A stretch of DNA of 64,000 nucleotides from an uncultured Pelagibacteraceae bacterium (GTDB lineage Bacteria > Pseudomonadota > Alphaproteobacteria > Pelagibacterales > Pelagibacteraceae): assembly GCA_902534465.1 (NCBI GenBank), contig CACAPU010000005.1:19999-83998 (forward strand). Direction: 5' to 3'. Positions 1-64,000 of the stretch are shown piece after piece. The notes under the pieces were generated by a model. The model had not been told where the DNA came from, did not search any database, and saw only the letters and a list, made by a program, of their open reading frames with translations. How positions within the stretch are numbered: the stretch's first letter is position 1; each line of letters opens with the position of its first letter. The translations under genes were made by a program, and so were the position numbers.

Positions 1-651
1 TGCTTTGGTCAACCCCGCTCCTCTTTCCCAAACCTTAACTTTATAATGATTATTTCCTATTTTGTTTGCAAGTGTAAAATTACATTTCTCTGGGAATAAA
101 TTGTTATTTTCAACCATTGGACCAATTTTTTCTAAATCAAAATTATCAATATTGTTCACAAAAAAAATCACATGAGGGTTTCCAACGTTAACAGCTATAC
201 CTCCTTTTGAGCTTGAATTATTTTTATCACTAATTTCAATACCTAAATTTTTGGTATCAAGATTTTCAGACATTGGAATATCCTCCCAATGAGTTTTTGG
301 TACTCCTATAATTGTTTCAACTTCACTATTCTCAAGTATTTTTGATTTTAAATGGTTGGATCCTACAAACAGATCTACAACTTTTTTGTCTGTTTCTTTA
401 AAAATTAAAAATGCTACACATCTTGTACCATTTCCACATGCGCCTGAAATACTTCCATCAGAATTATAAAATTCCATTTCAGCATCACCTTTATTACTTT
501 TGTTTATAAATATTAGTTGATCACAACCAATAAATTTTCGATCACAAATTCTAATTATTTGATCTCTGGTTAATTCGACATTATTTGACCTATTATCAAT
601 AATTACAAAATCATTTCCAAGGCCATCCATTTTAAAAGCTTTAAATTCCAT
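1..651 (-). CDS. dapF: Diaminopimelate epimerase, 3'-truncated by window edge
   Basis: Interconverts LL- and meso-diaminopimelate in the lysine and peptidoglycan precursor pathway; cytoplasmic. It is missing from the ORF track because it runs off the left edge. Reading the minus strand from the ATG at 651 gives an open frame of 217 codons beginning MEFKAFKMDGLGNDFVIID, the usual DapF N-terminus. The first catalytic cysteine is in SGACGNGTRC. The frame leaves the window at WERGAGLTKA, just before the second catalytic cysteine expected in the family motif (ACGTG). It is divergent from ffh, and the 160 bases between them hold the ffh promoter and leader. Identification is firm; only the C-terminal quarter or so is absent. 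Confidence 0.96.
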   Translation of the reverse strand, partial: MEFKAFKMDGLGNDFVIIDNRSNNVELTRDQIIRICDRKFIGCDQLIFINKSNKGDAEMEFYNSDGSISGACGNGTRCVAFLIFKETDKKVVDLFVGSNHLKSKILENSEVETIIGVPKTHWEDIPMSENLDTKNLGIEISDKNNSSSKGGIAVNVGNPHVIFFVNNIDNFDLEKIGPMVENNNLFPEKCNFTLANKIGNNHYKVKVWERGAGLTKA

Positions 652-707
652 ATACTTCAGTATTTAACTTATTTATTGACATTTTGAACCTCTATTATAG
701 TTTATCT
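652..707. other. dapF/ffh divergent spacer
   Basis: Apart from the TTGACA promoter for ffh, I see no further structure. No obvious separate -35/-10 pair for dapF was found on the minus strand. Confidence 0.4.
676..701 (+). promoter_or_regulatory. Candidate sigma70-type promoter of ffh
   Basis: A perfect -35 box TTGACA lies at 676-681. TATAGT (696-701, 5 of 6 consensus) is the best -10 but leaves only 14 bases of spacer; TAGTTT at 698-703 gives 16 but is a poorer match. Either would start transcription near 706-710, just before the first stem of the ffh leader. Seen in sequence; promoter activity is inferred. Confidence 0.5.
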
Positions 708-811
708 CCGTTTCCGCAAAATACAGCAATTTGCGGTGTCTTTGGCAACAAAGAGATCGACACCAGTCAGCGAGAGTTCGCCCACTGGTGCGATACTTGC
801 TGGATGGAATT
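708..811 (+). ncRNA. ffh 5' leader RNA, candidate cis-regulatory structure
   Basis: This stretch is clearly richer in G+C than its surroundings and folds by eye into three perfect stems. CCGCAAA (714-720) pairs TTTGCGG (730-736). TCTTTG (739-744) pairs CAAAGA (749-754) around a GCAA tetraloop. CACCAGT (761-767) pairs ACTGGTG (784-790), enclosing GCGA/TCGC. A competing helix GTGTC (736-740)/GACAC (759-763) uses bases from all three stems, so two folds are possible. A structured leader upstream of ffh was reported as a candidate cis-regulatory RNA in Pelagibacter by a comparative study of GC-rich intergenic regions; I assign this region to that class from memory, not from an alignment. It ends at the Ffh start codon, with GGATGG as a weak ribosome binding site. 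Confidence 0.75.
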
Positions 812-2170
812 ATGTTTGAAAACTTAACAAATAAATTTGAAGAAATATTTTCTTCATTAAAAAAAACCCCTTCACTTGATGAAAAGCAAGTAGATGAAGG
901 TTTAAGAGAAATAAGGCTTGCTCTTTTAGAGGCGGATGTATCTTTAGAAGTTGTAAAAGAATTTATAAATAGAGTTAAACCTAAAGCTCTAGGTCAGGAA
1001 ATTATCAGATCAACTTCACCTGGACAGATGGTAGTTAAAGTTGTTAACGATGAGTTAATTTCTTTTCTGGGGGATAAAAATTCTGATATTGAATTAAATG
1101 CAGTTCCACCTGTTTCAATAATGTTAGTTGGACTACAAGGATCTGGAAAAACAACTACGACAGCTAAACTTGCAAGATTTTTAGAGACTAATAAAAAGAA
1201 GAAAGTGATGATGGCGAGTCTAGACGTTTACAGACCTGCTGCACAAGAGCAATTAAAACTTCTTGGTGAACAAAACAATATAATCACACTTCCAATTATT
1301 AAAGATCAGTTACCTGCAGACATTTGTAGAAGAGCAATCAGTGCAGCTAATCTTAATGGAGCAGATGTAATTTTATTTGATACAGCTGGTAGAACACAAA
1401 TTGATTTACAAATGATGAGTGAGATCAAACAAATTGAAGGCATTATAAATCCATCAGAGACAATACTTGTTGCAGACTCCCTTACAGGTCAAGTTGCAGC
1501 AAATGTAGCAAAAGAATTTAAAAGTACAGTAAATCTTACAGGTATCATTCTTACAAGATCAGATGGTGATGGTAGAGGTGGGGCAGCACTAAGCATGAAG
1601 TATGTTGCAGATGTACCTATTAAGTTTTTAGGAGTTGGTGAAAAGATAGAAAATTTTGAAGTTTTCCATCCAGATAGAATTGCAAATCGAATTTTGGGTA
1701 TGGGAGATATTGTTTCTTTAGTAGAAAAAGCTGCTGAAGATCTTGATGAAGAAAAATTGAAAAAAACAGAAGAAAAACTTAAAAAAGGTCAGTTTTCTTT
1801 AGAGGATTATCTTACTCAACTAAGACAGATGAAAAAAATGGGTGGTATTGAAGGTATAATGTCTTTTTTACCTGGGGTTTCAAAAGTTAAATCCCAAATG
1901 GATCAAGCTGGAGTTGATGAAAAGATAATTACCCAAAATGAGGCTGTAATATTATCAATGACTAAAAAAGAACGAGAAAATCCAAAGATAATAGATGGTT
2001 CCAGAAAAAAAAGAATTGCTAATGGCTCAGGTACAGATGTAGCCACTATCAATAAATTGCTTAAGCAATTTAAAATGATGTCAGAGATGATGAAAAAAAT
2101 GTCAAAAGGAAATATGAAAGGGATGGTGGATAAAGGCATACCTCCAGAACTTTTTAATCAATTAAAATAA
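812..2170 (+). CDS. ffh: Signal recognition particle protein Ffh
   Basis: GTPase that binds 4.5S RNA and signal sequences and delivers translating ribosomes to FtsY at the membrane. The listed ORF starts at a TTG at 731, but its first 27 codons are the leader RNA; the true start is the ATG at 812 (MFENLTNKFEEIFSSLKK), giving 452 residues, normal for the family. It has the helical N domain, then the G domain with GLQGSGKTTTTAKLA (about residue 105), DTAGRTQ, the LTRSDGDGRGG stretch, and a C-terminal M domain with methionine-rich helices (MMSEMMKKMSKGNMKGM). It leads the rpsP-trmD-rplS group, 12 bases before rpsP. Its leader suggests regulation at the RNA level. Confidence 0.98.
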   Translation: MFENLTNKFEEIFSSLKKTPSLDEKQVDEGLREIRLALLEADVSLEVVKEFINRVKPKALGQEIIRSTSPGQMVVKVVNDELISFLGDKNSDIELNAVPPVSIMLVGLQGSGKTTTTAKLARFLETNKKKKVMMASLDVYRPAAQEQLKLLGEQNNIITLPIIKDQLPADICRRAISAANLNGADVILFDTAGRTQIDLQMMSEIKQIEGIINPSETILVADSLTGQVAANVAKEFKSTVNLTGIILTRSDGDGRGGAALSMKYVADVPIKFLGVGEKIENFEVFHPDRIANRILGMGDIVSLVEKAAEDLDEEKLKKTEEKLKKGQFSLEDYLTQLRQMKKMGGIEGIMSFLPGVSKVKSQMDQAGVDEKIITQNEAVILSMTKKERENPKIIDGSRKKRIANGSGTDVATINKLLKQFKMMSEMMKKMSKGNMKGMVDKGIPPELFNQLK

Positions 2171-2182
2171 ATAGGAGAAAAA

Positions 2183-2596
2183 ATGTTAAAAATGCGTTTA
2201 TCAATGGGAGGTACTAAGAAGAGACCCGTATATAAAATAGTGGTTGCTGATAGCAGGTTTCCAAGAGATGGAAGATTTATTGAAAAATTAGGTTTTTTTA
2301 ATCCCCTAATTCCAAAAGAAAAAAAAGAGAGAATGGGTTTGGATGTCGAAAGAGTTAAGTATTGGTTAGGTCAAGGTGCTCAACCAACTACTAGAGTTTC
2401 AAGATTGTTGGGAGAAAATGAAATAATGCCAATGCCAGCAAAAGGTAATAATCCTCAAAAAGCAATTCCAAAAAAAGATAGAAAGAAAACTGAAGAGGGT
2501 AGTGAAGCTAAAGCAGAAGCTCCAAAAGAAGAAGCTAAAGCAGAAGCTCCAAAAGAAGAAGCTAAAGCAGAAGCACCAAAAGAAGAGGCTAAATAA
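2183..2596 (+). CDS. rpsP: 30S ribosomal protein S16 with repetitive acidic/basic tail
   Basis: Component of the small ribosomal subunit body. Residues 1 to about 80 are a normal S16 ([20 protein letters not shown]), starting either at 2183 or at the second ATG three codons on; AGGAG at 2173-2177 supports 2183. The family is usually about 80-90 residues; this one is 137 because of a tail ending in roughly three copies of a nine-residue unit (EAKAEAPKE). The same tail sequence, identical over 51 bases, ends rplS two genes downstream. trmD follows after 5 bases, with no rimM between them. Confidence 0.97.
2543..2593 (+). repeat. 51-base direct repeat copy 1 (rpsP tail)
   Basis: This 51-base string, beginning GAAGCTCCAAAAGAAG, is identical to 3725-3775 in rplS. 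It is itself built from a 27-base unit encoding EAKAEAPKE. Confidence 0.95.
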
Positions 2597-2601
2597 AATA
2601 A

Positions 2602-3285
2602 ATGTTTTTATCTAGAGTGTTTACTTTGTATCCAGATTATTTTCCTGGTTATCTTAATAAAGGTCTTTTTGGAAAGTCTAAGGGAAAAGAATGGAATTTA
2701 GAAATTATAAATATAAGAGACTACGCTTTAGATAAACATAAAACTGTTGATGACACTCCATATGGTGGTGGAAATGGAATGATAATGAAAGCAGATGTTT
2801 TGGCAAGCTCATTAGATGCAAATGTTAAAAGTGGAGAAAAAACCATTTATTTGAGTCCTAGAGGGAAAGTATTTAACTCAAAACTTGCAAGAGAATTTTC
2901 TAATGAAAATTCAATAAATTTAATTTGTGGTCACTTCGAAGGTGTAGACGAAAGGATACTAGAAAGCAGAAATATTGAGGAAATTAGTATTGGTGATTTT
3001 ATATTGTCAGGAGGTGAAGTTGCTGCTTTTGTCGTGATTGACTCTATTCTTAGATTAATTCCAGGAATTTTAGGCAATCTAAATTCATCAAGAGATGAAA
3101 GTTTTGAAAATGGTCTTCTAGAGTATCCTCAATTTACAAAACCCCAAATTTGGGAGGAAAAAAAGGTCCCAAACGTGCTAATTTCAGGCGATCACGCTAA
3201 AATTAAAGACTGGCGTTTATCTCAATCTGAGGCTATAACACGCAACCGAAGACCAGATTTATGGCAAAAATATAAGAAAAATTAA
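2602..3285 (+). CDS. trmD: tRNA (guanine-N1)-methyltransferase TrmD
   Basis: Makes m1G37 in tRNAs reading CNN codons, using SAM, and prevents +1 frameshifting. At 227 residues it is slightly short of the common 240-250. Family motifs are present: [16 protein letters not shown], the trefoil-knot SAM site YLSPRGK and [14 protein letters not shown], and [12 protein letters not shown]. The C-terminal domain keeps HAKIKDWR. It lies between two ribosomal protein genes, 5 bases after rpsP and 1 base before rplS, so it is almost certainly cotranscribed with them. Confidence 0.98.
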
Positions 3286-3286
3286 A

Positions 3287-3871
3287 ATGAAAAATATAGA
3301 AGAAATTAACAGATCAAATTTAAATAAAATCATTGCAGAGAGAAAACATCCAGACTTTTTTCCAGGGGATATAGTTAAAGTTGGAGTTAGAATAACCGAG
3401 GGTAAAAGAGACAGAATTCAGTATTTTGAAGGTGTCTGTATTGCAAAAAAAAGTAGAGATATAAACTCCTCATTTACGGTTAGAAAAATTTCATTTGGTG
3501 AAGGAGTGGAAAGGACTTTTGCATTATACAGCCCAATTGTGGATACAATTAAAGTTGTTAGATCAGGTAAAGTAAGAAGAGCAAAATTATACTACTTAAG
3601 AGATAGAACAGGTAAATCTGCAAGAATAGCTGAAAAAATTAAGAAAACTATTGGTATTGATTTAGAAACTAAAATCAATGAAATCACTGAAGAGAATGTA
3701 ACGACTTCAACTGAGCCTCAAACTGAAGCTCCAAAAGAAGAAGCTAAAGCAGAAGCACCAAAAGAAGAGGCTAAAGCAGAAGCTTCAAAAGAAGAAGTTA
3801 AAGCAGAAGCTCCAAAAGTAGAGCCTGCTAAAAAAGAAGAACCGAAAGATAATCAAGATCAGAAAAAATAA
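3287..3871 (+). CDS. rplS: 50S ribosomal protein L19 with repetitive tail
   Basis: L19 sits at the subunit interface of the ribosome. Residues 1 to about 125 are a standard L19 ([49 protein letters not shown]). The family is usually 115-130 residues; this protein has 194. The extra 60-70 residues are Glu/Lys/Ala/Pro-rich with repeated APKEEAKAE units followed by a diverged copy and a charged end ([13 protein letters not shown]). The tail shares 51 identical bases with the S16 gene. It is probably disordered and surface-exposed; its role is unknown to me. Confidence 0.97.
3725..3775 (+). repeat. 51-base direct repeat copy 2 (rplS tail)
   Basis: Identical to 2543-2593 in rpsP, same strand, same reading phase, 1182 bases downstream. 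trmD lies entirely between the two copies. Confidence 0.95.
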
Positions 3872-3882
3872 TTTTTTTCTAA

Positions 3883-5286
3883 ATGTCACTTACAACTTAC
3901 GATAAAATTTGGAATGATCACCTAGTTGATGAACAGCCAGATGGAACATCTTTATTATTTGTTGATAGACATTTAATTCATGAGGTGACCAGTCCTCAAG
4001 CATTTGAGGGATTAAGAAATTCTAACAGAAAAGTCAGGCATCCAAAATTAACACTTGCTGTTGCAGATCATAATGTTCCTACTACTGACAGATCAGAGGG
4101 AATTGCGGATGAAGATTCAAGAATTCAAGTTGAAACTTTGAATAAGAATTGTAAAGAATTTGGAGTAGAGTTATTCGGAATGGATGACAAACGACAAGGT
4201 ATTGTTCATATCATTGGGCCAGAGCAAGGATTTACACAACCTGGTAATATTATTGTTTGTGGCGATAGTCATACCGCAACACATGGTGCATTTGGAGCTT
4301 TAGCATTTGGAATTGGAACGTCTGAAGTAGAACATGTTTTAGCAACACAAACTTTAGTTCAAAAGAAATCAAAAAATTTTAGGATAAGTGTTAATGGGTC
4401 GTTACCTATTGGGGTAACATCAAAAGATGTAATTTTACAAATCATTGGAAAAATAGGTACTGCAGGAGGCACAGGTTACGTAATCGAGTATGCTGGAAAT
4501 CTTATTTCTGATCTAAGTGTTGAGCAGAGAATGACAATTTGCAATATGACTATTGAAGGTGGTGCTAGAGCAGGACTTATACAACCAGATGAGAAAATAT
4601 TTAAGTATTTAAAAGGAAAACCAATGTCACCAAAGGGAGAAAACTGGGATCAAGCCTTAGAATATTGGCACACATTGAAGTCTGATAAAGATGCAAACTT
4701 TGACAAAGAGTTAACATTAGATGGTTCTCAAATAAAACCAATGGTAACCTGGGGAACATCTCCACAAGATGTGGTGGAAATAGATGGTAAAGTTCCGAGT
4801 CCTGAAAACGAAACTGATCCAGATAGAAAAAATTCAATTAACAGATCATTAAATTATATGGGTTTAAAACCAAATACAAAAATCCAAGATATTAAGATAG
4901 ATAAAGTTTTTATTGGAAGCTGCACTAACGGAAGGATAGAAGATATCAGAGAAGCAGCTAAAATTCTTAAAGATAAAAAAATTGCCAATCATGTGCATGC
5001 AATGATCGTTCCTGGATCTGGATTAGTTAAGGAGCAAGCTGAACAAGAGGGTTTAGACAAAATATTTTTACAATCAGGTTTTGAATGGAGAGAACCAGGC
5101 TGTTCAATGTGTTTAGCTATGAATGCAGATAAACTTAAGCCAGAGGAAAGATGTGCGTCGACATCAAACAGAAATTTTGAGGGAAGACAAGGAAGAGGTG
5201 GTAGAACACATTTAGTTAGCCCCGCAATGGCTGCAGCAGCTGCAATATCTGGGAATTTAGATGATGTTAGAAAGTACCAAAATTAA
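3883..5286 (+). CDS. leuC: 3-isopropylmalate dehydratase large subunit
   Basis: With LeuD it isomerises 2-isopropylmalate to 3-isopropylmalate in leucine synthesis. It is an aconitase-fold [4Fe-4S] enzyme of 467 residues, normal length. Cluster cysteines are in [12 protein letters not shown] and in [31 protein letters not shown] is the conserved substrate/cluster region. It starts at ATG 3883, 11 bases after rplS, and is joined directly to leuD. leuA is not in the window. Confidence 0.98.
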
Positions 5287-5892
5287 ATGAAAAAATTTAG
5301 TTCAATCAAAAGTATTCCTGCTTATCTTCCTATCGTAAATATAGATACAGATATGATAATTCCCAAACAGTTTTTAAAAACAATTAAAAGAACAGGATTA
5401 GGAAAAAACTTATTCTTTGAAATGAGATATGACCAAAGTGGTAAAGAAATTAATGATTTTATTTTAAATAATAGTCCTTACGATAATTCAAAAATTTTAA
5501 TAGCAGGAAAAAATTTTGGATGCGGATCTTCAAGAGAACACGCACCTTGGGCTTTGTTAGATTTTGGAATTACTTGTGTGATAAGTTCAAGTTATGCAGA
5601 CATATTTTACAATAACTGTTTTAAAAATGGCATCTTGCCGATTACAATTTCAGAAGACCAAATTAAAGAGATCTCAGAATATTCAAAAAGAAAAGAGGAA
5701 ATTTCTGTAAATTTGCCTGAACAAACAATAAATTTTGGAAATAAAGAGATCAAATTTGAAATAGATCAATTTAAGAAAAAATGTTTGATAGAAGGACTTG
5801 ATGATATTGCATTATCATTAGAAAAGTCAGACAAAATAATTTCCTACGAAAATAAAATAAAAACATCAAAGCCTTGGATTTTTAGTGATTAA
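5287..5892 (+). CDS. leuD: 3-isopropylmalate dehydratase small subunit
   Basis: Swivel-domain partner of LeuC. It has 201 residues with the expected [14 protein letters not shown], the catalytic region [18 protein letters not shown] and the substrate-contact segment [13 protein letters not shown]. It starts at the base after the leuC stop codon and overlaps the GTG start of leuB by 8 bases, so translation of leuC-leuD-leuB is probably coupled. Confidence 0.98.
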
Positions 5893-6991
5893 AATTAAAA
5901 AGAGAAAAATACTACTATTGCCTGGTGATGGTATTGGTCCGGAAGTTATGGCCGAGGTTGAAAAGATAATTGAATGGTTCAACTCAAAAAAATCTTTAGA
6001 TTTTGAAATAGACAAAGATCTAGTTGGTGGAGCTGCTTATGATAAGCATGGTTCACCAATAACTGATGAGGCTTTTTATAAAGCACAGGAAAGTGCAGCA
6101 GTTATTTTAGGTGCGGTAGGTGGGCCGAAGTGGGATAATCTTGACTTTTCTAAAAAACCAGAAAGAGCACTTTTAAAATTAAGAAAAGAATTAAAGTTAT
6201 TTGCAAATCTTAGACCTGCAATATGTTTTAAACAACTTGTTGATGCATCAAGTTTAAAACCCGAGCTAGTTTCTGATTTAGACTTACTTTTTGTAAGAGA
6301 ACTAACTGGAGGAATATATTTCGGTGAACCGAGAGGAATTAAGCCTATAGATAATGGAGAAAGAAAAGGAATAAATACACATGTTTACACCTCAAGTGAA
6401 ATTCAGAGAGTAGCTAGAGTTGCATTTGATCTAGCAAGAAAAAGAAATAATAAAGTTACTTCTTGTGAAAAATCAAATGTAATGGAAGCTGGCCAATTAT
6501 GGAAAGAAGAAGTTCAATCAATTCATGAAAAAGAATATAGTGATGTTGAATTGAATCATATGCTTGCTGACAATTGTGCAATGCAATTAGTAAGAAATCC
6601 AAAACAATTTGACGTGATTGTTACCGATAACCTTTTTGGTGATATGTTATCTGATGAAGCAGCAATGCTGACTGGTTCTCTAGGACTTTTACCTTCAGCT
6701 TCTTTAGGAGCAAAAGATAAAAATGGTAATATGCGATCACTATATGAGCCAGTTCATGGATCTGCACCAGACATAGCTGGACAAGGTATAGCGAACCCAA
6801 TTGCTACAATTTTAAGCTTTGCTATGGCTTTGAGATATTCCTTAGACCTTGATAAAGAAGCAGATAGTTTGGAAAAAGCTGTTCAAGATGTTCTAGACGA
6901 AGGTCTTAGAACTAAAGATATTATTTCCAATGGAATGAAAGAGGTATCTACATCAGTAATGGGTGATGCGATAATTTCAAAATTGCAATAA
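5885..6991 (+). CDS. leuB: 3-isopropylmalate dehydrogenase
   Basis: NAD-dependent oxidative decarboxylation of 3-isopropylmalate, the third step of leucine synthesis. It has 368 residues; [34 protein letters not shown] and [26 protein letters not shown] are typical, and [20 protein letters not shown] is the NAD-binding region. The start is a GTG inside the end of leuD; no in-frame ATG precedes the conserved [12 protein letters not shown]. It closes the leu genes; dmdC begins 26 bases later. Confidence 0.98.
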
Positions 6992-7017
6992 TTTAACATT
7001 TATTCTAAAGTATACTT

Positions 7018-8781
7018 ATGCCAACTTATAATGCACCTGTAGAAGATATGATGTTTCTCTTTGATAAATTGAGAAACAATAAAAAATATAATGAGATTGA
7101 AAAATACAAGGAAGTTAACTCAGAATTAGTAAAAGATATTTTGGATGAAGCAGCTAAAATAACTCAAAACTTAATTTTGCCTCTTGCAAAGAGTGGAGAT
7201 GAAACGCCTGCAGTTCTTGAAAATGGAGTTGTCAGAACACCCCCTGGATACAAAGAGGCTTACCAAAAATTTATAGAAGATGGATGGATTTCCTTATCTT
7301 GTGATCCAAAATACGGTGGACAGGGAATGCCAAAAACAGTCAGTACATTTTTTGATGAAATGCTTTCATCAGCAAGCTTGTCTTTTAAGCTATATAGTGA
7401 ACTAACAATTGGAGCATATAATTGTTTACTAAGACATGCAGATGAAGAAATAAAAAATACTTATTTACCCAAAATGGTAGAGGGGAAATGGAGTGGTACA
7501 ATGTGTCTTACAGAACCAGTATGTGGAACAGATTTAGGTCTGTTAAAAACTAAAGCTGTGGATCAAAAAGATGGAACATACAAGATAAGTGGACAAAAAA
7601 TTTTCATAACCTCAGGTGACCAAGATTTAACAGAAAATATTATTCATTTAGTGTTAGCTCGATCAACAGACTCTCCGGCAGGGACTAAAGGAATTAGTTT
7701 ATTTTTAGTTCCTAAATTCGTTTTGAATAAAGACGGATCTGTTGGACCAAGAAATGGTGTTTCAACAGGCTCTATTGAAAATAAAATGGGAATTAAAGGA
7801 TCTGCAACATGTGTTTTAAATTTTGATGATGCTGTTGGATACATGATTGGACCTAAAAATAAAGGTCTAAACTCTATGTTTACAATGATGAATTTAGAAA
7901 GAATAATTGTTGGGATTCAGGGACTTGGAATTTCAGAAATTGCATACCAAAATTCTCTTACTTATGCCAAAGAAAGAAAACAGGGGAAGGCATTTAATTC
8001 TAAATCAAACAATGGCGCAGATTTTATTATTGACCATGTTGATATAAGAAGATCACTTTTAAGCATGAAATCTATGATAGAAGGACAAAGAGCCTTGAGT
8101 TTCTGGCTGTCTCAGCAAATTGAGGTAAGTTTGAATCATTCTGATGAAAAAATAAAACAAGAGGCTTCAGATCTTGTTTCATTGATGACACCAGTTGTTA
8201 AATCACTTTTTACAGACAATGCAATGGAGATAACCAGTGAAGCAATGCAAATTCATGGAGGGTATGGATTTACAAAAGATCAAGGTATTGAGCAATTTTA
8301 TCGAGATAATAGAATTACACCTATCTATGAGGGAACAAATTCAGTTCAGGCGGCTGACTTAGTTTTTAGAAAGTTAATTAACAAAAATGGTGATGTTATT
8401 GAAAATTATTTAAACCTAGTTAAAGAAGAGATTAACATCACAGATAAAAAAGCAGAGCCATTTATTAAACAACTTAATTATCATTTAGATATTTTATCCA
8501 AATTTACTGATTGGATGAAAGAAAAAATCAAAAATTCTCCAGAGGATGCTAGTGGAGCATGTAATGATTATTTAAAAGTTTTAGGTTTAGTGGCTACAGG
8601 ACATGCATGGTTGAAAGTGCTTGAAGTTTCTTTTAAGGAATATGACAGCAATAAAGACTTTTATGAGGACAAAATTCAAACCGCAAACTTTTTCTTCAAT
8701 AGAGTACTTCCTAGAATAGAAAGTAGTTATATTACTGCTACAACTGGAAGTAATTATATTACGAACTATAAATTTAATTAG
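7018..8781 (+). CDS. dmdC: 3-methylmercaptopropionyl-CoA dehydrogenase (DmdC-type acyl-CoA dehydrogenase)
   Basis: FAD-dependent dehydrogenase of 587 residues. Long acyl-CoA dehydrogenases of this kind, with an extra C-terminal domain, include DmdC, which oxidises methylmercaptopropionyl-CoA to methylthioacryloyl-CoA in DMSP degradation. Visible parts are the N-terminal helical domain, the CLTEPVCGTDLGLLKTKA flavin region, GTKGISLFLVPKF, MGIKGSATCVLNFD, the QIHGGYGFTKD segment, and the catalytic glutamate in IYEGTNSVQA. The general fold is certain. The DmdC assignment rests on the family and on neighbouring dmdB (1 base downstream) and dmdA; a generic fadE-type role is the alternative. Confidence 0.88.
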   Translation: MPTYNAPVEDMMFLFDKLRNNKKYNEIEKYKEVNSELVKDILDEAAKITQNLILPLAKSGDETPAVLENGVVRTPPGYKEAYQKFIEDGWISLSCDPKYGGQGMPKTVSTFFDEMLSSASLSFKLYSELTIGAYNCLLRHADEEIKNTYLPKMVEGKWSGTMCLTEPVCGTDLGLLKTKAVDQKDGTYKISGQKIFITSGDQDLTENIIHLVLARSTDSPAGTKGISLFLVPKFVLNKDGSVGPRNGVSTGSIENKMGIKGSATCVLNFDDAVGYMIGPKNKGLNSMFTMMNLERIIVGIQGLGISEIAYQNSLTYAKERKQGKAFNSKSNNGADFIIDHVDIRRSLLSMKSMIEGQRALSFWLSQQIEVSLNHSDEKIKQEASDLVSLMTPVVKSLFTDNAMEITSEAMQIHGGYGFTKDQGIEQFYRDNRITPIYEGTNSVQAADLVFRKLINKNGDVIENYLNLVKEEINITDKKAEPFIKQLNYHLDILSKFTDWMKEKIKNSPEDASGACNDYLKVLGLVATGHAWLKVLEVSFKEYDSNKDFYEDKIQTANFFFNRVLPRIESSYITATTGSNYITNYKFN

Positions 8782-8782
8782 C

Positions 8783-10411
8783 ATGAACCATTATGAGACA
8801 AATCTGGATAAAAATGATGCTAATTATGTTCCATTAACGCCTTTATCGTTTTTAGAGAGGGCAAAAGATATTTACCCAAATTATGAGGCTGTAGTTTACG
8901 AGAGTAGAAAATATACTTGGAGCGAAGTTTATAAAAGATGTGTGAAGTTTGCCAGTGCACTAGATAAGATTGGTATTAAAACTGGTGACACAGTATCTGT
9001 TTTAGCGTTTAACACTCCAGAAATTTTTGAGGCACATTATTCTATTCCAATGGTTGGTGCAGTAATAAATGCAATTAATACAAGACTTGACTCTAAGACA
9101 ATAAGCTACATCTTAAATCACAGTGAGGCAAAAGTATTAATAGTAGATAGACAATTTCACGATGTAATCAAAAAAGCTTTAGAAGACGTGAAGCAGGAAA
9201 TTAAAATAATAGATATTGATGATAAAGATGCGAATTTAAAAGATTCTAAAGCAATAGGTTCTCTGGAATATGAAGATTTTCTAAATACAGGTGATCAGGA
9301 TTATATTTGGAAATTACCCAAAGATGAGTGGCAGGCAATTGCTTTAGGATATACATCAGGAACAACAGGGAATCCAAAAGGAGTAGTTTATCATCATAGA
9401 GGATCATATTTAATGGCAACAGGAAGTGCTGTTGCATGGAATATGCCTAATAAATTAAACTTTTTATACACAGTTCCAATGTTTCATTGTAATGGATGGT
9501 GCTATCCTTGGACAATGTCAATGATTCATGGAAGAGTCATATGTTTAAGAAACATTGATGTAAAAAAAATATTTGAGTTGATAGATAAATATGAAGTGAC
9601 TCATTTTGGAGGTGCTCCTATTGTTTTAAATATGTTGGCTAACGCACCAAAAGATCAACAAAAAGAATTAAAAAGAAAAGTTTACGTGTTAACTGCAGGC
9701 GCTCCTCCCCCTAGTATAATTTTTGAAAAAATGATAAAACTTGGATTTGAAGTAATGCATGTTTATGGTTTAACGGAAACTTATGGTCATATTTTACAAT
9801 GTGCATGGAATGACGAGTGGGATGGATTAGATCAAGACAATCAAAATGAAATCAAGGCTAGACAAGGTGTAAGATATCCAAACACGGAGGGTGTTGTTGT
9901 CATGGACCCAGAAACAATGAAACCAATACCACATGACGGAAAAACTATGGGTGAAATAATGATTAGAGGTAATGTTGTAATGAAAGGCTATTTTAAAGAT
10001 AAAGAGGCAACAGAAAAATCTATGGAAGGTGGATGGTTTCATTCAGGAGATTTAGCTGTAACTCATCCAAGTGGTTACATAAAAATTCAGGATAGGTCTA
10101 AAGATATTATTATATCTGGTGGAGAAAATATTTCATCTATTGAAATTGAAAATACAATATCAAAACACCCTGCAGTATCTCTAGCAGCAGTGGTTGCAAA
10201 GCCTGATGAGAAATGGGGAGAAACTCCATGTGCCTTTGTGGAGTTGATAGAAGGGAAATCTAGTACAGAGGAGGAAATTATTACTTTTTGTAGAGAAACC
10301 CTCGCTGGGTTTAAACTTCCAAAGAAAGTAGTATTTGCTCCATTGCCAAAGACATCAACGGGTAAAATTCAAAAGTTTGAATTAAGAAAACAAGCTAAAG
10401 AGCTTAGCTAA
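8783..10411 (+). CDS. dmdB: 3-methylmercaptopropionate-CoA ligase (DmdB-type acyl-CoA synthetase)
   Basis: Adenylate-forming acyl-CoA synthetase of 542 residues. It has the phosphate-binding loop YTSGTTGNPKGVVYHHRG (about residue 190), the MFHCNGWCYPW segment typical of the short/medium-chain group that includes DmdB, GLTETYGH, the hinge motif GGWFHSGDLAV, and the catalytic lysine in KTSTGKIQKFELRKQA. In the DMSP demethylation pathway this step activates methylmercaptopropionate with ATP and CoA. It begins 1 base after dmdC, and dmdA follows after 51 bases. Substrate is inferred from context. Confidence 0.88.
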   Translation: MNHYETNLDKNDANYVPLTPLSFLERAKDIYPNYEAVVYESRKYTWSEVYKRCVKFASALDKIGIKTGDTVSVLAFNTPEIFEAHYSIPMVGAVINAINTRLDSKTISYILNHSEAKVLIVDRQFHDVIKKALEDVKQEIKIIDIDDKDANLKDSKAIGSLEYEDFLNTGDQDYIWKLPKDEWQAIALGYTSGTTGNPKGVVYHHRGSYLMATGSAVAWNMPNKLNFLYTVPMFHCNGWCYPWTMSMIHGRVICLRNIDVKKIFELIDKYEVTHFGGAPIVLNMLANAPKDQQKELKRKVYVLTAGAPPPSIIFEKMIKLGFEVMHVYGLTETYGHILQCAWNDEWDGLDQDNQNEIKARQGVRYPNTEGVVVMDPETMKPIPHDGKTMGEIMIRGNVVMKGYFKDKEATEKSMEGGWFHSGDLAVTHPSGYIKIQDRSKDIIISGGENISSIEIENTISKHPAVSLAAVVAKPDEKWGETPCAFVELIEGKSSTEEEIITFCRETLAGFKLPKKVVFAPLPKTSTGKIQKFELRKQAKELS

Positions 10412-10462
10412 TATAGTTTCTTTACAAAATTGAAATAAGATGACAGTAATGCGGAAAAATAA

Positions 10463-11572
10463 ATGAAAAACTTTTTAATAGCCAAATCAAGAAGACTAAG
10501 GGGAACACCGTATACCTCTAGAATTGAGAAACAAGGTGTGACTGCTTACACCATTTATAATCATATGTTGTTGCCAGCAGCATTTGGTTCTGTGGAAGAT
10601 GCTTATCATCACTTGAAAGCGCATGTTCAAATTTGGGATGTTGCTGCTGAAAGACAAGTTGAAATTTCTGGTAAAGATTCTGCAAAATTAGTTCAATTAA
10701 TGACATGTAGAGATTTATCAAAATCTAAAGATGGAAGATGTTACTACTGCCCAATAATTGATGATAATGCTGGTTTAATAAATGATCCTGTAGTCTTACG
10801 ACTAAATGAAAATAGATGGTGGATTTCTTTAGCTGACTCAGATGTAATTTTATTTGCCAAAGGATTGGCGATTGGAAACAAATTTGATGTAAAAATTTCT
10901 GAACCTGATGTTGACATAATGGCAGTGCAAGGACCAAAATCATTTCAATTAATGGAAAAAGTTTTTGGAGAAAAAATTGTAAATTTAAAATTTTTTGGCT
11001 TTGATTATTTTGAATTTGGTGGAGATAAACATCTTATTGCAAAATCTGGATGGTCTAAACAAGGTGGCTATGAAATTTATATGGAACACAACGAGTCTGG
11101 TTTAAAATTATACGACCATCTTTTTGAAATTGGTAAAGAATTTAATATTAAACCAGGTGGACCAAATTTAATTGAACGTATTGAGAGTGGTTTACTTTCA
11201 CACGGTAATGACATGGACAATGGAGACAATCCATATGAATGTGGATTTGATAAATATATCAATATTGACAGTGACATAGATTTTTTAGGTAAAGAAAAAT
11301 TAAAGAAAATCAAATCAGAAGGAATTAAAAAAAAATTGATGGGAGTGAAAATTGATACTAAGGAAATAAATGTTACTGGTTCAATGGATTTAATTGATGA
11401 AAATAATCAAGTAATTGGAGAATTAAGATCCGGATGTTATAATCCAACATTTGGCCAAGTTATTGGAATTGCAATGATAAATAAACCTCACTTTGAGGAG
11501 TCGAAATCCTTCAAAATCAATATAAATGGTAATCATTTTGATGGAAAAGTTTGTGATTTACCTTTCATTTAG
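10463..11572 (+). CDS. dmdA: Dimethylsulfoniopropionate demethylase
   Basis: Transfers a methyl group from DMSP to tetrahydrofolate, giving methylmercaptopropionate and 5-methyl-THF. It is a 369-residue GcvT-fold protein and, as far as I can recall, its sequence is that of the structurally characterised Pelagibacter Dmd[21 protein letters not shown], then [17 protein letters not shown], and the [13 protein letters not shown] and [20 protein letters not shown] segments. GcvT itself is also in this fold family, but the N-terminus and the partners dmdC/dmdB favour DmdA. The gap upstream is 51 bases, the largest inside this gene group, so an internal promoter is possible though I see no strong one. 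Confidence 0.95.
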
Positions 11573-11590
11573 TATAAAACTCTAAATATC

Positions 11591-12601
11591 ATGAATATAG
11601 CAATAGTTGGTGCAACTGGAAACGTGGGTCGAAAATTAATTGAAGTTTTGGAAAAAAAAAATTTTCCTGTAACCGAAGCTTACTTAGTTGCTTCTCCAAA
11701 CAGTGCTGGAAAAAAAATACATTTTTTAGGCAAAGAACATACAGTAATAAACTTAGAAAAGTTTGATTTTTCAAAAGTAAAAATAACATTTTTTGCAGCT
11801 GGATCAGCAATAGCTGAAAAATGGGCACCAATAGCTGCTGAAAAAACAATCGTTATAGATAATTCAAAATTTTTTAGAAAAGATCCTGAAATACCTTTAA
11901 TTGTACCTGAAGTAAATTCAAAAGAATTACCAAAATTTAAAAATAAAAATATTATAGCAAATGCTAATTGTTCGGTAATTCCAATAGTTGTAGCTCTTAA
12001 ACCTTTACACGATTTATATAATGTCAAAAGAATAGTTGCATCTACTTACCAGTCAGTATCAGGCGCAGGAAAAGCTGGTATGGATGAACTGATATCTCAA
12101 ACAAAGGAAGTATTGGAAAACAAAAATGTTCAGTCTAAAAATTTTACTAAGCAGATAGCTTTCAATGCAATACCACATATCGATAGCTTTCTTGAAAACG
12201 GAAGTACAAAAGAGGAGCAAAAAAATCATGATGAAGTGAAAAAAATTTTAGATAATAAAATTAGTATTACCTCTACTTGTGTAAGAATTCCTGTTCTCGT
12301 ATCTCACTCAATAAGTGTGAATGTGGAATTTAATAAGAAACATAACTTAGAAGAGATAAAAACTATTTTATCATCATCTCCAGGATGTAAAGTAGTTGAT
12401 GAACATAAAGATGGTGGGTACATTACTCCAGTTGAAGCTGAAGATAAATTTGAAACATTCGTATCAAGAATTCGTGTTGACTCTTCACAACCTAATTCAA
12501 TTAATATGTGGATAGTATCAGATAATTTATTAAAAGGTGCTGCACTTAATGCTGTTGAAATCGCTGAAGCTTTAATAGAAAAAGATTTTTATGGAAGATA
12601 A
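11591..12601 (+). CDS. asd: Aspartate-semialdehyde dehydrogenase
   Basis: NADP-dependent reduction of aspartyl phosphate to aspartate semialdehyde, the branch point to lysine/DAP, threonine and methionine. It has 336 residues; VGATGNVGRKLIEVL is the nucleotide-binding loop, the catalytic cysteine is in NANCSVIPIV, and YQSVSGAGKAGMDEL and the RIPVLVSHS histidine region are conserved. It starts 18 bases after dmdA, and its 3' end overlaps sdhC by 11 bases, tying an amino-acid gene to the TCA operon. Confidence 0.98.
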   Translation: MNIAIVGATGNVGRKLIEVLEKKNFPVTEAYLVASPNSAGKKIHFLGKEHTVINLEKFDFSKVKITFFAAGSAIAEKWAPIAAEKTIVIDNSKFFRKDPEIPLIVPEVNSKELPKFKNKNIIANANCSVIPIVVALKPLHDLYNVKRIVASTYQSVSGAGKAGMDELISQTKEVLENKNVQSKNFTKQIAFNAIPHIDSFLENGSTKEEQKNHDEVKKILDNKISITSTCVRIPVLVSHSISVNVEFNKKHNLEEIKTILSSSPGCKVVDEHKDGGYITPVEAEDKFETFVSRIRVDSSQPNSINMWIVSDNLLKGAALNAVEIAEALIEKDFYGR

Positions 12602-12974
12602 AAATCCAATATCACCACATATACAGATTTATAACTGGCACATTTCCTCATTGGTTTCAATATCACATCGGATAACTGGTATAATTAATTTTTTTGCTAT
12701 TACTTTAATAGGTTTATGGATAGCTTCATTATTATTGGGTGAGGGTTATTATGAACACACAAGTTCTTTTTTGTCTTCTTTTTTCGGTAAATTTATTTGT
12801 ATTGGAATAATCTGGTCTTTTACATTTCAAGTTCTTAGTGAGATAAGGCATTTGGTAATGGACTTAGGATATGGTTTTGAACCCAAAACTACAAAAATAT
12901 CTGGATTGATTGTTTTGATTGGCTCTTTTCCAATATCAGTTTCAATTTACGCTATTGGAAGGTTAATAATTTAA
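12591..12974 (+). CDS. sdhC: Succinate dehydrogenase cytochrome b556-type subunit, heme ligand absent
   Basis: Membrane anchor of complex II, 127 residues, with three predicted membrane helices (about 28-50, 63-83 and 103-125). Quinone-site residues are kept (SISHRITG: Ser23 and Arg27, matching E. coli Ser27 and Arg31). The second helix aligns without gaps to E. coli (SFFGKFICIGI...IRHLVMDLGY), but the axial heme ligand His84 of E. coli is Gln80 here; the nearby His87 corresponds to E. coli His91, which is not the ligand. sdhD starts on the last base of its stop codon (TAATG). Confidence 0.95.
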   Translation: MEDKNPISPHIQIYNWHISSLVSISHRITGIINFFAITLIGLWIASLLLGEGYYEHTSSFLSSFFGKFICIGIIWSFTFQVLSEIRHLVMDLGYGFEPKTTKISGLIVLIGSFPISVSIYAIGRLII

Positions 12975-13297
12975 TGGGATCTGTAACTAAGAAATGGTTG
13001 TTTTTAAAAGTAAGTTCAGTAATTTTAATACCTTTAATGATATGGTTTTCAATGAGTTTGGCTTCTATTTATGACAAAAGCTATAATGAGGTTCTGACAT
13101 TTATATCTTTACAGTCATCCAAATTATTATTTAGCATGTTTTTGATTTTTGCATATTTTTTCTCTGCACTAAGCATAAGCGAGGTTTTTGAAGATTATAT
13201 TGAAGACAAAAATATCAAAAATGCCGCAAATAAAACCTTAAATATCTTTGCTATAGTATTTCCATTATTAATAATTATCTTAATATTTAATTTATAG
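12974..13297 (+). CDS. sdhD: Succinate dehydrogenase membrane anchor subunit, no histidines
   Basis: Second membrane anchor of complex II, 107 residues, with three hydrophobic helices (about 9-32, 50-70 and 86-106). The identification rests on its position between sdhC and sdhA and on VFEDYIED, which matches the family Asp-Tyr pair of the quinone site (E. coli Asp82-Tyr83, here Asp74-Tyr75). The heme-ligand histidine, 12 residues before that Tyr in E. coli (His71), is Phe63 here, and the protein has no histidine at all. See the finding on heme loss. Confidence 0.92.
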
Positions 13298-13299
13298 TT

Positions 13300-15075
13300 A
13301 TGAGTTCGTACAAAATAATTGATCATGAATATGATGTAGTTGTCTTGGGTGCTGGTGGCTCAGGTTTAAGAGCTGCAGTTGGCCTAAGTGAAGCTGGTCT
13401 AAAAACAGCCTGTGTGTCTAAAGTATTTCCCACAAGAAGTCATACTTCGGCTGCACAAGGAGGTATTTCTGCAGCGTTAGGAAATATGGGTGAGGATGAC
13501 TGGAGATGGCACATGTATGATACAGTTAAAGGTGCAGATTGGTTGGGCGACCAGGATTCAATAGAATATTTATGTAAAGAGGCTCCAGCAGCGGTGCTAG
13601 AATTAGAAAAGTATGGAGTTCCATTTAGTAGAACAGAGGATGGAAAAATTTATCAAAGACCTTTTGGGGGTATGACAAAAAATTATGGAAATGAGACAGT
13701 TCAGAGAACATGTGCTGCAGCTGATAGAACAGGACATGCAATACTTCACACTCTTTATGGCCAAGCTCTAAAGCACAATACTGAATTTTTTATTGAGTAC
13801 TTTGCTTTAGATTTAATAATGAAAGATGGAGCATGCAAAGGTTTGATTGCCTGGAACCTTAATGACGGGACCATACACAGATTCAGATCTCACATAACAA
13901 TTATTGCAACCGGAGGGTATGGGAAAGTATATTACTCAGCTACTTCTGCTCATACTTGTACTGGAGATGGTAATGCGATGGTTTTAAGAGCTGGTTTACC
14001 TTTACAAGACATGGAATTTGTACAATTTCACCCTACTGGCATATACGGCCATGGAACTTTAATTTCAGAAGGTGTTAGAGGTGAAGGAGGTTATTTAGTA
14101 AATTCAAAAGGTGAAAGATTTATGGAGCGTTACGCACCAAAAGCAAAAGATTTAGCATCAAGAGACGTAGTAAGTAGATCAATTGCGGTAGAAATAAATG
14201 AAGGTAGAGGTATAGGAAAAGAACAAGATCATGTTCATCTTCATATAGATCACTTAGACCCTAAAGTTATAGAAGAAAGATTACCAGGTATTTCTGAAGC
14301 TTCTAAATTATTTGCTAACGTTGATGTAACTAAGGAGCCAATACCAGTTGTTCCAACTGTGCATTACAACATGGGTGGAATACCAACAAATTATAAGGCT
14401 GAAGTTCTTACAGTCAATGGATCGGAGAAAACTGTTCCTGGTTTAATGGCGATCGGAGAAGCTGCATGTGTATCTGTTCATGGTGCTAATAGATTGGGCT
14501 CAAACTCATTAATTGATCTTGTAGTTTTTGGAAGAGCGGCTGCAAAAAGAGCTGCAGAACTTGTAAAACCAGGAATGAAACATGACGAAATCGATAAAAG
14601 TGAGACTGATAGATGTTTAGATAGATTTGATAAACTTAGAAACTCTCAAGGTTCTAACCCTACATCTGAACTTAGACTATCAATGCAAAAAACGATGCAG
14701 TCTAAATGTGCTGTATTTAGAAGTGAAAAGACATTAAAGGAAGGGGTTGATGAAATTAGAAAACCTTTTGAGGGCATGGAATCTTTGTCTGTTAAAGATA
14801 AATCATTAATATTTAATACAGATCTAGTCGAAACTTTAGAATTCGATAACTTGATTAGACAAGCGATTACTACTATGGACTCAGCTTATCACAGAAAAGA
14901 AAGTAGAGGAGCACATGCAAGAGAGGACTTTCCGAAAAGAGACGATGAAAATTATATGCAACATACTCTCTCATGGTGCAATGGCGCTAAAACAAAAATA
15001 AATTATAGACCAGTTCATAGATCAACACTAACTAATGATGTACAATATTTTCCTCCTCAGGAAAGAGTATATTAA
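13300..15075 (+). CDS. sdhA: Succinate dehydrogenase flavoprotein subunit
   Basis: Oxidises succinate to fumarate with covalently bound FAD. It has 591 residues; [16 protein letters not shown] is the FAD-binding loop, and His48 in [10 protein letters not shown] is the residue that binds FAD covalently. [29 protein letters not shown] and [11 protein letters not shown] form the active site, and [11 protein letters not shown] is the second FAD contact. It starts 2 bases after sdhD, and its stop codon overlaps the sdhB start (TAATG). All catalytic features look intact, so loss of heme in the anchors is not accompanied by decay of the enzyme. Confidence 0.98.
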
Positions 15076-15845
15076 TGGTACAGTTTAATTTACCGTCAAA
15101 CTCAAAAATAAAAAAAGGTCAATATTACAAAGATAAAACAGGATCAAAAAACATAAGAAAAGTAAATGTTTACAGATGGGATCCATCTAAAAATGAAAAT
15201 CCAAGAATTGATACTTATGAAGTTGATATGGATAATTGCTCTTCTAAAGTTTTAGATATTTTAAATAAAATCAAAAATGAAATTGATCCGTCTATTGCAT
15301 ATAGAAGATCATGTGCTCATGGAGTATGTGGGTCATGTGCAATGAATATGAATGGAAAGAATGGTCTAGCGTGTACCAAATCTCATTCTGAATTAGATGG
15401 AGATATCGATATTTATCCATTACCACATTTAAAAGTTTTAAAAGATTTAATTGGAGACTTAAGCATTCTTTACAAACAATACGAGTCAGTTGAACCTTGG
15501 CTAAAAACAACAAAAATAAATGACAAAGAAAACATTCAGACTAAAGAGGATAGAGCAAAATTAGATGGTTTATATGAGTGCATAATGTGTGCATGCTGTT
15601 CAACATCCTGCCCAAGTTATTGGTGGAATGGTGAAAAATATTTAGGTCCTGCAGTTTTACTTCAAGCTTATAGGTGGATAATTGATAGTAGAGACGAGGA
15701 CAGAAAAGAAAGACTTAAAAAAGTTGCTGACGAACTTAAACTTTATAGATGTCATACTATCTTGAATTGTACAAATGCATGCCCTAAGGGCCTAAATCCT
15801 GCAAAAGCTATTGCAGAGATAAAGAAAATGCTTGCAACAGCTTGA
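15075..15845 (+). CDS. sdhB: Succinate dehydrogenase iron-sulfur subunit
   Basis: Passes electrons from FAD to the quinone site through three clusters. Ligands are visible for [2Fe-2S] ([15 protein letters not shown]...GLAC), [4Fe-4S] ([12 protein letters not shown]) and [3Fe-4S] ([17 protein letters not shown]). It has 256 residues. The first motif reads SCAHG rather than the SCREG of mitochondrial and E. coli enzymes, a variant I also recall from other bacteria. It ends the sdhCDAB group; mmsA starts 24 bases later. Confidence 0.98.
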
Positions 15846-15869
15846 TTACTTAATTAAATAATTTCAATC

Positions 15870-17363
15870 ATGAATTTAATCAAACATTTTGTTGGAGGAA
15901 AAATAACTCCAGGTAATTCAGAAAGAAAAGGTAAAGTCTTTAATCCTGCTACTGGAGAACAAGAATCTGAGGTTATTTTAGCCTCAAAATCAGATTTAGA
16001 TGGTGCAGTTGAAATTGCACAAAAAGCTTTTGAGACTTGGTCATTAAATCCTCCACTTCAAAGGGCTAGAATAATGTTTAAATTTAAAGAGCTTATAGAA
16101 AAAAATTTTGATGAACTGGCAAAACTAATAGTCTCAGAGCATGGAAAAGTTTATGAGGATGCTAAAGGGTCATTAATAAGAGGATTAGAAGTTGTAGAGT
16201 TTGCATGCGGAATTCCACATTTACTTAAAGGAGAGTTTTCTGAAAATGTTGGAACAAACGTTGATAGTTATTCAATGCGGCAGCCTTTAGGAGTTGCAGC
16301 TGGTATAACCCCATTTAATTTTCCAGCTATGGTGCCGATGTGGATGTTTCCATTAGCAATTGCATGTGGAAATAGTTTTATTTTAAAACCATCAGAAAAA
16401 GATCCTTCATGTCCGATGAAATTAGCTGAACTTCTTCATGAAGCTGGTCTTCCTGAGGGTGTCTTTAATGTTGTAAATGGTGATAAAGAGGTTGTTGACG
16501 CCATATTAACAAACCAAAATATTAAAGCTGTTAGTTTTGTTGGATCAACTCCTATTGCTAAGTACATATATGAAAATGCAGCTAAAAATGAAAAGAGAGT
16601 TCAAGCATTAGGGGGAGCAAAAAATCATTTAGTTGTTATGCCAGATTGTGATTTAGATGGTGCCGTAAATGGTTTAATGGGTGCTGCATATGGTTCAGCT
16701 GGAGAAAGATGTATGGCGCAGTCAGTAGCAGTAGCGGTAGGAGATATAGGTGATGAGTTAGTCTCAAGACTATCAAAAAAAGCTGAAGCATTAAAAATTG
16801 GACCCGGTATGGATAAATCATCTGAGATGGGCCCTTTAGTAACCAAAGAACATTTAGAAAAAGTAAAAGGCTATGTAGATCTAGGAGTTAAAGAGGGAGC
16901 AAAACTTGTTCTTGATGGAAGAAATTTGAAATTACAGGGATATGAAAACGGTTTTTATATTGGTGGGTGTCTTTTTGATCATGTGACTACTGATATGAGA
17001 ATTTATAAGGAGGAAATATTTGGACCAGTTTTATCTGTAGTTAGGGTAAAAACATTTGAAGAGGCTACAAAAATGATTAATGAGCACGAATACGGAAATG
17101 GAGTTAGTATTTATACTAGAGATGGAGATGCAGGTAGAACATTCGCAAGTAAAATTCAAGTTGGAATGGTAGGAATAAATGTTCCTATACCAGTTCCAAT
17201 GGCTTTCCATAGTTTTGGAGGATGGAAAAGGTCATTATTTGGAGATAGTGGAACGCATGGTATGGAAGGTGTAAAATTTTATACTAAATTAAAAACTATT
17301 ACTTCTAGATGGCCATCAGGAATTAGATCTAATCCTGAATTTATCATGCCAACAATGAAATAA
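15870..17363 (+). CDS. mmsA: Methylmalonate-semialdehyde dehydrogenase (CoA-acylating)
   Basis: Aldehyde dehydrogenase family member of 497 residues that converts methylmalonate semialdehyde to propionyl-CoA, or malonate semialdehyde to acetyl-CoA, with NAD and CoA. The N-terminus (FVGGKITPGNSERKGKVFNPATGE), the QPLGVAAGITPFNFPAMVPMWMFP segment and the catalytic cysteine in GSAGERCMAQSVAV are typical of MmsA. The end FYTKLKTITSRWP is also characteristic. It lies inside the TCA cluster, so its acyl-CoA products probably feed central metabolism. mdh starts 3 bases later. Confidence 0.93.
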   Translation: MNLIKHFVGGKITPGNSERKGKVFNPATGEQESEVILASKSDLDGAVEIAQKAFETWSLNPPLQRARIMFKFKELIEKNFDELAKLIVSEHGKVYEDAKGSLIRGLEVVEFACGIPHLLKGEFSENVGTNVDSYSMRQPLGVAAGITPFNFPAMVPMWMFPLAIACGNSFILKPSEKDPSCPMKLAELLHEAGLPEGVFNVVNGDKEVVDAILTNQNIKAVSFVGSTPIAKYIYENAAKNEKRVQALGGAKNHLVVMPDCDLDGAVNGLMGAAYGSAGERCMAQSVAVAVGDIGDELVSRLSKKAEALKIGPGMDKSSEMGPLVTKEHLEKVKGYVDLGVKEGAKLVLDGRNLKLQGYENGFYIGGCLFDHVTTDMRIYKEEIFGPVLSVVRVKTFEEATKMINEHEYGNGVSIYTRDGDAGRTFASKIQVGMVGINVPIPVPMAFHSFGGWKRSLFGDSGTHGMEGVKFYTKLKTITSRWPSGIRSNPEFIMPTMK

Positions 17364-18332
<969 letters not shown>

Positions 18333-19493
18333 ATGAATATCCACGAGCACCAGGCAAAAGAAATACTTAAAAAGTATGGAGCGGTTGTACCCGAAGGCGT
18401 TTATGCTTTTAATGTAAATGAATTAATTGAAAAAGTAAAAAATCTCAAAGCCGATAAGTATGTATTAAAAGCTCAAATTCATGCAGGAGGTAGAGGAAAG
18501 GCTGGAGGAGTAAAAATTGTTGATAATATTGCTCTTTTGGAAGAGGAAGCGAAAAAATTGTTTGGCAAAACATTAGTTACTCATCAAACTGGACCCTCAG
18601 GAAGAGAGGTGAAAAGATTGTATGTTGAAACTGCATCAGAAATAGAAAAAGAATTCTATCTTTCTTGTCTTGTTGATAGAGCTTCTGCAAAAATTGCATT
18701 TATTTCCAGCGATCAGGGAGGAATGAATATTGAGGAAGTTGCTGTAAAATCACCAGAGAAAATAATAACTACTAAAGTAGATTTTAATGAAAGTATTTCA
18801 GAGGAAGACTGTAACAAAATTATTAAAATTTTTGATTTAGACAGCGATGCAAGTAAACAAGCAATCAATTTAATGAAATCAATTTACAAAATGTTCATTG
18901 ATACAGATGCAAATTTAGTAGAGATAAATCCTCTCATTTTAACCAAAAAAAACAAAATTGTATGTTTGGATGCAAAGATGACTTTTGACGAAAATGCATT
19001 ATTTAAACATCCAGAAATTCAGAAACTTAGAGATTTTAATGAAGAAGAAGAAATTGAAATTGAAGCAAGCAAACATGATCTAGCATACATTAAATTGGAT
19101 GGAAATATAGGATGTATGGTAAATGGTGCTGGATTAGCAATGGCCACCATGGATATTATTAAATTGTATGGAGAAGAACCTGCAAATTTTTTAGACGTAG
19201 GCGGTGGCGCATCCAAAGAAAAAGTTTCAGCTGCATTTAAAATTATCTTATCTGACAAAAATGTAAAAGGAATACTAATAAATATTTTTGGAGGAATAAT
19301 GAGATGTGATGTGCTCGCTCAAGGTGTTATAGATGCGGCAAAAGAAATAAAAATAAAAGTTCCTTTAGTTGTGAGACTAGCAGGCACAAATTTCAAAGAG
19401 GGAAAAGAAATTTTAGATAATTCAGGACTAGAGATTATTTCCGCAAATGATTTATCTGATGCAGCAAAAAAAATAGTAGAGGCTATAAAATAA
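18333..19493 (+). CDS. sucC: Succinyl-CoA synthetase beta subunit
   Basis: ATP-grasp subunit of the enzyme that couples succinyl-CoA to nucleoside triphosphate synthesis. It has 386 residues, beginning [17 protein letters not shown], the standard N-terminus; [15 protein letters not shown]-type ATP-grasp residues, EINPL and [11 protein letters not shown]-like loops are present (here [12 protein letters not shown]). Its TAA stop overlaps the sucD ATG by one base. Confidence 0.98.
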
Positions 19494-20368
19494 TGTCAGT
19501 CTTAATAAACAAAGATACTAAAGTAATTTGCCAGGGTTTCACAGGTGCCCATGGAACCTTTCACTCTGAACAATCTATTAAATACGGAACTAACTTAGTT
19601 GGTGGAGTTACTCCTAAAAAAGGAGGTCAAATTCATTTGGAAAGACCAGTATTCAATACTGTTAAAGAAGCCAAAGATAAGACAGGTGCAAATGCAACAA
19701 TGATTTATGTTCCTGCTAAGTTTGCAGCTTCAGCAATTATAGAGGCAATTGACTCATCTATAGAATTGATTGTATGTATAAGTGAGGGAATTCCAGTTTT
19801 AGACATGCTTAAAGTAAAAAGAAGACTTTCGAACTCTAAATCGAGACTTATTGGTCCCAACTGTCCAGGTATAATAACTCCTGATGAATGTAAAATTGGA
19901 ATAATGCCTGGAAATATTCATAAAAAAGGAACAGTAGGAATTGTTTCTAGGTCAGGAACATTAACTTACGAGGCTGTAGCCCAAACCTCAGAAAATGGCC
20001 TTGGTCAATCTACATGTATAGGAATAGGTGGAGATCCAATAAATGGTACAAATTTTATTGATTGCCTAGATCTGTTTTTAAATGATGAAAAAACTGAGTC
20101 TATAGTCATGATTGGTGAGATCGGAGGTACTGCTGAAGAAGAAGCTGCTGAATTTATAAAAAATCATAGGATAAAAAAACCAATGGTTGGATTTGTAGCT
20201 GGAATTACAGCACCACCTGGTAGACGAATGGGTCATGCTGGTGCAATAATATCAGGGGGAAAAGGTAACGCTGATGAAAAAATTAAAATTATGGAAAAAT
20301 CTGGTATTACAATGGCAAAATCACCATCTGAAATTGGAATAACTCTATTGAATAAATTGTCTAATTGA
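19493..20368 (+). CDS. sucD: Succinyl-CoA synthetase alpha subunit
   Basis: CoA-binding and phosphohistidine-carrying subunit, 291 residues. [15 protein letters not shown] and [15 protein letters not shown] are the CoA-binding N-terminus; [11 protein letters not shown] is conserved; the active histidine is in [13 protein letters not shown]. It is coupled to sucC by a TAATG junction. The 33 bases after it contain a perfect TATAAT just before sucA. Confidence 0.98.
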
Positions 20369-20390
20369 TAACATCTTATTCGTGTATAAT
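20365..20390 (+). promoter_or_regulatory. Possible promoter immediately upstream of sucA
   Basis: TATAAT (20385-20390) is a perfect -10 hexamer, preceded by TTGATA (20365-20370), but the 14-base spacer is short. Transcription would start only about five bases before the sucA ATG. In DNA this AT-rich a chance match is quite likely. Confidence 0.25.
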
Positions 20391-20401
20391 TATTTTTAAA
20401 A

Positions 20402-23302
20402 ATGTCATCATCTAAAAATTTAGAATACAAAAAAACTTCATTTCTTAATAAATCAAATAGTGCATTTATAGAACAAATGTATGTGAAGTATGTAAATAAC
20501 GATCCAAATTTACCTGAGAGTTGGAAAAAATATTTTATTGATATTGGTGATGATATTAATTCAATAGTTAAAGAGGTTAATGGACCATCTTGGAGTCCAA
20601 GACAAAATAAAATTGATGAGAGTAAAATACTTGAAAATGAAATTGAGATTTTAGAAAATCAAAGTAAAGAAATCGATCAAAATGATATAGTTGAAAGTAA
20701 CAGCAATTCTATTAAAGCAGTTTCTTTGATTAGAGCTTATAGACAGCGTGGTCATTTATTATCAAAAGTTGATCCACTAGAAATGAGAGAAAGTGAGTAT
20801 CTTGACGAACTACATCCTGAAAATTATGGATTTAAAAAAGATGATTATAGTAAAAAAATTTACTTAGATGGTGTCTTAAATAAAGAATATTCTAACATCA
20901 AAGAAATTCTCTCTGTATTAAGAAAAATTTATTGTGGAAATATTGGTTATGAATATATGCATATTTCAAATCCAACAGAGAGAAAATGGTTTCGTGATAG
21001 AGTTGAAAAAGATGAAAATGCATTGAAATTTACAGTAAATGGAAAAAATGCAATCTTAAACAAATTAATACAAGCTGAGGGTTTTGAAAAATTCTTACAC
21101 ACAAAATATGTGGGATCAAAAAGATTTGGTCTTGATGGTGGTGAAAGTTTAATACCTGCGTTAGAGCAAATAATTAAAATTGGTGGTCAGTCAAATATTA
21201 AAGAAGTCAAAATTGGTATGTCCCACAGGGGAAGACTAAATGTTTTAGCTAACGTTTTACAAAAATCATACAAAAGAATATTTAACGAGTTTACTGGTGA
21301 AATTAATAATACAGAGGAAGATAGCGCCGGTGATGTGAAATATCATTTGGGAGCATCTTCCGATAGAGAATTTGATGGAAATGTAGTTCATGTAAGTCTT
21401 ACTGACAATCCTTCACATTTAGAGGCAGTCAATCCAGTTGTCTTAGGTCAAACTAGAGCAAAACAATTTTTTCACAAGGATATAAAAAGAAATAAGGTTA
21501 TTCCAATTTTAATTCATGGAGATGCCGCTTTCGCAGGACAAGGTGTTGTAGCTGAATGTTTTGCCATGTCTGGTTTGCCAGGCCATAATACTGGTGGAAC
21601 AATTCATATAATTGTAAATAACCAAATTGGATTTACAACCAGTCCAAGATTTGCAAGATCTTCACCTCACCCATCAGATATTGCTAAAATGGTTGAGGCT
21701 CCAATAATACACGTAAATGGCGATGATCCAGAGGCTGTTGTTTATGGATCAAGAATTGCAACAGAGTTCAGGCTTAAATTCAATCGAGATGTGGTTTTAG
21801 ATTTAGTTTGTTATAGAAGATTTGGACATAATGAGGGAGATGAGCCCTCTTTTACCCAACCTCTCATGTACAAAAAAATAAGATCACATCCTTCCACGGC
21901 AAAAATTTATGGATCAAAGCTTATAGATGAGGATTTACTTTCAGAAAATGATTTAAATAATCAAATTAATCAATTTAAAACTTTGTTAGATGATCAATTT
22001 AAAACTGCAAAAGACTATAAACCAAAAATAGAATGGTTTGAAGGTGCTTGGTCGAGTTATAAGCCTAAAAAAGGAAAAGATAAAAAAGGAATTACAGGTT
22101 CGGATCCTGATTTATTAAGAAATATCTCAGATAAAATAAATGTAATTCCTAACGAAACTAATGTTCACAAGACTATTAGTAAAATATTTCAAAATAGAAA
22201 AAAAACAATTGATCAAGGTTTTAATATTGATTGGTCATCAGCAGAAGCACTTGCTTTTGGTTCATTGTTGGAAGAGGGTTTCCCAGTAAGGTTTGTAGGT
22301 CAAGATTCTGGAAGAGGAACTTTTAGTCAAAGGCACTCAGTTTTACGTAATCAATTAGATAATACCAGATATATACCTTTAAACAGTATTTCAAAAAATC
22401 AAAAGAAATTCGAAATTGTAGATAGTTTCTTATCGGAGTTAGCAGTTCTTGGTTTTGAGTATGGTTATAGTTTAGTTGAGCCCAATACATTAACAATCTG
22501 GGAAGCACAATTTGGTGATTTTGCTAATGGAGCACAAGTTATAATAGATCAATTTATATCTTCAGGTGAAAGAAAATGGCAGCGAGCCTCTGGTTTAGTA
22601 ATGTTATTACCTCATGGATATGAAGGTCAGGGTCCTGAGCATTCATCTGCAAGATTAGAAAGATTTTTGCAATTGTGTGCTAATGATAATCTTCAAGTGA
22701 TGAATTGCACAACACCAGCTAATTACTTTCATGCTCTTAGAAGACAAGTTCATCGTGACTTTAGAAAACCTTTAGTTTTAATGACACCAAAGTCACTTTT
22801 AAGAAACAAATATTGTGTTTCAAGTATTGAGGATTTTAATAAGCAAACTTCATTTCACCGAATTTTATGGGACCACGCACTAAATAAAGATTCTAAAAAT
22901 TTTATAAAATTGAAAAAACCTGCAGAAATTAAAAAAGTTATTCTTTGTTCTGGAAAAGTTTATTTCGACTTATTATCTGCTAGAGAAAAAATTAAAAGAG
23001 ACGATGTAATCTTGTTTAGAATAGAACAATTATATCCTTTTCCCGTAAAAAGCTTAGTCAAAGAGCTTAAGCCTTACGCAAAAAATGCTAAATTTTATTG
23101 GTGCCAAGAAGAACCAAAAAATATGGGAGCATGGTTTTCAGTGAGAGATTATATTCAATGGACATTAGAAACTATTAAAGCTAAACATAATAATATTTCT
23201 TATATAGGAAGAAATCCTGATGCATCTCCCGCAACTGGCTATGCAAGAAGGCATATGGTAGAACAAGAAGATATTATAAAAAAAGTTTTTGATAATGAGT
23301 GA
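20402..23302 (+). CDS. sucA: 2-oxoglutarate dehydrogenase E1 component
   Basis: Thiamine-diphosphate enzyme that decarboxylates 2-oxoglutarate and transfers the succinyl group to lipoyl-SucB. It has 966 residues, within the family range. [20 protein letters not shown] is the N-terminal E2-binding segment; [29 protein letters not shown] and VNNQIGFTT form the ThDP/Mg site; [16 protein letters not shown] and [20 protein letters not shown] are in the C-terminal half. It overlaps sucB by 8 bases. Confidence 0.98.
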
Positions 23303-24635
23303 AAAAATATTAGTTCCTGCATTAGGTGAGAGTATTACGGAAGCAACTGTTTCAAAATGGCTTAAAAAAGTTGGAGATCCAGTTGAAGTAGATGAAGCTA
23401 TTGTTGAACTTGAGACTGACAAAGTTAACTTAGAAGTTCCATCACCATTAAGTGGAACTTTATCAGAAATTAATTCAAAAGATGGAGATACTGTTGAAGT
23501 TGGGGCAGTACTAGGTTCTGTTTCTGAAGGTAAATCAAATGTAGAAAAAAAAGCACCATCACAGCAAGAAAAAGAAGTAGAAACTATTTCTGAAGATCCC
23601 GTAAATGAGGAAAATACAAACGTAATAAATCTAGAAATAGAGAAAAAACCTACTCCAAAATTGGGTAAAATTTCTGCAACTAGCAAAGAAGAGCCAATGG
23701 AACTTTTAGATGAGGTTAATGAAGAACCTCTTCTACTAACTGACGAAGTTCAAACAATCCAAACTACAAAAGTTAATCCTTTTGTTCTTTCACCAGCGGT
23801 GAGGAAAATTGCAGCTGAAAATAATATTGATGTGGAAAAGGTTAAAGGTACAGGAAGGGATGGCAGAGTATTAAAAGGTGACCTTTTAAGCTTGATGGGG
23901 ACAAATCCACAACCTAATCAAAGAAGAATTCAATATGGTGAAGAAGAGAGAATTAAAATGACAAGGTTAAGACAAACTATAGCTAAAAGACTTAAACAAG
24001 CGCAAGAAAATGCAGCAATGTTAACAACTTTTAATGAGGTTGATATGTCTGGTATAATGTCGATGAGAAAGGACAACCAAGATGATTTTAAAAGTAGATA
24101 CGGAATAAAGCTAGGATTAATGTCATTCTTTGTAAAAGCCTGTGTCGTTGGTTTAAAATTATTTCCAGCAATAAACGCTGAAATTGAAGGTGAAGATATT
24201 ATTTACAAAAATTTTTATAATATAAGTTTTGCAGTTGGTACTGATAGAGGATTGGTTGTACCAGTTTTGAGAAATGCGGACGAAATGTCATTTGCTGAAA
24301 TAGAAAAAGAAATTAAAAGACTTTCAGAAAAAGCCAATAGCGGAAATTTGTCAATTGAGGATCTTCAGGGAGGAACGTTCACAATTAGTAATGGTGGAGT
24401 TTATGGTTCGATGTTATCAACTCCTATTTTAAACCCACCTCAATCTGGAGTATTGGGAATGCATAACATTGTAGAAAGACCAGTTAATGTTAACGGTGAA
24501 ATAAAAATTAAACCTATAATGTATTTAGCCTTATCATATGATCACAGAATAATAGATGGAAAAGAATCCGTCACATTTCTAAAAACTGTTAAGGAAAATC
24601 TTGAAGACCCAAGGAGATTATTTTTAAATATATAA
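23295..24635 (+). CDS. sucB: 2-oxoglutarate dehydrogenase E2 (dihydrolipoyl succinyltransferase)
   Basis: Core acyltransferase of the 2-oxoglutarate dehydrogenase complex. The track starts two codons early at a TTG; the ATG at 23295 ([19 protein letters not shown]) is the natural start, giving 446 residues. Order of parts: one lipoyl domain with the lipoylated lysine in [12 protein letters not shown]; a long acidic linker (about residues 80-160); the peripheral subunit-binding domain ([15 protein letters not shown]...[14 protein letters not shown]); and the catalytic domain ending [18 protein letters not shown]. lpd follows by a TAATG overlap. Confidence 0.97.
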
Positions 24636-26029
24636 TGGCTGATAAATTTGATGTTACAGTAATTGGTGGTGGTCCTGCAGGATACGTTTGTGCTATAAGA
24701 TTAGCTCAATTAGGCTTAAACACTGCATGTATTGAGTCAAGGGGATCATTAGGAGGAACTTGTTTGAATATTGGATGTATACCATCAAAAAGTTTATTAA
24801 ATCTATCTGAGAATTTTCATAAAGCTAAAAACTTTGCCAATATTGGTATTGAGACAGGTGAGATTAAATTAAATTTAAAAAAAATGATGGAAAATAAGGA
24901 AAAATCTGTATCAACGTTGACAAAAGGGGTGGAATTTTTGTTTAAAAAAAATAAGGTTACATACATTAAAGGGACCGGAACATTAAAAACTAAAGATGAA
25001 ATATTAGTAAAAATTAATAATCAAGAGACAAAAATAAAATCAAACAAAATAATAATTAGCACTGGCTCAGCCCCTTTACCTCTTCCTGGTATAGAGTTTG
25101 ATGAAAAGCAAATATTATCTTCTACTGGTGCATTATCCATTTCTAAACTACCAAAAAAAATGATTGTTGTAGGTGGTGGATATATTGGTTTAGAAATGGG
25201 ATCAGTTTGGTCGCGACTGGGAACTGAAGTACAAGTTGTAGAGTATCTTGATCATATTACTCCAGGATTAGATAAAGAAATTTCTAACGAGTTTATGAAA
25301 ATTTTGAAAAAACAAAATATTAAATTTGATTTAAATACTAAGGTCGAAAAAATTTCTAAAAATAGTGAAGGAGTTGAAGTAGAAATTTCAAATGAAGGAA
25401 AAAAAAGTAAGTTAGAAGCTGACGTGGTTCTTATTTCAGTGGGTCGAAAACCTTATACTGATAATTTAAATTTAGATAATATTGGTGTTATTCTTGATAA
25501 AAAAGGAAGAATTAAAGTTGATAAAAATTTTGAGACAAATATTAAAAATATTTATGCAATAGGTGATGTAATAGATGGTCCTATGCTAGCGCATAAGGCA
25601 GAAGAAGAGGGGATAGCTGTTGCAGAACTTATTGCAGGTCAATCTGGACATGTAAATTATAATTTGATACCAGGAGTAATATATACATCCCCAGAAGTTG
25701 CTTATGTAGGTGAAAATGAGGAGCAGCTTAAAGAAAAAAACATAGATTATAAAATTGGAAAATTTCCTTTCATGGCAAATTCAAGAGCTAAGGCAATAAA
25801 TGAACCTGAGGGGTTTGTAAAAATATTAGCTGATAGCTCAACAGATCGTGTTTTAGGTGTTCATATTATTGGCCCACATGCTGGAGAAATGATTGCTGAG
25901 ATGTCTATTGCTATGGAGTTTGGAGCAAGTTCTGAGGATATCGCAAGAACTTGCCATGCACATCCAACTTTTTCAGAGGCAATTAAGGAAGCAGCATTAT
26001 CTGTAGATAAGAGACAGATCCACTCATAA
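24635..26029 (+). CDS. lpd: Dihydrolipoamide dehydrogenase
   Basis: FAD-dependent E3 that reoxidises lipoamide with NAD. It has 464 residues: VIGGGPAGYVCAIRLAQLG (FAD loop), the redox disulfide in GGTCLNIGCIPSKSLL, VVGGGYIGLEMGSVW (NAD loop), YAIGDVIDGPMLAHKAEEEG, and the C-terminal active-site base in HAHPTFSEAI. It is the last gene of the TCA block and probably also serves other lipoyl complexes, since no second copy is seen here. Confidence 0.98.
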   Translation: MADKFDVTVIGGGPAGYVCAIRLAQLGLNTACIESRGSLGGTCLNIGCIPSKSLLNLSENFHKAKNFANIGIETGEIKLNLKKMMENKEKSVSTLTKGVEFLFKKNKVTYIKGTGTLKTKDEILVKINNQETKIKSNKIIISTGSAPLPLPGIEFDEKQILSSTGALSISKLPKKMIVVGGGYIGLEMGSVWSRLGTEVQVVEYLDHITPGLDKEISNEFMKILKKQNIKFDLNTKVEKISKNSEGVEVEISNEGKKSKLEADVVLISVGRKPYTDNLNLDNIGVILDKKGRIKVDKNFETNIKNIYAIGDVIDGPMLAHKAEEEGIAVAELIAGQSGHVNYNLIPGVIYTSPEVAYVGENEEQLKEKNIDYKIGKFPFMANSRAKAINEPEGFVKILADSSTDRVLGVHIIGPHAGEMIAEMSIAMEFGASSEDIARTCHAHPTFSEAIKEAALSVDKRQIHS

Positions 26030-26088
26030 ACTAGACTTAAAATTATATCTTTCATTATGTTAATCACAAAGTAGTGATATATTTAAGA

Positions 26089-27441
26089 ATGAGTATAAAC
26101 TTAGGTAAAAAATTTCTTTCTCAAAAAAATTTTAAGGATGCTGAAGAAGTATTTCTAGATTTAAATAAAAATAATAATAATTTTGAGATTAATTATAACC
26201 TTGGTATCGTTTATTTTGAACTAAAGAAAATTAAAGAAAGTTTAAAATATTTTGAAAAGTGTAAAAAAATAGATCCTAGATCCTTAAATACTTATTTAAA
26301 AATTGCATACCTGGAACAGACTACAGGTGATATAGAAAAATCACTATTAACTTATCTCAAAGTTTTGGATATAAATATAAAAGATATAAGAGCTTACTAT
26401 GGAATTTTTACGTTAAATCCTAAATTTCTCAAAAAGAGTCATTTTGAAGTTATTAAACAAATTAATGAGAGCCCAAAAGCAAACGCTTTAGAAAAGTTTT
26501 TATCCGAATTTTTGATATCTAAAAAGGAAAAGAGTGAAGGCAACATTGATAAGGAATTGATTTTTTTAAATAATGCTCACAATCTCTGTTTTGATTTTAA
26601 AAAAGAGTATAATCTACAATCACAAAAATATTACTCACAAGTAATTTTAGAGCATTACAATCAAACAAATTTTATTAATAATGATAAGAATTCTTATTTA
26701 TTTGATGATATTTCGCCAATATTTATTATAGGTTTACCTAGATCTGGATCTACATTGATTGAGGCAATTATTACCTCTTCTGAAGACAAGATTCCATCAT
26801 TCGGAGAAAGTTCCTTTATAAATATGGGAATAATAAATCAACTTTCATATAAAATATTGTCAAATATTGAAAGCAAAAAAACATTTGATTTTAAAGTTAA
26901 TGAATTCAAAGATTTCATTAACAAAAAATATTCTCAGTTTTCATTAATTGGAAGTAAAACAAAAAATTTTGTGGATAAATCTTTGGAAAATTTTTTTAAT
27001 TTAGAATTTATATTAAGCATTTTTCCTAAGGCTCGTTTCTTACATTGTCACAGAAATCTTAAAGACTCAATAGTTGGAATTTACCAATCATTATTGCCTG
27101 ATATTTCATGGACTCATAATATAGAAAATATAATAAGTTATATTGATAACTATAAAAATATAATGGATTACTTCAAAAAAAAATATCCGGACAAAATTTT
27201 CGATATTTCCCTGGAATACTTGACGAATAATAAGGAGGAAGTTTCAAAAGATATTTTCAATTTTTGCAATATCAAATGGAACTCTTACGTTCTTGAGTAT
27301 TATAAGAGAGTTGATCTAGATATTAGAACAACAAGTAATATTCAAATCAGAAACGAGATTACCAGTTATGACTCTAAGAAATATTCACAATATTATAATT
27401 TGTTTAAGAATTATAAAGATAAATATAATTGGCTAAAATAA
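26089..27441 (+). CDS. TPR-repeat sulfotransferase family protein
   Basis: The N-terminal roughly 150 residues contain tetratricopeptide-type helices (FEINYNLGIVYFELKKIKESLKYFEKCKKIDP and the following repeat). The second half is a sulfotransferase domain: PIFIIGLPRSGSTLIEAII is the PAPS 5'-phosphosulfate loop, with FGESSF and KTKNFVDKS downstream and KARFLHCHRNLKDSIVGIYQ matching the 3'-phosphate-binding region. Such proteins are frequent in SAR11 and other marine alphaproteobacteria; the acceptor is unknown. I prefer the ATG at 26089 (450 residues) over the GTG at 26074. It lies between lpd and priA, touching priA, with no obvious functional link to either. Confidence 0.85.
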   Translation: MSINLGKKFLSQKNFKDAEEVFLDLNKNNNNFEINYNLGIVYFELKKIKESLKYFEKCKKIDPRSLNTYLKIAYLEQTTGDIEKSLLTYLKVLDINIKDIRAYYGIFTLNPKFLKKSHFEVIKQINESPKANALEKFLSEFLISKKEKSEGNIDKELIFLNNAHNLCFDFKKEYNLQSQKYYSQVILEHYNQTNFINNDKNSYLFDDISPIFIIGLPRSGSTLIEAIITSSEDKIPSFGESSFINMGIINQLSYKILSNIESKKTFDFKVNEFKDFINKKYSQFSLIGSKTKNFVDKSLENFFNLEFILSIFPKARFLHCHRNLKDSIVGIYQSLLPDISWTHNIENIISYIDNYKNIMDYFKKKYPDKIFDISLEYLTNNKEEVSKDIFNFCNIKWNSYVLEYYKRVDLDIRTTSNIQIRNEITSYDSKKYSQYYNLFKNYKDKYNWLK

Positions 27442-29397
27442 ATGCAAATTCCAGTTTTACTACCAAATATTTTTAATTATCCATTTACTTATGAAAGCGA
27501 TAAAAAACTTAGCCCAGGCACTTATGTAAAAGTTCCATTTGGAAAAAAAGATTTAACTGGTGTTATCTGGAATTTATATGAGCAAAAAACTCAAAAAAGA
27601 TTTAAACTTAAAAAAATTAAGTCTATTATTAAAGTAAATCCTCTAAAAATAGAGACGATAAAATTTTTAAATTGGTTCTCAAGTTACAACTTAGTCCCCG
27701 TTGGAATGTCTTTAAAACTTCATTTGCTCGGAGGAGATGCAATACCAAAATTTGATGATAAGGAGTATTTAATCTTTAATAATAAAAGTAAGACCGAAAC
27801 CTTTAGACTTTCCGGAGATCAACAAAGAGTATCTAAAGAAATGCTAAAAAAAAACGACGAATTTAGAGTGCATCTACTCCAAGGAACAACTGGATCTGGA
27901 AAAACTATTGTATATTTCAAGCAAATAGAGGAAATGTTAAAAAAAGGCAAACAAGCTTTAATTTTGTTACCTGAAATTGGACTAACTACAGAGTTCGAAA
28001 AAAAATTTGAGGAATTTTTCGGTTTTAAGTCAGCTATTTGGCATTCTGGAATAACTCCAAAAAAAAAGAAAATTATTTGGAGTGGTATTTCATCTGGGGT
28101 AGTCAAAGTTGTTATAGGAGCTAGATCATCATTATTTCTACCATTTAAAAAATTAGGGCTAATAATAGTTGATGAAGAGCATGATCAATCTTTTAAGCAA
28201 GATGAAGGTGTGATTTACAATGCTAGAGATATGGCAATAGCTAGGGCAAATTTTGAAAATATTCCTATAAATCTTGTGTCTGCAGTTCCGTCTATTGAGA
28301 CTTACTCAAATGTTAAAAGAAACAAATATTCAATTTCAAGATTAACCAAAAGATATAAAGATGCAAATCATCCTTCATTTGAAATAATTGATTTAAAAAA
28401 AAATAAATTAGATAAGCAATCATGGATTGCTTCAGAAACTCTAATTAAAGTTCAAGATCACCTAAAAAAAAAGGATCAAGTTTTATTTTTTATGAATAGA
28501 AGGGGGTTTGCCCCCTATGTTTTATGTAAAAATTGTGTGAAAGTTTATTCTTGTCCAAATTGTTCAATAAATTTAGTTTTTCATAAACATAAAAACATTT
28601 TGCTTTGTCATTATTGCGGCTTCAAAAACAAATTAAATAGAAGTTGTATAAAAGGTGGTATTTGTGATTTTGTTTTCAGTGGACCTGGCGTTGAAAGAAT
28701 TGCCGAAGAGGTAAAGGCAAAATTTCCAAATAAAAATATATCAATTTTTTCTAGTGATACGATGAATAAAAAATCATCTAAAAATAAACTTGAAAGTATA
28801 TTGAATGGTGAAGTTGATATCTTAATTGGCACACAGTTGATATCTAAAGGTTTTCATTTTCCAAATTTAAATTGTATTGTTGTCTTGGATATCGACCTTG
28901 CATCGAATGGGCATGATTTAAGAACTGCAGAAAAAAATCTTCAACTCTATCACCAATTATCAGGAAGAGCGGGTAGAACTGGAAACCCAGCTAAAGTATA
29001 TTTTCAAACTTATGGTATTGATAAAAATATTATAAATCAAATTACTAACAATGATCCGTTTATTTTTTTAGATAACGAATTGAAACTAAGAGAGAAAAAT
29101 AATTTACCACCATATGAAAGGTTTGTTTCAATAATACTTACTTCATCAAAAGAAAATATTTTAGAAAAAGAGTCACAAAGTTTTAAAAATAAACTCTTAA
29201 ATTCTCTTGATGATAGAGTCTTGGGACCAGTAAATGCTCCAATTTATAAAGTTAAGAGTAAGTACAGACAAAGGTTCTTAATAAGATCAAAAAAAGGTTC
29301 AAAAATTCAGAAAAAATTGGGTAAAATATTAAATGAACATAAATTGTCACCCGAAATAAAACTGACGGTTGATGTTGATCCAATAACCTTTAATTAA
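27442..29397 (+). CDS. priA: Primosomal replication helicase PriA (N')
   Basis: 3'-5' helicase that restarts stalled replication forks. It has 651 residues. The N-terminal DNA-binding domain begins MQIPVLLPNIFNYPFTY; the helicase has QGTTGSGKTIVYF (Walker A), IIVDEEHD (DEEH box), and QLSGRAGRTGNPAKV (motif VI). The zinc region has CKNC, CPNC and CHYCG pairs, but the last pair reads CIKGGIC, with five residues between the cysteines instead of the usual two. It starts directly after the sulfotransferase stop codon. Placement upstream of the atp genes is common in alphaproteobacteria. Confidence 0.96.
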   Translation: MQIPVLLPNIFNYPFTYESDKKLSPGTYVKVPFGKKDLTGVIWNLYEQKTQKRFKLKKIKSIIKVNPLKIETIKFLNWFSSYNLVPVGMSLKLHLLGGDAIPKFDDKEYLIFNNKSKTETFRLSGDQQRVSKEMLKKNDEFRVHLLQGTTGSGKTIVYFKQIEEMLKKGKQALILLPEIGLTTEFEKKFEEFFGFKSAIWHSGITPKKKKIIWSGISSGVVKVVIGARSSLFLPFKKLGLIIVDEEHDQSFKQDEGVIYNARDMAIARANFENIPINLVSAVPSIETYSNVKRNKYSISRLTKRYKDANHPSFEIIDLKKNKLDKQSWIASETLIKVQDHLKKKDQVLFFMNRRGFAPYVLCKNCVKVYSCPNCSINLVFHKHKNILLCHYCGFKNKLNRSCIKGGICDFVFSGPGVERIAEEVKAKFPNKNISIFSSDTMNKKSSKNKLESILNGEVDILIGTQLISKGFHFPNLNCIVVLDIDLASNGHDLRTAEKNLQLYHQLSGRAGRTGNPAKVYFQTYGIDKNIINQITNNDPFIFLDNELKLREKNNLPPYERFVSIILTSSKENILEKESQSFKNKLLNSLDDRVLGPVNAPIYKVKSKYRQRFLIRSKKGSKIQKKLGKILNEHKLSPEIKLTVDVDPITFN

Positions 29398-29495
29398 GAG
29401 ACAAAATAGGTATTAAATAATAAATCTGATACTTGAAGACATCATACTCATATGCTACTTAATCCAGAAAATCATCGAATTATAAAGAGTTAAAA
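29398..29495. other. priA-atpH spacer, largest gap in the plus-strand run
   Basis: 98 bases of AT-rich sequence. No clear terminator for priA is visible and no -35/-10 pair stands out, although the atp promoter probably lies here. TATAAA at 29481-29486 sits too near the TTG start to be convincing. Confidence 0.4.
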
Positions 29496-30053
29496 TTGAG
29501 CAAAAATAACAGTTTTTCAGTAACCACAGCTAGCAGGTATTCTTTAGCTTTATATGAGTTGGCAAAAGAGGATAATGTAATAGACGAGATTGAAAATCAA
29601 TCAATCTCTATATTAAAACTAATAGAAGACAGTGAGGATTTTAAGTCATTAATAAAAGACCCAACTAACTCAGTAAATGACTTACAAAATGTAATCAGTA
29701 AAATTTCAAATATCTATAAATTAAATATTTTGTTATCAAAGTTTTTAGGATTTTTAATTCTAAAAAGAAGATTTTTTTATATAAAATCAATTCTACAAGA
29801 TTTTATCGATACCTGCTCAAAAAAAAGAGGTGAGGTTAAAGCAGAATTAATATCTTCAAAAGAATTATCAGATGATCAAGTAAGCAAAATTAAAAATGAG
29901 TTAGCTGAGAACTTTAGCAAAAAAATAAAATTAGACTATAAGTACGATAAAAGTTTAATTGGAGGTTTAATAATACAAGTTGGAAGTATTATGGTTGACA
30001 CCTCTATTAAAAATAAATTACAACAAATCGAAAATACAATGATAGAGGCTTAA
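29496..30053 (+). CDS. atpH: ATP synthase F1 delta subunit
   Basis: Stalk subunit joining F1 to the b subunits of Fo. It has 185 residues, normal length, with the family start TASRYSLALYELAKEDN and the C-terminal DKSLIGGLIIQVGS that marks OSCP/delta. The start is TTG at 29496 with AAGAG upstream; there is no usable ATG nearby. The 98-base gap before it is the largest in the long plus-strand run and presumably holds the atp promoter, though no clear -35/-10 pair stands out. atpA begins at the next base after the stop codon. Confidence 0.96.
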   Translation: MSKNNSFSVTTASRYSLALYELAKEDNVIDEIENQSISILKLIEDSEDFKSLIKDPTNSVNDLQNVISKISNIYKLNILLSKFLGFLILKRRFFYIKSILQDFIDTCSKKRGEVKAELISSKELSDDQVSKIKNELAENFSKKIKLDYKYDKSLIGGLIIQVGSIMVDTSIKNKLQQIENTMIEA

Positions 30054-31589
30054 ATGGAAATAAATCCTTCAGAAGTTACAAAAATATTAAAAGAACAGAT
30101 TAAAAAATTTGGTGATAAAGCTGAGGTCACGGAAGTAGGACAAGTTTTGTCTGTGGGTGATGGTATAGCGAGAATTTATGGACTAGATAATGTTCAAGCT
30201 GGCGAGATGGTAGAGTTTTCCGATGGATCAAAAGGTATGGCCTTAAATCTTGAGAGTGAAAATGTAGGGGTTGTTATTTTTGGAGATGACAAAGCCGTAA
30301 AAGAGGGAGACACCGTAAAGAGAACGGGTGCAATTGTAGATACACCAGTTGGAAAAGAATTATTAGGTAGAGTTGTTGATGGTTTGGGAAATCCAATTGA
30401 TGGAAAAGGTGCTTTGGATAAAAGTATAAAAAGAAGTAGGGTTGAGGTAAAAGCTCCTGGTATTATTCCACGTAAATCTGTAAGTGAGCCAATGCAGACT
30501 GGGCTTAAATCAATTGATAGTCTAGTTCCAATCGGGAGAGGTCAAAGAGAACTAATCATTGGTGATAGACAAACTGGTAAAACAGCCGTAGCTATAGATG
30601 CTATTATAAATCAGAAGAAAATTAATGAGTCTGGCGATGAGAAGAAAAAACTTTATTGTATTTATGTTGCTGTAGGTCAAAAACGGTCAACTGTCAGACA
30701 AATTGAAAAAACTTTAGAAGAAGCAGGTGCTATGGAGTATACAACGATAGTTGCTGCTACCGCATCAGATGCAGCACCTTTGCAATTTCTAGCTCCATAT
30801 ACTGGATGTGCTATGGGTGAATACTTTAGAGACAATGGTATGCATGCTTTGATAATATATGATGATTTATCAAAACAGGCAGTAGCGTATAGACAAATGT
30901 CTCTTTTATTAAGAAGACCACCAGGTAGAGAAGCTTATCCTGGTGATGTCTTTTACTTACACAGCAGATTGCTTGAAAGAGCTGCAAAATTGGGAGACGA
31001 GCATGGCGGAGGATCTTTAACTGCACTTCCAATTATTGAAACTCAAGGCGGAGATGTATCGGCATTTATACCAACAAATGTTATTTCAATTACTGATGGT
31101 CAAATATTCCTTGAAACTGAACTTTTTAACCAAGGTATAAGACCAGCGATAAATGTCGGTTTGTCTGTATCAAGAGTTGGATCTTCAGCTCAAACTAAAG
31201 CCATGAAAAAGGTATCTGGCTCAATGAAGTTAGAACTAGCACAATATCGTGAAATGGCAGCATTTGCACAATTTGGTTCAGATCTTGATGCATCTACTCA
31301 GAAATTACTTAATAGAGGTTCAAAATTAACTGAACTTTTGAAACAAAATCAATATTCTCCAATGACAGTTGCAGAACAAGTAATTTCTGTATTTTGTGGG
31401 GTAAAAGGACATCTTGATGATATAGATCAGAAAGACATAGCTAGTTTTGAGAATAAAATTATCGAAAAATGTAAAGCTGAAAAATCAGACATAATTGAAT
31501 CAATCTCAAGCTCAGGAAAACTTGAAGAAGACAAAGAGAAGGAATTGAATGAAATTATTCTGGAACTTAAGAAAGATTTTAAATCATAA
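30054..31589 (+). CDS. atpA: ATP synthase F1 alpha subunit
   Basis: Non-catalytic nucleotide-binding subunit of the F1 hexamer, 511 residues. [17 protein letters not shown] is the P-loop, [33 protein letters not shown] is the conserved Walker B/interface region, and [15 protein letters not shown] carries the arginine finger. It sits in the usual alphaproteobacterial order atpHAGDC; Fo genes (atpIBEF) are not in this window, as expected for the group. Confidence 0.99.
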
Positions 31590-31594
31590 AAATA

Positions 31595-33890
<2,296 letters not shown>

Positions 33891-33891
<1 letters not shown>

Positions 33892-34283
33892 TGAGCGAGG
33901 AATATTCATTAGAAATAGTAAACCCTGAAAAGTCTTTTTTGTCTAGAGATGATGTTACTGAGGTGGTAGTACCTGCATACGAGGGAGAAATTGGAATTTT
34001 AAAAGATCATATTTCTATTATATCTTTCTTAAAACCAGGAATTATCAAAATTTTTTCTAAGTCCGGAGAGGATAGCTACTATGTGAATGATGGTATAATT
34101 GAATTTAAAAATAATAATCTTTCTATACTCACAAGTCTTATTTTAGATTTGAAAGATATTGACAAGGAAAAATTAATAGAAATTAAGAAATCAGCAGAAG
34201 AAGAACTAAGTAAATCTGAAATCAGTGATCAAGAAAAATATTTATTAGACCAGAGAATTGAAGTGTTAAAATCAATTAACTAA
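33891..34283 (+). CDS. atpC: ATP synthase F1 epsilon subunit
   Basis: Small regulatory and stalk subunit. It has 130 residues, with the N-terminal beta-sandwich (LEIVNPEKSFLSRDDVTEVVVPAYEGEIGIL, DHISIISFLKPGIIKI) and a shortened C-terminal helical hairpin. It converges on rppH and the two coding regions overlap by 12 bases, leaving no room for an ordinary intrinsic terminator between them. Confidence 0.96.
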
Positions 34284-34751
34284 TATTTTTTTAATTTCTT
34301 TCTGAATTTTTTCATATACATGAAGCTTAAATGTTACGACTAGTTTAGTAATTTCATCAATATCTACCCACTTCCATTCAAGAAACTCTGGGTGTTTAGT
34401 TTTAATATTAATTTCTTTTTCGTCACCATTAAATCTCATAATATACCATTGCTGTTCTTGTCCTTTGAATTTACCTTTCCAAATAATTCCCAATAACTCA
34501 TTTGGTAAATGATAAGTAAGTAAGCCATCAACTTTTTTAATTAAACTCACTGATTTTATGCTTGTTTCTTCCTCTAATTCTCTAATTGCAGCTTCATAAA
34601 AGTCTTCACCTTTATCAACCCCACCCTGTGGCATTTGCCAAAAATTTTTTTTATTATCTATTCTTTTTGCAACAAAAATTTTGTTTTCTTTATTTAAAAC
34701 AACTATCCCCACGCCACTTCTAAGTGGTAAATTTTTATATTTCTCTTTCAT
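34272..34751 (-). CDS. rppH: RNA pyrophosphohydrolase (Nudix)
   Basis: Removes pyrophosphate from 5'-triphosphorylated mRNAs and so opens them to RNase E decay. At 159 residues it matches alphaproteobacterial RppH/NudH. The start has LPLRSGVGIVVLNKENKIFVAKR, and the Nudix box is GGVDKGEDFYEAAIRELEEET, preceded by FWQMPQ. The glycine near the end of the Nudix consensus is replaced by Ser (EEETSI). It is the last gene of the rplU-to-rppH minus-strand series, 1 base after ctpA. Confidence 0.93.
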   Translation of the reverse strand: MKEKYKNLPLRSGVGIVVLNKENKIFVAKRIDNKKNFWQMPQGGVDKGEDFYEAAIRELEEETSIKSVSLIKKVDGLLTYHLPNELLGIIWKGKFKGQEQQWYIMRFNGDEKEINIKTKHPEFLEWKWVDIDEITKLVVTFKLHVYEKIQKEIKKILVN

Positions 34752-34752
34752 T

Positions 34753-35895
34753 TTAACCGTTTAAGAGCTCTAAAGCGAATTGAAGTTGATTATCTGTATC
34801 AGTATTAAACCTAAAGTCGTCAGATCCTTCAGCAATCTCAATATCAGGTGAGACACCTATTTCTGAAATTGATTTGCCAGATGGAAGATAATATTTAGAT
34901 ACAGTTAATCTTATTGCACCTTTATTTTTGAGTGGAATAATTGATTGGACAGACCCTTTGCCATAGCTATTTTCTCCAATTACTACTGCTCTTTTGTGAT
35001 CCTTAAGTGCACCTGCTACAATTTCAGATGCAGATGCTGAACCATAATTTATTAAAACAACAATTGTATTTCCATCTAATATATCACCTTTTTTTGCAAA
35101 AAATTTTCTACTTTCATATTTTTTTTTACTTTTTGTTGAAACAATTTCTCCACTATCTAAAAAAAAATCTGTAATTTTAATTGCCTGAGAAAGAAGCCCA
35201 CCAGGATTATTTCTTAAATCTAAAATATAATTTTTAACATTTTTATTTTTTTTAAATTCTTTAATTTTATCCTTAATTTGATCACTACTATTTTCATTAA
35301 ATGAGGTAAGTCTCAAATAACCAGTCTTATTTTCTAATATTTCAGATTTTACAGATGAAACTTTAATTTTTTCTCTTGTGATATTAAAAACTAATGCCTT
35401 TCGTTCACCTCTTCGTCTGACTGTTATTTCAATATCTGTTCCAACAGGACCTCTCATAATATCTACTGCTTCACTCAAGGATTTTCCCTGAACTTGAATA
35501 TCATTAATTTTTACTATGTAATCACCAGCTTTAACTCCTGCTTCAGCCGCAGGTGAATCGTCCATGGGTGTTATTACTTTTATTACCCCAGCCTCCATAC
35601 TTACCTCAATTCCCAGACCACCAAATTCTCCACTAGTTTCTGTTTGCATACTTTTATAAGAATCTGGTGTCATATAAGCAGAGTAAGGGTCTAAAGATTG
35701 AAGAACGCCATTGATTGCAGCATCCATCACATCACTTTGATTTACCTCTTCAACAAATTCTTTGTTAATTTTGTCTAAGACTTCTGAAAAAACATCTATT
35801 TTTTTGTATATATCATTCTCATCTGATGAGCTTACAATATTAGTTATTGAAAAAAAAATAAATAATGACAAAAAAAAGATTTTAATTCTTTTCAT
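34753..35895 (-). CDS. ctpA: Carboxyl-terminal processing protease (S41 family)
   Basis: Periplasmic serine protease of 380 residues. The N-terminus is a signal peptide (MKRIKIFFLSLFIFFSITNIVSS), followed by a short helical part, a PDZ domain at about 85-165 (GGLGIEVSMEAGVIKVITPMDDSPAAEAG), and the S41 catalytic domain with YLRLTSFNE, LDLRNNPGGLLSQA, the nucleophile in YGSASASEIVAGAL and the lysine in SYGKGSVQ. The class trims C-termini of envelope proteins. Its start overlaps the rsfS stop by one base. Confidence 0.96.
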   Translation of the reverse strand: MKRIKIFFLSLFIFFSITNIVSSSDENDIYKKIDVFSEVLDKINKEFVEEVNQSDVMDAAINGVLQSLDPYSAYMTPDSYKSMQTETSGEFGGLGIEVSMEAGVIKVITPMDDSPAAEAGVKAGDYIVKINDIQVQGKSLSEAVDIMRGPVGTDIEITVRRRGERKALVFNITREKIKVSSVKSEILENKTGYLRLTSFNENSSDQIKDKIKEFKKNKNVKNYILDLRNNPGGLLSQAIKITDFFLDSGEIVSTKSKKKYESRKFFAKKGDILDGNTIVVLINYGSASASEIVAGALKDHKRAVVIGENSYGKGSVQSIIPLKNKGAIRLTVSKYYLPSGKSISEIGVSPDIEIAEGSDDFRFNTDTDNQLQFALELLNG

Positions 35896-36245
35896 TATAT
35901 AATTATTTTTTCTTTGGGAATTAACTCAGACCATATCTTTTCTAATTCATAAAATTTTCTTTTTTCAGGATTGAAAATATGAACAATTAGATCTATTCCA
36001 TCCACTAGCTTCCAGTCACTACTTTCTCTTCCTTCAATTTTACAGTTGTTTACGCCATTTTTTTTCAAGTATTCATAAACTTGCTCTGACAAAGCTTGGA
36101 TATGTCTTGAAGACGTTCCACTAGCGATTATCATTTGATCTGCTATTGAAGATTTTCCATCTAAATCGATTAAAACAATATCTAAGGCTTTATTTGCATC
36201 CAAAAGATTGATCACATCATTGTGAATAGAAGAGATTTTATCCAT
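35895..36245 (-). CDS. rsfS: Ribosomal silencing factor RsfS
   Basis: Binds L14 on free 50S subunits and blocks subunit joining during starvation. It has 116 residues and is a complete DUF143/Iojap domain: KALDIVLIDLDGKSSIADQMIIASGTSSRHIQAL, then EGRESSDWKLVDGIDLIVHIF. It lies directly downstream of nadD (17 bases) as in most proteobacteria. Confidence 0.96.
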   Translation of the reverse strand: MDKISSIHNDVINLLDANKALDIVLIDLDGKSSIADQMIIASGTSSRHIQALSEQVYEYLKKNGVNNCKIEGRESSDWKLVDGIDLIVHIFNPEKRKFYELEKIWSELIPKEKIII

Positions 36246-36262
36246 TAATTAATTTAAGAGTA

Positions 36263-36799
36263 TCAAATTTTTCTTAATTTAGAAGATGAAATATTGACCT
36301 TATTAAATTTCACGAATTCTAAGCTTTTTTTACTATATTTTTTAAAGGTCCTAGAACTTAATGATCTAGCCTTGTATCCGTCTCTGTCAAACACCAGAAT
36401 ATTACAAATAGATGTAATTAAATCAGAATTCTTCCATTTATGAAAATTTATCAAACTATCTGCTCCCATTATAAAATAAATATCAGTATTTTTATTTTTT
36501 TTTTTTATATATTTTATCAGGTCGACTGTTCTATTTGATTTAATTTTATCCTCAAAATATTTTACTTTTATAAATAAATATTCTTGAGTAATTTTTTTTG
36601 CAAAATTTATTCTTTTATTCAAACTTAAACTACTTTTATCTTTAAATGGATTTTTTTTGGTTACCGCCCAAATAATATTATCAATACCGTATCTTTTTTT
36701 TGCTTCCTTAGAGATACTTAAATGACCTTTATGCGCTGGATCGAAAGTTCCCCCAAGAATACCAATTTTTTTTTTATTTTCTTGTTTGACCTGATCCAT
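36263..36799 (-). CDS. nadD: Nicotinate-nucleotide adenylyltransferase
   Basis: Makes deamido-NAD from nicotinate mononucleotide and ATP. The listed ORF extends to 36913, but its first 38 residues lie inside proA in another frame and look nothing like NadD. The ATG at 36799 (MDQVKQENKKKIGILGGTFDP) gives 178 residues; an ATG three codons earlier at 36808 is the alternative. GILGGTFDPAHKGHL carries the HxGH nucleotidyltransferase motif, FIMGADSLINFHKW is the substrate loop, and VNISSSKLRKI is the end motif. It overlaps proA by about 26 bases. Confidence 0.93.
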   Translation of the reverse strand: MDQVKQENKKKIGILGGTFDPAHKGHLSISKEAKKRYGIDNIIWAVTKKNPFKDKSSLSLNKRINFAKKITQEYLFIKVKYFEDKIKSNRTVDLIKYIKKKNKNTDIYFIMGADSLINFHKWKNSDLITSICNILVFDRDGYKARSLSSRTFKKYSKKSLEFVKFNKVNISSSKLRKI

Positions 36800-38021
36800 A
36801 TATCTCATATTTGTAACTGACAAGCTGGTTAAGTCCAACAGGGCCTCTTGGTGGAAGTTTATTTGTTGAAATTCCAACCTCACCTCCAAAACCAAATTCA
36901 CCTCCATCAGCATACTGCGTTGAGGAATTATGAATAGCGATCGAACTTTTAATATTCTTTATAAAAAATTTAGCTGAAATTTTATTATTGGTAATTATTG
37001 CATCGGTATGCATTGTTCCATATTTATTAATATGATTTACTGCATCATTAATATTATCTACTAATTTGACAGAAATTTTTGCAGACAAATGTTCTTTCGA
37101 CCAAGTTTTATTATTTGCTAATTTTGAATTCCCATTAAACAATTTAGAGATTTTACTATCAGCATAAATAGTACAACCTCTTTTAGTTAGTTCATTTAAA
37201 ATCTCGCTTACATTTTTTGATTTATTTTTATGTATTAGGAGTGTTTCTGTAGCTCCACATATACTAGTATTACGCAACTTAGCATTGATTAATATTTTCT
37301 TTGCCATTGAAAGATTTACATCTTTATCAATATAAGTATGACAAATGCCTTCAAGATGACCAATTACAGGTACAGAGGATAAATCCTGAACTTTTTTTAC
37401 AAGATTTTTTCCACCTCTTGGAATAACAACATCTATATATTTTGACATTTTTGAAAGCATGTAGTCCACCAGCTTCCTATTTTTATTCTCAATAAACTGA
37501 ACAAAATTCTTATTTATTTTATTTTTTTCTAATGATTTTCTAAAAAGATTAGCTAAGATTTTATTACTAAAGTAAGCCTCAGAACCTCCTCTTAGTATTA
37601 CACAGTTTCCAGATTTAAAGCAAAGTGTTGATACATCTGAAGTAACATTTGGTCTACTTTCATAAATTACACCAATAATACCAATTGGAATTGATACTTT
37701 TTTTATTTTTAAGCCGTTTGGTCTTTTCCAGGTTTCTATGTCAACGTCTACTGGATCTTTAAATTTTATGATAGTTTCAATTGATTTAATAATCGAAATT
37801 ATTTTATCATTATTAAGAGCAAGTCTTTTTATTAAATTCTCTTTAAGTTTTTTTGATTTAGCAATTTTTACATCTTTTTTGTTTTCAAATAAAATTTTAT
37901 TTTGATTTTTTAAAATAAGTTGAATGTAATAATTTAATACTTTATTTTTTTTTTTATTACTTATTTTGTCTTGAAAAGCAATTTTTGCATTTTTACCAAT
38001 TTTTTCTAAAGTTTTACTCAT
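36774..38021 (-). CDS. proA: Gamma-glutamyl phosphate reductase
   Basis: NADPH-dependent second step of proline synthesis. It has 415 residues of the aldehyde dehydrogenase fold: IGVIYESRPNVTSDVSTLCFKSGNCVILRGGSEA is the cofactor region, the catalytic cysteine is in RNTSICGATETLLIH, and HNSSTQYADGGEFGFGGEVGIST is the C-terminal signature. It overlaps proB by 4 bases (ATGA), so the two are translationally coupled. Confidence 0.97.
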   Translation of the reverse strand: MSKTLEKIGKNAKIAFQDKISNKKKNKVLNYYIQLILKNQNKILFENKKDVKIAKSKKLKENLIKRLALNNDKIISIIKSIETIIKFKDPVDVDIETWKRPNGLKIKKVSIPIGIIGVIYESRPNVTSDVSTLCFKSGNCVILRGGSEAYFSNKILANLFRKSLEKNKINKNFVQFIENKNRKLVDYMLSKMSKYIDVVIPRGGKNLVKKVQDLSSVPVIGHLEGICHTYIDKDVNLSMAKKILINAKLRNTSICGATETLLIHKNKSKNVSEILNELTKRGCTIYADSKISKLFNGNSKLANNKTWSKEHLSAKISVKLVDNINDAVNHINKYGTMHTDAIITNNKISAKFFIKNIKSSIAIHNSSTQYADGGEFGFGGEVGISTNKLPPRGPVGLNQLVSYKYEIYGSGQTRK

Positions 38022-39127
38022 TTAAGTAACACCATGTCGTCTTTGTGAATAACCTCTGATTTTGAAACATAACCTAAAATATCATTTATTTTAGTAGAGT
38101 GTTTTCCTTTAATTTTCAAAATTTCTTCAGAAGAGAAACTGCTCAATCCTCGTGCTAATTCAGTCATATTATTATTTAGTATTTTGATATGATCACCTTT
38201 GCTAAAACTACCTTGCACATCTTTTATTCCTGCGGCAAGTAAACTTTTCCCGTTATTCAAAGCTGATAATGCACCTTCATCGATAATTATTTTCCCCTTT
38301 GGCGAAATTGAGCTTATTATCCACTTTTTTCTAGCATCTAATTTTGAAATCTTAGGTAAGAACCAAGTACATATATTTTTCGTCAAAATTTTTTGTATTG
38401 GTCTATTTATCAAACCATTAGCTATGGCCATATGACATCCTGAAAATTGACAAATTTTAGCAGCATCAATCTTTGTTTTCATTCCGCCAGATCCAAACTC
38501 TCCAGTTTTATTTGTTGCTAACATTTCTACATTTTGGTCAATATTTTTGATCTCACGAATTAGTTTAGCTTTATTATCTAATTTTGGATCTTTTGAGTAA
38601 AGACCATTTACATCAGATAATAAAATCAAACAATCTGCACTTGATATCTGAGCAACTCTAGATGCAAGCCTATCATTATCTCCATATTTAATCTCAGAGG
38701 TAGCAATACTATCATTTTCATTTACTATTGGTATAAAACCAAGTTCAAACAAATTTTCAAAAGTTCTTTTAGCATTTATTGCTCTCCGTCTTTTTTCTGT
38801 ATCTTCAAGGGTTAATAATATTTGTGACAGATTAATTTTTGACTTATTAAAAGTTTTTTTAAAAAGATTCATTAATTCAATTTGTCCAATTGAAGCTACA
38901 GCTTGACTTTTATCAAGTTTCAATTTTTTCTTACTTAATTTTAACTTTTTACAGCCAAGGGCAATCGCTCCTGAGCTTACTAAAATAACATTTTTCTTTA
39001 ATTTTTTGAGATGTTCAATATCCTTAGCAAAATCCTTTAACCACTTTTCTCTAACAATTTTTTTGTCATTAATTAATAAAGACGATCCTATCTTTATGAC
39101 AACGGTTTTTGACTCCCTAAGATACAT
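38018..39127 (-). CDS. proB: Glutamate 5-kinase
   Basis: First step of proline synthesis, usually feedback-inhibited by proline. It has 369 residues: an amino-acid kinase domain (VVIKIGSSLL, VSSGAIALGCKKL, NENDSIATSEIKYGDNDRLASRVA, GSGGMKTKIDAA) and a C-terminal PUA domain from about residue 275 (GKIIIDEGALSAL...AGIKDVQGSFSKGD). It overlaps the obgE end by 11 bases. Confidence 0.97.
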   Translation of the reverse strand: MYLRESKTVVIKIGSSLLINDKKIVREKWLKDFAKDIEHLKKLKKNVILVSSGAIALGCKKLKLSKKKLKLDKSQAVASIGQIELMNLFKKTFNKSKINLSQILLTLEDTEKRRRAINAKRTFENLFELGFIPIVNENDSIATSEIKYGDNDRLASRVAQISSADCLILLSDVNGLYSKDPKLDNKAKLIREIKNIDQNVEMLATNKTGEFGSGGMKTKIDAAKICQFSGCHMAIANGLINRPIQKILTKNICTWFLPKISKLDARKKWIISSISPKGKIIIDEGALSALNNGKSLLAAGIKDVQGSFSKGDHIKILNNNMTELARGLSSFSSEEILKIKGKHSTKINDILGYVSKSEVIHKDDMVLLK

Positions 39128-40100
39128 AATTAAGTAATTTTGATTTAATATCAGATACAGATTTTTTATCGAGCGTTGATATTCTAAAAGTACGTTTCTT
39201 TGTTATTTTTTCAAAGTCTTTAATTTTTATACTTATTTCATTGTCATCGATTAGGTCTATCTTATTAAATACAATTATTTCCTGCTTTTTTGTAAGTTCT
39301 GAGCTGTATTTTTCCATTTCATCTCTAACTTGGATATATGAATGAGATAAATCACTTTCTGATATATCTATAAGATGTAACAATACTTTACATCTTTCTA
39401 TATGTTTTAAAAATTTAATACCTAATCCTATTCCTTTATGTGCGCCTTCAATTAATCCTGGAATATCCGCTAAGATTATTTCCTTATTGTCATACATTGC
39501 AACTCCAAGATTTGGATTTAAAGTTGTAAATTTATAATTCGCTATTTTAGGGGTTGCACTAGTTAATGATGCTAATAAACTTGATTTACCTGCATTTGGC
39601 AATCCAATAATTCCTATATCTGCAATTGTTTTAAGTTGAAGCCATATCCAAAACTCTTCACCAATTGTTCCTTTAGTAAATTTTTTTGGAGCTCTATTTG
39701 TTGAAGATTTAAATCTTGTATTTCCAAATCCTCCTTTGCCACCAATTGCTGCAACAAATTCCTCATTCTCTTTTTTAAAATCATAAATTAAAGTTTTATT
39801 GTCTTCTTCAAATACTTGTGTCCCAATTGGTACTTTCAAATATAAATCTTCTCCACCTCTTCCAGTCATATTTTTTCCACTTCCATCTCTACCTTTTTCA
39901 GCTTTAAAGTGTTGTTGATATCTAAAATCAATCAGTGTGTTTAAATTTCTTTCTGATATAAGAATTACTGAACCACCTTTTCCTCCATCACCTCCATCAG
40001 GTCCTCCAAATTCAATAAATTTTTCTCTTCTAAAGCTAGGTGATCCAGACCCACCGTCTCCAGCTTTTACATATATCTTTACTTGATCGAGAAATTTCAT
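39117..40100 (-). CDS. obgE: GTPase Obg/CgtA, ribosome assembly
   Basis: Essential GTPase that binds the 50S subunit. It has 327 residues: the glycine-rich Obg domain (KAGDGGSGSPSFRREKFIEFGGPDGGDGGKGG, about 1-155) and the G domain with GLPNAGKSSLLASLT, DIPGLIEGAHKGIGLG and FNKIDLI. There is no long C-terminal acidic extension. It follows rpmA by 27 bases in the standard rplU-rpmA-obgE arrangement. Confidence 0.98.
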   Translation of the reverse strand: MKFLDQVKIYVKAGDGGSGSPSFRREKFIEFGGPDGGDGGKGGSVILISERNLNTLIDFRYQQHFKAEKGRDGSGKNMTGRGGEDLYLKVPIGTQVFEEDNKTLIYDFKKENEEFVAAIGGKGGFGNTRFKSSTNRAPKKFTKGTIGEEFWIWLQLKTIADIGIIGLPNAGKSSLLASLTSATPKIANYKFTTLNPNLGVAMYDNKEIILADIPGLIEGAHKGIGLGIKFLKHIERCKVLLHLIDISESDLSHSYIQVRDEMEKYSSELTKKQEIIVFNKIDLIDDNEISIKIKDFEKITKKRTFRISTLDKKSVSDIKSKLLNYVS

Positions 40101-40127
40101 GATTTTACAGATGTTATTATCTGTTTA

Positions 40128-40382
40128 TTAGTTAGGCTTTACTGAAACGTAAGTTCTGTCTGACTTGCTTTTTTTAAAAATTACTTTTCCTTTAACAACA
40201 GAAAAAATTGAATGGTCTCTACCCATTCCAACATTTTCTCCAGGAAATATTTTAGTACCTCTTTGTCTAACAATTATATTTCCAGGTACTACCAATTGAC
40301 CACCATATTTCTTTACTCCCAATCTACGACCAGCACTATCTCTTCCGTTCCTTGATGATCCACCTGCTTTTTTTGTTGCCAT
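40128..40382 (-). CDS. rpmA: 50S ribosomal protein L27
   Basis: Its N-terminal arm reaches the peptidyl-transferase centre. It has 84 residues ([29 protein letters not shown], then [27 protein letters not shown]). The N-terminus is directly mature, with no Firmicutes-type cleavable extension. It lies 11 bases after rplU. Confidence 0.98.
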
Positions 40383-40393
40383 AATTTACCTAT

Positions 40394-40804
40394 TTATTTT
40401 GAAGCCTCGATTTTTTCTTCTTTAGCCTCTTTGACTCCAGTTTCTTTTTTTTTCATTTTTTCAGCCTCTGATAGCACTTTACCATCTTTTGAAAAAATCT
40501 TACTAATTCTTATTAACGAGAATTGCTGTCTGTGTCCATTTTTTCGTCTTGAATTTTTTCTTCTTCTTTTTTTAAAAATTAAAACTGTTCTTTCTTTACC
40601 ATTTTTTAACAATTCTGCTTCAACTTTAGCTCCACTTACTGTTGGTTCCCCCAACTCAATACTTTTATCATTTCCATAAGCTAAAATTTCTTTAAATTCC
40701 ACTTTAGTATCTGGATTAGAATCTGGCAATTTTTCAACTTTAATAATCTCTCCAGCAGATACTTTATACTGCTTTCCACCTGTTTGTATTACTGCGTATG
40801 ACAT
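40394..40804 (-). CDS. rplU: 50S ribosomal protein L21
   Basis: Large-subunit protein of 136 residues. The first 103 or so are standard L21 (MSYAVIQTGGKQYKVSAGE, KKRRRKNSRRKNGHRQQFSLIRI). The family is usually 102-105 residues, so there is a 30-residue lysine/glutamate-rich tail (KKKETGVKEAKEEKIEASK), loosely like the tails on S16 and L19 but without the perfect repeat. It heads a minus-strand run down to rppH; the 64 bases upstream show no hairpin I would trust. Confidence 0.97.
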   Translation of the reverse strand: MSYAVIQTGGKQYKVSAGEIIKVEKLPDSNPDTKVEFKEILAYGNDKSIELGEPTVSGAKVEAELLKNGKERTVLIFKKRRRKNSRRKNGHRQQFSLIRISKIFSKDGKVLSEAEKMKKKETGVKEAKEEKIEASK

Positions 40805-40868
40805 TAAAATCCTAATTTTTAATTATCAGCAATATAGTCAGGGCCTTATGTTAGTCAAGCTGAATAAG

Positions 40869-41588
40869 CTAGAAATTATCCTTTAAATCTCTCAATTTTG
40901 AAAAGTTTTCAACATTTTTTGATCTTAAAAAAATATTAGTTTTCAGCTCATCCTCAAGTGTTGACGGAACGCTTGGCTGACCTTTGGCCAGTTGATTTTT
41001 TATAAATTCAATTTTCGAAATTAAAGCTTGATTGTCTGGATCGTATTTTAGACAAAAATCTGAATTTTTTAATGTATATTCATGCCCACAATAAATTTCT
41101 GTCTCAATTGGTAAACTTTTTAACAACTGCAAAGAGTTAAACATTTGTTCATGAGTACCCTCAAACACTCTTCCGCAACCTAATGAAAATAATGTATCTC
41201 CAGAAAATAATGCTTTTTCATTAAAAAAATAGAAACATATATGGCCCAAAGTATGTCCTGGAATATGAAAAACTTTTGCTTCAAATATACCGTCTTTCCA
41301 ATTTTCATCATTTTTTAATGATATATCTATTTCAGGTATCCTATGTTTATCTTCATGAAAACCTATAACTTTGGCATTGTATAATTTCTTGAGCTCTTTA
41401 TTGCCTCCCACATGATCATAATGATGGTGAGTATTCATTATAAATTTTAATTTTAGATTAAGACTTTCAATTTTATTTATTATAGGCTTTGCTTCACTGG
41501 GATCTATTACAATAGTAGATTTTGTTAATTGATCAATTAATAAATAGGAAAAATTATCTTCTAAACATTTTATAATTTCTATTTTCAT
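40869..41588 (-). CDS. gloB: Hydroxyacylglutathione hydrolase (glyoxalase II)
   Basis: Hydrolyses S-lactoylglutathione to lactate and glutathione, detoxifying methylglyoxal. It has 239 residues of the metallo-beta-lactamase fold: NTHHHYDHVGG (metal site), IPGHTLGHICFYF, FSGDTLFSLGCGRVFEGT and YCGHEYTLKN. The end (NIFLRSKN) is the family's substrate-binding region. It lies 1 base after metW and is probably cotranscribed with metX-metW. Confidence 0.95.
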   Translation of the reverse strand: MKIEIIKCLEDNFSYLLIDQLTKSTIVIDPSEAKPIINKIESLNLKLKFIMNTHHHYDHVGGNKELKKLYNAKVIGFHEDKHRIPEIDISLKNDENWKDGIFEAKVFHIPGHTLGHICFYFFNEKALFSGDTLFSLGCGRVFEGTHEQMFNSLQLLKSLPIETEIYCGHEYTLKNSDFCLKYDPDNQALISKIEFIKNQLAKGQPSVPSTLEDELKTNIFLRSKNVENFSKLRDLKDNF

Positions 41589-41589
41589 T

Positions 41590-42186
41590 TTACTTTTCTA
41601 ATAAAAAAATACCCAATTCAGATATTAGGTTTTTATATTTTAAATTTGAATTTGAAATATTTGATATTTTTTCTCCATTTAAAGAAATTGTTTTATAAAT
41701 ATTAATTCCTTTATTGTTACAAAAATTATAAAAGTCTTGAATCGTACACATATGTAGATTGGGGGTATTGTACCATTGATAAGGCAAATTCTTTGTAACG
41801 GGCATTTCTCCTTTTAATAGCAAATCTAGTCTAACTTTCCAATGTCCAAAATTTGGAATTGTAACGATTACCTTTTTTCCTACTCTTAATAAATTTTCAA
41901 TTACTTTTTCTGGACTCATAAATGCTTGAAGCGTTTGACTTAATATTACATAATCAAATGATAAATCTGGAAATTGTTTTAAATCATTCTCAGCATCGCC
42001 TTCAATAACAGCTAGTCCTTTGGATAAACATTTTTTTACTTTTTCTTTAGAAATTTCAAGTCCTCTAACATCTACCACTTTATTTTTTGATAGATATTCC
42101 ATCAAAATTCCATCACCACATCCAACGTCTAAAACTCTTGATTTTTCCTCAATAAACCTAGATATAACTTTAAATTCTTCTTTCAT
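41590..42186 (-). CDS. metW: MetW, methionine biosynthesis methyltransferase-fold protein
   Basis: It has 198 residues with a class I methyltransferase fold: VLDVGCGDGILMEYL is the SAM loop, DYVILSQTLQAFMSPEKVIENLLRVG and VTIPNFGHWKVRLDLLLKGEMPVTKNLPYQWYNTPNLH are MetW signatures. In many proteobacteria MetW is paired with MetX and stimulates or is required for homoserine acylation. Here it overlaps the end of metX by 17 bases, which supports joint action. Confidence 0.95.
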   Translation of the reverse strand: MKEEFKVISRFIEEKSRVLDVGCGDGILMEYLSKNKVVDVRGLEISKEKVKKCLSKGLAVIEGDAENDLKQFPDLSFDYVILSQTLQAFMSPEKVIENLLRVGKKVIVTIPNFGHWKVRLDLLLKGEMPVTKNLPYQWYNTPNLHMCTIQDFYNFCNNKGINIYKTISLNGEKISNISNSNLKYKNLISELGIFLLEK

Positions 42187-43303
42187 TAATATTAGAATAT
42201 GTTGTGTTTAAATAATTTTTAATAGTGCTTAAAAAATCTGGTACGTTTAATAAAAAGGAATCATGGCCCTTATCAGTTTTAATTTCAACAAAACCAACAT
42301 CGGCACCTATTGCATTAAGTGCTATAACAATATCTTTATTCTCAGAGGTTGGGTACAACCAATCAGAAGTAAATGAAATAATAAAAAACTTTGTTTTCGT
42401 ATCTTTAAATGCTTTAGAAAGGTTTCCATTAAATTGTTTAGTTAAATCAAAATAATCCATTGCTCTCGTTATATACAAATAACTATTTGCATCAAATCTA
42501 TCTACAAATACAGAACCTTGGTATCTCAAATAACTCTCAATTTGAAAGTCAGCATCAAATCCAAATTTTAAATCAGATCTTTCTTGAAGATTTCTTCCAA
42601 ACTTTTCCTGTAAACCTTGTTTTGATAAATACGTGATATGAGCAGCCATCCTAGCGACAGCCAAACCTTTATCAGGATTTATTGATTTTTCATCATACAT
42701 TCCCTCTTTCCAATTACTGTCAGACATTATTGCCTGTCTTCCAAGTTCGTTAAAAGCAATATTTTGAGCTGAATGACTAGCCGTACAAGCAATTGGTAAT
42801 GCTACTCTAGCCTTACTTGGAAAGTTTGATACGAATTGTAAAACTTGCATTCCGCCCATGGAGCCACCAGCAACTGCAAACAATTTTTCTATTTTAAAAT
42901 AATCTAATAGATTGTATTGAGCGTTAACCATATCGTTAATTGTAATGACAGGAAAATTTGTTCCTATAGGTTTTTTGGTCAAAGGATCAATAGTTCCCGG
43001 TCCATAGGATCCCATACATCCACCAATAACATTCGCACAGATAACAAAAAATTTATCAGTATCGAATGACTTACCTGGACCAACTGCATAGTTCCACCAA
43101 CCCTCTTTTTTTGTAATTGGATTTATACCTGAGGCATACTGATCGCCAGTTAGCGCATGAAAAATTAATATAGCATTATCTTTCTTCTCATTAAGCTTTC
43201 CATAGGTCTCATAAGCTAATGGAAAGTTCGATATTTCCTTGCCACAATCAAGCTTAAGAGTTTTTTTAATAAGTATGTTTTTCATTTCATTTAAATTGTT
43301 CAT
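42170..43303 (-). CDS. metX: Homoserine O-acyltransferase MetX
   Basis: Acylates homoserine in methionine synthesis (acetyl- or succinyl-CoA donor not decided here). It has 377 residues of the alpha/beta-hydrolase fold: FHALTGDQYASG, the nucleophile in AVAGGSMGGMQVLQFV, the aspartate in FTSDWLYPTSENKDI and the histidine in DKGHDSFLL. The ATG at 43303 is used by the track; an ATG six codons later (MKNILIKK) is also possible, and neither has a strong Shine-Dalgarno. A SAM-II-type riboswitch lies 35 bases upstream, so SAM should repress it. Confidence 0.96.
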   Translation of the reverse strand: MNNLNEMKNILIKKTLKLDCGKEISNFPLAYETYGKLNEKKDNAILIFHALTGDQYASGINPITKKEGWWNYAVGPGKSFDTDKFFVICANVIGGCMGSYGPGTIDPLTKKPIGTNFPVITINDMVNAQYNLLDYFKIEKLFAVAGGSMGGMQVLQFVSNFPSKARVALPIACTASHSAQNIAFNELGRQAIMSDSNWKEGMYDEKSINPDKGLAVARMAAHITYLSKQGLQEKFGRNLQERSDLKFGFDADFQIESYLRYQGSVFVDRFDANSYLYITRAMDYFDLTKQFNGNLSKAFKDTKTKFFIISFTSDWLYPTSENKDIVIALNAIGADVGFVEIKTDKGHDSFLLNVPDFLSTIKNYLNTTYSNINERRI

Positions 43304-43338
43304 ATAAATTTTGCTGAAATGAATTGTGAGAAAAAAAA

Positions 43339-43387
43339 CTTATTTAGCAGGTTTTTTAAAGCGCTCGCAATTCAGTTAAATCAGCGC
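43339..43387 (-). promoter_or_regulatory. SAM-II-type riboswitch upstream of metX
   Basis: The minus strand reads GCGCTGATTTAACTGAATTG, then CGAGCGC, an A/T stretch, and GCTAAATAAG. This follows the SAM-II consensus closely: P1 GCGCT/AGCGC, the invariant GATTTAAC loop, and the 3' GCTAAA element. The aptamer begins almost at the predicted transcription start and ends about 35 bases before the metX ATG. SAM-II controls methionine and SAM genes in alphaproteobacteria. The related SAM-V class shares core elements, but the spacing here looks like SAM-II. Confidence 0.88.
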
Positions 43388-43395
43388 AAAAAGCT

Positions 43396-43422
43396 TTTAT
43401 AAGATAGCTTTTTAGATGTCAA
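43396..43422 (-). promoter_or_regulatory. Promoter of the metX riboswitch transcript
   Basis: On the minus strand a perfect TTGACA (43422-43417) is followed after 15 bases by TATAAA (43401-43396). Transcription would begin near 43389, immediately before the aptamer. The A/T inverted repeat at 43388-43413 lies within this promoter. Confidence 0.6.
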
Positions 43423-43486
43423 TTTTTTTAGAATTATTGATTGTATTATCTAATTATCTGACTATTTATTAATAAAATTAAGCATC

Positions 43487-44572
43487 ATGAATACTCCATT
43501 ATTTAGAAAATTAAACCTAGAGGCCTACAAGCCTGGAAGATCCTTCTTAAATAAAAAAAAAAGTATAATAAAACTATCAGCTAATGAATCAGCTTTAGGC
43601 ATGAGTAAAAATGCTAGTAAAGCAATAATAAAATCCAAAAATAATATATCAAAGTATCCAGATGGGAAATTTAAAGAATTAACTTCTACAATTTCAAAAA
43701 AATATAATTGTAAACAAAATCAAATTATCTGTGGGTCTGGATCTGATGAAATTATTCAAATGCTATGCCAGCTATTTTTAAACAAAGGAGATGAAGTAGT
43801 TGTGCCAGAATATAGTTTTTTAATGTACAGAATTTATGCAAAAATAGTAGAAGCAAAAGTTGTATTTTCTAAAGAAAAAAATTTTAAAGTATCAAATGAT
43901 GAAATTATCAAAAAAATAACTAAAAGAACTAAAATTGTATTTATAGCTAATCCAAATAATCCAACAGGTACATACATTTCTAAAAATCAATTACTAGATT
44001 TAAGAAAGCGTTTAAGTAAAAAAATTTTATTAGTCATTGACGATGCTTATTTTGAATATATGTTAAATAAAGACTACAAATCAGGTTTAGAACTTTTTAA
44101 AAATAAAAATAATGTATTTATATTAAGGACTTTTTCAAAAATTTATGGTCTTGCATCTTTAAGAGTGGGATGGGGTTATGGAAGTAAAAAAATTATAGAT
44201 GCTTTATATAAAATTAAACCACCGTTTAATGTTAATAAGATAGCACAGGAATGTGCAGTTGAATCTCTTAAAGATAAAAGTTTTATAAAAAAATCTGTAA
44301 AACATAATTTAGATTGGGCAAAAAAAATAAAAAAAATAATGAATTCTTTTAATATTCAAACAAATGAAATTGGACCAAATTTTTTTCTTTTAGATTTTAA
44401 AAATTGTAAATTAACTGCAAGGTTTGTCGAGAGAAATCTTGAGAAATCAGGAATTATTTTGAGAGAGATGAATTCGTATGGTATTAAAAATTGTTTGAGG
44501 CTTACAATTGGAAATGTTAGAGAAAATATACTTTTAATTAAGCAGATGAAAAAAATTTTTAAAAATGTTTAA
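43487..44572 (+). CDS. hisC: Histidinol-phosphate / aromatic aminotransferase
   Basis: PLP fold-type I aminotransferase of 361 residues. Visible motifs: KLSANESALGMSKNA, GSGSDEIIQMLCQLF, FIANPNNPTGTYI, DDAYFEYM, the PLP lysine in RTFSKIYGLASLRVGWG, and the arginine near the end in CLRLTIGN. HisC makes histidinol phosphate, but proteins of this type placed next to tyrA/tyrC often also transaminate phenylpyruvate and hydroxyphenylpyruvate. It overlaps the downstream gene by 8 bases, favouring an aromatic role as well as histidine synthesis. Confidence 0.92.
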   Translation: MNTPLFRKLNLEAYKPGRSFLNKKKSIIKLSANESALGMSKNASKAIIKSKNNISKYPDGKFKELTSTISKKYNCKQNQIICGSGSDEIIQMLCQLFLNKGDEVVVPEYSFLMYRIYAKIVEAKVVFSKEKNFKVSNDEIIKKITKRTKIVFIANPNNPTGTYISKNQLLDLRKRLSKKILLVIDDAYFEYMLNKDYKSGLELFKNKNNVFILRTFSKIYGLASLRVGWGYGSKKIIDALYKIKPPFNVNKIAQECAVESLKDKSFIKKSVKHNLDWAKKIKKIMNSFNIQTNEIGPNFFLLDFKNCKLTARFVERNLEKSGIILREMNSYGIKNCLRLTIGNVRENILLIKQMKKIFKNV

Positions 44573-45464
44573 AAATATATTGATCATTGGTTGTGGATTA
44601 ATTGGATCTTCAATTTTAAGAGCATCCATAAATAAAAAAACTTCTAAAAACTTCTTTGTTTATGAAAAATCAAAAAAAAATATTAGAGAAATTAAAAAAA
44701 TAAATAAAAAAATAATTATTTTAAAAAAATTAGATAATAAAATCTCAGATATGGATTTTGTTATAATTGCTACTCCTATGAGTCAGTATGAGAGAGTTAT
44801 TCCTCATTTAAATAAGCATTTAAATAAAAAATCTTTAATTACCGATGTGGGTTCTACAAAGGAAAACATTAGCAAATTAAAAAATAATAGTCTGTCAAAT
44901 TCGCTTGATTGGATTATGAGTCACCCAATATCTGGATCAGAGGTAAGTGGACCAAAGTATGGAAGTAAAAGTTTATTTATAAATAAATGGTGTATAGTTT
45001 TAAGTGACAAAAACAAAATAAAACAAAAAAAATTGCAAAATTTTTGGAAAAAAATTGGTTCTAAAGTAATAATTATGGATGAGAAAGTTCACGATAAGAT
45101 ATTTTCAATTACAAGTCATTTACCCCACTTAATAGCTTATAATTTAATAAAGACTGCTCAAGATTTTCAAAAAACTCAAAAAAAAGATGTAATTAAATTT
45201 AGTGCGGGAGGGTTAAGAGATTTTTCAAGGATAGCTGCATCAAACGAAATTATGTGGAGAGATATTTTTTTTAATAACAAAAAAAATATTGTTATTGCAA
45301 TAAACTTATTTATTAAAAATTTAAAATCTTTTAAAAAAAATATTCAAAATTTAGATGATAAAACTTTAAGAAAAAAATTAGTTAATTCAAAAAAAGTAAG
45401 ACAGCAAATATTGAATTTAAAACAAGATATAGCAATACCAGACTTTGGAAGAGATCTAAACTAA
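44565..45464 (+). CDS. tyrC: Prephenate/arogenate (cyclohexadienyl) dehydrogenase
   Basis: NAD-dependent oxidative decarboxylation in tyrosine synthesis. It has 299 residues with no fused chorismate mutase: IIGCGLIGSSILRA is the Rossmann loop, DFVIIATPMSQYERVI and DVGSTKENI follow, and the catalytic histidine region is MSHPISGSEVSGPKYG. SITSHLPHLIAYNL and SAGGLRDFSRIAASNEIMWRDI are family signatures. It converges with the NlpC/P60 gene, overlapping it by 4 bases. Very lysine-rich, as other AT-rich genes here. Confidence 0.93.
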   Translation: MFKNILIIGCGLIGSSILRASINKKTSKNFFVYEKSKKNIREIKKINKKIIILKKLDNKISDMDFVIIATPMSQYERVIPHLNKHLNKKSLITDVGSTKENISKLKNNSLSNSLDWIMSHPISGSEVSGPKYGSKSLFINKWCIVLSDKNKIKQKKLQNFWKKIGSKVIIMDEKVHDKIFSITSHLPHLIAYNLIKTAQDFQKTQKKDVIKFSAGGLRDFSRIAASNEIMWRDIFFNNKKNIVIAINLFIKNLKSFKKNIQNLDDKTLRKKLVNSKKVRQQILNLKQDIAIPDFGRDLN

Positions 45465-46216
45465 ATCGATACAATTTTAATAATTTTTAAATTTGCAGTT
45501 TTTTCAATTAATTTAATGGTTTTTATTATTGGCATTATTATTACTTTTTTTCTTGGACCATATGCATGAATTAATTTTTTTGTATTTAGACAAATGGCAA
45601 CATGTCCTTTCCAAAAAATAATATCTCCCCTTTTAAATACTTTTTTATTCTTAATACCCTTTTTGATTTTAACTTGATCTTTCGTATCTCTTGGAAAGAA
45701 TTTATTATTATATTTATAAAAAATTTGTAGTAATGCTGAACAATCAATACCATCAAAAGTTTTACCACCCCATTTATATTTAATATTCAAAAAAAGTTTT
45801 AATATTTTACTAAAATTATAATTTGTTTTTTTTAATTTTTGTAATTCATTTATTTTTACCCATTTATCCTTTTCAAACATTACAAAGTTATCTTTTTTAT
45901 TTAAAATCTGAATTTCAGATGAAAATGGAAGGTATTTCCTTGTTAAAAATTTAATATTGTTTTTTGGTTTATTATAAATCTTTGATTTTAATATACTGAC
46001 TTTGTGAGTCTTATTTAAAACTTTATTAAATTTTTCGATTTTTATAAAACCTAAGTAATTATCAAAATCTGTTTTAATCTTAAAAAAACCTTTCTTTTTT
46101 CCAATTATACTAAATTTTTCACCATAAATTAATTGAGTACTTATATTTGACTTCTTTGAGGCCAGCTCATAGACGTTTAAATAGGAATTCTTACAGAAAT
46201 AGCTATTTTGCACCAA
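45461..46216 (-). CDS. NlpC/P60 family peptidase with SH3-like domains
   Basis: It has 251 residues. The first 120 look like two small SH3-type beta domains (YLNVYELASKKS..., then KYLPFSSEIQILNKKDNFVMFEKDKWVKINEL). The rest is an NlpC/P60 cysteine peptidase domain: YKWGGKTFDGIDCSALLQ holds the catalytic cysteine, FKRGDIIFWKGHVAICL the histidine, and LIHAYG the third polar residue. Proteins of this build cleave the gamma-D-Glu to DAP bond of murein peptides. I see no signal peptide, so it may be cytosolic. It overlaps the AmpG-like permease, fitting murein peptide recycling. The start is TTG 46216 or GTG 46213. Confidence 0.88.
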   Translation of the reverse strand: MVQNSYFCKNSYLNVYELASKKSNISTQLIYGEKFSIIGKKKGFFKIKTDFDNYLGFIKIEKFNKVLNKTHKVSILKSKIYNKPKNNIKFLTRKYLPFSSEIQILNKKDNFVMFEKDKWVKINELQKLKKTNYNFSKILKLFLNIKYKWGGKTFDGIDCSALLQIFYKYNNKFFPRDTKDQVKIKKGIKNKKVFKRGDIIFWKGHVAICLNTKKLIHAYGPRKKVIIMPIIKTIKLIEKTANLKIIKIVSI

Positions 46217-47576
46217 TTTTAACTTTATTCCTTATAAACCAAAGACAAATCAGTGATGGTATCACCATTACAGTTGTTATTACAAAAAATGTACCCCAGT
46301 CTCCATTTAGCCAATCTACTAGTGCCCCTGATGAAGAGGCAAGGGTAGTTCTTCCAGCAGTTCCAATGGATGCTAATAATGCATATTGAGTTGCCGTATA
46401 GGTCCTGTCTACTAATAAAGAGATAAAAGCAACAAATGCAACTGTTGCAAATGCAGCTGTTATATCATCAGCTATTACAGCTATTGCAAATAGTAATTCT
46501 GATTTACCTGTCCAGGCTAATAATGCGAAAAGTAAATTAGTTACAGCCATCAAACCTCCAGCAAAAAACATCGTTTTGACTGTTCCAGCTCTCATCGCCA
46601 TTACGCCACCTATTAAAGTAAAAACCACAGTTGTTATCCATCCTAATCCTTTAGAATAAATTGCTATTTGTCCTTTTGAAAATCCTATTTCTTTATAAAA
46701 AACAATAGACATACGTCCAAGAAATGCTTCACCAATTTTAAATAAAAATACAAATCCTAATATCCCAACTGCAATTGCAAAACCATTTTTTTTGAAAAAA
46801 CTTATTATTGGGCCACCAATAGTTCCCGAAATGTAAGCAATAAAATTTGTTAAAACATTATTTGATCCAAGCTTGTTTATAATCATTTGATCTGTTTCTT
46901 TTTGATTATTTTGTCTGATCTTATCAATTGGTTCATGAACAAACATTAAACAAATATTCATTAAAATAATTAAGACACCTAAAATTAAAAAAGTAGCTTG
47001 CCAATAATCTGCTACTCCCATATTTTCAAAAAATTCCGCAGTAAATAATGCTATAACACCTCCTAATTTATAGCCAGTCCACCAACCAACTACTGCCATA
47101 GCCGCACCTGCTGCCATAGATTTTCCTTCATTTGCATCTATTTGTTCAATCCTTAACGCATCTACAGTTATATCTTGTGTTGCCGAAGCAATTGCAATTA
47201 CTAATCCAACACTAATCAAAAGTGCTAAATTTTGTGTAGGATTTATTAAACTCCAGACGATTAAGCTAAGTAAAATTATTAACTGCATTAGCACAATCCA
47301 TCCTCGTCTATGTCCTAATTTTTTTGTTAAAAATGGAATTTGTATTCTATCAATGATAGGAGCCCATAAATAATTAAAAGCATAAACTCCAAATATTAAC
47401 CCTGCCCAACCAATCGTTGATCTACTCAATCCCTCTTCTTTTAACCAAAGACTTAAGCTGCTAGCAATTAATACCCAAGGAAAACCACTTATTGCTCCAA
47501 GAAGCAATATTCTTAACATTCTAATATCTTTATAAACTAATAAAGAATCCAACCAGCTTTGTTTAGTTTCAGACAT
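46203..47576 (-). CDS. ampG: AmpG-type MFS permease (muropeptide transporter)
   Basis: Major facilitator superfamily protein with about 12 membrane helices. AmpG imports anhydro-muropeptides. Family features include ISGFPWVLIASSLSLWLKEEGLSRSTIGWAG, NYLWAPIIDR, LGHRRGWIVLMQ and ATQDITVDALRIEQ, the last being the AmpG signature. The track starts at 47591, but GGAGG at 47585-47589 is placed for the ATG at 47576 (MSETKQSWLDSLL), which also overlaps the trkH stop (TAATG); this gives 457 residues. The paired peptidase downstream supports murein recycling; the exact substrate is inferred. Confidence 0.9.
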   Translation of the reverse strand: MSETKQSWLDSLLVYKDIRMLRILLLGAISGFPWVLIASSLSLWLKEEGLSRSTIGWAGLIFGVYAFNYLWAPIIDRIQIPFLTKKLGHRRGWIVLMQLIILLSLIVWSLINPTQNLALLISVGLVIAIASATQDITVDALRIEQIDANEGKSMAAGAAMAVVGWWTGYKLGGVIALFTAEFFENMGVADYWQATFLILGVLIILMNICLMFVHEPIDKIRQNNQKETDQMIINKLGSNNVLTNFIAYISGTIGGPIISFFKKNGFAIAVGILGFVFLFKIGEAFLGRMSIVFYKEIGFSKGQIAIYSKGLGWITTVVFTLIGGVMAMRAGTVKTMFFAGGLMAVTNLLFALLAWTGKSELLFAIAVIADDITAAFATVAFVAFISLLVDRTYTATQYALLASIGTAGRTTLASSSGALVDWLNGDWGTFFVITTVMVIPSLICLWFIRNKVKIGAK

Positions 47577-49018
47577 TAATATTTCCTCCAAAAAGATGGA
47601 ATAAATAATACTAATACAGCAAACAGTTCTAATCTACCTAAAATCATCGCTAAACTTAAAATCCACTTTGAAAAATCAGATAAATTTGAAAAATTACCAT
47701 TCGGACCAATTATATCACCTAAACCAGGTCCTACATTTGATATTGATGTTGCTGCGGCTGATATTGAAGTTGTTAAATCTAAACCACTTGTTGATAAAAG
47801 AGCAGTAATAAGAAAGAAAATTACAATATATAAAAATATAAATGAAATTATTGATGCCAGAAATTTTTCATCAATATTACTATTTTCATATTTAATCTTA
47901 AATATACCTCTTGGATAAATAATTTTTTTTAGCTGAATAGAAATAAATTGGAATAGAATTTGAACCCTAAATATTTTAATTCCACAAGCAGTAGATCCTG
48001 CACATCCACCTATGAACATAAGTATAAGAAAATAAATTAATGGAAACTGACCCCATTCACTAAAATTTTGGGTTACATAACCTGTACCAGTTAAAATAGA
48101 TATCACATTAAATGCCACAGATCTTATATCTGATATATTTTGGTTTTTAATTAACAAATATATATACATTAAAAGAACTGAAAAAATTACAATTTTAAAA
48201 AAAGTTTTAATTTGCGTATCATTAACAAATATTTTTTTGTCACCATTTAAATATTTGATGTAAGCGATGAAAGGAATACTTCCTAAAACAATAAATATAA
48301 TTGATGTTAATTCAATCAAAGAACTATCAAAATAGCCAATGGACTCATTATAATTTGAGAAACCTCCAGTTGCTATTGTTGTCATCGAATGAACTATGCT
48401 ATCAAAAAAGTTCATTCCAAATATTTTATAAAAAAATGCACATACAAAAGTTAAACTAGAGTATACTAATACTAATCTTAATGCTATTTCCTTTGACTTA
48501 GGCAGAATTTTTTCAGGAGTATTACTTGTAGAAATTACGAACAATTGCATACCTCCAATGTTCATCAATGGCATTAAAGTTATTGCCATTACAATTATAC
48601 CAATTCCACCTAACCATTGAAGCATTCCCCTCCAAAGCAAGATACTTTTAGGAGTTTCATTTAGGTTAGTAATTATAGTTGATCCAGTCGTAGTAATACC
48701 TGACATACTCTCAAAAAAAGCATCTGTAACGCCTAAATTTATCTCACTAAATATGAATGGTAGTGAGCCAAAGATAGCAATACTTAACCAAGATAATGCA
48801 GTTAAAAGAAAAGCCTGGGGTAAACTAATTTTTTTATCGTGATCCAAATTTGATAACAAAAAAAGTACTCCAAATATAATAGTCACGATCCCTGAACTTA
48901 TGAAACCTGAATCTAGTTCATTATAAAAAAACTGCGCTAAAATTGGCGCAATCATCGATAAACCTAAAATTATTTGTAAAATTCCTAGGGTAAAAAAAAC
49001 AGTTTTATAATTGGACAT
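47576..49018 (-). CDS. trkH: Trk potassium uptake protein TrkH
   Basis: Membrane subunit for K+ uptake, 480 residues, with four repeated membrane-pore-membrane units. Pore-loop signatures include SGITTTGSTIITNL, STIATGGFSNYN, SILTGTGYVTQNF and ATSISNVGPGLGD, each supplying a filter glycine, and LQWLGGIGIIVMAITLMPLM. The NAD/nucleotide-gated partner TrkA is not in the window. Divergent from lysS by 48 bases. Confidence 0.95.
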   Translation of the reverse strand: MSNYKTVFFTLGILQIILGLSMIAPILAQFFYNELDSGFISSGIVTIIFGVLFLLSNLDHDKKISLPQAFLLTALSWLSIAIFGSLPFIFSEINLGVTDAFFESMSGITTTGSTIITNLNETPKSILLWRGMLQWLGGIGIIVMAITLMPLMNIGGMQLFVISTSNTPEKILPKSKEIALRLVLVYSSLTFVCAFFYKIFGMNFFDSIVHSMTTIATGGFSNYNESIGYFDSSLIELTSIIFIVLGSIPFIAYIKYLNGDKKIFVNDTQIKTFFKIVIFSVLLMYIYLLIKNQNISDIRSVAFNVISILTGTGYVTQNFSEWGQFPLIYFLILMFIGGCAGSTACGIKIFRVQILFQFISIQLKKIIYPRGIFKIKYENSNIDEKFLASIISFIFLYIVIFFLITALLSTSGLDLTTSISAAATSISNVGPGLGDIIGPNGNFSNLSDFSKWILSLAMILGRLELFAVLVLFIPSFWRKY

Positions 49019-49066
49019 TTTGATTGGACATTATTTTATGGTAAATAAAATTCAACTCTATAAGAA

Positions 49067-50674
49067 TTGTTAAAAACGTTATTTAATAGGCAGTTTAATA
49101 AAAAAGTGATCGATAAAAACAACATAGACAAAACAAATGCTTGGCCCTTTGTTGAAGCTAAAAAGCTTCTTAGAGAAAGAAAGAAAAATATAGAAAACAA
49201 GGGTAAAATCATTCTTCAAACAGGGTATGGTCCTAGCGGATTACCACATATAGGTACTTTCGGTGAAGTTGCAAGAACCTCAATGATTGTTAATGCTTTA
49301 AATCATTTGACAGATCTCCCTAAAGAAATAATCACGTTTTCTGACGATATGGATGGACTTAGAAAAGTTCCTGAAAATATTCCTAATCCTGAGAAACTTG
49401 AAAAGAATCTTCATAAACCCTTAACCCAAGTTCCAGATCCTTTTGAAAAATTTAACAGTTTTGGAGAACATAATAATGAAATGTTAAAAAATTTCTTAGA
49501 TAAATTTAAGTTTGAATACAGTTTTAAAAGTTCGTCAGTTTTATATAAGTCTGGTTTTTTTAATAATACATTAAAATTAATTTTAGAAAATTATGAAGGA
49601 ATAATGAATATAATTATTCCTACCCTTGGTAAAGAAAGACAAAAGACATATTCTCCATTCTTACCAATATGTCCAGATACGGGAGTGGTATTAGAGATAC
49701 CAGTCTCAGAATTAGACACAAAAAATTCAAAAATAATTTTTGATAATAATGGCAAAAAATTAGAACAAAGTATTCTAGATGGAAATTGTAAATTACAATG
49801 GAAAGTAGATTGGGCTATGAGATGGTATGCTCTTGATGTAGATTTTGAAATGTATGGGAAAGATTTGATTGAGAGTGCAATTTTATCTTCAAAAATAATA
49901 AAATTATTAGGTAAGTCAAATCCATCTGGCTTTGCATATGAGTTATTTTTAGATGAAAAAGGTGAAAAAATATCTAAGTCAAAAGGGAACGGTATTACAA
50001 TCGATCAATGGTTAGAATACGCATCTCCCGAAAGTCTTTCATTGTATATGTACCAAAATCCAAAAAGAGCAAAAAAACTTTACAGAGAAGTAGTTCCAAA
50101 GGCTGTGGATGAATATCTTGATTTTATTGAAAAAGGTAAAACTCAAAACGAGCTTCAAAAATTAATGAATCCCGTATGGCATGTTCATAATTCAGAGATG
50201 CCAGGGGAAAATTCAATCATGTCCTTCTCAATGTTATTAAATTTAGTTGAGACCAGCAATGCTGATAACAAAGAGTTACTTTGGAAGTTTGTTAAGAAAT
50301 ATAAGAATGATATTAATGAAGATATGCATCCAATTTTTGACAAGTTAATTTCTTATGCAATTAAATATTTTCATGATGTTATAAAATCTAAAAAGATTTA
50401 TAAAAAACCAAATCAAAGTGAAAAAATTGCTTTAGAGGCTTTAATAAACTCTTTAGAAAAATGCGATGATACAATGGAACCAGAGGATATTCAGACCACA
50501 ATTTATACAGTTGGCAAAGAGAATGGCTATAAAGAAAATTTGCGTGATTGGTTCAAATTAATATATGAGGTAGTTTTTGGGGTGGAAAATGGACCACGAT
50601 TTGGTTTTTTCATAAGCTTTTTTGGGGTTCAAGAAACTAAAGAATTAATTAAAAATAAATTAGAAAATGTTTAA
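49067..50674 (+). CDS. lysS: Lysyl-tRNA synthetase, class I
   Basis: Charges tRNA-Lys using the class I fold otherwise found in archaea, spirochetes and alphaproteobacteria. It has 535 residues, with the HIGH-type motif in GPSGLPHIGTFGEVAR and the KMSKS-type motif in EKISKSKGNGIT. CDDMDGLRKVPEN-like (here FSDDMDGLRKVPENIP) and MRWYALDVDFEMYGKDL are family signatures. The start is TTG at 49067; the upstream ATG is out of frame. It overlaps pyrD by 8 bases. Some call this gene lysK. Confidence 0.95.
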   Translation: MLKTLFNRQFNKKVIDKNNIDKTNAWPFVEAKKLLRERKKNIENKGKIILQTGYGPSGLPHIGTFGEVARTSMIVNALNHLTDLPKEIITFSDDMDGLRKVPENIPNPEKLEKNLHKPLTQVPDPFEKFNSFGEHNNEMLKNFLDKFKFEYSFKSSSVLYKSGFFNNTLKLILENYEGIMNIIIPTLGKERQKTYSPFLPICPDTGVVLEIPVSELDTKNSKIIFDNNGKKLEQSILDGNCKLQWKVDWAMRWYALDVDFEMYGKDLIESAILSSKIIKLLGKSNPSGFAYELFLDEKGEKISKSKGNGITIDQWLEYASPESLSLYMYQNPKRAKKLYREVVPKAVDEYLDFIEKGKTQNELQKLMNPVWHVHNSEMPGENSIMSFSMLLNLVETSNADNKELLWKFVKKYKNDINEDMHPIFDKLISYAIKYFHDVIKSKKIYKKPNQSEKIALEALINSLEKCDDTMEPEDIQTTIYTVGKENGYKENLRDWFKLIYEVVFGVENGPRFGFFISFFGVQETKELIKNKLENV

Positions 50675-51707
50675 TATATTAAGACCACTAATTTTTAAAT
50701 TTAGCCCTGAAGTAGCTCATTCTTTAGCAATAAAGGCACTTAAGTTAAATAATGTTCCTTACTCAAAACCTAAAGATAGTCATTTTTTAGAAACAACCTT
50801 TTGTGATAAAAAATTATCTTCACCAATTGGTGTTGCTGCTGGGTTTGATAAAAATGCTGAAGTATACAATCCTCTGTTTAATCTTGGATTTGGTTTTGTT
50901 GAAGTAGGGACAATTACACCAAAACCTCAATTTGGTAACCCTAAACCAAGAGTTTTTAGACTTGAAGAAGATGAAGCTCTTATAAATAGATTAGGTTTTA
51001 ACAATTCTGGCTCAGAAGAAATAAGCAAGAGAATTAAGGAAAATAATAAAAAAGGTTTTTTAGGAATAAATATCGGACCAAACAAAGACTCTAGGAATCG
51101 AGTCGATGATTATTTAATTTGTTTTCGTAAATTTTATAATTTAGCTGATTATATAACTATAAACATTTCCTCACCAAATACAGAAAATTTAAGAGACTTG
51201 CATAATCAGGATGAACTAAATTCATTGATTGATAAACTAAAAAATGAAAAAAAAGAGTTAAATTCAAACATTCCACTAGCAATAAAAGTCTCACCTGATC
51301 TTAAAGATGATCAAATTAATGAAGTATCCAAGATAATCATGGAACAAGAAATAGGAATCATTATTGTTGCCAATACCACAGATAAGAATAGAGAAAATTT
51401 AAAAAATATAAATAAACTAGAAAAGGGCGGACTGTCAGGCAAACCAATTGCAAAGATTTCAAACGAGACAATTTCTAAGTTTTATAAAATCCTAAAAAAT
51501 AAAACTAAAATAATAGGAGTGGGTGGTGTTAGCAATGGACTAGATGCTTTTGAAAAAATCACTTCTGGTGCAACACTCGTTCAATTATATACTGGAATGG
51601 TTTATAGAGGCCCTAGTATAGCTTCAAAAATAAGTAAAGAATTAATTAATTTATTAAAAAATAAGGGTTTTAAAAATGTTTCAGAGGCTATTGGAACAAA
51701 AAATTAA
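50667..51707 (+). CDS. pyrD: Dihydroorotate dehydrogenase (quinone), class 2
   Basis: Membrane-associated flavoenzyme of pyrimidine synthesis that reduces quinone. It has 346 residues. The N-terminal helix (FNILRPLIFKFSPEVAHSLAIKALKL) that binds membrane and quinone marks class 2. LSSPIGVAAGFDKNAEVYN, VGTITPKPQFGNPKPRVFRL, LGINIGPNKDS, INISSPNTENLRDL (catalytic serine) and ANTTDKNRENL are present. Start overlaps lysS; rpmB begins 43 bases later. Confidence 0.97.
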   Translation: MFNILRPLIFKFSPEVAHSLAIKALKLNNVPYSKPKDSHFLETTFCDKKLSSPIGVAAGFDKNAEVYNPLFNLGFGFVEVGTITPKPQFGNPKPRVFRLEEDEALINRLGFNNSGSEEISKRIKENNKKGFLGINIGPNKDSRNRVDDYLICFRKFYNLADYITINISSPNTENLRDLHNQDELNSLIDKLKNEKKELNSNIPLAIKVSPDLKDDQINEVSKIIMEQEIGIIIVANTTDKNRENLKNINKLEKGGLSGKPIAKISNETISKFYKILKNKTKIIGVGGVSNGLDAFEKITSGATLVQLYTGMVYRGPSIASKISKELINLLKNKGFKNVSEAIGTKN

Positions 51708-51750
51708 TCTTGACGCAATAAGATTCAGATCCTATACAGGCTCATAATTT

Positions 51751-52032
51751 ATGTCTAAAAAATGTGAACTCACTGGAAAAATACCCCTAAAGGGTCATAA
51801 TGTTAGTCATGCTAATAATAAGACTAAAAGAAGATTTCTTCCAAATCTAAAAAAGGTAAAATTTAAAAGTGAGCTACTCAAGAGAAGTTTAAGATTAACT
51901 GTCTCAAACGCTGGTGTTAGGTCAGTAGATAAAAAAGGTAGTTTTGACCAATTTTTAATTTCAGCTAAGACTAGAGATTTATCATTAAGGCTAAAAAAAT
52001 TAAAAAAATCCTTAGTCAGTAAATCAGCATAA
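51751..52032 (+). CDS. rpmB: 50S ribosomal protein L28
   Basis: Large-subunit protein, 93 residues, beginning [34 protein letters not shown], the non-zinc form common in alphaproteobacteria. The downstream start codon shares one base with its stop (TAATG), linking it to a membrane protein of the queuosine-precursor family. Confidence 0.97.
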
Positions 52033-52580
52033 TGAATAATGTATTTTTAATACTCTCATTTTTAATGGGGTTGGTTGTCTTAGCATCTAATTATTTAGTT
52101 CAATTTCCAATTGAATATTATGGTCTTCAAGAACTTCTTACATATGGAGCATTTAGTTATCCAATAGCTTTTTTAATAACTGATCTAGCAAATAGGTCTT
52201 TTGGTAAATTAGTTGCTAAGAAAATTGTATATATAGGATTTACAATAGGAATTTTGTTTACACTAATTTTCTCAACAAATTTCGCCGATTTAATCTCAGT
52301 AAGAATAGCAATCGGTTCAGGTACAGCATTTATTATTGCTCAATTACTTGACGTACAAATATTTGATCAATTAAGACAAAAGAAATGGTTTATTGCGCCC
52401 CTCACATCTTCATTAATTGGTTCCACCATTGATACATTTTTATTCTTTTCAATTTCGTTTTATGGATCAGGAATACCTTGGCTAACACTTTCTTTAGGAG
52501 ATTTAGCAGTGAAAATTTTTGTAGCCTTAGTAATGTTAATACCTTTTAGATTGTTATTAGGTACTTTAAAAGCCGCTTAA
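52032..52580 (+). CDS. VUT/YhhQ-family transporter, probable queuosine precursor uptake
   Basis: Integral membrane protein of 182 residues with about six helices. LVQFPIEYYGLQELLTYGAFSYPIAFLITDLANRSFGKLVAKKIVYIGF and AFIIAQLLDVQIFDQLRQKKWFIAPLTSSLIGSTIDTFLFFSISF match the DUF165/VUT family, which includes E. coli YhhQ, a 7-cyano-7-deazaguanine importer. The same order, rpmB then this gene, is not something I can use as proof of function. Fold assignment is good; substrate is inferred. It converges with aguA, 1 base apart. Confidence 0.85.
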   Translation: MNNVFLILSFLMGLVVLASNYLVQFPIEYYGLQELLTYGAFSYPIAFLITDLANRSFGKLVAKKIVYIGFTIGILFTLIFSTNFADLISVRIAIGSGTAFIIAQLLDVQIFDQLRQKKWFIAPLTSSLIGSTIDTFLFFSISFYGSGIPWLTLSLGDLAVKIFVALVMLIPFRLLLGTLKAA

Positions 52581-52581
52581 T

Positions 52582-53646
52582 TCAAATTTTTGGTTCTTGT
52601 TGTGTCATGCAATGAATGGCTCCAAAACCCCAAATTAAGTCACTACAATCAATAGCAACTACTTTCCTATTTGTAAAAAATTTTCTAAAAATTTTTAAAA
52701 CCTTTTTGTCTTCTTTTACATTAAATACTGGAACCAGGACTGTTTTATTGGTTATAAAAAAATTTAAATAACTTGCTGGGACACGTATTTTCTTTATAAT
52801 AACTGGGCTTGGCATAGGAATCTTTATTATTTTAAATTTTTTTCCATCTTCATCATAACTATTACTTAATATTTTTAAATTTTCTTTAAGAGCTTTATAA
52901 TTTTCATCTGATCTATTATTTTCTACAGCAATCATAATTGTATTTTTTGAGACAAATCTTGCAATATCATCGATATGACCGTGAGTGTCATCTCCAACAA
53001 TTCCTTTATTAAGCCAAATAAAATTCTTTGCATTTAAATATTCTGAGAACAGATTTTCATAGTCAATTTTTTTTAATCCTTTATTTCTCTCTTGTTTATT
53101 GCTCAATAAGCACTCCCTTGTAAGCAATATGGAGCCAAATCCATTGTTATCAAACGCACCCCCCTCCATTACTACTCTTCCAAATTTTTTTGAATTTACT
53201 TTTTTAGGTAAAATACTTTCAATATTCAAATAATTACTAATATAGTTATTGATTTTGTTATCATTTTTAAAATTTTTATATTTTGACCAGGCATTAAATT
53301 TAAAATCAAGCATGGTTTTTTTCCTATTTTTTTTGTTTACCAAAAATATCGGCCCAGAGTCTCTTAACCAAATTCTATCCGTTTTAAGTTTATGAAATTT
53401 AATGTTAGATATATTACAACCTATTTTTTTTAAATATACTCTCGCAGTCTTTATACTTTTGGTATTATTGACTAATAAATCTATTCTTTGATCCTTTGTT
53501 AAATTTTTTATTATTTTTCCAACTACATTTGGTATTTTTTTAAATAACCCAGGCCAATCATTTTTATTATGAGGCCAAGCCATCCAAACTGATTTTTGAG
53601 GCTCCCATTCTGCTGGCATTCTGAATTCACTTATTTTTTTACTCAT
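52582..53646 (-). CDS. aguA: Agmatine deiminase
   Basis: Converts agmatine to N-carbamoylputrescine and ammonia. It has 354 residues of the PAD-type fold: FRMPAEWEPQKSVWMAWPHN, RIWLRDSGPIFLVN, VVMEGGAFDNNGFGSILLTRECLL, LNKGIVGDDTHGHIDDIARF, and the catalytic cysteine in GFGAIHCMTQQEP. The glycine-rich segment usually written GGGNIHC reads GFGAIHC. It overlaps aguB by 8 bases and is the last gene of the polyamine cluster. Confidence 0.95.
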   Translation of the reverse strand: MSKKISEFRMPAEWEPQKSVWMAWPHNKNDWPGLFKKIPNVVGKIIKNLTKDQRIDLLVNNTKSIKTARVYLKKIGCNISNIKFHKLKTDRIWLRDSGPIFLVNKKNRKKTMLDFKFNAWSKYKNFKNDNKINNYISNYLNIESILPKKVNSKKFGRVVMEGGAFDNNGFGSILLTRECLLSNKQERNKGLKKIDYENLFSEYLNAKNFIWLNKGIVGDDTHGHIDDIARFVSKNTIMIAVENNRSDENYKALKENLKILSNSYDEDGKKFKIIKIPMPSPVIIKKIRVPASYLNFFITNKTVLVPVFNVKEDKKVLKIFRKFFTNRKVVAIDCSDLIWGFGAIHCMTQQEPKI

Positions 53647-54520
53647 CTTCTGGATTTTCGAGAATATCTTTGTAAAATTCAGTTCTTCTGTCTCTTAAAA
53701 AAGGCCAGTGTTGTCTTGCAGTATCTATTTTTTTATAATCTATTTCACAAACTAAAATATCTTCTTTTTTATTTCCTGCTTTTGCAATCACTTTACCACT
53801 AGGATCTATCACCATTGAATTACCCCAAAATTCAATTTTTTTCCTACCTTTTGTTTCTACCCCAACTCTATTTATAGCAGCCACATAAGTTCCATTAGCT
53901 ATAGCATGAGATTTTTGCATTGTGATCCAAGATTCTAATTGAGATTTTCCAAACTTTCTTTTTTCTTTTGGATGCCATCCAATAGCAGTAGGATAAAAAA
54001 TAATTTGGGCACCCTTTAAAGCTGTAAGCCTTGCAGCTTCAGGAAACCACTGATCCCAACATATAAGAGGACCTATTTTTCCAAATTTTGTCTTAACACT
54101 TTTAAATCCAAGGTCTCCAGGACTGAAATAAAATTTTTCATAATACCCCGGATCATCAGGTATGTGCATCTTACGATATTTAGACAAAATATTACCATTT
54201 TCGTTAATGATGATACTGGTGTTATGATAAAATCCAGATGTTACTTTTTCAAACAGTGTTATATTTAAAACAACACTTAGCTCATTTGCTAAATCACAAA
54301 ATATACTAGAAATCTTTCCTGGAATTTTTTCTGCAAATTTAAAGTTTGAATGACTTTCTGTTTGGCAAAAATAATTAGTCAAAAAAAGCTCTGGGAGACA
54401 AATTATATTTGCTTTTTTTTCTGCAGCTTTTTTAATATTTTTTATTGCTAAATCTAAATTTGATTGAATTGTTCCTAACGATTTGCTTTGGATTAAAGCT
54501 ATTTTAACTTTTTTGATCAT
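53639..54520 (-). CDS. aguB: N-carbamoylputrescine amidase
   Basis: Nitrilase-superfamily enzyme that releases putrescine from N-carbamoylputrescine. It has 293 residues. The catalytic triad is visible: Glu in CLPELFLTNYFCQ, Lys in SKYRKMHIPDDPGYYEKFYF, and Cys in GPLICWDQWFPEAARL. The long match around the cysteine is typical of AguB rather than other amidases. It sits 3 bases after the deoxyhypusine-synthase-like gene and overlaps aguA, completing agmatine-to-putrescine conversion. Confidence 0.94.
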   Translation of the reverse strand: MIKKVKIALIQSKSLGTIQSNLDLAIKNIKKAAEKKANIICLPELFLTNYFCQTESHSNFKFAEKIPGKISSIFCDLANELSVVLNITLFEKVTSGFYHNTSIIINENGNILSKYRKMHIPDDPGYYEKFYFSPGDLGFKSVKTKFGKIGPLICWDQWFPEAARLTALKGAQIIFYPTAIGWHPKEKRKFGKSQLESWITMQKSHAIANGTYVAAINRVGVETKGRKKIEFWGNSMVIDPSGKVIAKAGNKKEDILVCEIDYKKIDTARQHWPFLRDRRTEFYKDILENPEDE

Positions 54521-54523
54521 TAA

Positions 54524-55564
54524 TCAAAATATTTTGGAAAAATTTTTTCTATTTCGGTTTTTCCATTCTCCCCTATGATATGCATCACTAGCTATCAAAG
54601 GTAATACACTAGTTGCTTCTGCAAAAACCATTTGTTCTTTTGTTATATCAACTTTGCCCCATGAACTTGCCTCTTTTAAAGTTGAACTACTACACGCACC
54701 ATCTCTAGTGTCAGCTACTGTTATTTGAATAGCATATTTATGCATATCTACATTTTTACCTAAAAGTTCAGCACAAATCACAGTATCTTGAATAAAATTT
54801 TTTGGAACACCTCCACCTATCATAAAAAGACCTGATCCTTTAGATCTTATTTTAATTTCAGTTAATTCTCTGAACTCTCTTATTGAGTCAATAGTAATAT
54901 GATTTTTTGGATTTCTTTCTTGATGCATTACTAGTCCAAATCCAGCGCTAGAGTCTGTAAATGCGGGACAAAATATTGGAACATTATTATCATATGCAAC
55001 TTCAATCAATGAGTCTCTTTTCTTTGCATTTGTTTTAAGGTATTTTCCAATTTCTTTTATAAACTCTCTCGATGTATAGGCTCTTGGTTCTAATTGGTCA
55101 GCTATCTCTCCTATCGTTTTATCACATAATTGAAGCTCATTTTCGTCAATATAAGTATCATAAATTCTGTCAATGTAATTATTCCTCAATTCAGTATCAT
55201 CTTGATACTGTGATCCCTGATAATGTTTAAAGCCTAAAGCCTCAAAGAAATCCATATCAATTATTGAAGCCCCAGTAGCAATTATTGCATCGACCATATT
55301 GTATTTAACCAAATCCCTATATACATGCATACATCCAGCAGCAGATGTTGACCCTGCAAGAGTTAGAAAGATTGTACAATCTTGGTCTTTAATCATTTCA
55401 TTATAAATATTTGCGGCATTTGCAGTCTCTCTAGAAACAAAAGACATTTTTTTCATTGATGAAATAATATGTCTTGCATCAAAAGAAGTTATATCGATAT
55501 GCTCAACTTCTTTACTAAGTAAGTCTTTTTTTCTGTTATTTGAATGATTTTTGTTATCTGACAT
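54524..55564 (-). CDS. Deoxyhypusine synthase-like protein (possible homospermidine synthase)
   Basis: It has 346 residues of the deoxyhypusine synthase family: FLTLAGSTSAAGCMHVYRDLV, DAIIATGASIIDMDFFEALG, VPIFCPAFTDSSAGFGLV, GGGVPKNFI, and near the end ASSWGKVDI, in which Lys304 matches the lysine that forms the enzyme intermediate in eukaryotes. Bacteria lack eIF5A, so the true acceptor must differ; homospermidine synthesis from spermidine and putrescine is known for relatives. It lies between a PLP decarboxylase and aguB, so a polyamine substrate is likely. Its exact product is not decided by sequence. Confidence 0.85.
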   Translation of the reverse strand: MSDNKNHSNNRKKDLLSKEVEHIDITSFDARHIISSMKKMSFVSRETANAANIYNEMIKDQDCTIFLTLAGSTSAAGCMHVYRDLVKYNMVDAIIATGASIIDMDFFEALGFKHYQGSQYQDDTELRNNYIDRIYDTYIDENELQLCDKTIGEIADQLEPRAYTSREFIKEIGKYLKTNAKKRDSLIEVAYDNNVPIFCPAFTDSSAGFGLVMHQERNPKNHITIDSIREFRELTEIKIRSKGSGLFMIGGGVPKNFIQDTVICAELLGKNVDMHKYAIQITVADTRDGACSSSTLKEASSWGKVDITKEQMVFAEATSVLPLIASDAYHRGEWKNRNRKNFSKIF

Positions 55565-56742
55565 TAAGCAACAAGAAACTCTTTATTTGCCTCTTTGTCA
55601 TACATAGTCATTATAGGATTATCCTCAACTTCGTAAATTTCATCAGAGTAAAATCCGTTAAATTTTGTTCTAAAAGTAAGTCCGTAAGCTCCCAATTGTC
55701 CAAGCTCTATATAATCTTTTTCTTTTATATTGTTGGGCAGGATAAAAGGCCCTTTCATATAATCCATGCTATCACATGTTGGGCCATAGAAATCAAATGA
55801 TGTTAATTTTTTTGAAACAACTCTACCATCAGTTATCATTTTTGAAGGGTATACAATATTTGGAACACCAGCATCAAATAAAGTTCCATACGTTCCATCA
55901 TTTATATAAAGTTTTTGTTTTTTTCTTAAATCTACTCTAACTATTGTTGAACCACTCTCTGCAACAATTGCTCTTCCAGGTTCGCATATAATTTCTGGAA
56001 GTTTTTCTATTTTTAAATTTTCTAAGCTTTTTTTAATTTCATTAAAGTAGTTATCTAATGATTGAGGTATTAGGTCAGGATATATAGTTGGAAATCCACC
56101 ACCAACATTGATTGCATCAGGTATTATTTTTGTTTTTTTTATAATGTTTCCAATTTCAAATATTCCTTTAGAATATGAAATTGGATGCATACACTGTGAA
56201 CCAACATGAAAACTTAGGCCAACCTTTCTTGCATATTGTTTAGTCAATCTAAGAAGCCCTACAGCTTCATTATTAATTGCTCCAAATTTTTTTGATAAAT
56301 CTATCTCTGCATGCTCATTAGATACAGAAACTCTCACAAACAAATTTAAATTTTTTGCATGATTTGTACTCTCAAGAATTTTTATTAATTCATCTTTAGT
56401 ATCTAAAGAGAAAGTTTTTACGTTATATTTAAAGTATGCATCTTTTATACTTTCTCTGCTCTTTACGGTGTGCATATAAGAGCAATCAGCTTTTGGACTT
56501 AATTTTCTAATAGTTTCTATCTCCTTAATAGAGGCTACGTCAAAACTATTTATTCCACTTTCAAGGATAGTGTTTAAAACTACCGGATGAGGATTAGTTT
56601 TTAAAGCATAAAGAATTTTGCCTGGAAAGTTTTTCTGAAAGTATTTAGAGGCAACTTTTATTGACTCTTTTCTAATACAATAAACAGGTTTTGTTGGTCT
56701 CAGTTGATTAACTAACGCTTCAACTGACTTAAATTTTTGCAT
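55564..56742 (-). CDS. Type III PLP decarboxylase (ornithine/lysine/arginine-like)
   Basis: It has 392 residues of the alanine-racemase-fold decarboxylase group: the PLP lysine in ILYALKTNPHPVVL, SFHVGSQCMHP, NVGGGFPTIYPD, CEPGRAIVAESGS, and the catalytic cysteine in FYGPTCDSMDYM. Length and motifs suit ornithine or lysine/ornithine decarboxylase. The substrate-specificity helix region (LYINDGTYGTLFDAG) differs from the eukaryotic ornithine enzymes I remember, so arginine or lysine cannot be ruled out. AGAGG at 56750-56754 gives a good ribosome binding site. It is the first gene of the cluster, behind a leader with two hairpins. Confidence 0.88.
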   Translation of the reverse strand: MQKFKSVEALVNQLRPTKPVYCIRKESIKVASKYFQKNFPGKILYALKTNPHPVVLNTILESGINSFDVASIKEIETIRKLSPKADCSYMHTVKSRESIKDAYFKYNVKTFSLDTKDELIKILESTNHAKNLNLFVRVSVSNEHAEIDLSKKFGAINNEAVGLLRLTKQYARKVGLSFHVGSQCMHPISYSKGIFEIGNIIKKTKIIPDAINVGGGFPTIYPDLIPQSLDNYFNEIKKSLENLKIEKLPEIICEPGRAIVAESGSTIVRVDLRKKQKLYINDGTYGTLFDAGVPNIVYPSKMITDGRVVSKKLTSFDFYGPTCDSMDYMKGPFILPNNIKEKDYIELGQLGAYGLTFRTKFNGFYSDEIYEVEDNPIMTMYDKEANKEFLVA

Positions 56743-56776
56743 ATCTGCACCTCTAAAAAAAATTTACAAAAAAAAC

Positions 56777-56793
56777 TGCATATCAAGTATGCA
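56777..56793 (-). terminator. Terminator-like hairpin in the leader of the polyamine operon
   Basis: On the minus strand TGCATA-CTTGA-TATGCA forms a six-pair stem, followed by one G and eight T (775-768). It lies about 35 bases upstream of the decarboxylase start codon, in the right orientation to act as an attenuator. The stem is short and AT-rich, so it would be weak. Confidence 0.4.
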
Positions 56794-56798
56794 AGTTT

Positions 56799-56817
56799 CA
56801 TAAATGCAGCATTTATG
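56799..56817. repeat. Palindrome CATAAATG-CAG-CATTTATG
   Basis: Perfect eight-base inverted repeat with a three-base loop, between the divergent decarboxylase gene and actR. It could be an operator or, on the minus strand, an upstream RNA hairpin partnering the terminator-like stem. Confidence 0.55.
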
Positions 56818-56885
56818 CAAAAAAATTATTAATGTAAAGCAAATAATGCTATTGAAATATTAATTTTTATTTCCATATAGGGGGT

Positions 56886-57449
56886 ATGATTAACCAACCA
56901 ACACTTCAAAAACTGACTGATTTCGAGGATAAATCACTTCTAATAGTCGACGACGATAACCCATTTAGACAGAGATTAGCTAGAGCCATGGAAAAAAAGG
57001 GCTTTAGTGTAACACAAGCTGAGAGTGTAAAAGTTGGAATAGAGACTGTAAAATCTAAAAGTCCAGCATTTGCCGTAGTAGATCTTAGATTAAACGATGG
57101 AAATGGACTAGAGGTTGTAAAAGAAATTCAAAAAGCGAACCTTAAAAGTAGAATTATAATGCTAACTGGTTATGGAAATATTCCCACAGCAGTTGCTGCT
57201 ATTAAAGAGGGGGCAATAGATTATATAGCTAAACCAGCAGATGCAGATGATGTAGAAAAAGCACTTTTAGCAGATCCAAATCAAAAACCAGCTCCACCAG
57301 AAAACCCTATGTCGGCAGACAGAGTTAAATGGGAGCATATACATAGAGTATTTGAATTATGCAATAGAAACGTCTCTGAGACGGCTAGAAGACTAAAAAT
57401 GCACAGAAGAACACTTCAAAGAATACTTTCTAAAAGATCACCAAGATAA
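56886..57449 (+). CDS. actR: ActR/RegA-type response regulator
   Basis: Global redox/pH regulator family of alphaproteobacteria. It has 187 residues: receiver domain with SLLIVDDDNPFRQRLARAM (acidic pocket), the phosphorylated aspartate in FAVVDLRLNDG, and the lysine in DYIAKPADADD; a proline-rich linker; and a Fis-type helix-turn-helix (RNVSETARRLKMHRRTLQRIL). The C-terminus is nearly that of RegA/ActR. The usual sensor kinase RegB/ActS is not adjacent. GGGGG immediately before the ATG is an unusual, G-rich ribosome binding site for this genome. Confidence 0.93.
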   Translation: MINQPTLQKLTDFEDKSLLIVDDDNPFRQRLARAMEKKGFSVTQAESVKVGIETVKSKSPAFAVVDLRLNDGNGLEVVKEIQKANLKSRIIMLTGYGNIPTAVAAIKEGAIDYIAKPADADDVEKALLADPNQKPAPPENPMSADRVKWEHIHRVFELCNRNVSETARRLKMHRRTLQRILSKRSPR

Positions 57450-57450
57450 A

Positions 57451-58380
57451 CTAATTTTTAGTAAGTCTTAAAAATACATCTTCAAGATCACCATCATCAG
57501 TTGAAATATCCTTAATTAATACACCTTGTTTTTTTATTTCCGCAATAATTTTATCAATGCTTAATTTACTTTTCTCATATGACAAAACTAATTTTTTTTC
57601 CTCATTTGAGATTATTTTTACAGATTCGAATAGGCCATCTTTAATGTTAGTTTTTTTATCTAACATAAAATAAACAATTTTAGTCTGAATTCTTTCTAAA
57701 AGGTTTTTTGTTGTATCTAAGGCAACTAAATTTCCTTCACTTAAAATACCTATTCTATCACACATTTTTTCTGCTTCTTCAAGATAATGAGTTGTAAGTA
57801 TAGTTGTTACACCTTGTTTATTTAGCGATTTTACGTTTTCCCACAGAGTTGTTCTTAGCTCCACATCCACACCTGCAGTTGGTTCATCTAAAATAATAAT
57901 TGGAGGTTGATGAACCATAGCTTTAGCTACTAATAATCTTCTCTTCATGCCTCCTGATAAACTTCTAGCATAACTGTCAGCTTGATCTTCTAATGATACC
58001 AATTTTAATATCGTATCTGTGATTCTATCTTTATCCTTTATGCCATACAAGCCTGCTTGAAGTTCTAACAATTTTCTAGGACTAAAAAATGGATCAAAAT
58101 TAACTTCTTGTGGAACAATGCCGATAGATGCTCTAACTTGTCTTGGGTTTTTATCTAAGTTGAAACCCCAAACATTAACTTCACCACCAGATTTTATGAC
58201 TGACCCACCTAATATGTTAATAAATGTGCTCTTTCCAGCCCCGTTTGGTCCTAATAATCCAAAGATTTCACCCTCTTTCACTTCTAAGTTTAAATTATTG
58301 AGGGCATGAATTTGTTTGGAGCCATATTTTGAATATACTTTATTTAAGTTTTTAACAGTTAATACGTTTTTTTTATTCAT
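57451..58380 (-). CDS. ABC-2-type transporter ATP-binding protein
   Basis: ATPase of an export-type ABC system, 309 residues: GLLGPNGAGKSTFINILGG (Walker A), SLSGGMKRRLLVAKAMVHQPPIIILDEPTAGVD (signature and Walker B), TTHYLEEAEKMCDRIGIL (switch histidine). The C-terminal 80 residues match the extra domain of the DrrA/CcmA-like group. No permease gene is adjacent on either side, so the membrane partner must be elsewhere. It converges with actR, 1 base apart, and is divergent from polA. Confidence 0.9.
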   Translation of the reverse strand: MNKKNVLTVKNLNKVYSKYGSKQIHALNNLNLEVKEGEIFGLLGPNGAGKSTFINILGGSVIKSGGEVNVWGFNLDKNPRQVRASIGIVPQEVNFDPFFSPRKLLELQAGLYGIKDKDRITDTILKLVSLEDQADSYARSLSGGMKRRLLVAKAMVHQPPIIILDEPTAGVDVELRTTLWENVKSLNKQGVTTILTTHYLEEAEKMCDRIGILSEGNLVALDTTKNLLERIQTKIVYFMLDKKTNIKDGLFESVKIISNEEKKLVLSYEKSKLSIDKIIAEIKKQGVLIKDISTDDGDLEDVFLRLTKN

Positions 58381-58430
58381 TTGAGGGCATACATTTATTA
58401 CATTTAAAGAAATTAAGATATCATTACATT

Positions 58431-61205
58431 ATGGAGAAAATTAAAAAAAGTGACCATTTTTACTTAATAGACGGCTCAGGGTACATTTTCAGAGCATATT
58501 ATGCTTTACCACCTTTAACTAGAAAAAGTGACGGTTTACCAGTTGGAGCAGTAAGTGGATTTTGTAACATGCTATTTAAATTATTAGAAGACTCTAAATC
58601 AAATGACAACTCAGAAAAACCTACACACTTTGCTGTAATATTTGACTCAGCGAGAAAGAATTTTAGAAATGAAATTTATTCTGAATACAAAGGAAATAGA
58701 TCTGATGCACCTGATGATTTAATTCCTCAATTTGAATATATAAGAAAATCTGTAGAGGCATTTAATTTACCTTCGATTGAGTTAATAAATTATGAGGCAG
58801 ACGATTTGATAGCAACTTATGTAGAGAAAATTTTGGATTTAGGTGCAAAAGTTACGATAGTTTCATCTGATAAAGATTTAATGCAACTATACAAAAAGGG
58901 TGTCAGAATTTATGATCCCATGAAGAATAAATTTATCAATAAAGATGATGTGTTAAATAAATTTGGTGTTACTGCAGAAAAAGTAATAGATGTTCAATCT
59001 TTAGCTGGCGACAGTACAGATAATGTTCCTGGTGTTCCTGGTATCGGAGTAAAGACTGCAGCAGAGTTAATAAATCAATATGGTACTTTAGAAAATTTAT
59101 TGAAGAATGCGTCTAAAATAAGACAAAATAAAAGAAGAGAAACTTTAATAAATAATAAGGAAGATGCAATTGTTAGTAAAAAACTTGTCACATTAAAAAA
59201 AGATGTACCAGTAAAAAATAAAATAGAGGAGTTTATATTAAAAAATGTTGATAAAGATAAACTTTATTCTTTTTTAAGAGAAATGGAATTCAATAGGTTG
59301 TTGAGTTCTGCTATTTCAAAATATGGGAGCGCAAGTGATCAGGCAACCAAAGATATTGAAAAAAATTTAGACAAATTATCAGAAATTAAAAAAAGCAATT
59401 ATCAACTAATAAAAAATGAGAAAGAAGTTGAGGATTGGATGAAACAATCTGAGGAAATAGGAGAATTTGCAATTGATACTGAAACAACTTCATTAGATCC
59501 TCACACAGCAAAATTAGTAGGTATTTCAATTTCTAATAGAATTGGAAAAGCTTGCTACATTCCACTTAATCACGTTAGTGGAGACAATTTAGATGAAAAA
59601 AAGATATTAAAAATTTTAAAGAGTTATTTAGAGGATGGAAGTATTAAAAAAATAGGCCAAAATATTAAGTTTGATTACATTGTTTTTTATCACCGGGGAA
59701 TAACTATAAATGCAATGGAAGATACCATGCTTATGTCTTACACATTAGATGCTGGAAAAAATAGACATAATATGGATACTCTTTCAGAGATCCATCTTGG
59801 TCATAAAACTATTAAATATAAGGATTTAGTTGGAACTGGAAAAAAACAACTTAACTTTTCTCAAGTCAACATAGCGCAAGCCAAAGATTATGCAGCAGAA
59901 GACTCAGATATTACATACCGATTATACAAAATCTTTCTTAAATCTTTGAAGACTGAAAAGTTACTTAATATTTACGAGTTATTTGAGAAACCTTTAATAA
60001 AAATACTTGCAGAAATGGAGATAAAAGGAATTAAACTTGATAAATCTTCACTTAATAAATTGTCCTCAAAATTTTCTAAAAAAATCGAAAAATTAGAAAA
60101 ATCGATTTTTAAAATTTCAAAAAAAACATTTAATATTGGATCAACAAAACAGCTTGGTGAGATTATGTATAACGATTTAAAAATTGCAGCTCTTAAGAAA
60201 ACTAAAAAAGGAAGTTTTGCCACTAGTGCTTCTGTTTTAGAAGATTTGGCTTTTAAAGGCTATGAGTTTCCAAAATTAATCCTGGAGTGGAGACAAATAA
60301 GTAAACTTAAGAATACGTATTCAGATGCGTTACCTGAACATATAAATCATAATACTCAGAGAGTGCATACATCATTTTTATTAGCAGCTACTTCTACAGG
60401 CAGGTTGGCTTCAAGTGATCCAAATTTACAAAATATTCCAATAAAATCTGACGATGGTAAAGATATAAGAAGAGCTTTTGTTTCAGAAAAAAATAATAAA
60501 TTAATATCAGCAGACTATAATCAGGTTGAGATGAGGATATTAGCTGATTTAGCTGATGTTAAACAATTAAAAAAGGCTTTTGTAAATAATGAAGATATAC
60601 ACACATTAACTGCAAGTCAGGTTTTTGGAAAAGAAATTAATAAAATTGATTCTGAGACTAGAAGAAAAGCAAAGGCGATCAATTTTGGAATAATTTATGG
60701 AATCTCACAATATGGTTTAGCAAAACAAATTAATGTTTCAAATAATGAAGCAGAGGAATTTTTAAATTCCTATTTCAAAAAATTTCCTGAAATTAAAGAT
60801 TACATGAAAACAACAGTAAATTTCTGCAGAAAAAGTGGATATGTTAGTAATATTTTTGGAAGAAAAACACACTTAACTGGCATTAATGATAAGAATTATA
60901 ATGTTCGAAATTTTCAAGAGAGGGCAGCAATAAATGCTCCAATTCAAGGGTCAGCTTCAGAAATAATGAGGTTAGCGATGATAAGGATAAATAAAGAATT
61001 ATCAAAAGATAAAAAGAATAGCCTTAAGATGCTTTTACAAATACATGATGAGTTAATATTTGAGGAAAATTTAAAAAAAACCAAAAAAAGTACCAAATTA
61101 ATAAAAGATTTGATGTTGAGTGTGAAAGATAGTCAACTTCATTCATTTTCCATACCACTTTTAGTGGACATAAACATTGGAGAAAATTGGGGAGAACTTC
61201 ATTAG
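58431..61205 (+). CDS. polA: DNA polymerase I
   Basis: Repair and lagging-strand polymerase of 924 residues with all three domains. The 5' nuclease (about 1-300) has YLIDGSGYIFRAYYALP, ADDLIATY and GDSTDNVPGVPGIGVKTA. The 3'-5' proofreading exonuclease appears active, with DTETTSLDP, GQNIKFD and YAAEDSDITYRL. The polymerase has TGRLASSDPNLQNIP, ADYNQVEMRILADLAD (motif A), RRKAKAINFGIIYGIS (O helix, Phe position) and QIHDELIFEE (motif C). Retention of proofreading is worth noting, since many AT-rich reduced genomes lose it. Confidence 0.98.
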   Translation: MEKIKKSDHFYLIDGSGYIFRAYYALPPLTRKSDGLPVGAVSGFCNMLFKLLEDSKSNDNSEKPTHFAVIFDSARKNFRNEIYSEYKGNRSDAPDDLIPQFEYIRKSVEAFNLPSIELINYEADDLIATYVEKILDLGAKVTIVSSDKDLMQLYKKGVRIYDPMKNKFINKDDVLNKFGVTAEKVIDVQSLAGDSTDNVPGVPGIGVKTAAELINQYGTLENLLKNASKIRQNKRRETLINNKEDAIVSKKLVTLKKDVPVKNKIEEFILKNVDKDKLYSFLREMEFNRLLSSAISKYGSASDQATKDIEKNLDKLSEIKKSNYQLIKNEKEVEDWMKQSEEIGEFAIDTETTSLDPHTAKLVGISISNRIGKACYIPLNHVSGDNLDEKKILKILKSYLEDGSIKKIGQNIKFDYIVFYHRGITINAMEDTMLMSYTLDAGKNRHNMDTLSEIHLGHKTIKYKDLVGTGKKQLNFSQVNIAQAKDYAAEDSDITYRLYKIFLKSLKTEKLLNIYELFEKPLIKILAEMEIKGIKLDKSSLNKLSSKFSKKIEKLEKSIFKISKKTFNIGSTKQLGEIMYNDLKIAALKKTKKGSFATSASVLEDLAFKGYEFPKLILEWRQISKLKNTYSDALPEHINHNTQRVHTSFLLAATSTGRLASSDPNLQNIPIKSDDGKDIRRAFVSEKNNKLISADYNQVEMRILADLADVKQLKKAFVNNEDIHTLTASQVFGKEINKIDSETRRKAKAINFGIIYGISQYGLAKQINVSNNEAEEFLNSYFKKFPEIKDYMKTTVNFCRKSGYVSNIFGRKTHLTGINDKNYNVRNFQERAAINAPIQGSASEIMRLAMIRINKELSKDKKNSLKMLLQIHDELIFEENLKKTKKSTKLIKDLMLSVKDSQLHSFSIPLLVDINIGENWGELH

Positions 61206-61216
61206 TAAACAAACAA

Positions 61217-61245
61217 TTGCCCTAATATGAACAATTTAGTATTTT
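61217..61245 (+). promoter_or_regulatory. Possible promoter of chvI-chvG
   Basis: TTGCCC (61217-61222) and TATTTT (61240-61245), each 4 of 6 to consensus, are separated by 17 bases. Transcription would begin about five bases before the chvI ATG. Weak evidence in such AT-rich DNA. Confidence 0.25.
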
Positions 61246-61256
61246 TATTTTAGATT

Positions 61257-61961
61257 ATGTCTCAAACAATTGCTTTAGTAGATGATGACAGAAACCTTTT
61301 AACATCTGTGCAGATGGCACTAGAGGAAGAGGGTTTTAAAGTACAAACTTATATTGATGGAGAAAATGCACTTGTTGGATTAACAAGAACGCCACCTGAT
61401 TTAGCAGTTATTGATATAAAAATGCCAAGAATGGATGGTGAGGAACTCTTAAGAAAATTAAGAAAAAAAACATCTATGCCAGTTATTTTTTTAACATCTA
61501 AAGATCAAATCACTGACGAAGTAAGTGGCTTAAAACTGGGTGCAGACGATTTTGTTGGTAAAACAGGAGGGTTTTCAACAAAAGTTCTAGTTGAAAGAAT
61601 AAAAGTTCAATTAAGAAAAAAAGATAAAGATATAAATATTGAGGAAAATAAAAATATTATATCACACGGTAAATTAAAATTAGACCCATCTCAGCTTGAA
61701 TGTGAGTGGGATGGAAAACAACTGCCAGACAAGCTTACTACAACGGAATTTAAAATTGTGGAGGAGTTGGCAAAAAGACCAGGAATGATTAAGGAAAGAG
61801 CTTTACTTATGGAAGTCGCTTATCGAGAGGATACCGATATAGAGGATAGAACAATTGATAGCCATGTTAAAAGAATAAGAAAAAAGTTCAAGAAAGTAGA
61901 TATTAATTTTTCAGCAATTGAAACAAGATATGGAAGTGGATATAGATGGAATGTTAAATAA
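61257..61961 (+). CDS. chvI: ChvI-type response regulator (OmpR family)
   Basis: It has 234 residues: a receiver domain (TIALVDDDRNLLTSVQMALEEEGF, phosphorylated aspartate in LAVIDIKMPRMDGEELL) and an OmpR-type winged helix (KLTTTEFKIVEELAKRPGMIKERALLMEVAY, DRTIDSHVKRIRKKFK). The conserved lysine is in DDFVGKTGGFSTKVLVERI; most relatives have Lys-Pro-Phe-Ser there, so this region carries Thr and two extra glycines. It pairs with the kinase 5 bases downstream. In alphaproteobacteria ChvG/ChvI senses acid or envelope stress. Confidence 0.92.
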   Translation: MSQTIALVDDDRNLLTSVQMALEEEGFKVQTYIDGENALVGLTRTPPDLAVIDIKMPRMDGEELLRKLRKKTSMPVIFLTSKDQITDEVSGLKLGADDFVGKTGGFSTKVLVERIKVQLRKKDKDINIEENKNIISHGKLKLDPSQLECEWDGKQLPDKLTTTEFKIVEELAKRPGMIKERALLMEVAYREDTDIEDRTIDSHVKRIRKKFKKVDINFSAIETRYGSGYRWNVK

Positions 61962-61966
61962 TTCTT

Positions 61967-63472
61967 ATGGGAAAAATATTAAAAAACCTTTCTATATTAC
62001 AGAAATTTTTATTTATTAATTTAGTAGTATTTATTGTTTTAGGAATATTTACTTTTTTTTATCTTGGGACAATTCAGAAAGATTTAATTTCAGTAAAAGA
62101 GAAAAGTCATTCAGAAATTATTAATCAAACAATTTTTAATTTAGATAAATCAGATATTAAATTTACTAGGAATGGTATTAATGAATTTCTTTTCTCAAAA
62201 AAATCAAGATTTCCATACTTTGAAAAATTAGATAGAGTAATATTTTTTGATGATAAGTTAAATTTAGTAGGAGATACTAGATCGATACCTTCCTCAGAAA
62301 TGATTATTGAAGATTTATTAGAAAATTCCGACAATAAAAAAAATATTTCAAAAAATACTAAAAATATTACCACTGTTTTTGATGAGGATGTTAAAAATTA
62401 CGATATTTCTAAATCTGAAATTTTAATTACTAAAGTTAAAGAGGTAGATGGACAGCATTTTGTTTATAGCTTACAAAATGTGAAATATAAAAAAACTAAT
62501 GGTTTTATTCTTATTTCCGAAAATGCTGATAGTATAATTCAAAAAATTGCTGAGAGAGAAAAATTCATTATAAGAACGGCTATAGCAGTTTTTCTGGTTA
62601 TTTTAATATTTTCTTATGTTTTAAATAGATATTTTCTTAAACCAATTAAAAATTTAGTTTCTTATACAAAAATTATTAAGAACAAAAGTAAAGAGAAAGC
62701 AGATATAGAAAGTGTAAAAAAAAGAAATGATGAATTAGGTATACTTTCAAAGTCACTAGATGAAATGACTAATGAATTAAATAAAAGAATTACAACTGCA
62801 GAAAATTACTCAACTGATTTACTTCATGAAATTAGAAATCCATTAGCTTCCCTTAAAAGTGCCTCAGAGGTGATTTATGATACTGATGATAAAGAAAAAA
62901 GAAATAAATTGATTAATATTGTTTCGCATGATGTGGAAAGAATAGAGAGACTTATTACAGATTATTCTCAAATGTTGAAAGATGAGGTTGTGATTTCAAC
63001 TGAAAAAATGCAAAAAATTGATATTAAAGATATAGCAAGTTCAGTTGTTGATGATTTTAACAACATTTATAATTCAAAGAGAAATATAGATATTAAATTA
63101 AAATCAAATGGATCTGAAAACTATTTCATTTATGGAATTAATAACAGAATAGAGCAAATAATTGCAAATTTATTAGAAAACTCAATTTCATTTAGTAGCC
63201 CAAATCAAGAAATAATAGTTAATGTTTTTAATAATAAAGATGGAAATCCTTCAATTGCAGTAATTGACGAGGGCACCGGATTTATTGAAAAAGATACTAA
63301 TAAAATTTTCAATAGATTTTATAGTAATAGACCAAAAAATTTTGGTGAACATTCTGGATTAGGTCTAAATATAGTAAAAAACTTAGTAGAATTGCACAAT
63401 GGTCAAATTAAAGCTGAAAATAATGCAAACAAAGGTGCAAAAGTTGAAATTATTTTCCCCTCGACCCAATGA
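61967..63472 (+). CDS. chvG: ChvG-type sensor histidine kinase
   Basis: Inner-membrane kinase of 501 residues: first membrane helix at about 10-33, a periplasmic sensor domain of some 160 residues, a second helix at about 197-220, a HAMP linker, then the dimerisation domain with the phosphorylated histidine in LLHEIRNPLASLKSASEVI. The ATPase domain has NLLENSISFS (N box), AVIDEGTGF (G1) and HSGLGLNIVKNLVELHNGQI (G2). The sensor domain is lysine- and asparagine-rich and does not suggest a ligand. It is cotranscribed with chvI. Confidence 0.92.
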   Translation: MGKILKNLSILQKFLFINLVVFIVLGIFTFFYLGTIQKDLISVKEKSHSEIINQTIFNLDKSDIKFTRNGINEFLFSKKSRFPYFEKLDRVIFFDDKLNLVGDTRSIPSSEMIIEDLLENSDNKKNISKNTKNITTVFDEDVKNYDISKSEILITKVKEVDGQHFVYSLQNVKYKKTNGFILISENADSIIQKIAEREKFIIRTAIAVFLVILIFSYVLNRYFLKPIKNLVSYTKIIKNKSKEKADIESVKKRNDELGILSKSLDEMTNELNKRITTAENYSTDLLHEIRNPLASLKSASEVIYDTDDKEKRNKLINIVSHDVERIERLITDYSQMLKDEVVISTEKMQKIDIKDIASSVVDDFNNIYNSKRNIDIKLKSNGSENYFIYGINNRIEQIIANLLENSISFSSPNQEIIVNVFNNKDGNPSIAVIDEGTGFIEKDTNKIFNRFYSNRPKNFGEHSGLGLNIVKNLVELHNGQIKAENNANKGAKVEIIFPSTQ

Positions 63473-63514
63473 AAAGTTGATTATTATAAATAAAGTTGCT
63501 ACAAGCCCAAGTTT

Positions 63515-64000
63515 ATGACAGATTATAAAGTAAAAGATATCAATGAAGCAGACTTTGGAAGAAAAGAAATTTCGTTAGCAGAAACAGAGATGCCAGGTTT
63601 AATGGCATTAAGAAAAGAATATAAAGGTAAACATCCTTTAAAAGGTGCAAGAATTTTAGGTTGTCTACATATGACAATCCAAACAGCAGTTTTAATTGAG
63701 ACTTTAGTAGATTTAGGAGCTGAAGTCAGATGGTCTTCATGTAATATCTTCTCTACTCAAGACCATGCAGCAGCTGCGATAGCAAAAGCCGGTATTCCAG
63801 TATTTGCATGGAAAGGTGAGTCCGAAGAGGAGTATTGGTGGTGTGTAAGACAAACTATCGAAGGTAAAAAAGACTGGAAACCTAACATGATTTTGGATGA
63901 TGGTGGAGATCTTACCGCACTTATGCATAAAGACTATAAAGATTTAATGAAAGACATAAAAGGATTGAGTGAAGAAACAACTACTGGAGTATTGGCTCTT
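63515..64000 (+). CDS. ahcY: Adenosylhomocysteinase, 3'-truncated by window edge
   Basis: Hydrolyses S-adenosylhomocysteine to adenosine and homocysteine, removing the inhibitor left by SAM-dependent methyltransferases. It is absent from the ORF track because it leaves the window; the frame from ATG 63515 is open for 162 codons. It begins [19 protein letters not shown] and has [58 protein letters not shown] and [10 protein letters not shown], all strongly conserved. The 42-base gap after chvG shows no SAH riboswitch. Confidence 0.97.

What the first reader, a model, noticed from the sequence alone, without database searches (positions are those of the whole stretch)
12591..13297. Both heme-b axial histidines of succinate dehydrogenase are missing (SdhC Gln80, SdhD Phe63)
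Seen: SdhC aligns without gaps to E. coli SdhC across SFFGKFICIGI...IRHLVMDLGY, and the residue at the E. coli His84 position is Gln80. In SdhD the residue 12 before the conserved Asp-Tyr pair (E. coli His71) is Phe63, and the 107-residue protein has no histidine. Known: E. coli complex II holds heme b between SdhC His84 and SdhD His71. Inference: this complex II binds no heme b, or binds it in another way, while quinone-site residues (SdhC Ser23, Arg27; SdhD Asp74, Tyr75) and all SdhA/SdhB cofactors are kept. Correlated loss of both ligands argues for real adaptation, for example iron saving in an ocean bacterium, rather than error.
Basis: partly seen in the sequence, partly recalled or inferred. 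Interest (0 to 1): 0.72.

Follow-up and report, generated by a model that had tools for sequence, protein, structure and literature searches.

The report
SAR11 succinate dehydrogenase without heme site
In the window's ocean bacterium and almost all its close SAR11 relatives, the energy enzyme succinate dehydrogenase has lost both amino acids that normally hold its heme, and a conserved Glu next to a Lys appears to take the heme's structural place, much as happened independently in baker's yeast.

Summary
SdhC has Gln80 and SdhD has Phe63 where E. coli has His84 and His71. The register is gap-free against the solved E. coli chains, and SdhD contains no histidine. It is not a one-genome oddity: of 165 SAR11 (Pelagibacterales) genomes, not deduplicated between two sets, 139 share the altered site. 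A graded series shows SdhD His71 lost first, together with SdhC Gly88→Glu, and SdhC His84 lost later at least four times. All but one of 88 other alphaproteobacteria keep both His and the neighbouring Gly. Of 41 conserved SdhC/SdhD columns only seven change in this clade, and six of those line the heme pocket; no quinone-site residue changes. The genes are under purifying selection. Ferrochelatase and bc1 cytochrome b remain. The best reading is a working but heme-free complex II, with SdhC Glu84–SdhD Lys12 as a probable stand-in for heme propionate contacts, mirroring the Glu–Arg bridge of the heme-free yeast enzyme. The iron-saving motive is unsupported: heme is 1 of 10 iron atoms, and an uncultured SAR11 cell of the same survey keeps both His. 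Absence of heme has not been measured. I found no earlier report of this in bacteria in the library searched.

The parts
12591..12974 (+). sdhC, large membrane anchor of succinate dehydrogenase, 127 aa
   Evidence: TIGR02970 115.8 bits (cut-off 52.3), PF01127 95.5 bits; aligns to 1NEK chain C, E 2.7e-15
12828..12830 (+). SdhC Gln80, at the position of heme ligand His84 of E. coli
   Evidence: gap-free alignment to 1NEK_C; in the 139 loss-clade genomes Gln 117, His 21, Phe 1
12840..12842 (+). SdhC Glu84, replacing the otherwise conserved Gly88 one helical turn from the ligand; proposed stand-in for a heme propionate carboxylate
   Evidence: Glu in 140/140 genomes without SdhD His71, never in 113 genomes with it
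12849..12851 (+). SdhC His87 = E. coli His91, propionate neighbour; only invariant His in the membrane helices
   Evidence: role in E. coli from PMC3290573
12657..12671 (+). SdhC Ser23 and Arg27 (and His26): quinone-site Ser27/Arg31, kept
   Evidence: Ser27 and Arg31 invariant in all genomes tabulated
12974..13297 (+). sdhD, small membrane anchor, 107 aa, no histidine
   Evidence: TIGR02968 47.8 bits (cut-off 41.8); profile match to 1NEK_D E 1.6e-10; AlphaFold/Foldseek TM 0.85
13007..13009 (+). SdhD Lys12, at E. coli Arg20 (propionate contact); proposed partner of SdhC Glu84
   Evidence: Lys in 135, Arg in 4 of 139 loss genomes; Arg in 17/19 and 84/87 keepers
13016..13018 (+). SdhD Ser15, at E. 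coli Ala23, which touches the heme edge
   Evidence: Ala kept in 84-86% of keepers, 1 of 139 in the loss clade; heme contact from PMC3290573
13160..13162 (+). SdhD Phe63, at the position of heme ligand His71
   Evidence: Phe 128, Tyr 9, Asn 2 in the clade; His in all 88 other alphaproteobacteria tabulated
13172..13174 (+). SdhD Ser67, replacing Gly75 (the glycine that is Glu112 in yeast Sdh4)
   Evidence: yeast residue from PMC13066397
13193..13198 (+). SdhD Asp74-Tyr75, quinone-site Asp82/Tyr83, kept
   Evidence: invariant in all genomes tabulated
13300..15075 (+). sdhA, flavoprotein subunit, FAD His48 kept
   Evidence: TIGR01816 948 bits; motif [11 protein letters not shown]
15075..15845 (+). 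sdhB, iron-sulfur subunit; cluster cysteines, Trp-Trp and His227 of the quinone site kept
   Evidence: NF004616 351 bits; motifs

Best explanation
This is a working four-subunit succinate:ubiquinone oxidoreductase descended from the ordinary one-heme (type C) enzyme, whose membrane part no longer holds heme b. Electrons run from succinate to FAD, through the three iron-sulfur clusters of SdhB, straight to ubiquinone; in E. coli the heme lies off that path. The space and contacts left by the heme are taken over by side chains: Gln80 and Phe63 in place of the ligands, Glu84 and Ser67 in place of the two glycines, and probably a Glu84-Lys12 ionic pair between SdhC and SdhD where heme propionate and Arg20 met. 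Shown here: the residue changes, their clade-wide fixation, their order and the purifying selection. Inferred: absence of heme (about 0.85), the Glu84-Lys12 contact (about 0.6), and that the change is structural replacement rather than iron saving.
For: Both ligands are absent in a gap-free alignment. SdhD has no His, and no second conserved His is available in the membrane helices. Of 41 columns conserved in heme-site keepers only seven change in the loss clade: SdhC 84, 88, 129 and SdhD 20, 23, 71, 75. Six are heme-pocket positions; hypergeometric p 1.2e-4, ignoring shared ancestry. SdhC Glu88 and loss of SdhD His71 coincide in 140 of 140 genomes, against 0 of 113 with His71, including one lineage (g7, one genome) that sits apart in the SdhA tree. 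Gln84 and Glu88 do not vary among the first 70 Gln84 genomes examined, while many other positions do, and Glu88 is invariant in all 139, so it looks selected rather than relaxed. Side-chain volume at 16 pocket positions rises by about 160-180 cubic A. The yeast enzyme, heme-free by cryo-EM, replaced the corresponding SdhD Gly by Glu112, which binds Arg97 in place of a propionate (PMC13066397). A heme-free E. coli variant works and supports growth on succinate (PMC3290573).
Against: No spectrum or structure of a SAR11 complex II was found. E. coli mutants lacking one ligand are reported to keep heme (title of Maklashina 2001, cited in PMC3290573 and PMC13066397), so missing ligands do not prove missing heme. 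SdhC His87 and mostly His26 remain. The SdhC-SdhD contact could not be modelled because only single chains can be folded here. Shared ancestry inflates all counts; the main clade may be a single event (one origin not rejected, p-AU 0.28).
Confidence: 0.82

Rival explanations
1. Heme b is still bound, five-coordinate or held by another ligand such as SdhC His87 or His26, so only the ligation has changed.
For: SdhC His87 is invariant and His26 kept in 135 of 139 loss genomes. E. coli single-ligand mutants are reported to keep heme (reference cited in PMC3290573).
Against: In E. coli His91 (=His87) contacts a propionate and His30 (=His26) packs on a pyrrole ring (PMC3290573). His26 is Thr or Gln in 4 genomes. 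Both heme-packing glycines are replaced by bulkier residues, and a Glu at Gly88 would crowd the ring. SdhD offers no conserved His.
Confidence: 0.12
2. The heme was dropped to save iron in an iron-poor ocean (a rival on motive, compatible with the best explanation's anatomy).
For: The loss is concentrated in marine SAR11; SAR11 transcription responds to iron addition (PMC11069385).
Against: Only one of ten iron atoms of complex II would be saved. An uncultured single-cell SAR11 genome of the same survey (L250) keeps the full site. Ferrochelatase and cytochrome b of complex III are kept. The same loss occurs outside the sea: yeast (PMC13066397) and a Rhizobiaceae-type genus.
Confidence: 0.12
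3. Neutral replacement (a rival on motive): the heme is not needed for turnover, so once side chains could hold the two subunits together the heme site decayed without any advantage.
For: Heme is dispensable in E. coli (PMC3290573). Stepwise order: His71 with Glu88 first, His84 later by at least four separate changes to Gln or Phe. Repeated independent losses in g7, g15, f77 and g146.
Against: Glu88, and Gln84 once gained in the window's genus, are invariant rather than drifting. Heme-keeping sister genera are equally streamlined in genome size.
Confidence: 0.45
4. The anchor subunits are degenerate and SdhCD no longer reduces quinone.
For: Very low identity of SdhD to characterised SdhD.
Against: Quinone-site residues invariant in all genomes; dN/dS 0.05-0.28; family scores over curated cut-offs; single copy in the genome.
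Confidence: 0.02

Closest known systems
Saccharomyces cerevisiae complex II (heme-free type C; PMC13066397)
   Same: Type C fold and quinone site; small-subunit ligand lost; an otherwise conserved Gly four residues from the ligand became Glu, binding the other subunit's Arg in place of a propionate.
   Different: Yeast keeps the large-subunit His (paired with Tyr108). The window has lost both His and places the Glu on SdhC, not SdhD. The SAR11 relatives with SdhC His plus SdhD Phe are the closer match. Yeast lack of heme is measured, SAR11's is inferred.
Escherichia coli succinate dehydrogenase SdhCDAB (type C)
   Same: Same four genes, quinone-site residues, FAD and cluster ligands; gap-free alignment of both anchors in the helices that hold the heme.
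   Different: E. coli has bis-His heme b; here both ligands, both packing glycines, SdhD Arg20 and Ala23 are changed.
Engineered heme-free E. coli Sdh variant (Tran et al. 2007, cited in PMC3290573)
   Same: Axial ligand replacement giving an active heme-free enzyme.
   Different: Laboratory variant with lowered rate; the paper itself is not held in the library, so its exact substitutions were not checked.
Tetrahymena complex II (PMC10227065) and E. coli fumarate reductase (type D)
   Same: Two core anchor subunits, no heme.
   Different: Tetrahymena fills the site with cardiolipin and has a rebuilt anchor; FrdC/FrdD are a different anchor family (PF02313 only 17.8 bits, below its cut-off of 25).

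Membership tests
Type C succinate:quinone oxidoreductase | two three-helix membrane subunits of the SdhC/SdhD families | tested here: met
   TIGR02970 115.8 bits, TIGR02968 47.8 bits, both over cut-off; AlphaFold/Foldseek matches to E. coli, pig, human and yeast chains
Type C succinate:quinone oxidoreductase | one axial heme ligand from each membrane subunit | tested here: not met
   Gln80 and Phe63
Type C succinate:quinone oxidoreductase | one heme b bound | not testable with these tools
   needs spectroscopy or a structure
Type C succinate:quinone oxidoreductase | quinone-site Ser/Arg (SdhC), Asp/Tyr (SdhD), Trp and His (SdhB) | tested here: met
Heme-free type C enzyme (yeast kind) | loss of at least one axial His, with Glu replacing the Gly one turn away | tested here: met
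   both His lost; Gly88 to Glu on SdhC (yeast: on Sdh4)
Heme-free type C enzyme (yeast kind) | Glu binds the partner subunit's Arg/Lys in place of a propionate | not testable with these tools
   two-chain model not available; inferred from the pseudo-twofold equivalence of SdhC R31 and SdhD R20 stated in PMC3290573
Type D (heme-less, fumarate reductase kind) | anchors of the FrdC/FrdD families | tested here: not met
   PF02313 17.8 bits against a cut-off of 25; PF01127 95.5 bits

The most novel reading that the evidence does not exclude
The main SAR11 lineage, among the most abundant cells in the sea, runs its Krebs cycle on a complex II that lost heme b stepwise and replaced its structural role with a Glu-Lys bridge between the two anchors: a bacterial, mirror-image convergence on the yeast solution, with living intermediates for each step.
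Probability: 0.55. Interest if true: 0.75.

Novelty: new variant of a known kind. Interest (0 to 1): 0.64.

Why it matters
What the heme of complex II is for has stayed open: it is off the electron path, yet conserved almost everywhere. SAR11 gives a natural series, with both His, then SdhC His only, then none, on closely related proteins, so heme's role in assembly, stability and superoxide control becomes testable with matched natural enzymes. It also means automatic annotation names these proteins 'cytochrome b556' (TIGR02970) although the heme site is gone, and iron or heme budgets for SAR11 should not count this heme without a check.

Tried and rejected
SdhD alone against the PDB gave only chance hits; a profile was needed. 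The paper on the heme-free E. coli variant and a 2010 follow-up are not held. A second genome for the independent losses g7 and f77 was sought and none with an sdhC was found, so each rests on one genome. Sequencing error, pseudogene and a second hidden sdhC copy were considered and rejected. Loss of heme synthesis as the cause was rejected. Paper searches found no report of a missing heme site in SAR11 complex II; absence from this open-licence library does not prove it is unpublished. The SdhC single-chain model is weaker evidence for register than the sequence alignment (TM 0.56-0.70 to E. coli chains, rmsd 5.6-8.3 A).

Full report
What is there. The window holds sdhC 12591-12974, sdhD 12974-13297, sdhA 13300-15075 and sdhB 15075-15845 in one run on the + strand. 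The proteins match the succinate dehydrogenase families above curated cut-offs. The genome (76.6% complete) carries one detected sdhC. It is a SAR11 genome: the nearest named record is the single-cell genome AG-900-O06, 'uncultured Pelagibacteraceae', with 98% identical SdhC.

The observation. SdhC aligns to E. coli 1NEK chain C with no gap in the second membrane helix, so Gln80 stands at His84. A profile of 20 SdhD proteins aligns to 1NEK chain D without a gap over residues 11-113, so Phe63 stands at His71. The single-chain AlphaFold model of SdhD (pLDDT 93) superposes on E. coli SdhD with TM 0.85-0.86 and rmsd 1.6-1.7 A, so the register is structurally sound. SdhD has no His.

How widespread. 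I tabulated heme-site residues in 253 genomes: 103 Pelagibacterales from the genome search, 62 named Pelagibacterales contigs, and 88 other alphaproteobacteria. The two Pelagibacterales sets may share species. All 88 others but one keep SdhC His84 and Gly88, and all 88 keep SdhD His71. Of the 165 Pelagibacterales, 117 have SdhC Gln84 with SdhD Phe, Tyr or Asn; 21 have SdhC His84 with SdhD Phe; 1 has Phe/Phe; 1 has Tyr/Asn; 6 have SdhC Tyr with SdhD His; 19 keep both His.

Order of events. On a maximum-likelihood tree of SdhA, a subunit not part of the trait, the losers together with six genomes that keep both His form one 71-row clade. A single origin of the Glu88/non-His71 state is not rejected (p-AU 0.28). 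Within it SdhC His84 changed later: to Gln in the window's genus, in part of g2 and in one g4 genome, and to Phe in one named cell, hence at least four secondary changes if the origin is single. Separate from that clade are g7 (Tyr/Asn, one genome), g15 (SdhC Tyr, six genomes, beside His-keeping g16) and f77 (SdhC Tyr, SdhD Glu75, one genome).

It is a remodelled site, not decay. Among 41 columns conserved in keepers only seven change in the loss clade: SdhC 84, 88, 129 and SdhD 20, 23, 71, 75. Six are heme contacts or the glycine one turn from a ligand; the chance of six or more of seven is 1.2e-4 if columns were independent, which shared ancestry makes optimistic. No quinone-site column changes. 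Glu at SdhC 88 coincides with absence of SdhD His71 in 140 of 140 genomes and is absent in all 113 with His71. Summed side-chain volume at 16 pocket positions, some chosen by helical phase, rises from 2037-2059 to 2217 cubic A. dN/dS of sdhC and sdhD between the window and close relatives is 0.05-0.28.

Mechanism. In E. coli the heme is off the route from the [3Fe-4S] cluster to ubiquinone, and a heme-free variant still works and supports growth on succinate, although heme stabilises the isolated enzyme (PMC3290573). In the yeast cryo-EM structure there is no heme; Glu112 of Sdh4 replaces a glycine and binds Arg97 of Sdh3 in place of a heme propionate (PMC13066397). Arg97 corresponds to SdhC Arg31 (inferred from its quinone-site role), and PMC3290573 states that SdhC Arg31 and SdhD Arg20 occupy equivalent positions about a pseudo-twofold axis. 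The mirror of the yeast pair is therefore SdhC position 88 with SdhD position 20, exactly the pair that became Glu and Lys in SAR11. This is inference; a two-chain model was not available.

Why it was lost. Heme is still made and used: ferrochelatase and bc1 cytochrome b are present in the window's genome and in losers and keepers alike. Iron saving is weak: one of ten iron atoms (established cofactor content of complex II), and an uncultured SAR11 cell (L250, AG-439-C13) keeps the full site. Neutral replacement after a stabilising Glu is at least as likely. In 50 further Pseudomonadota loci, wherever both residues could be read they are His, with one exception, which led to a Rhizobiaceae-type genus; see the noticed items.

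Closeness to the known. It works like a type C enzyme but fails the ligand criterion of that type; its anchors are not of the fumarate reductase kind. It belongs with the heme-free subdivision of type C that the yeast authors call for. I found no report of this in bacteria in the library. Remaining uncertainty: heme content is unmeasured.

Noticed in passing
Eight of those have SdhD His71 to Tyr; others have SdhD Gly75 to Glu or Thr, or SdhC Gly88 to Cys, Ser or Asp. The ferrochelatase-bearing ones that could be read keep the standard residues. Heme auxotrophy may lead to loss of the complex II heme site.
   Followed up: partly
L174 (G437, family f77), 1.4 Mb alphaproteobacterium: SdhC His84 to Tyr and SdhD Gly75 to Glu with SdhD His71 kept: the same Glu position as yeast Glu112. 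One genome only.
   Followed up: partly
L111-L116 (family f2, genus g15): Six Pelagibacterales genomes have SdhC Tyr84 and Cys88 with SdhD His71 and Gly75 kept: a half-lost site of the opposite polarity to the window's clade.
   Followed up: partly
window 12591-12974, SdhC: Two other conserved SdhC columns shift in the loss clade without explanation: E. coli position 94 Trp to Met (99 of 139) and position 129 Trp to Tyr/Phe.
   Followed up: no
window 7018-11572: A DMSP demethylase dmdA (10463-11572, NF009133 570 bits) directly follows an acyl-CoA synthetase (8783-10411) and an acyl-CoA dehydrogenase (7018-8781), probably DMSP/MMPA genes, between leuC/leuB and the Krebs-cycle cluster.
   Followed up: partly
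window 12591-12601 and 12974: The start of sdhC overlaps the end of asd by 11 bases, and sdhD starts on the last base of the sdhC stop codon; tight packing typical of a streamlined genome.
   Followed up: no
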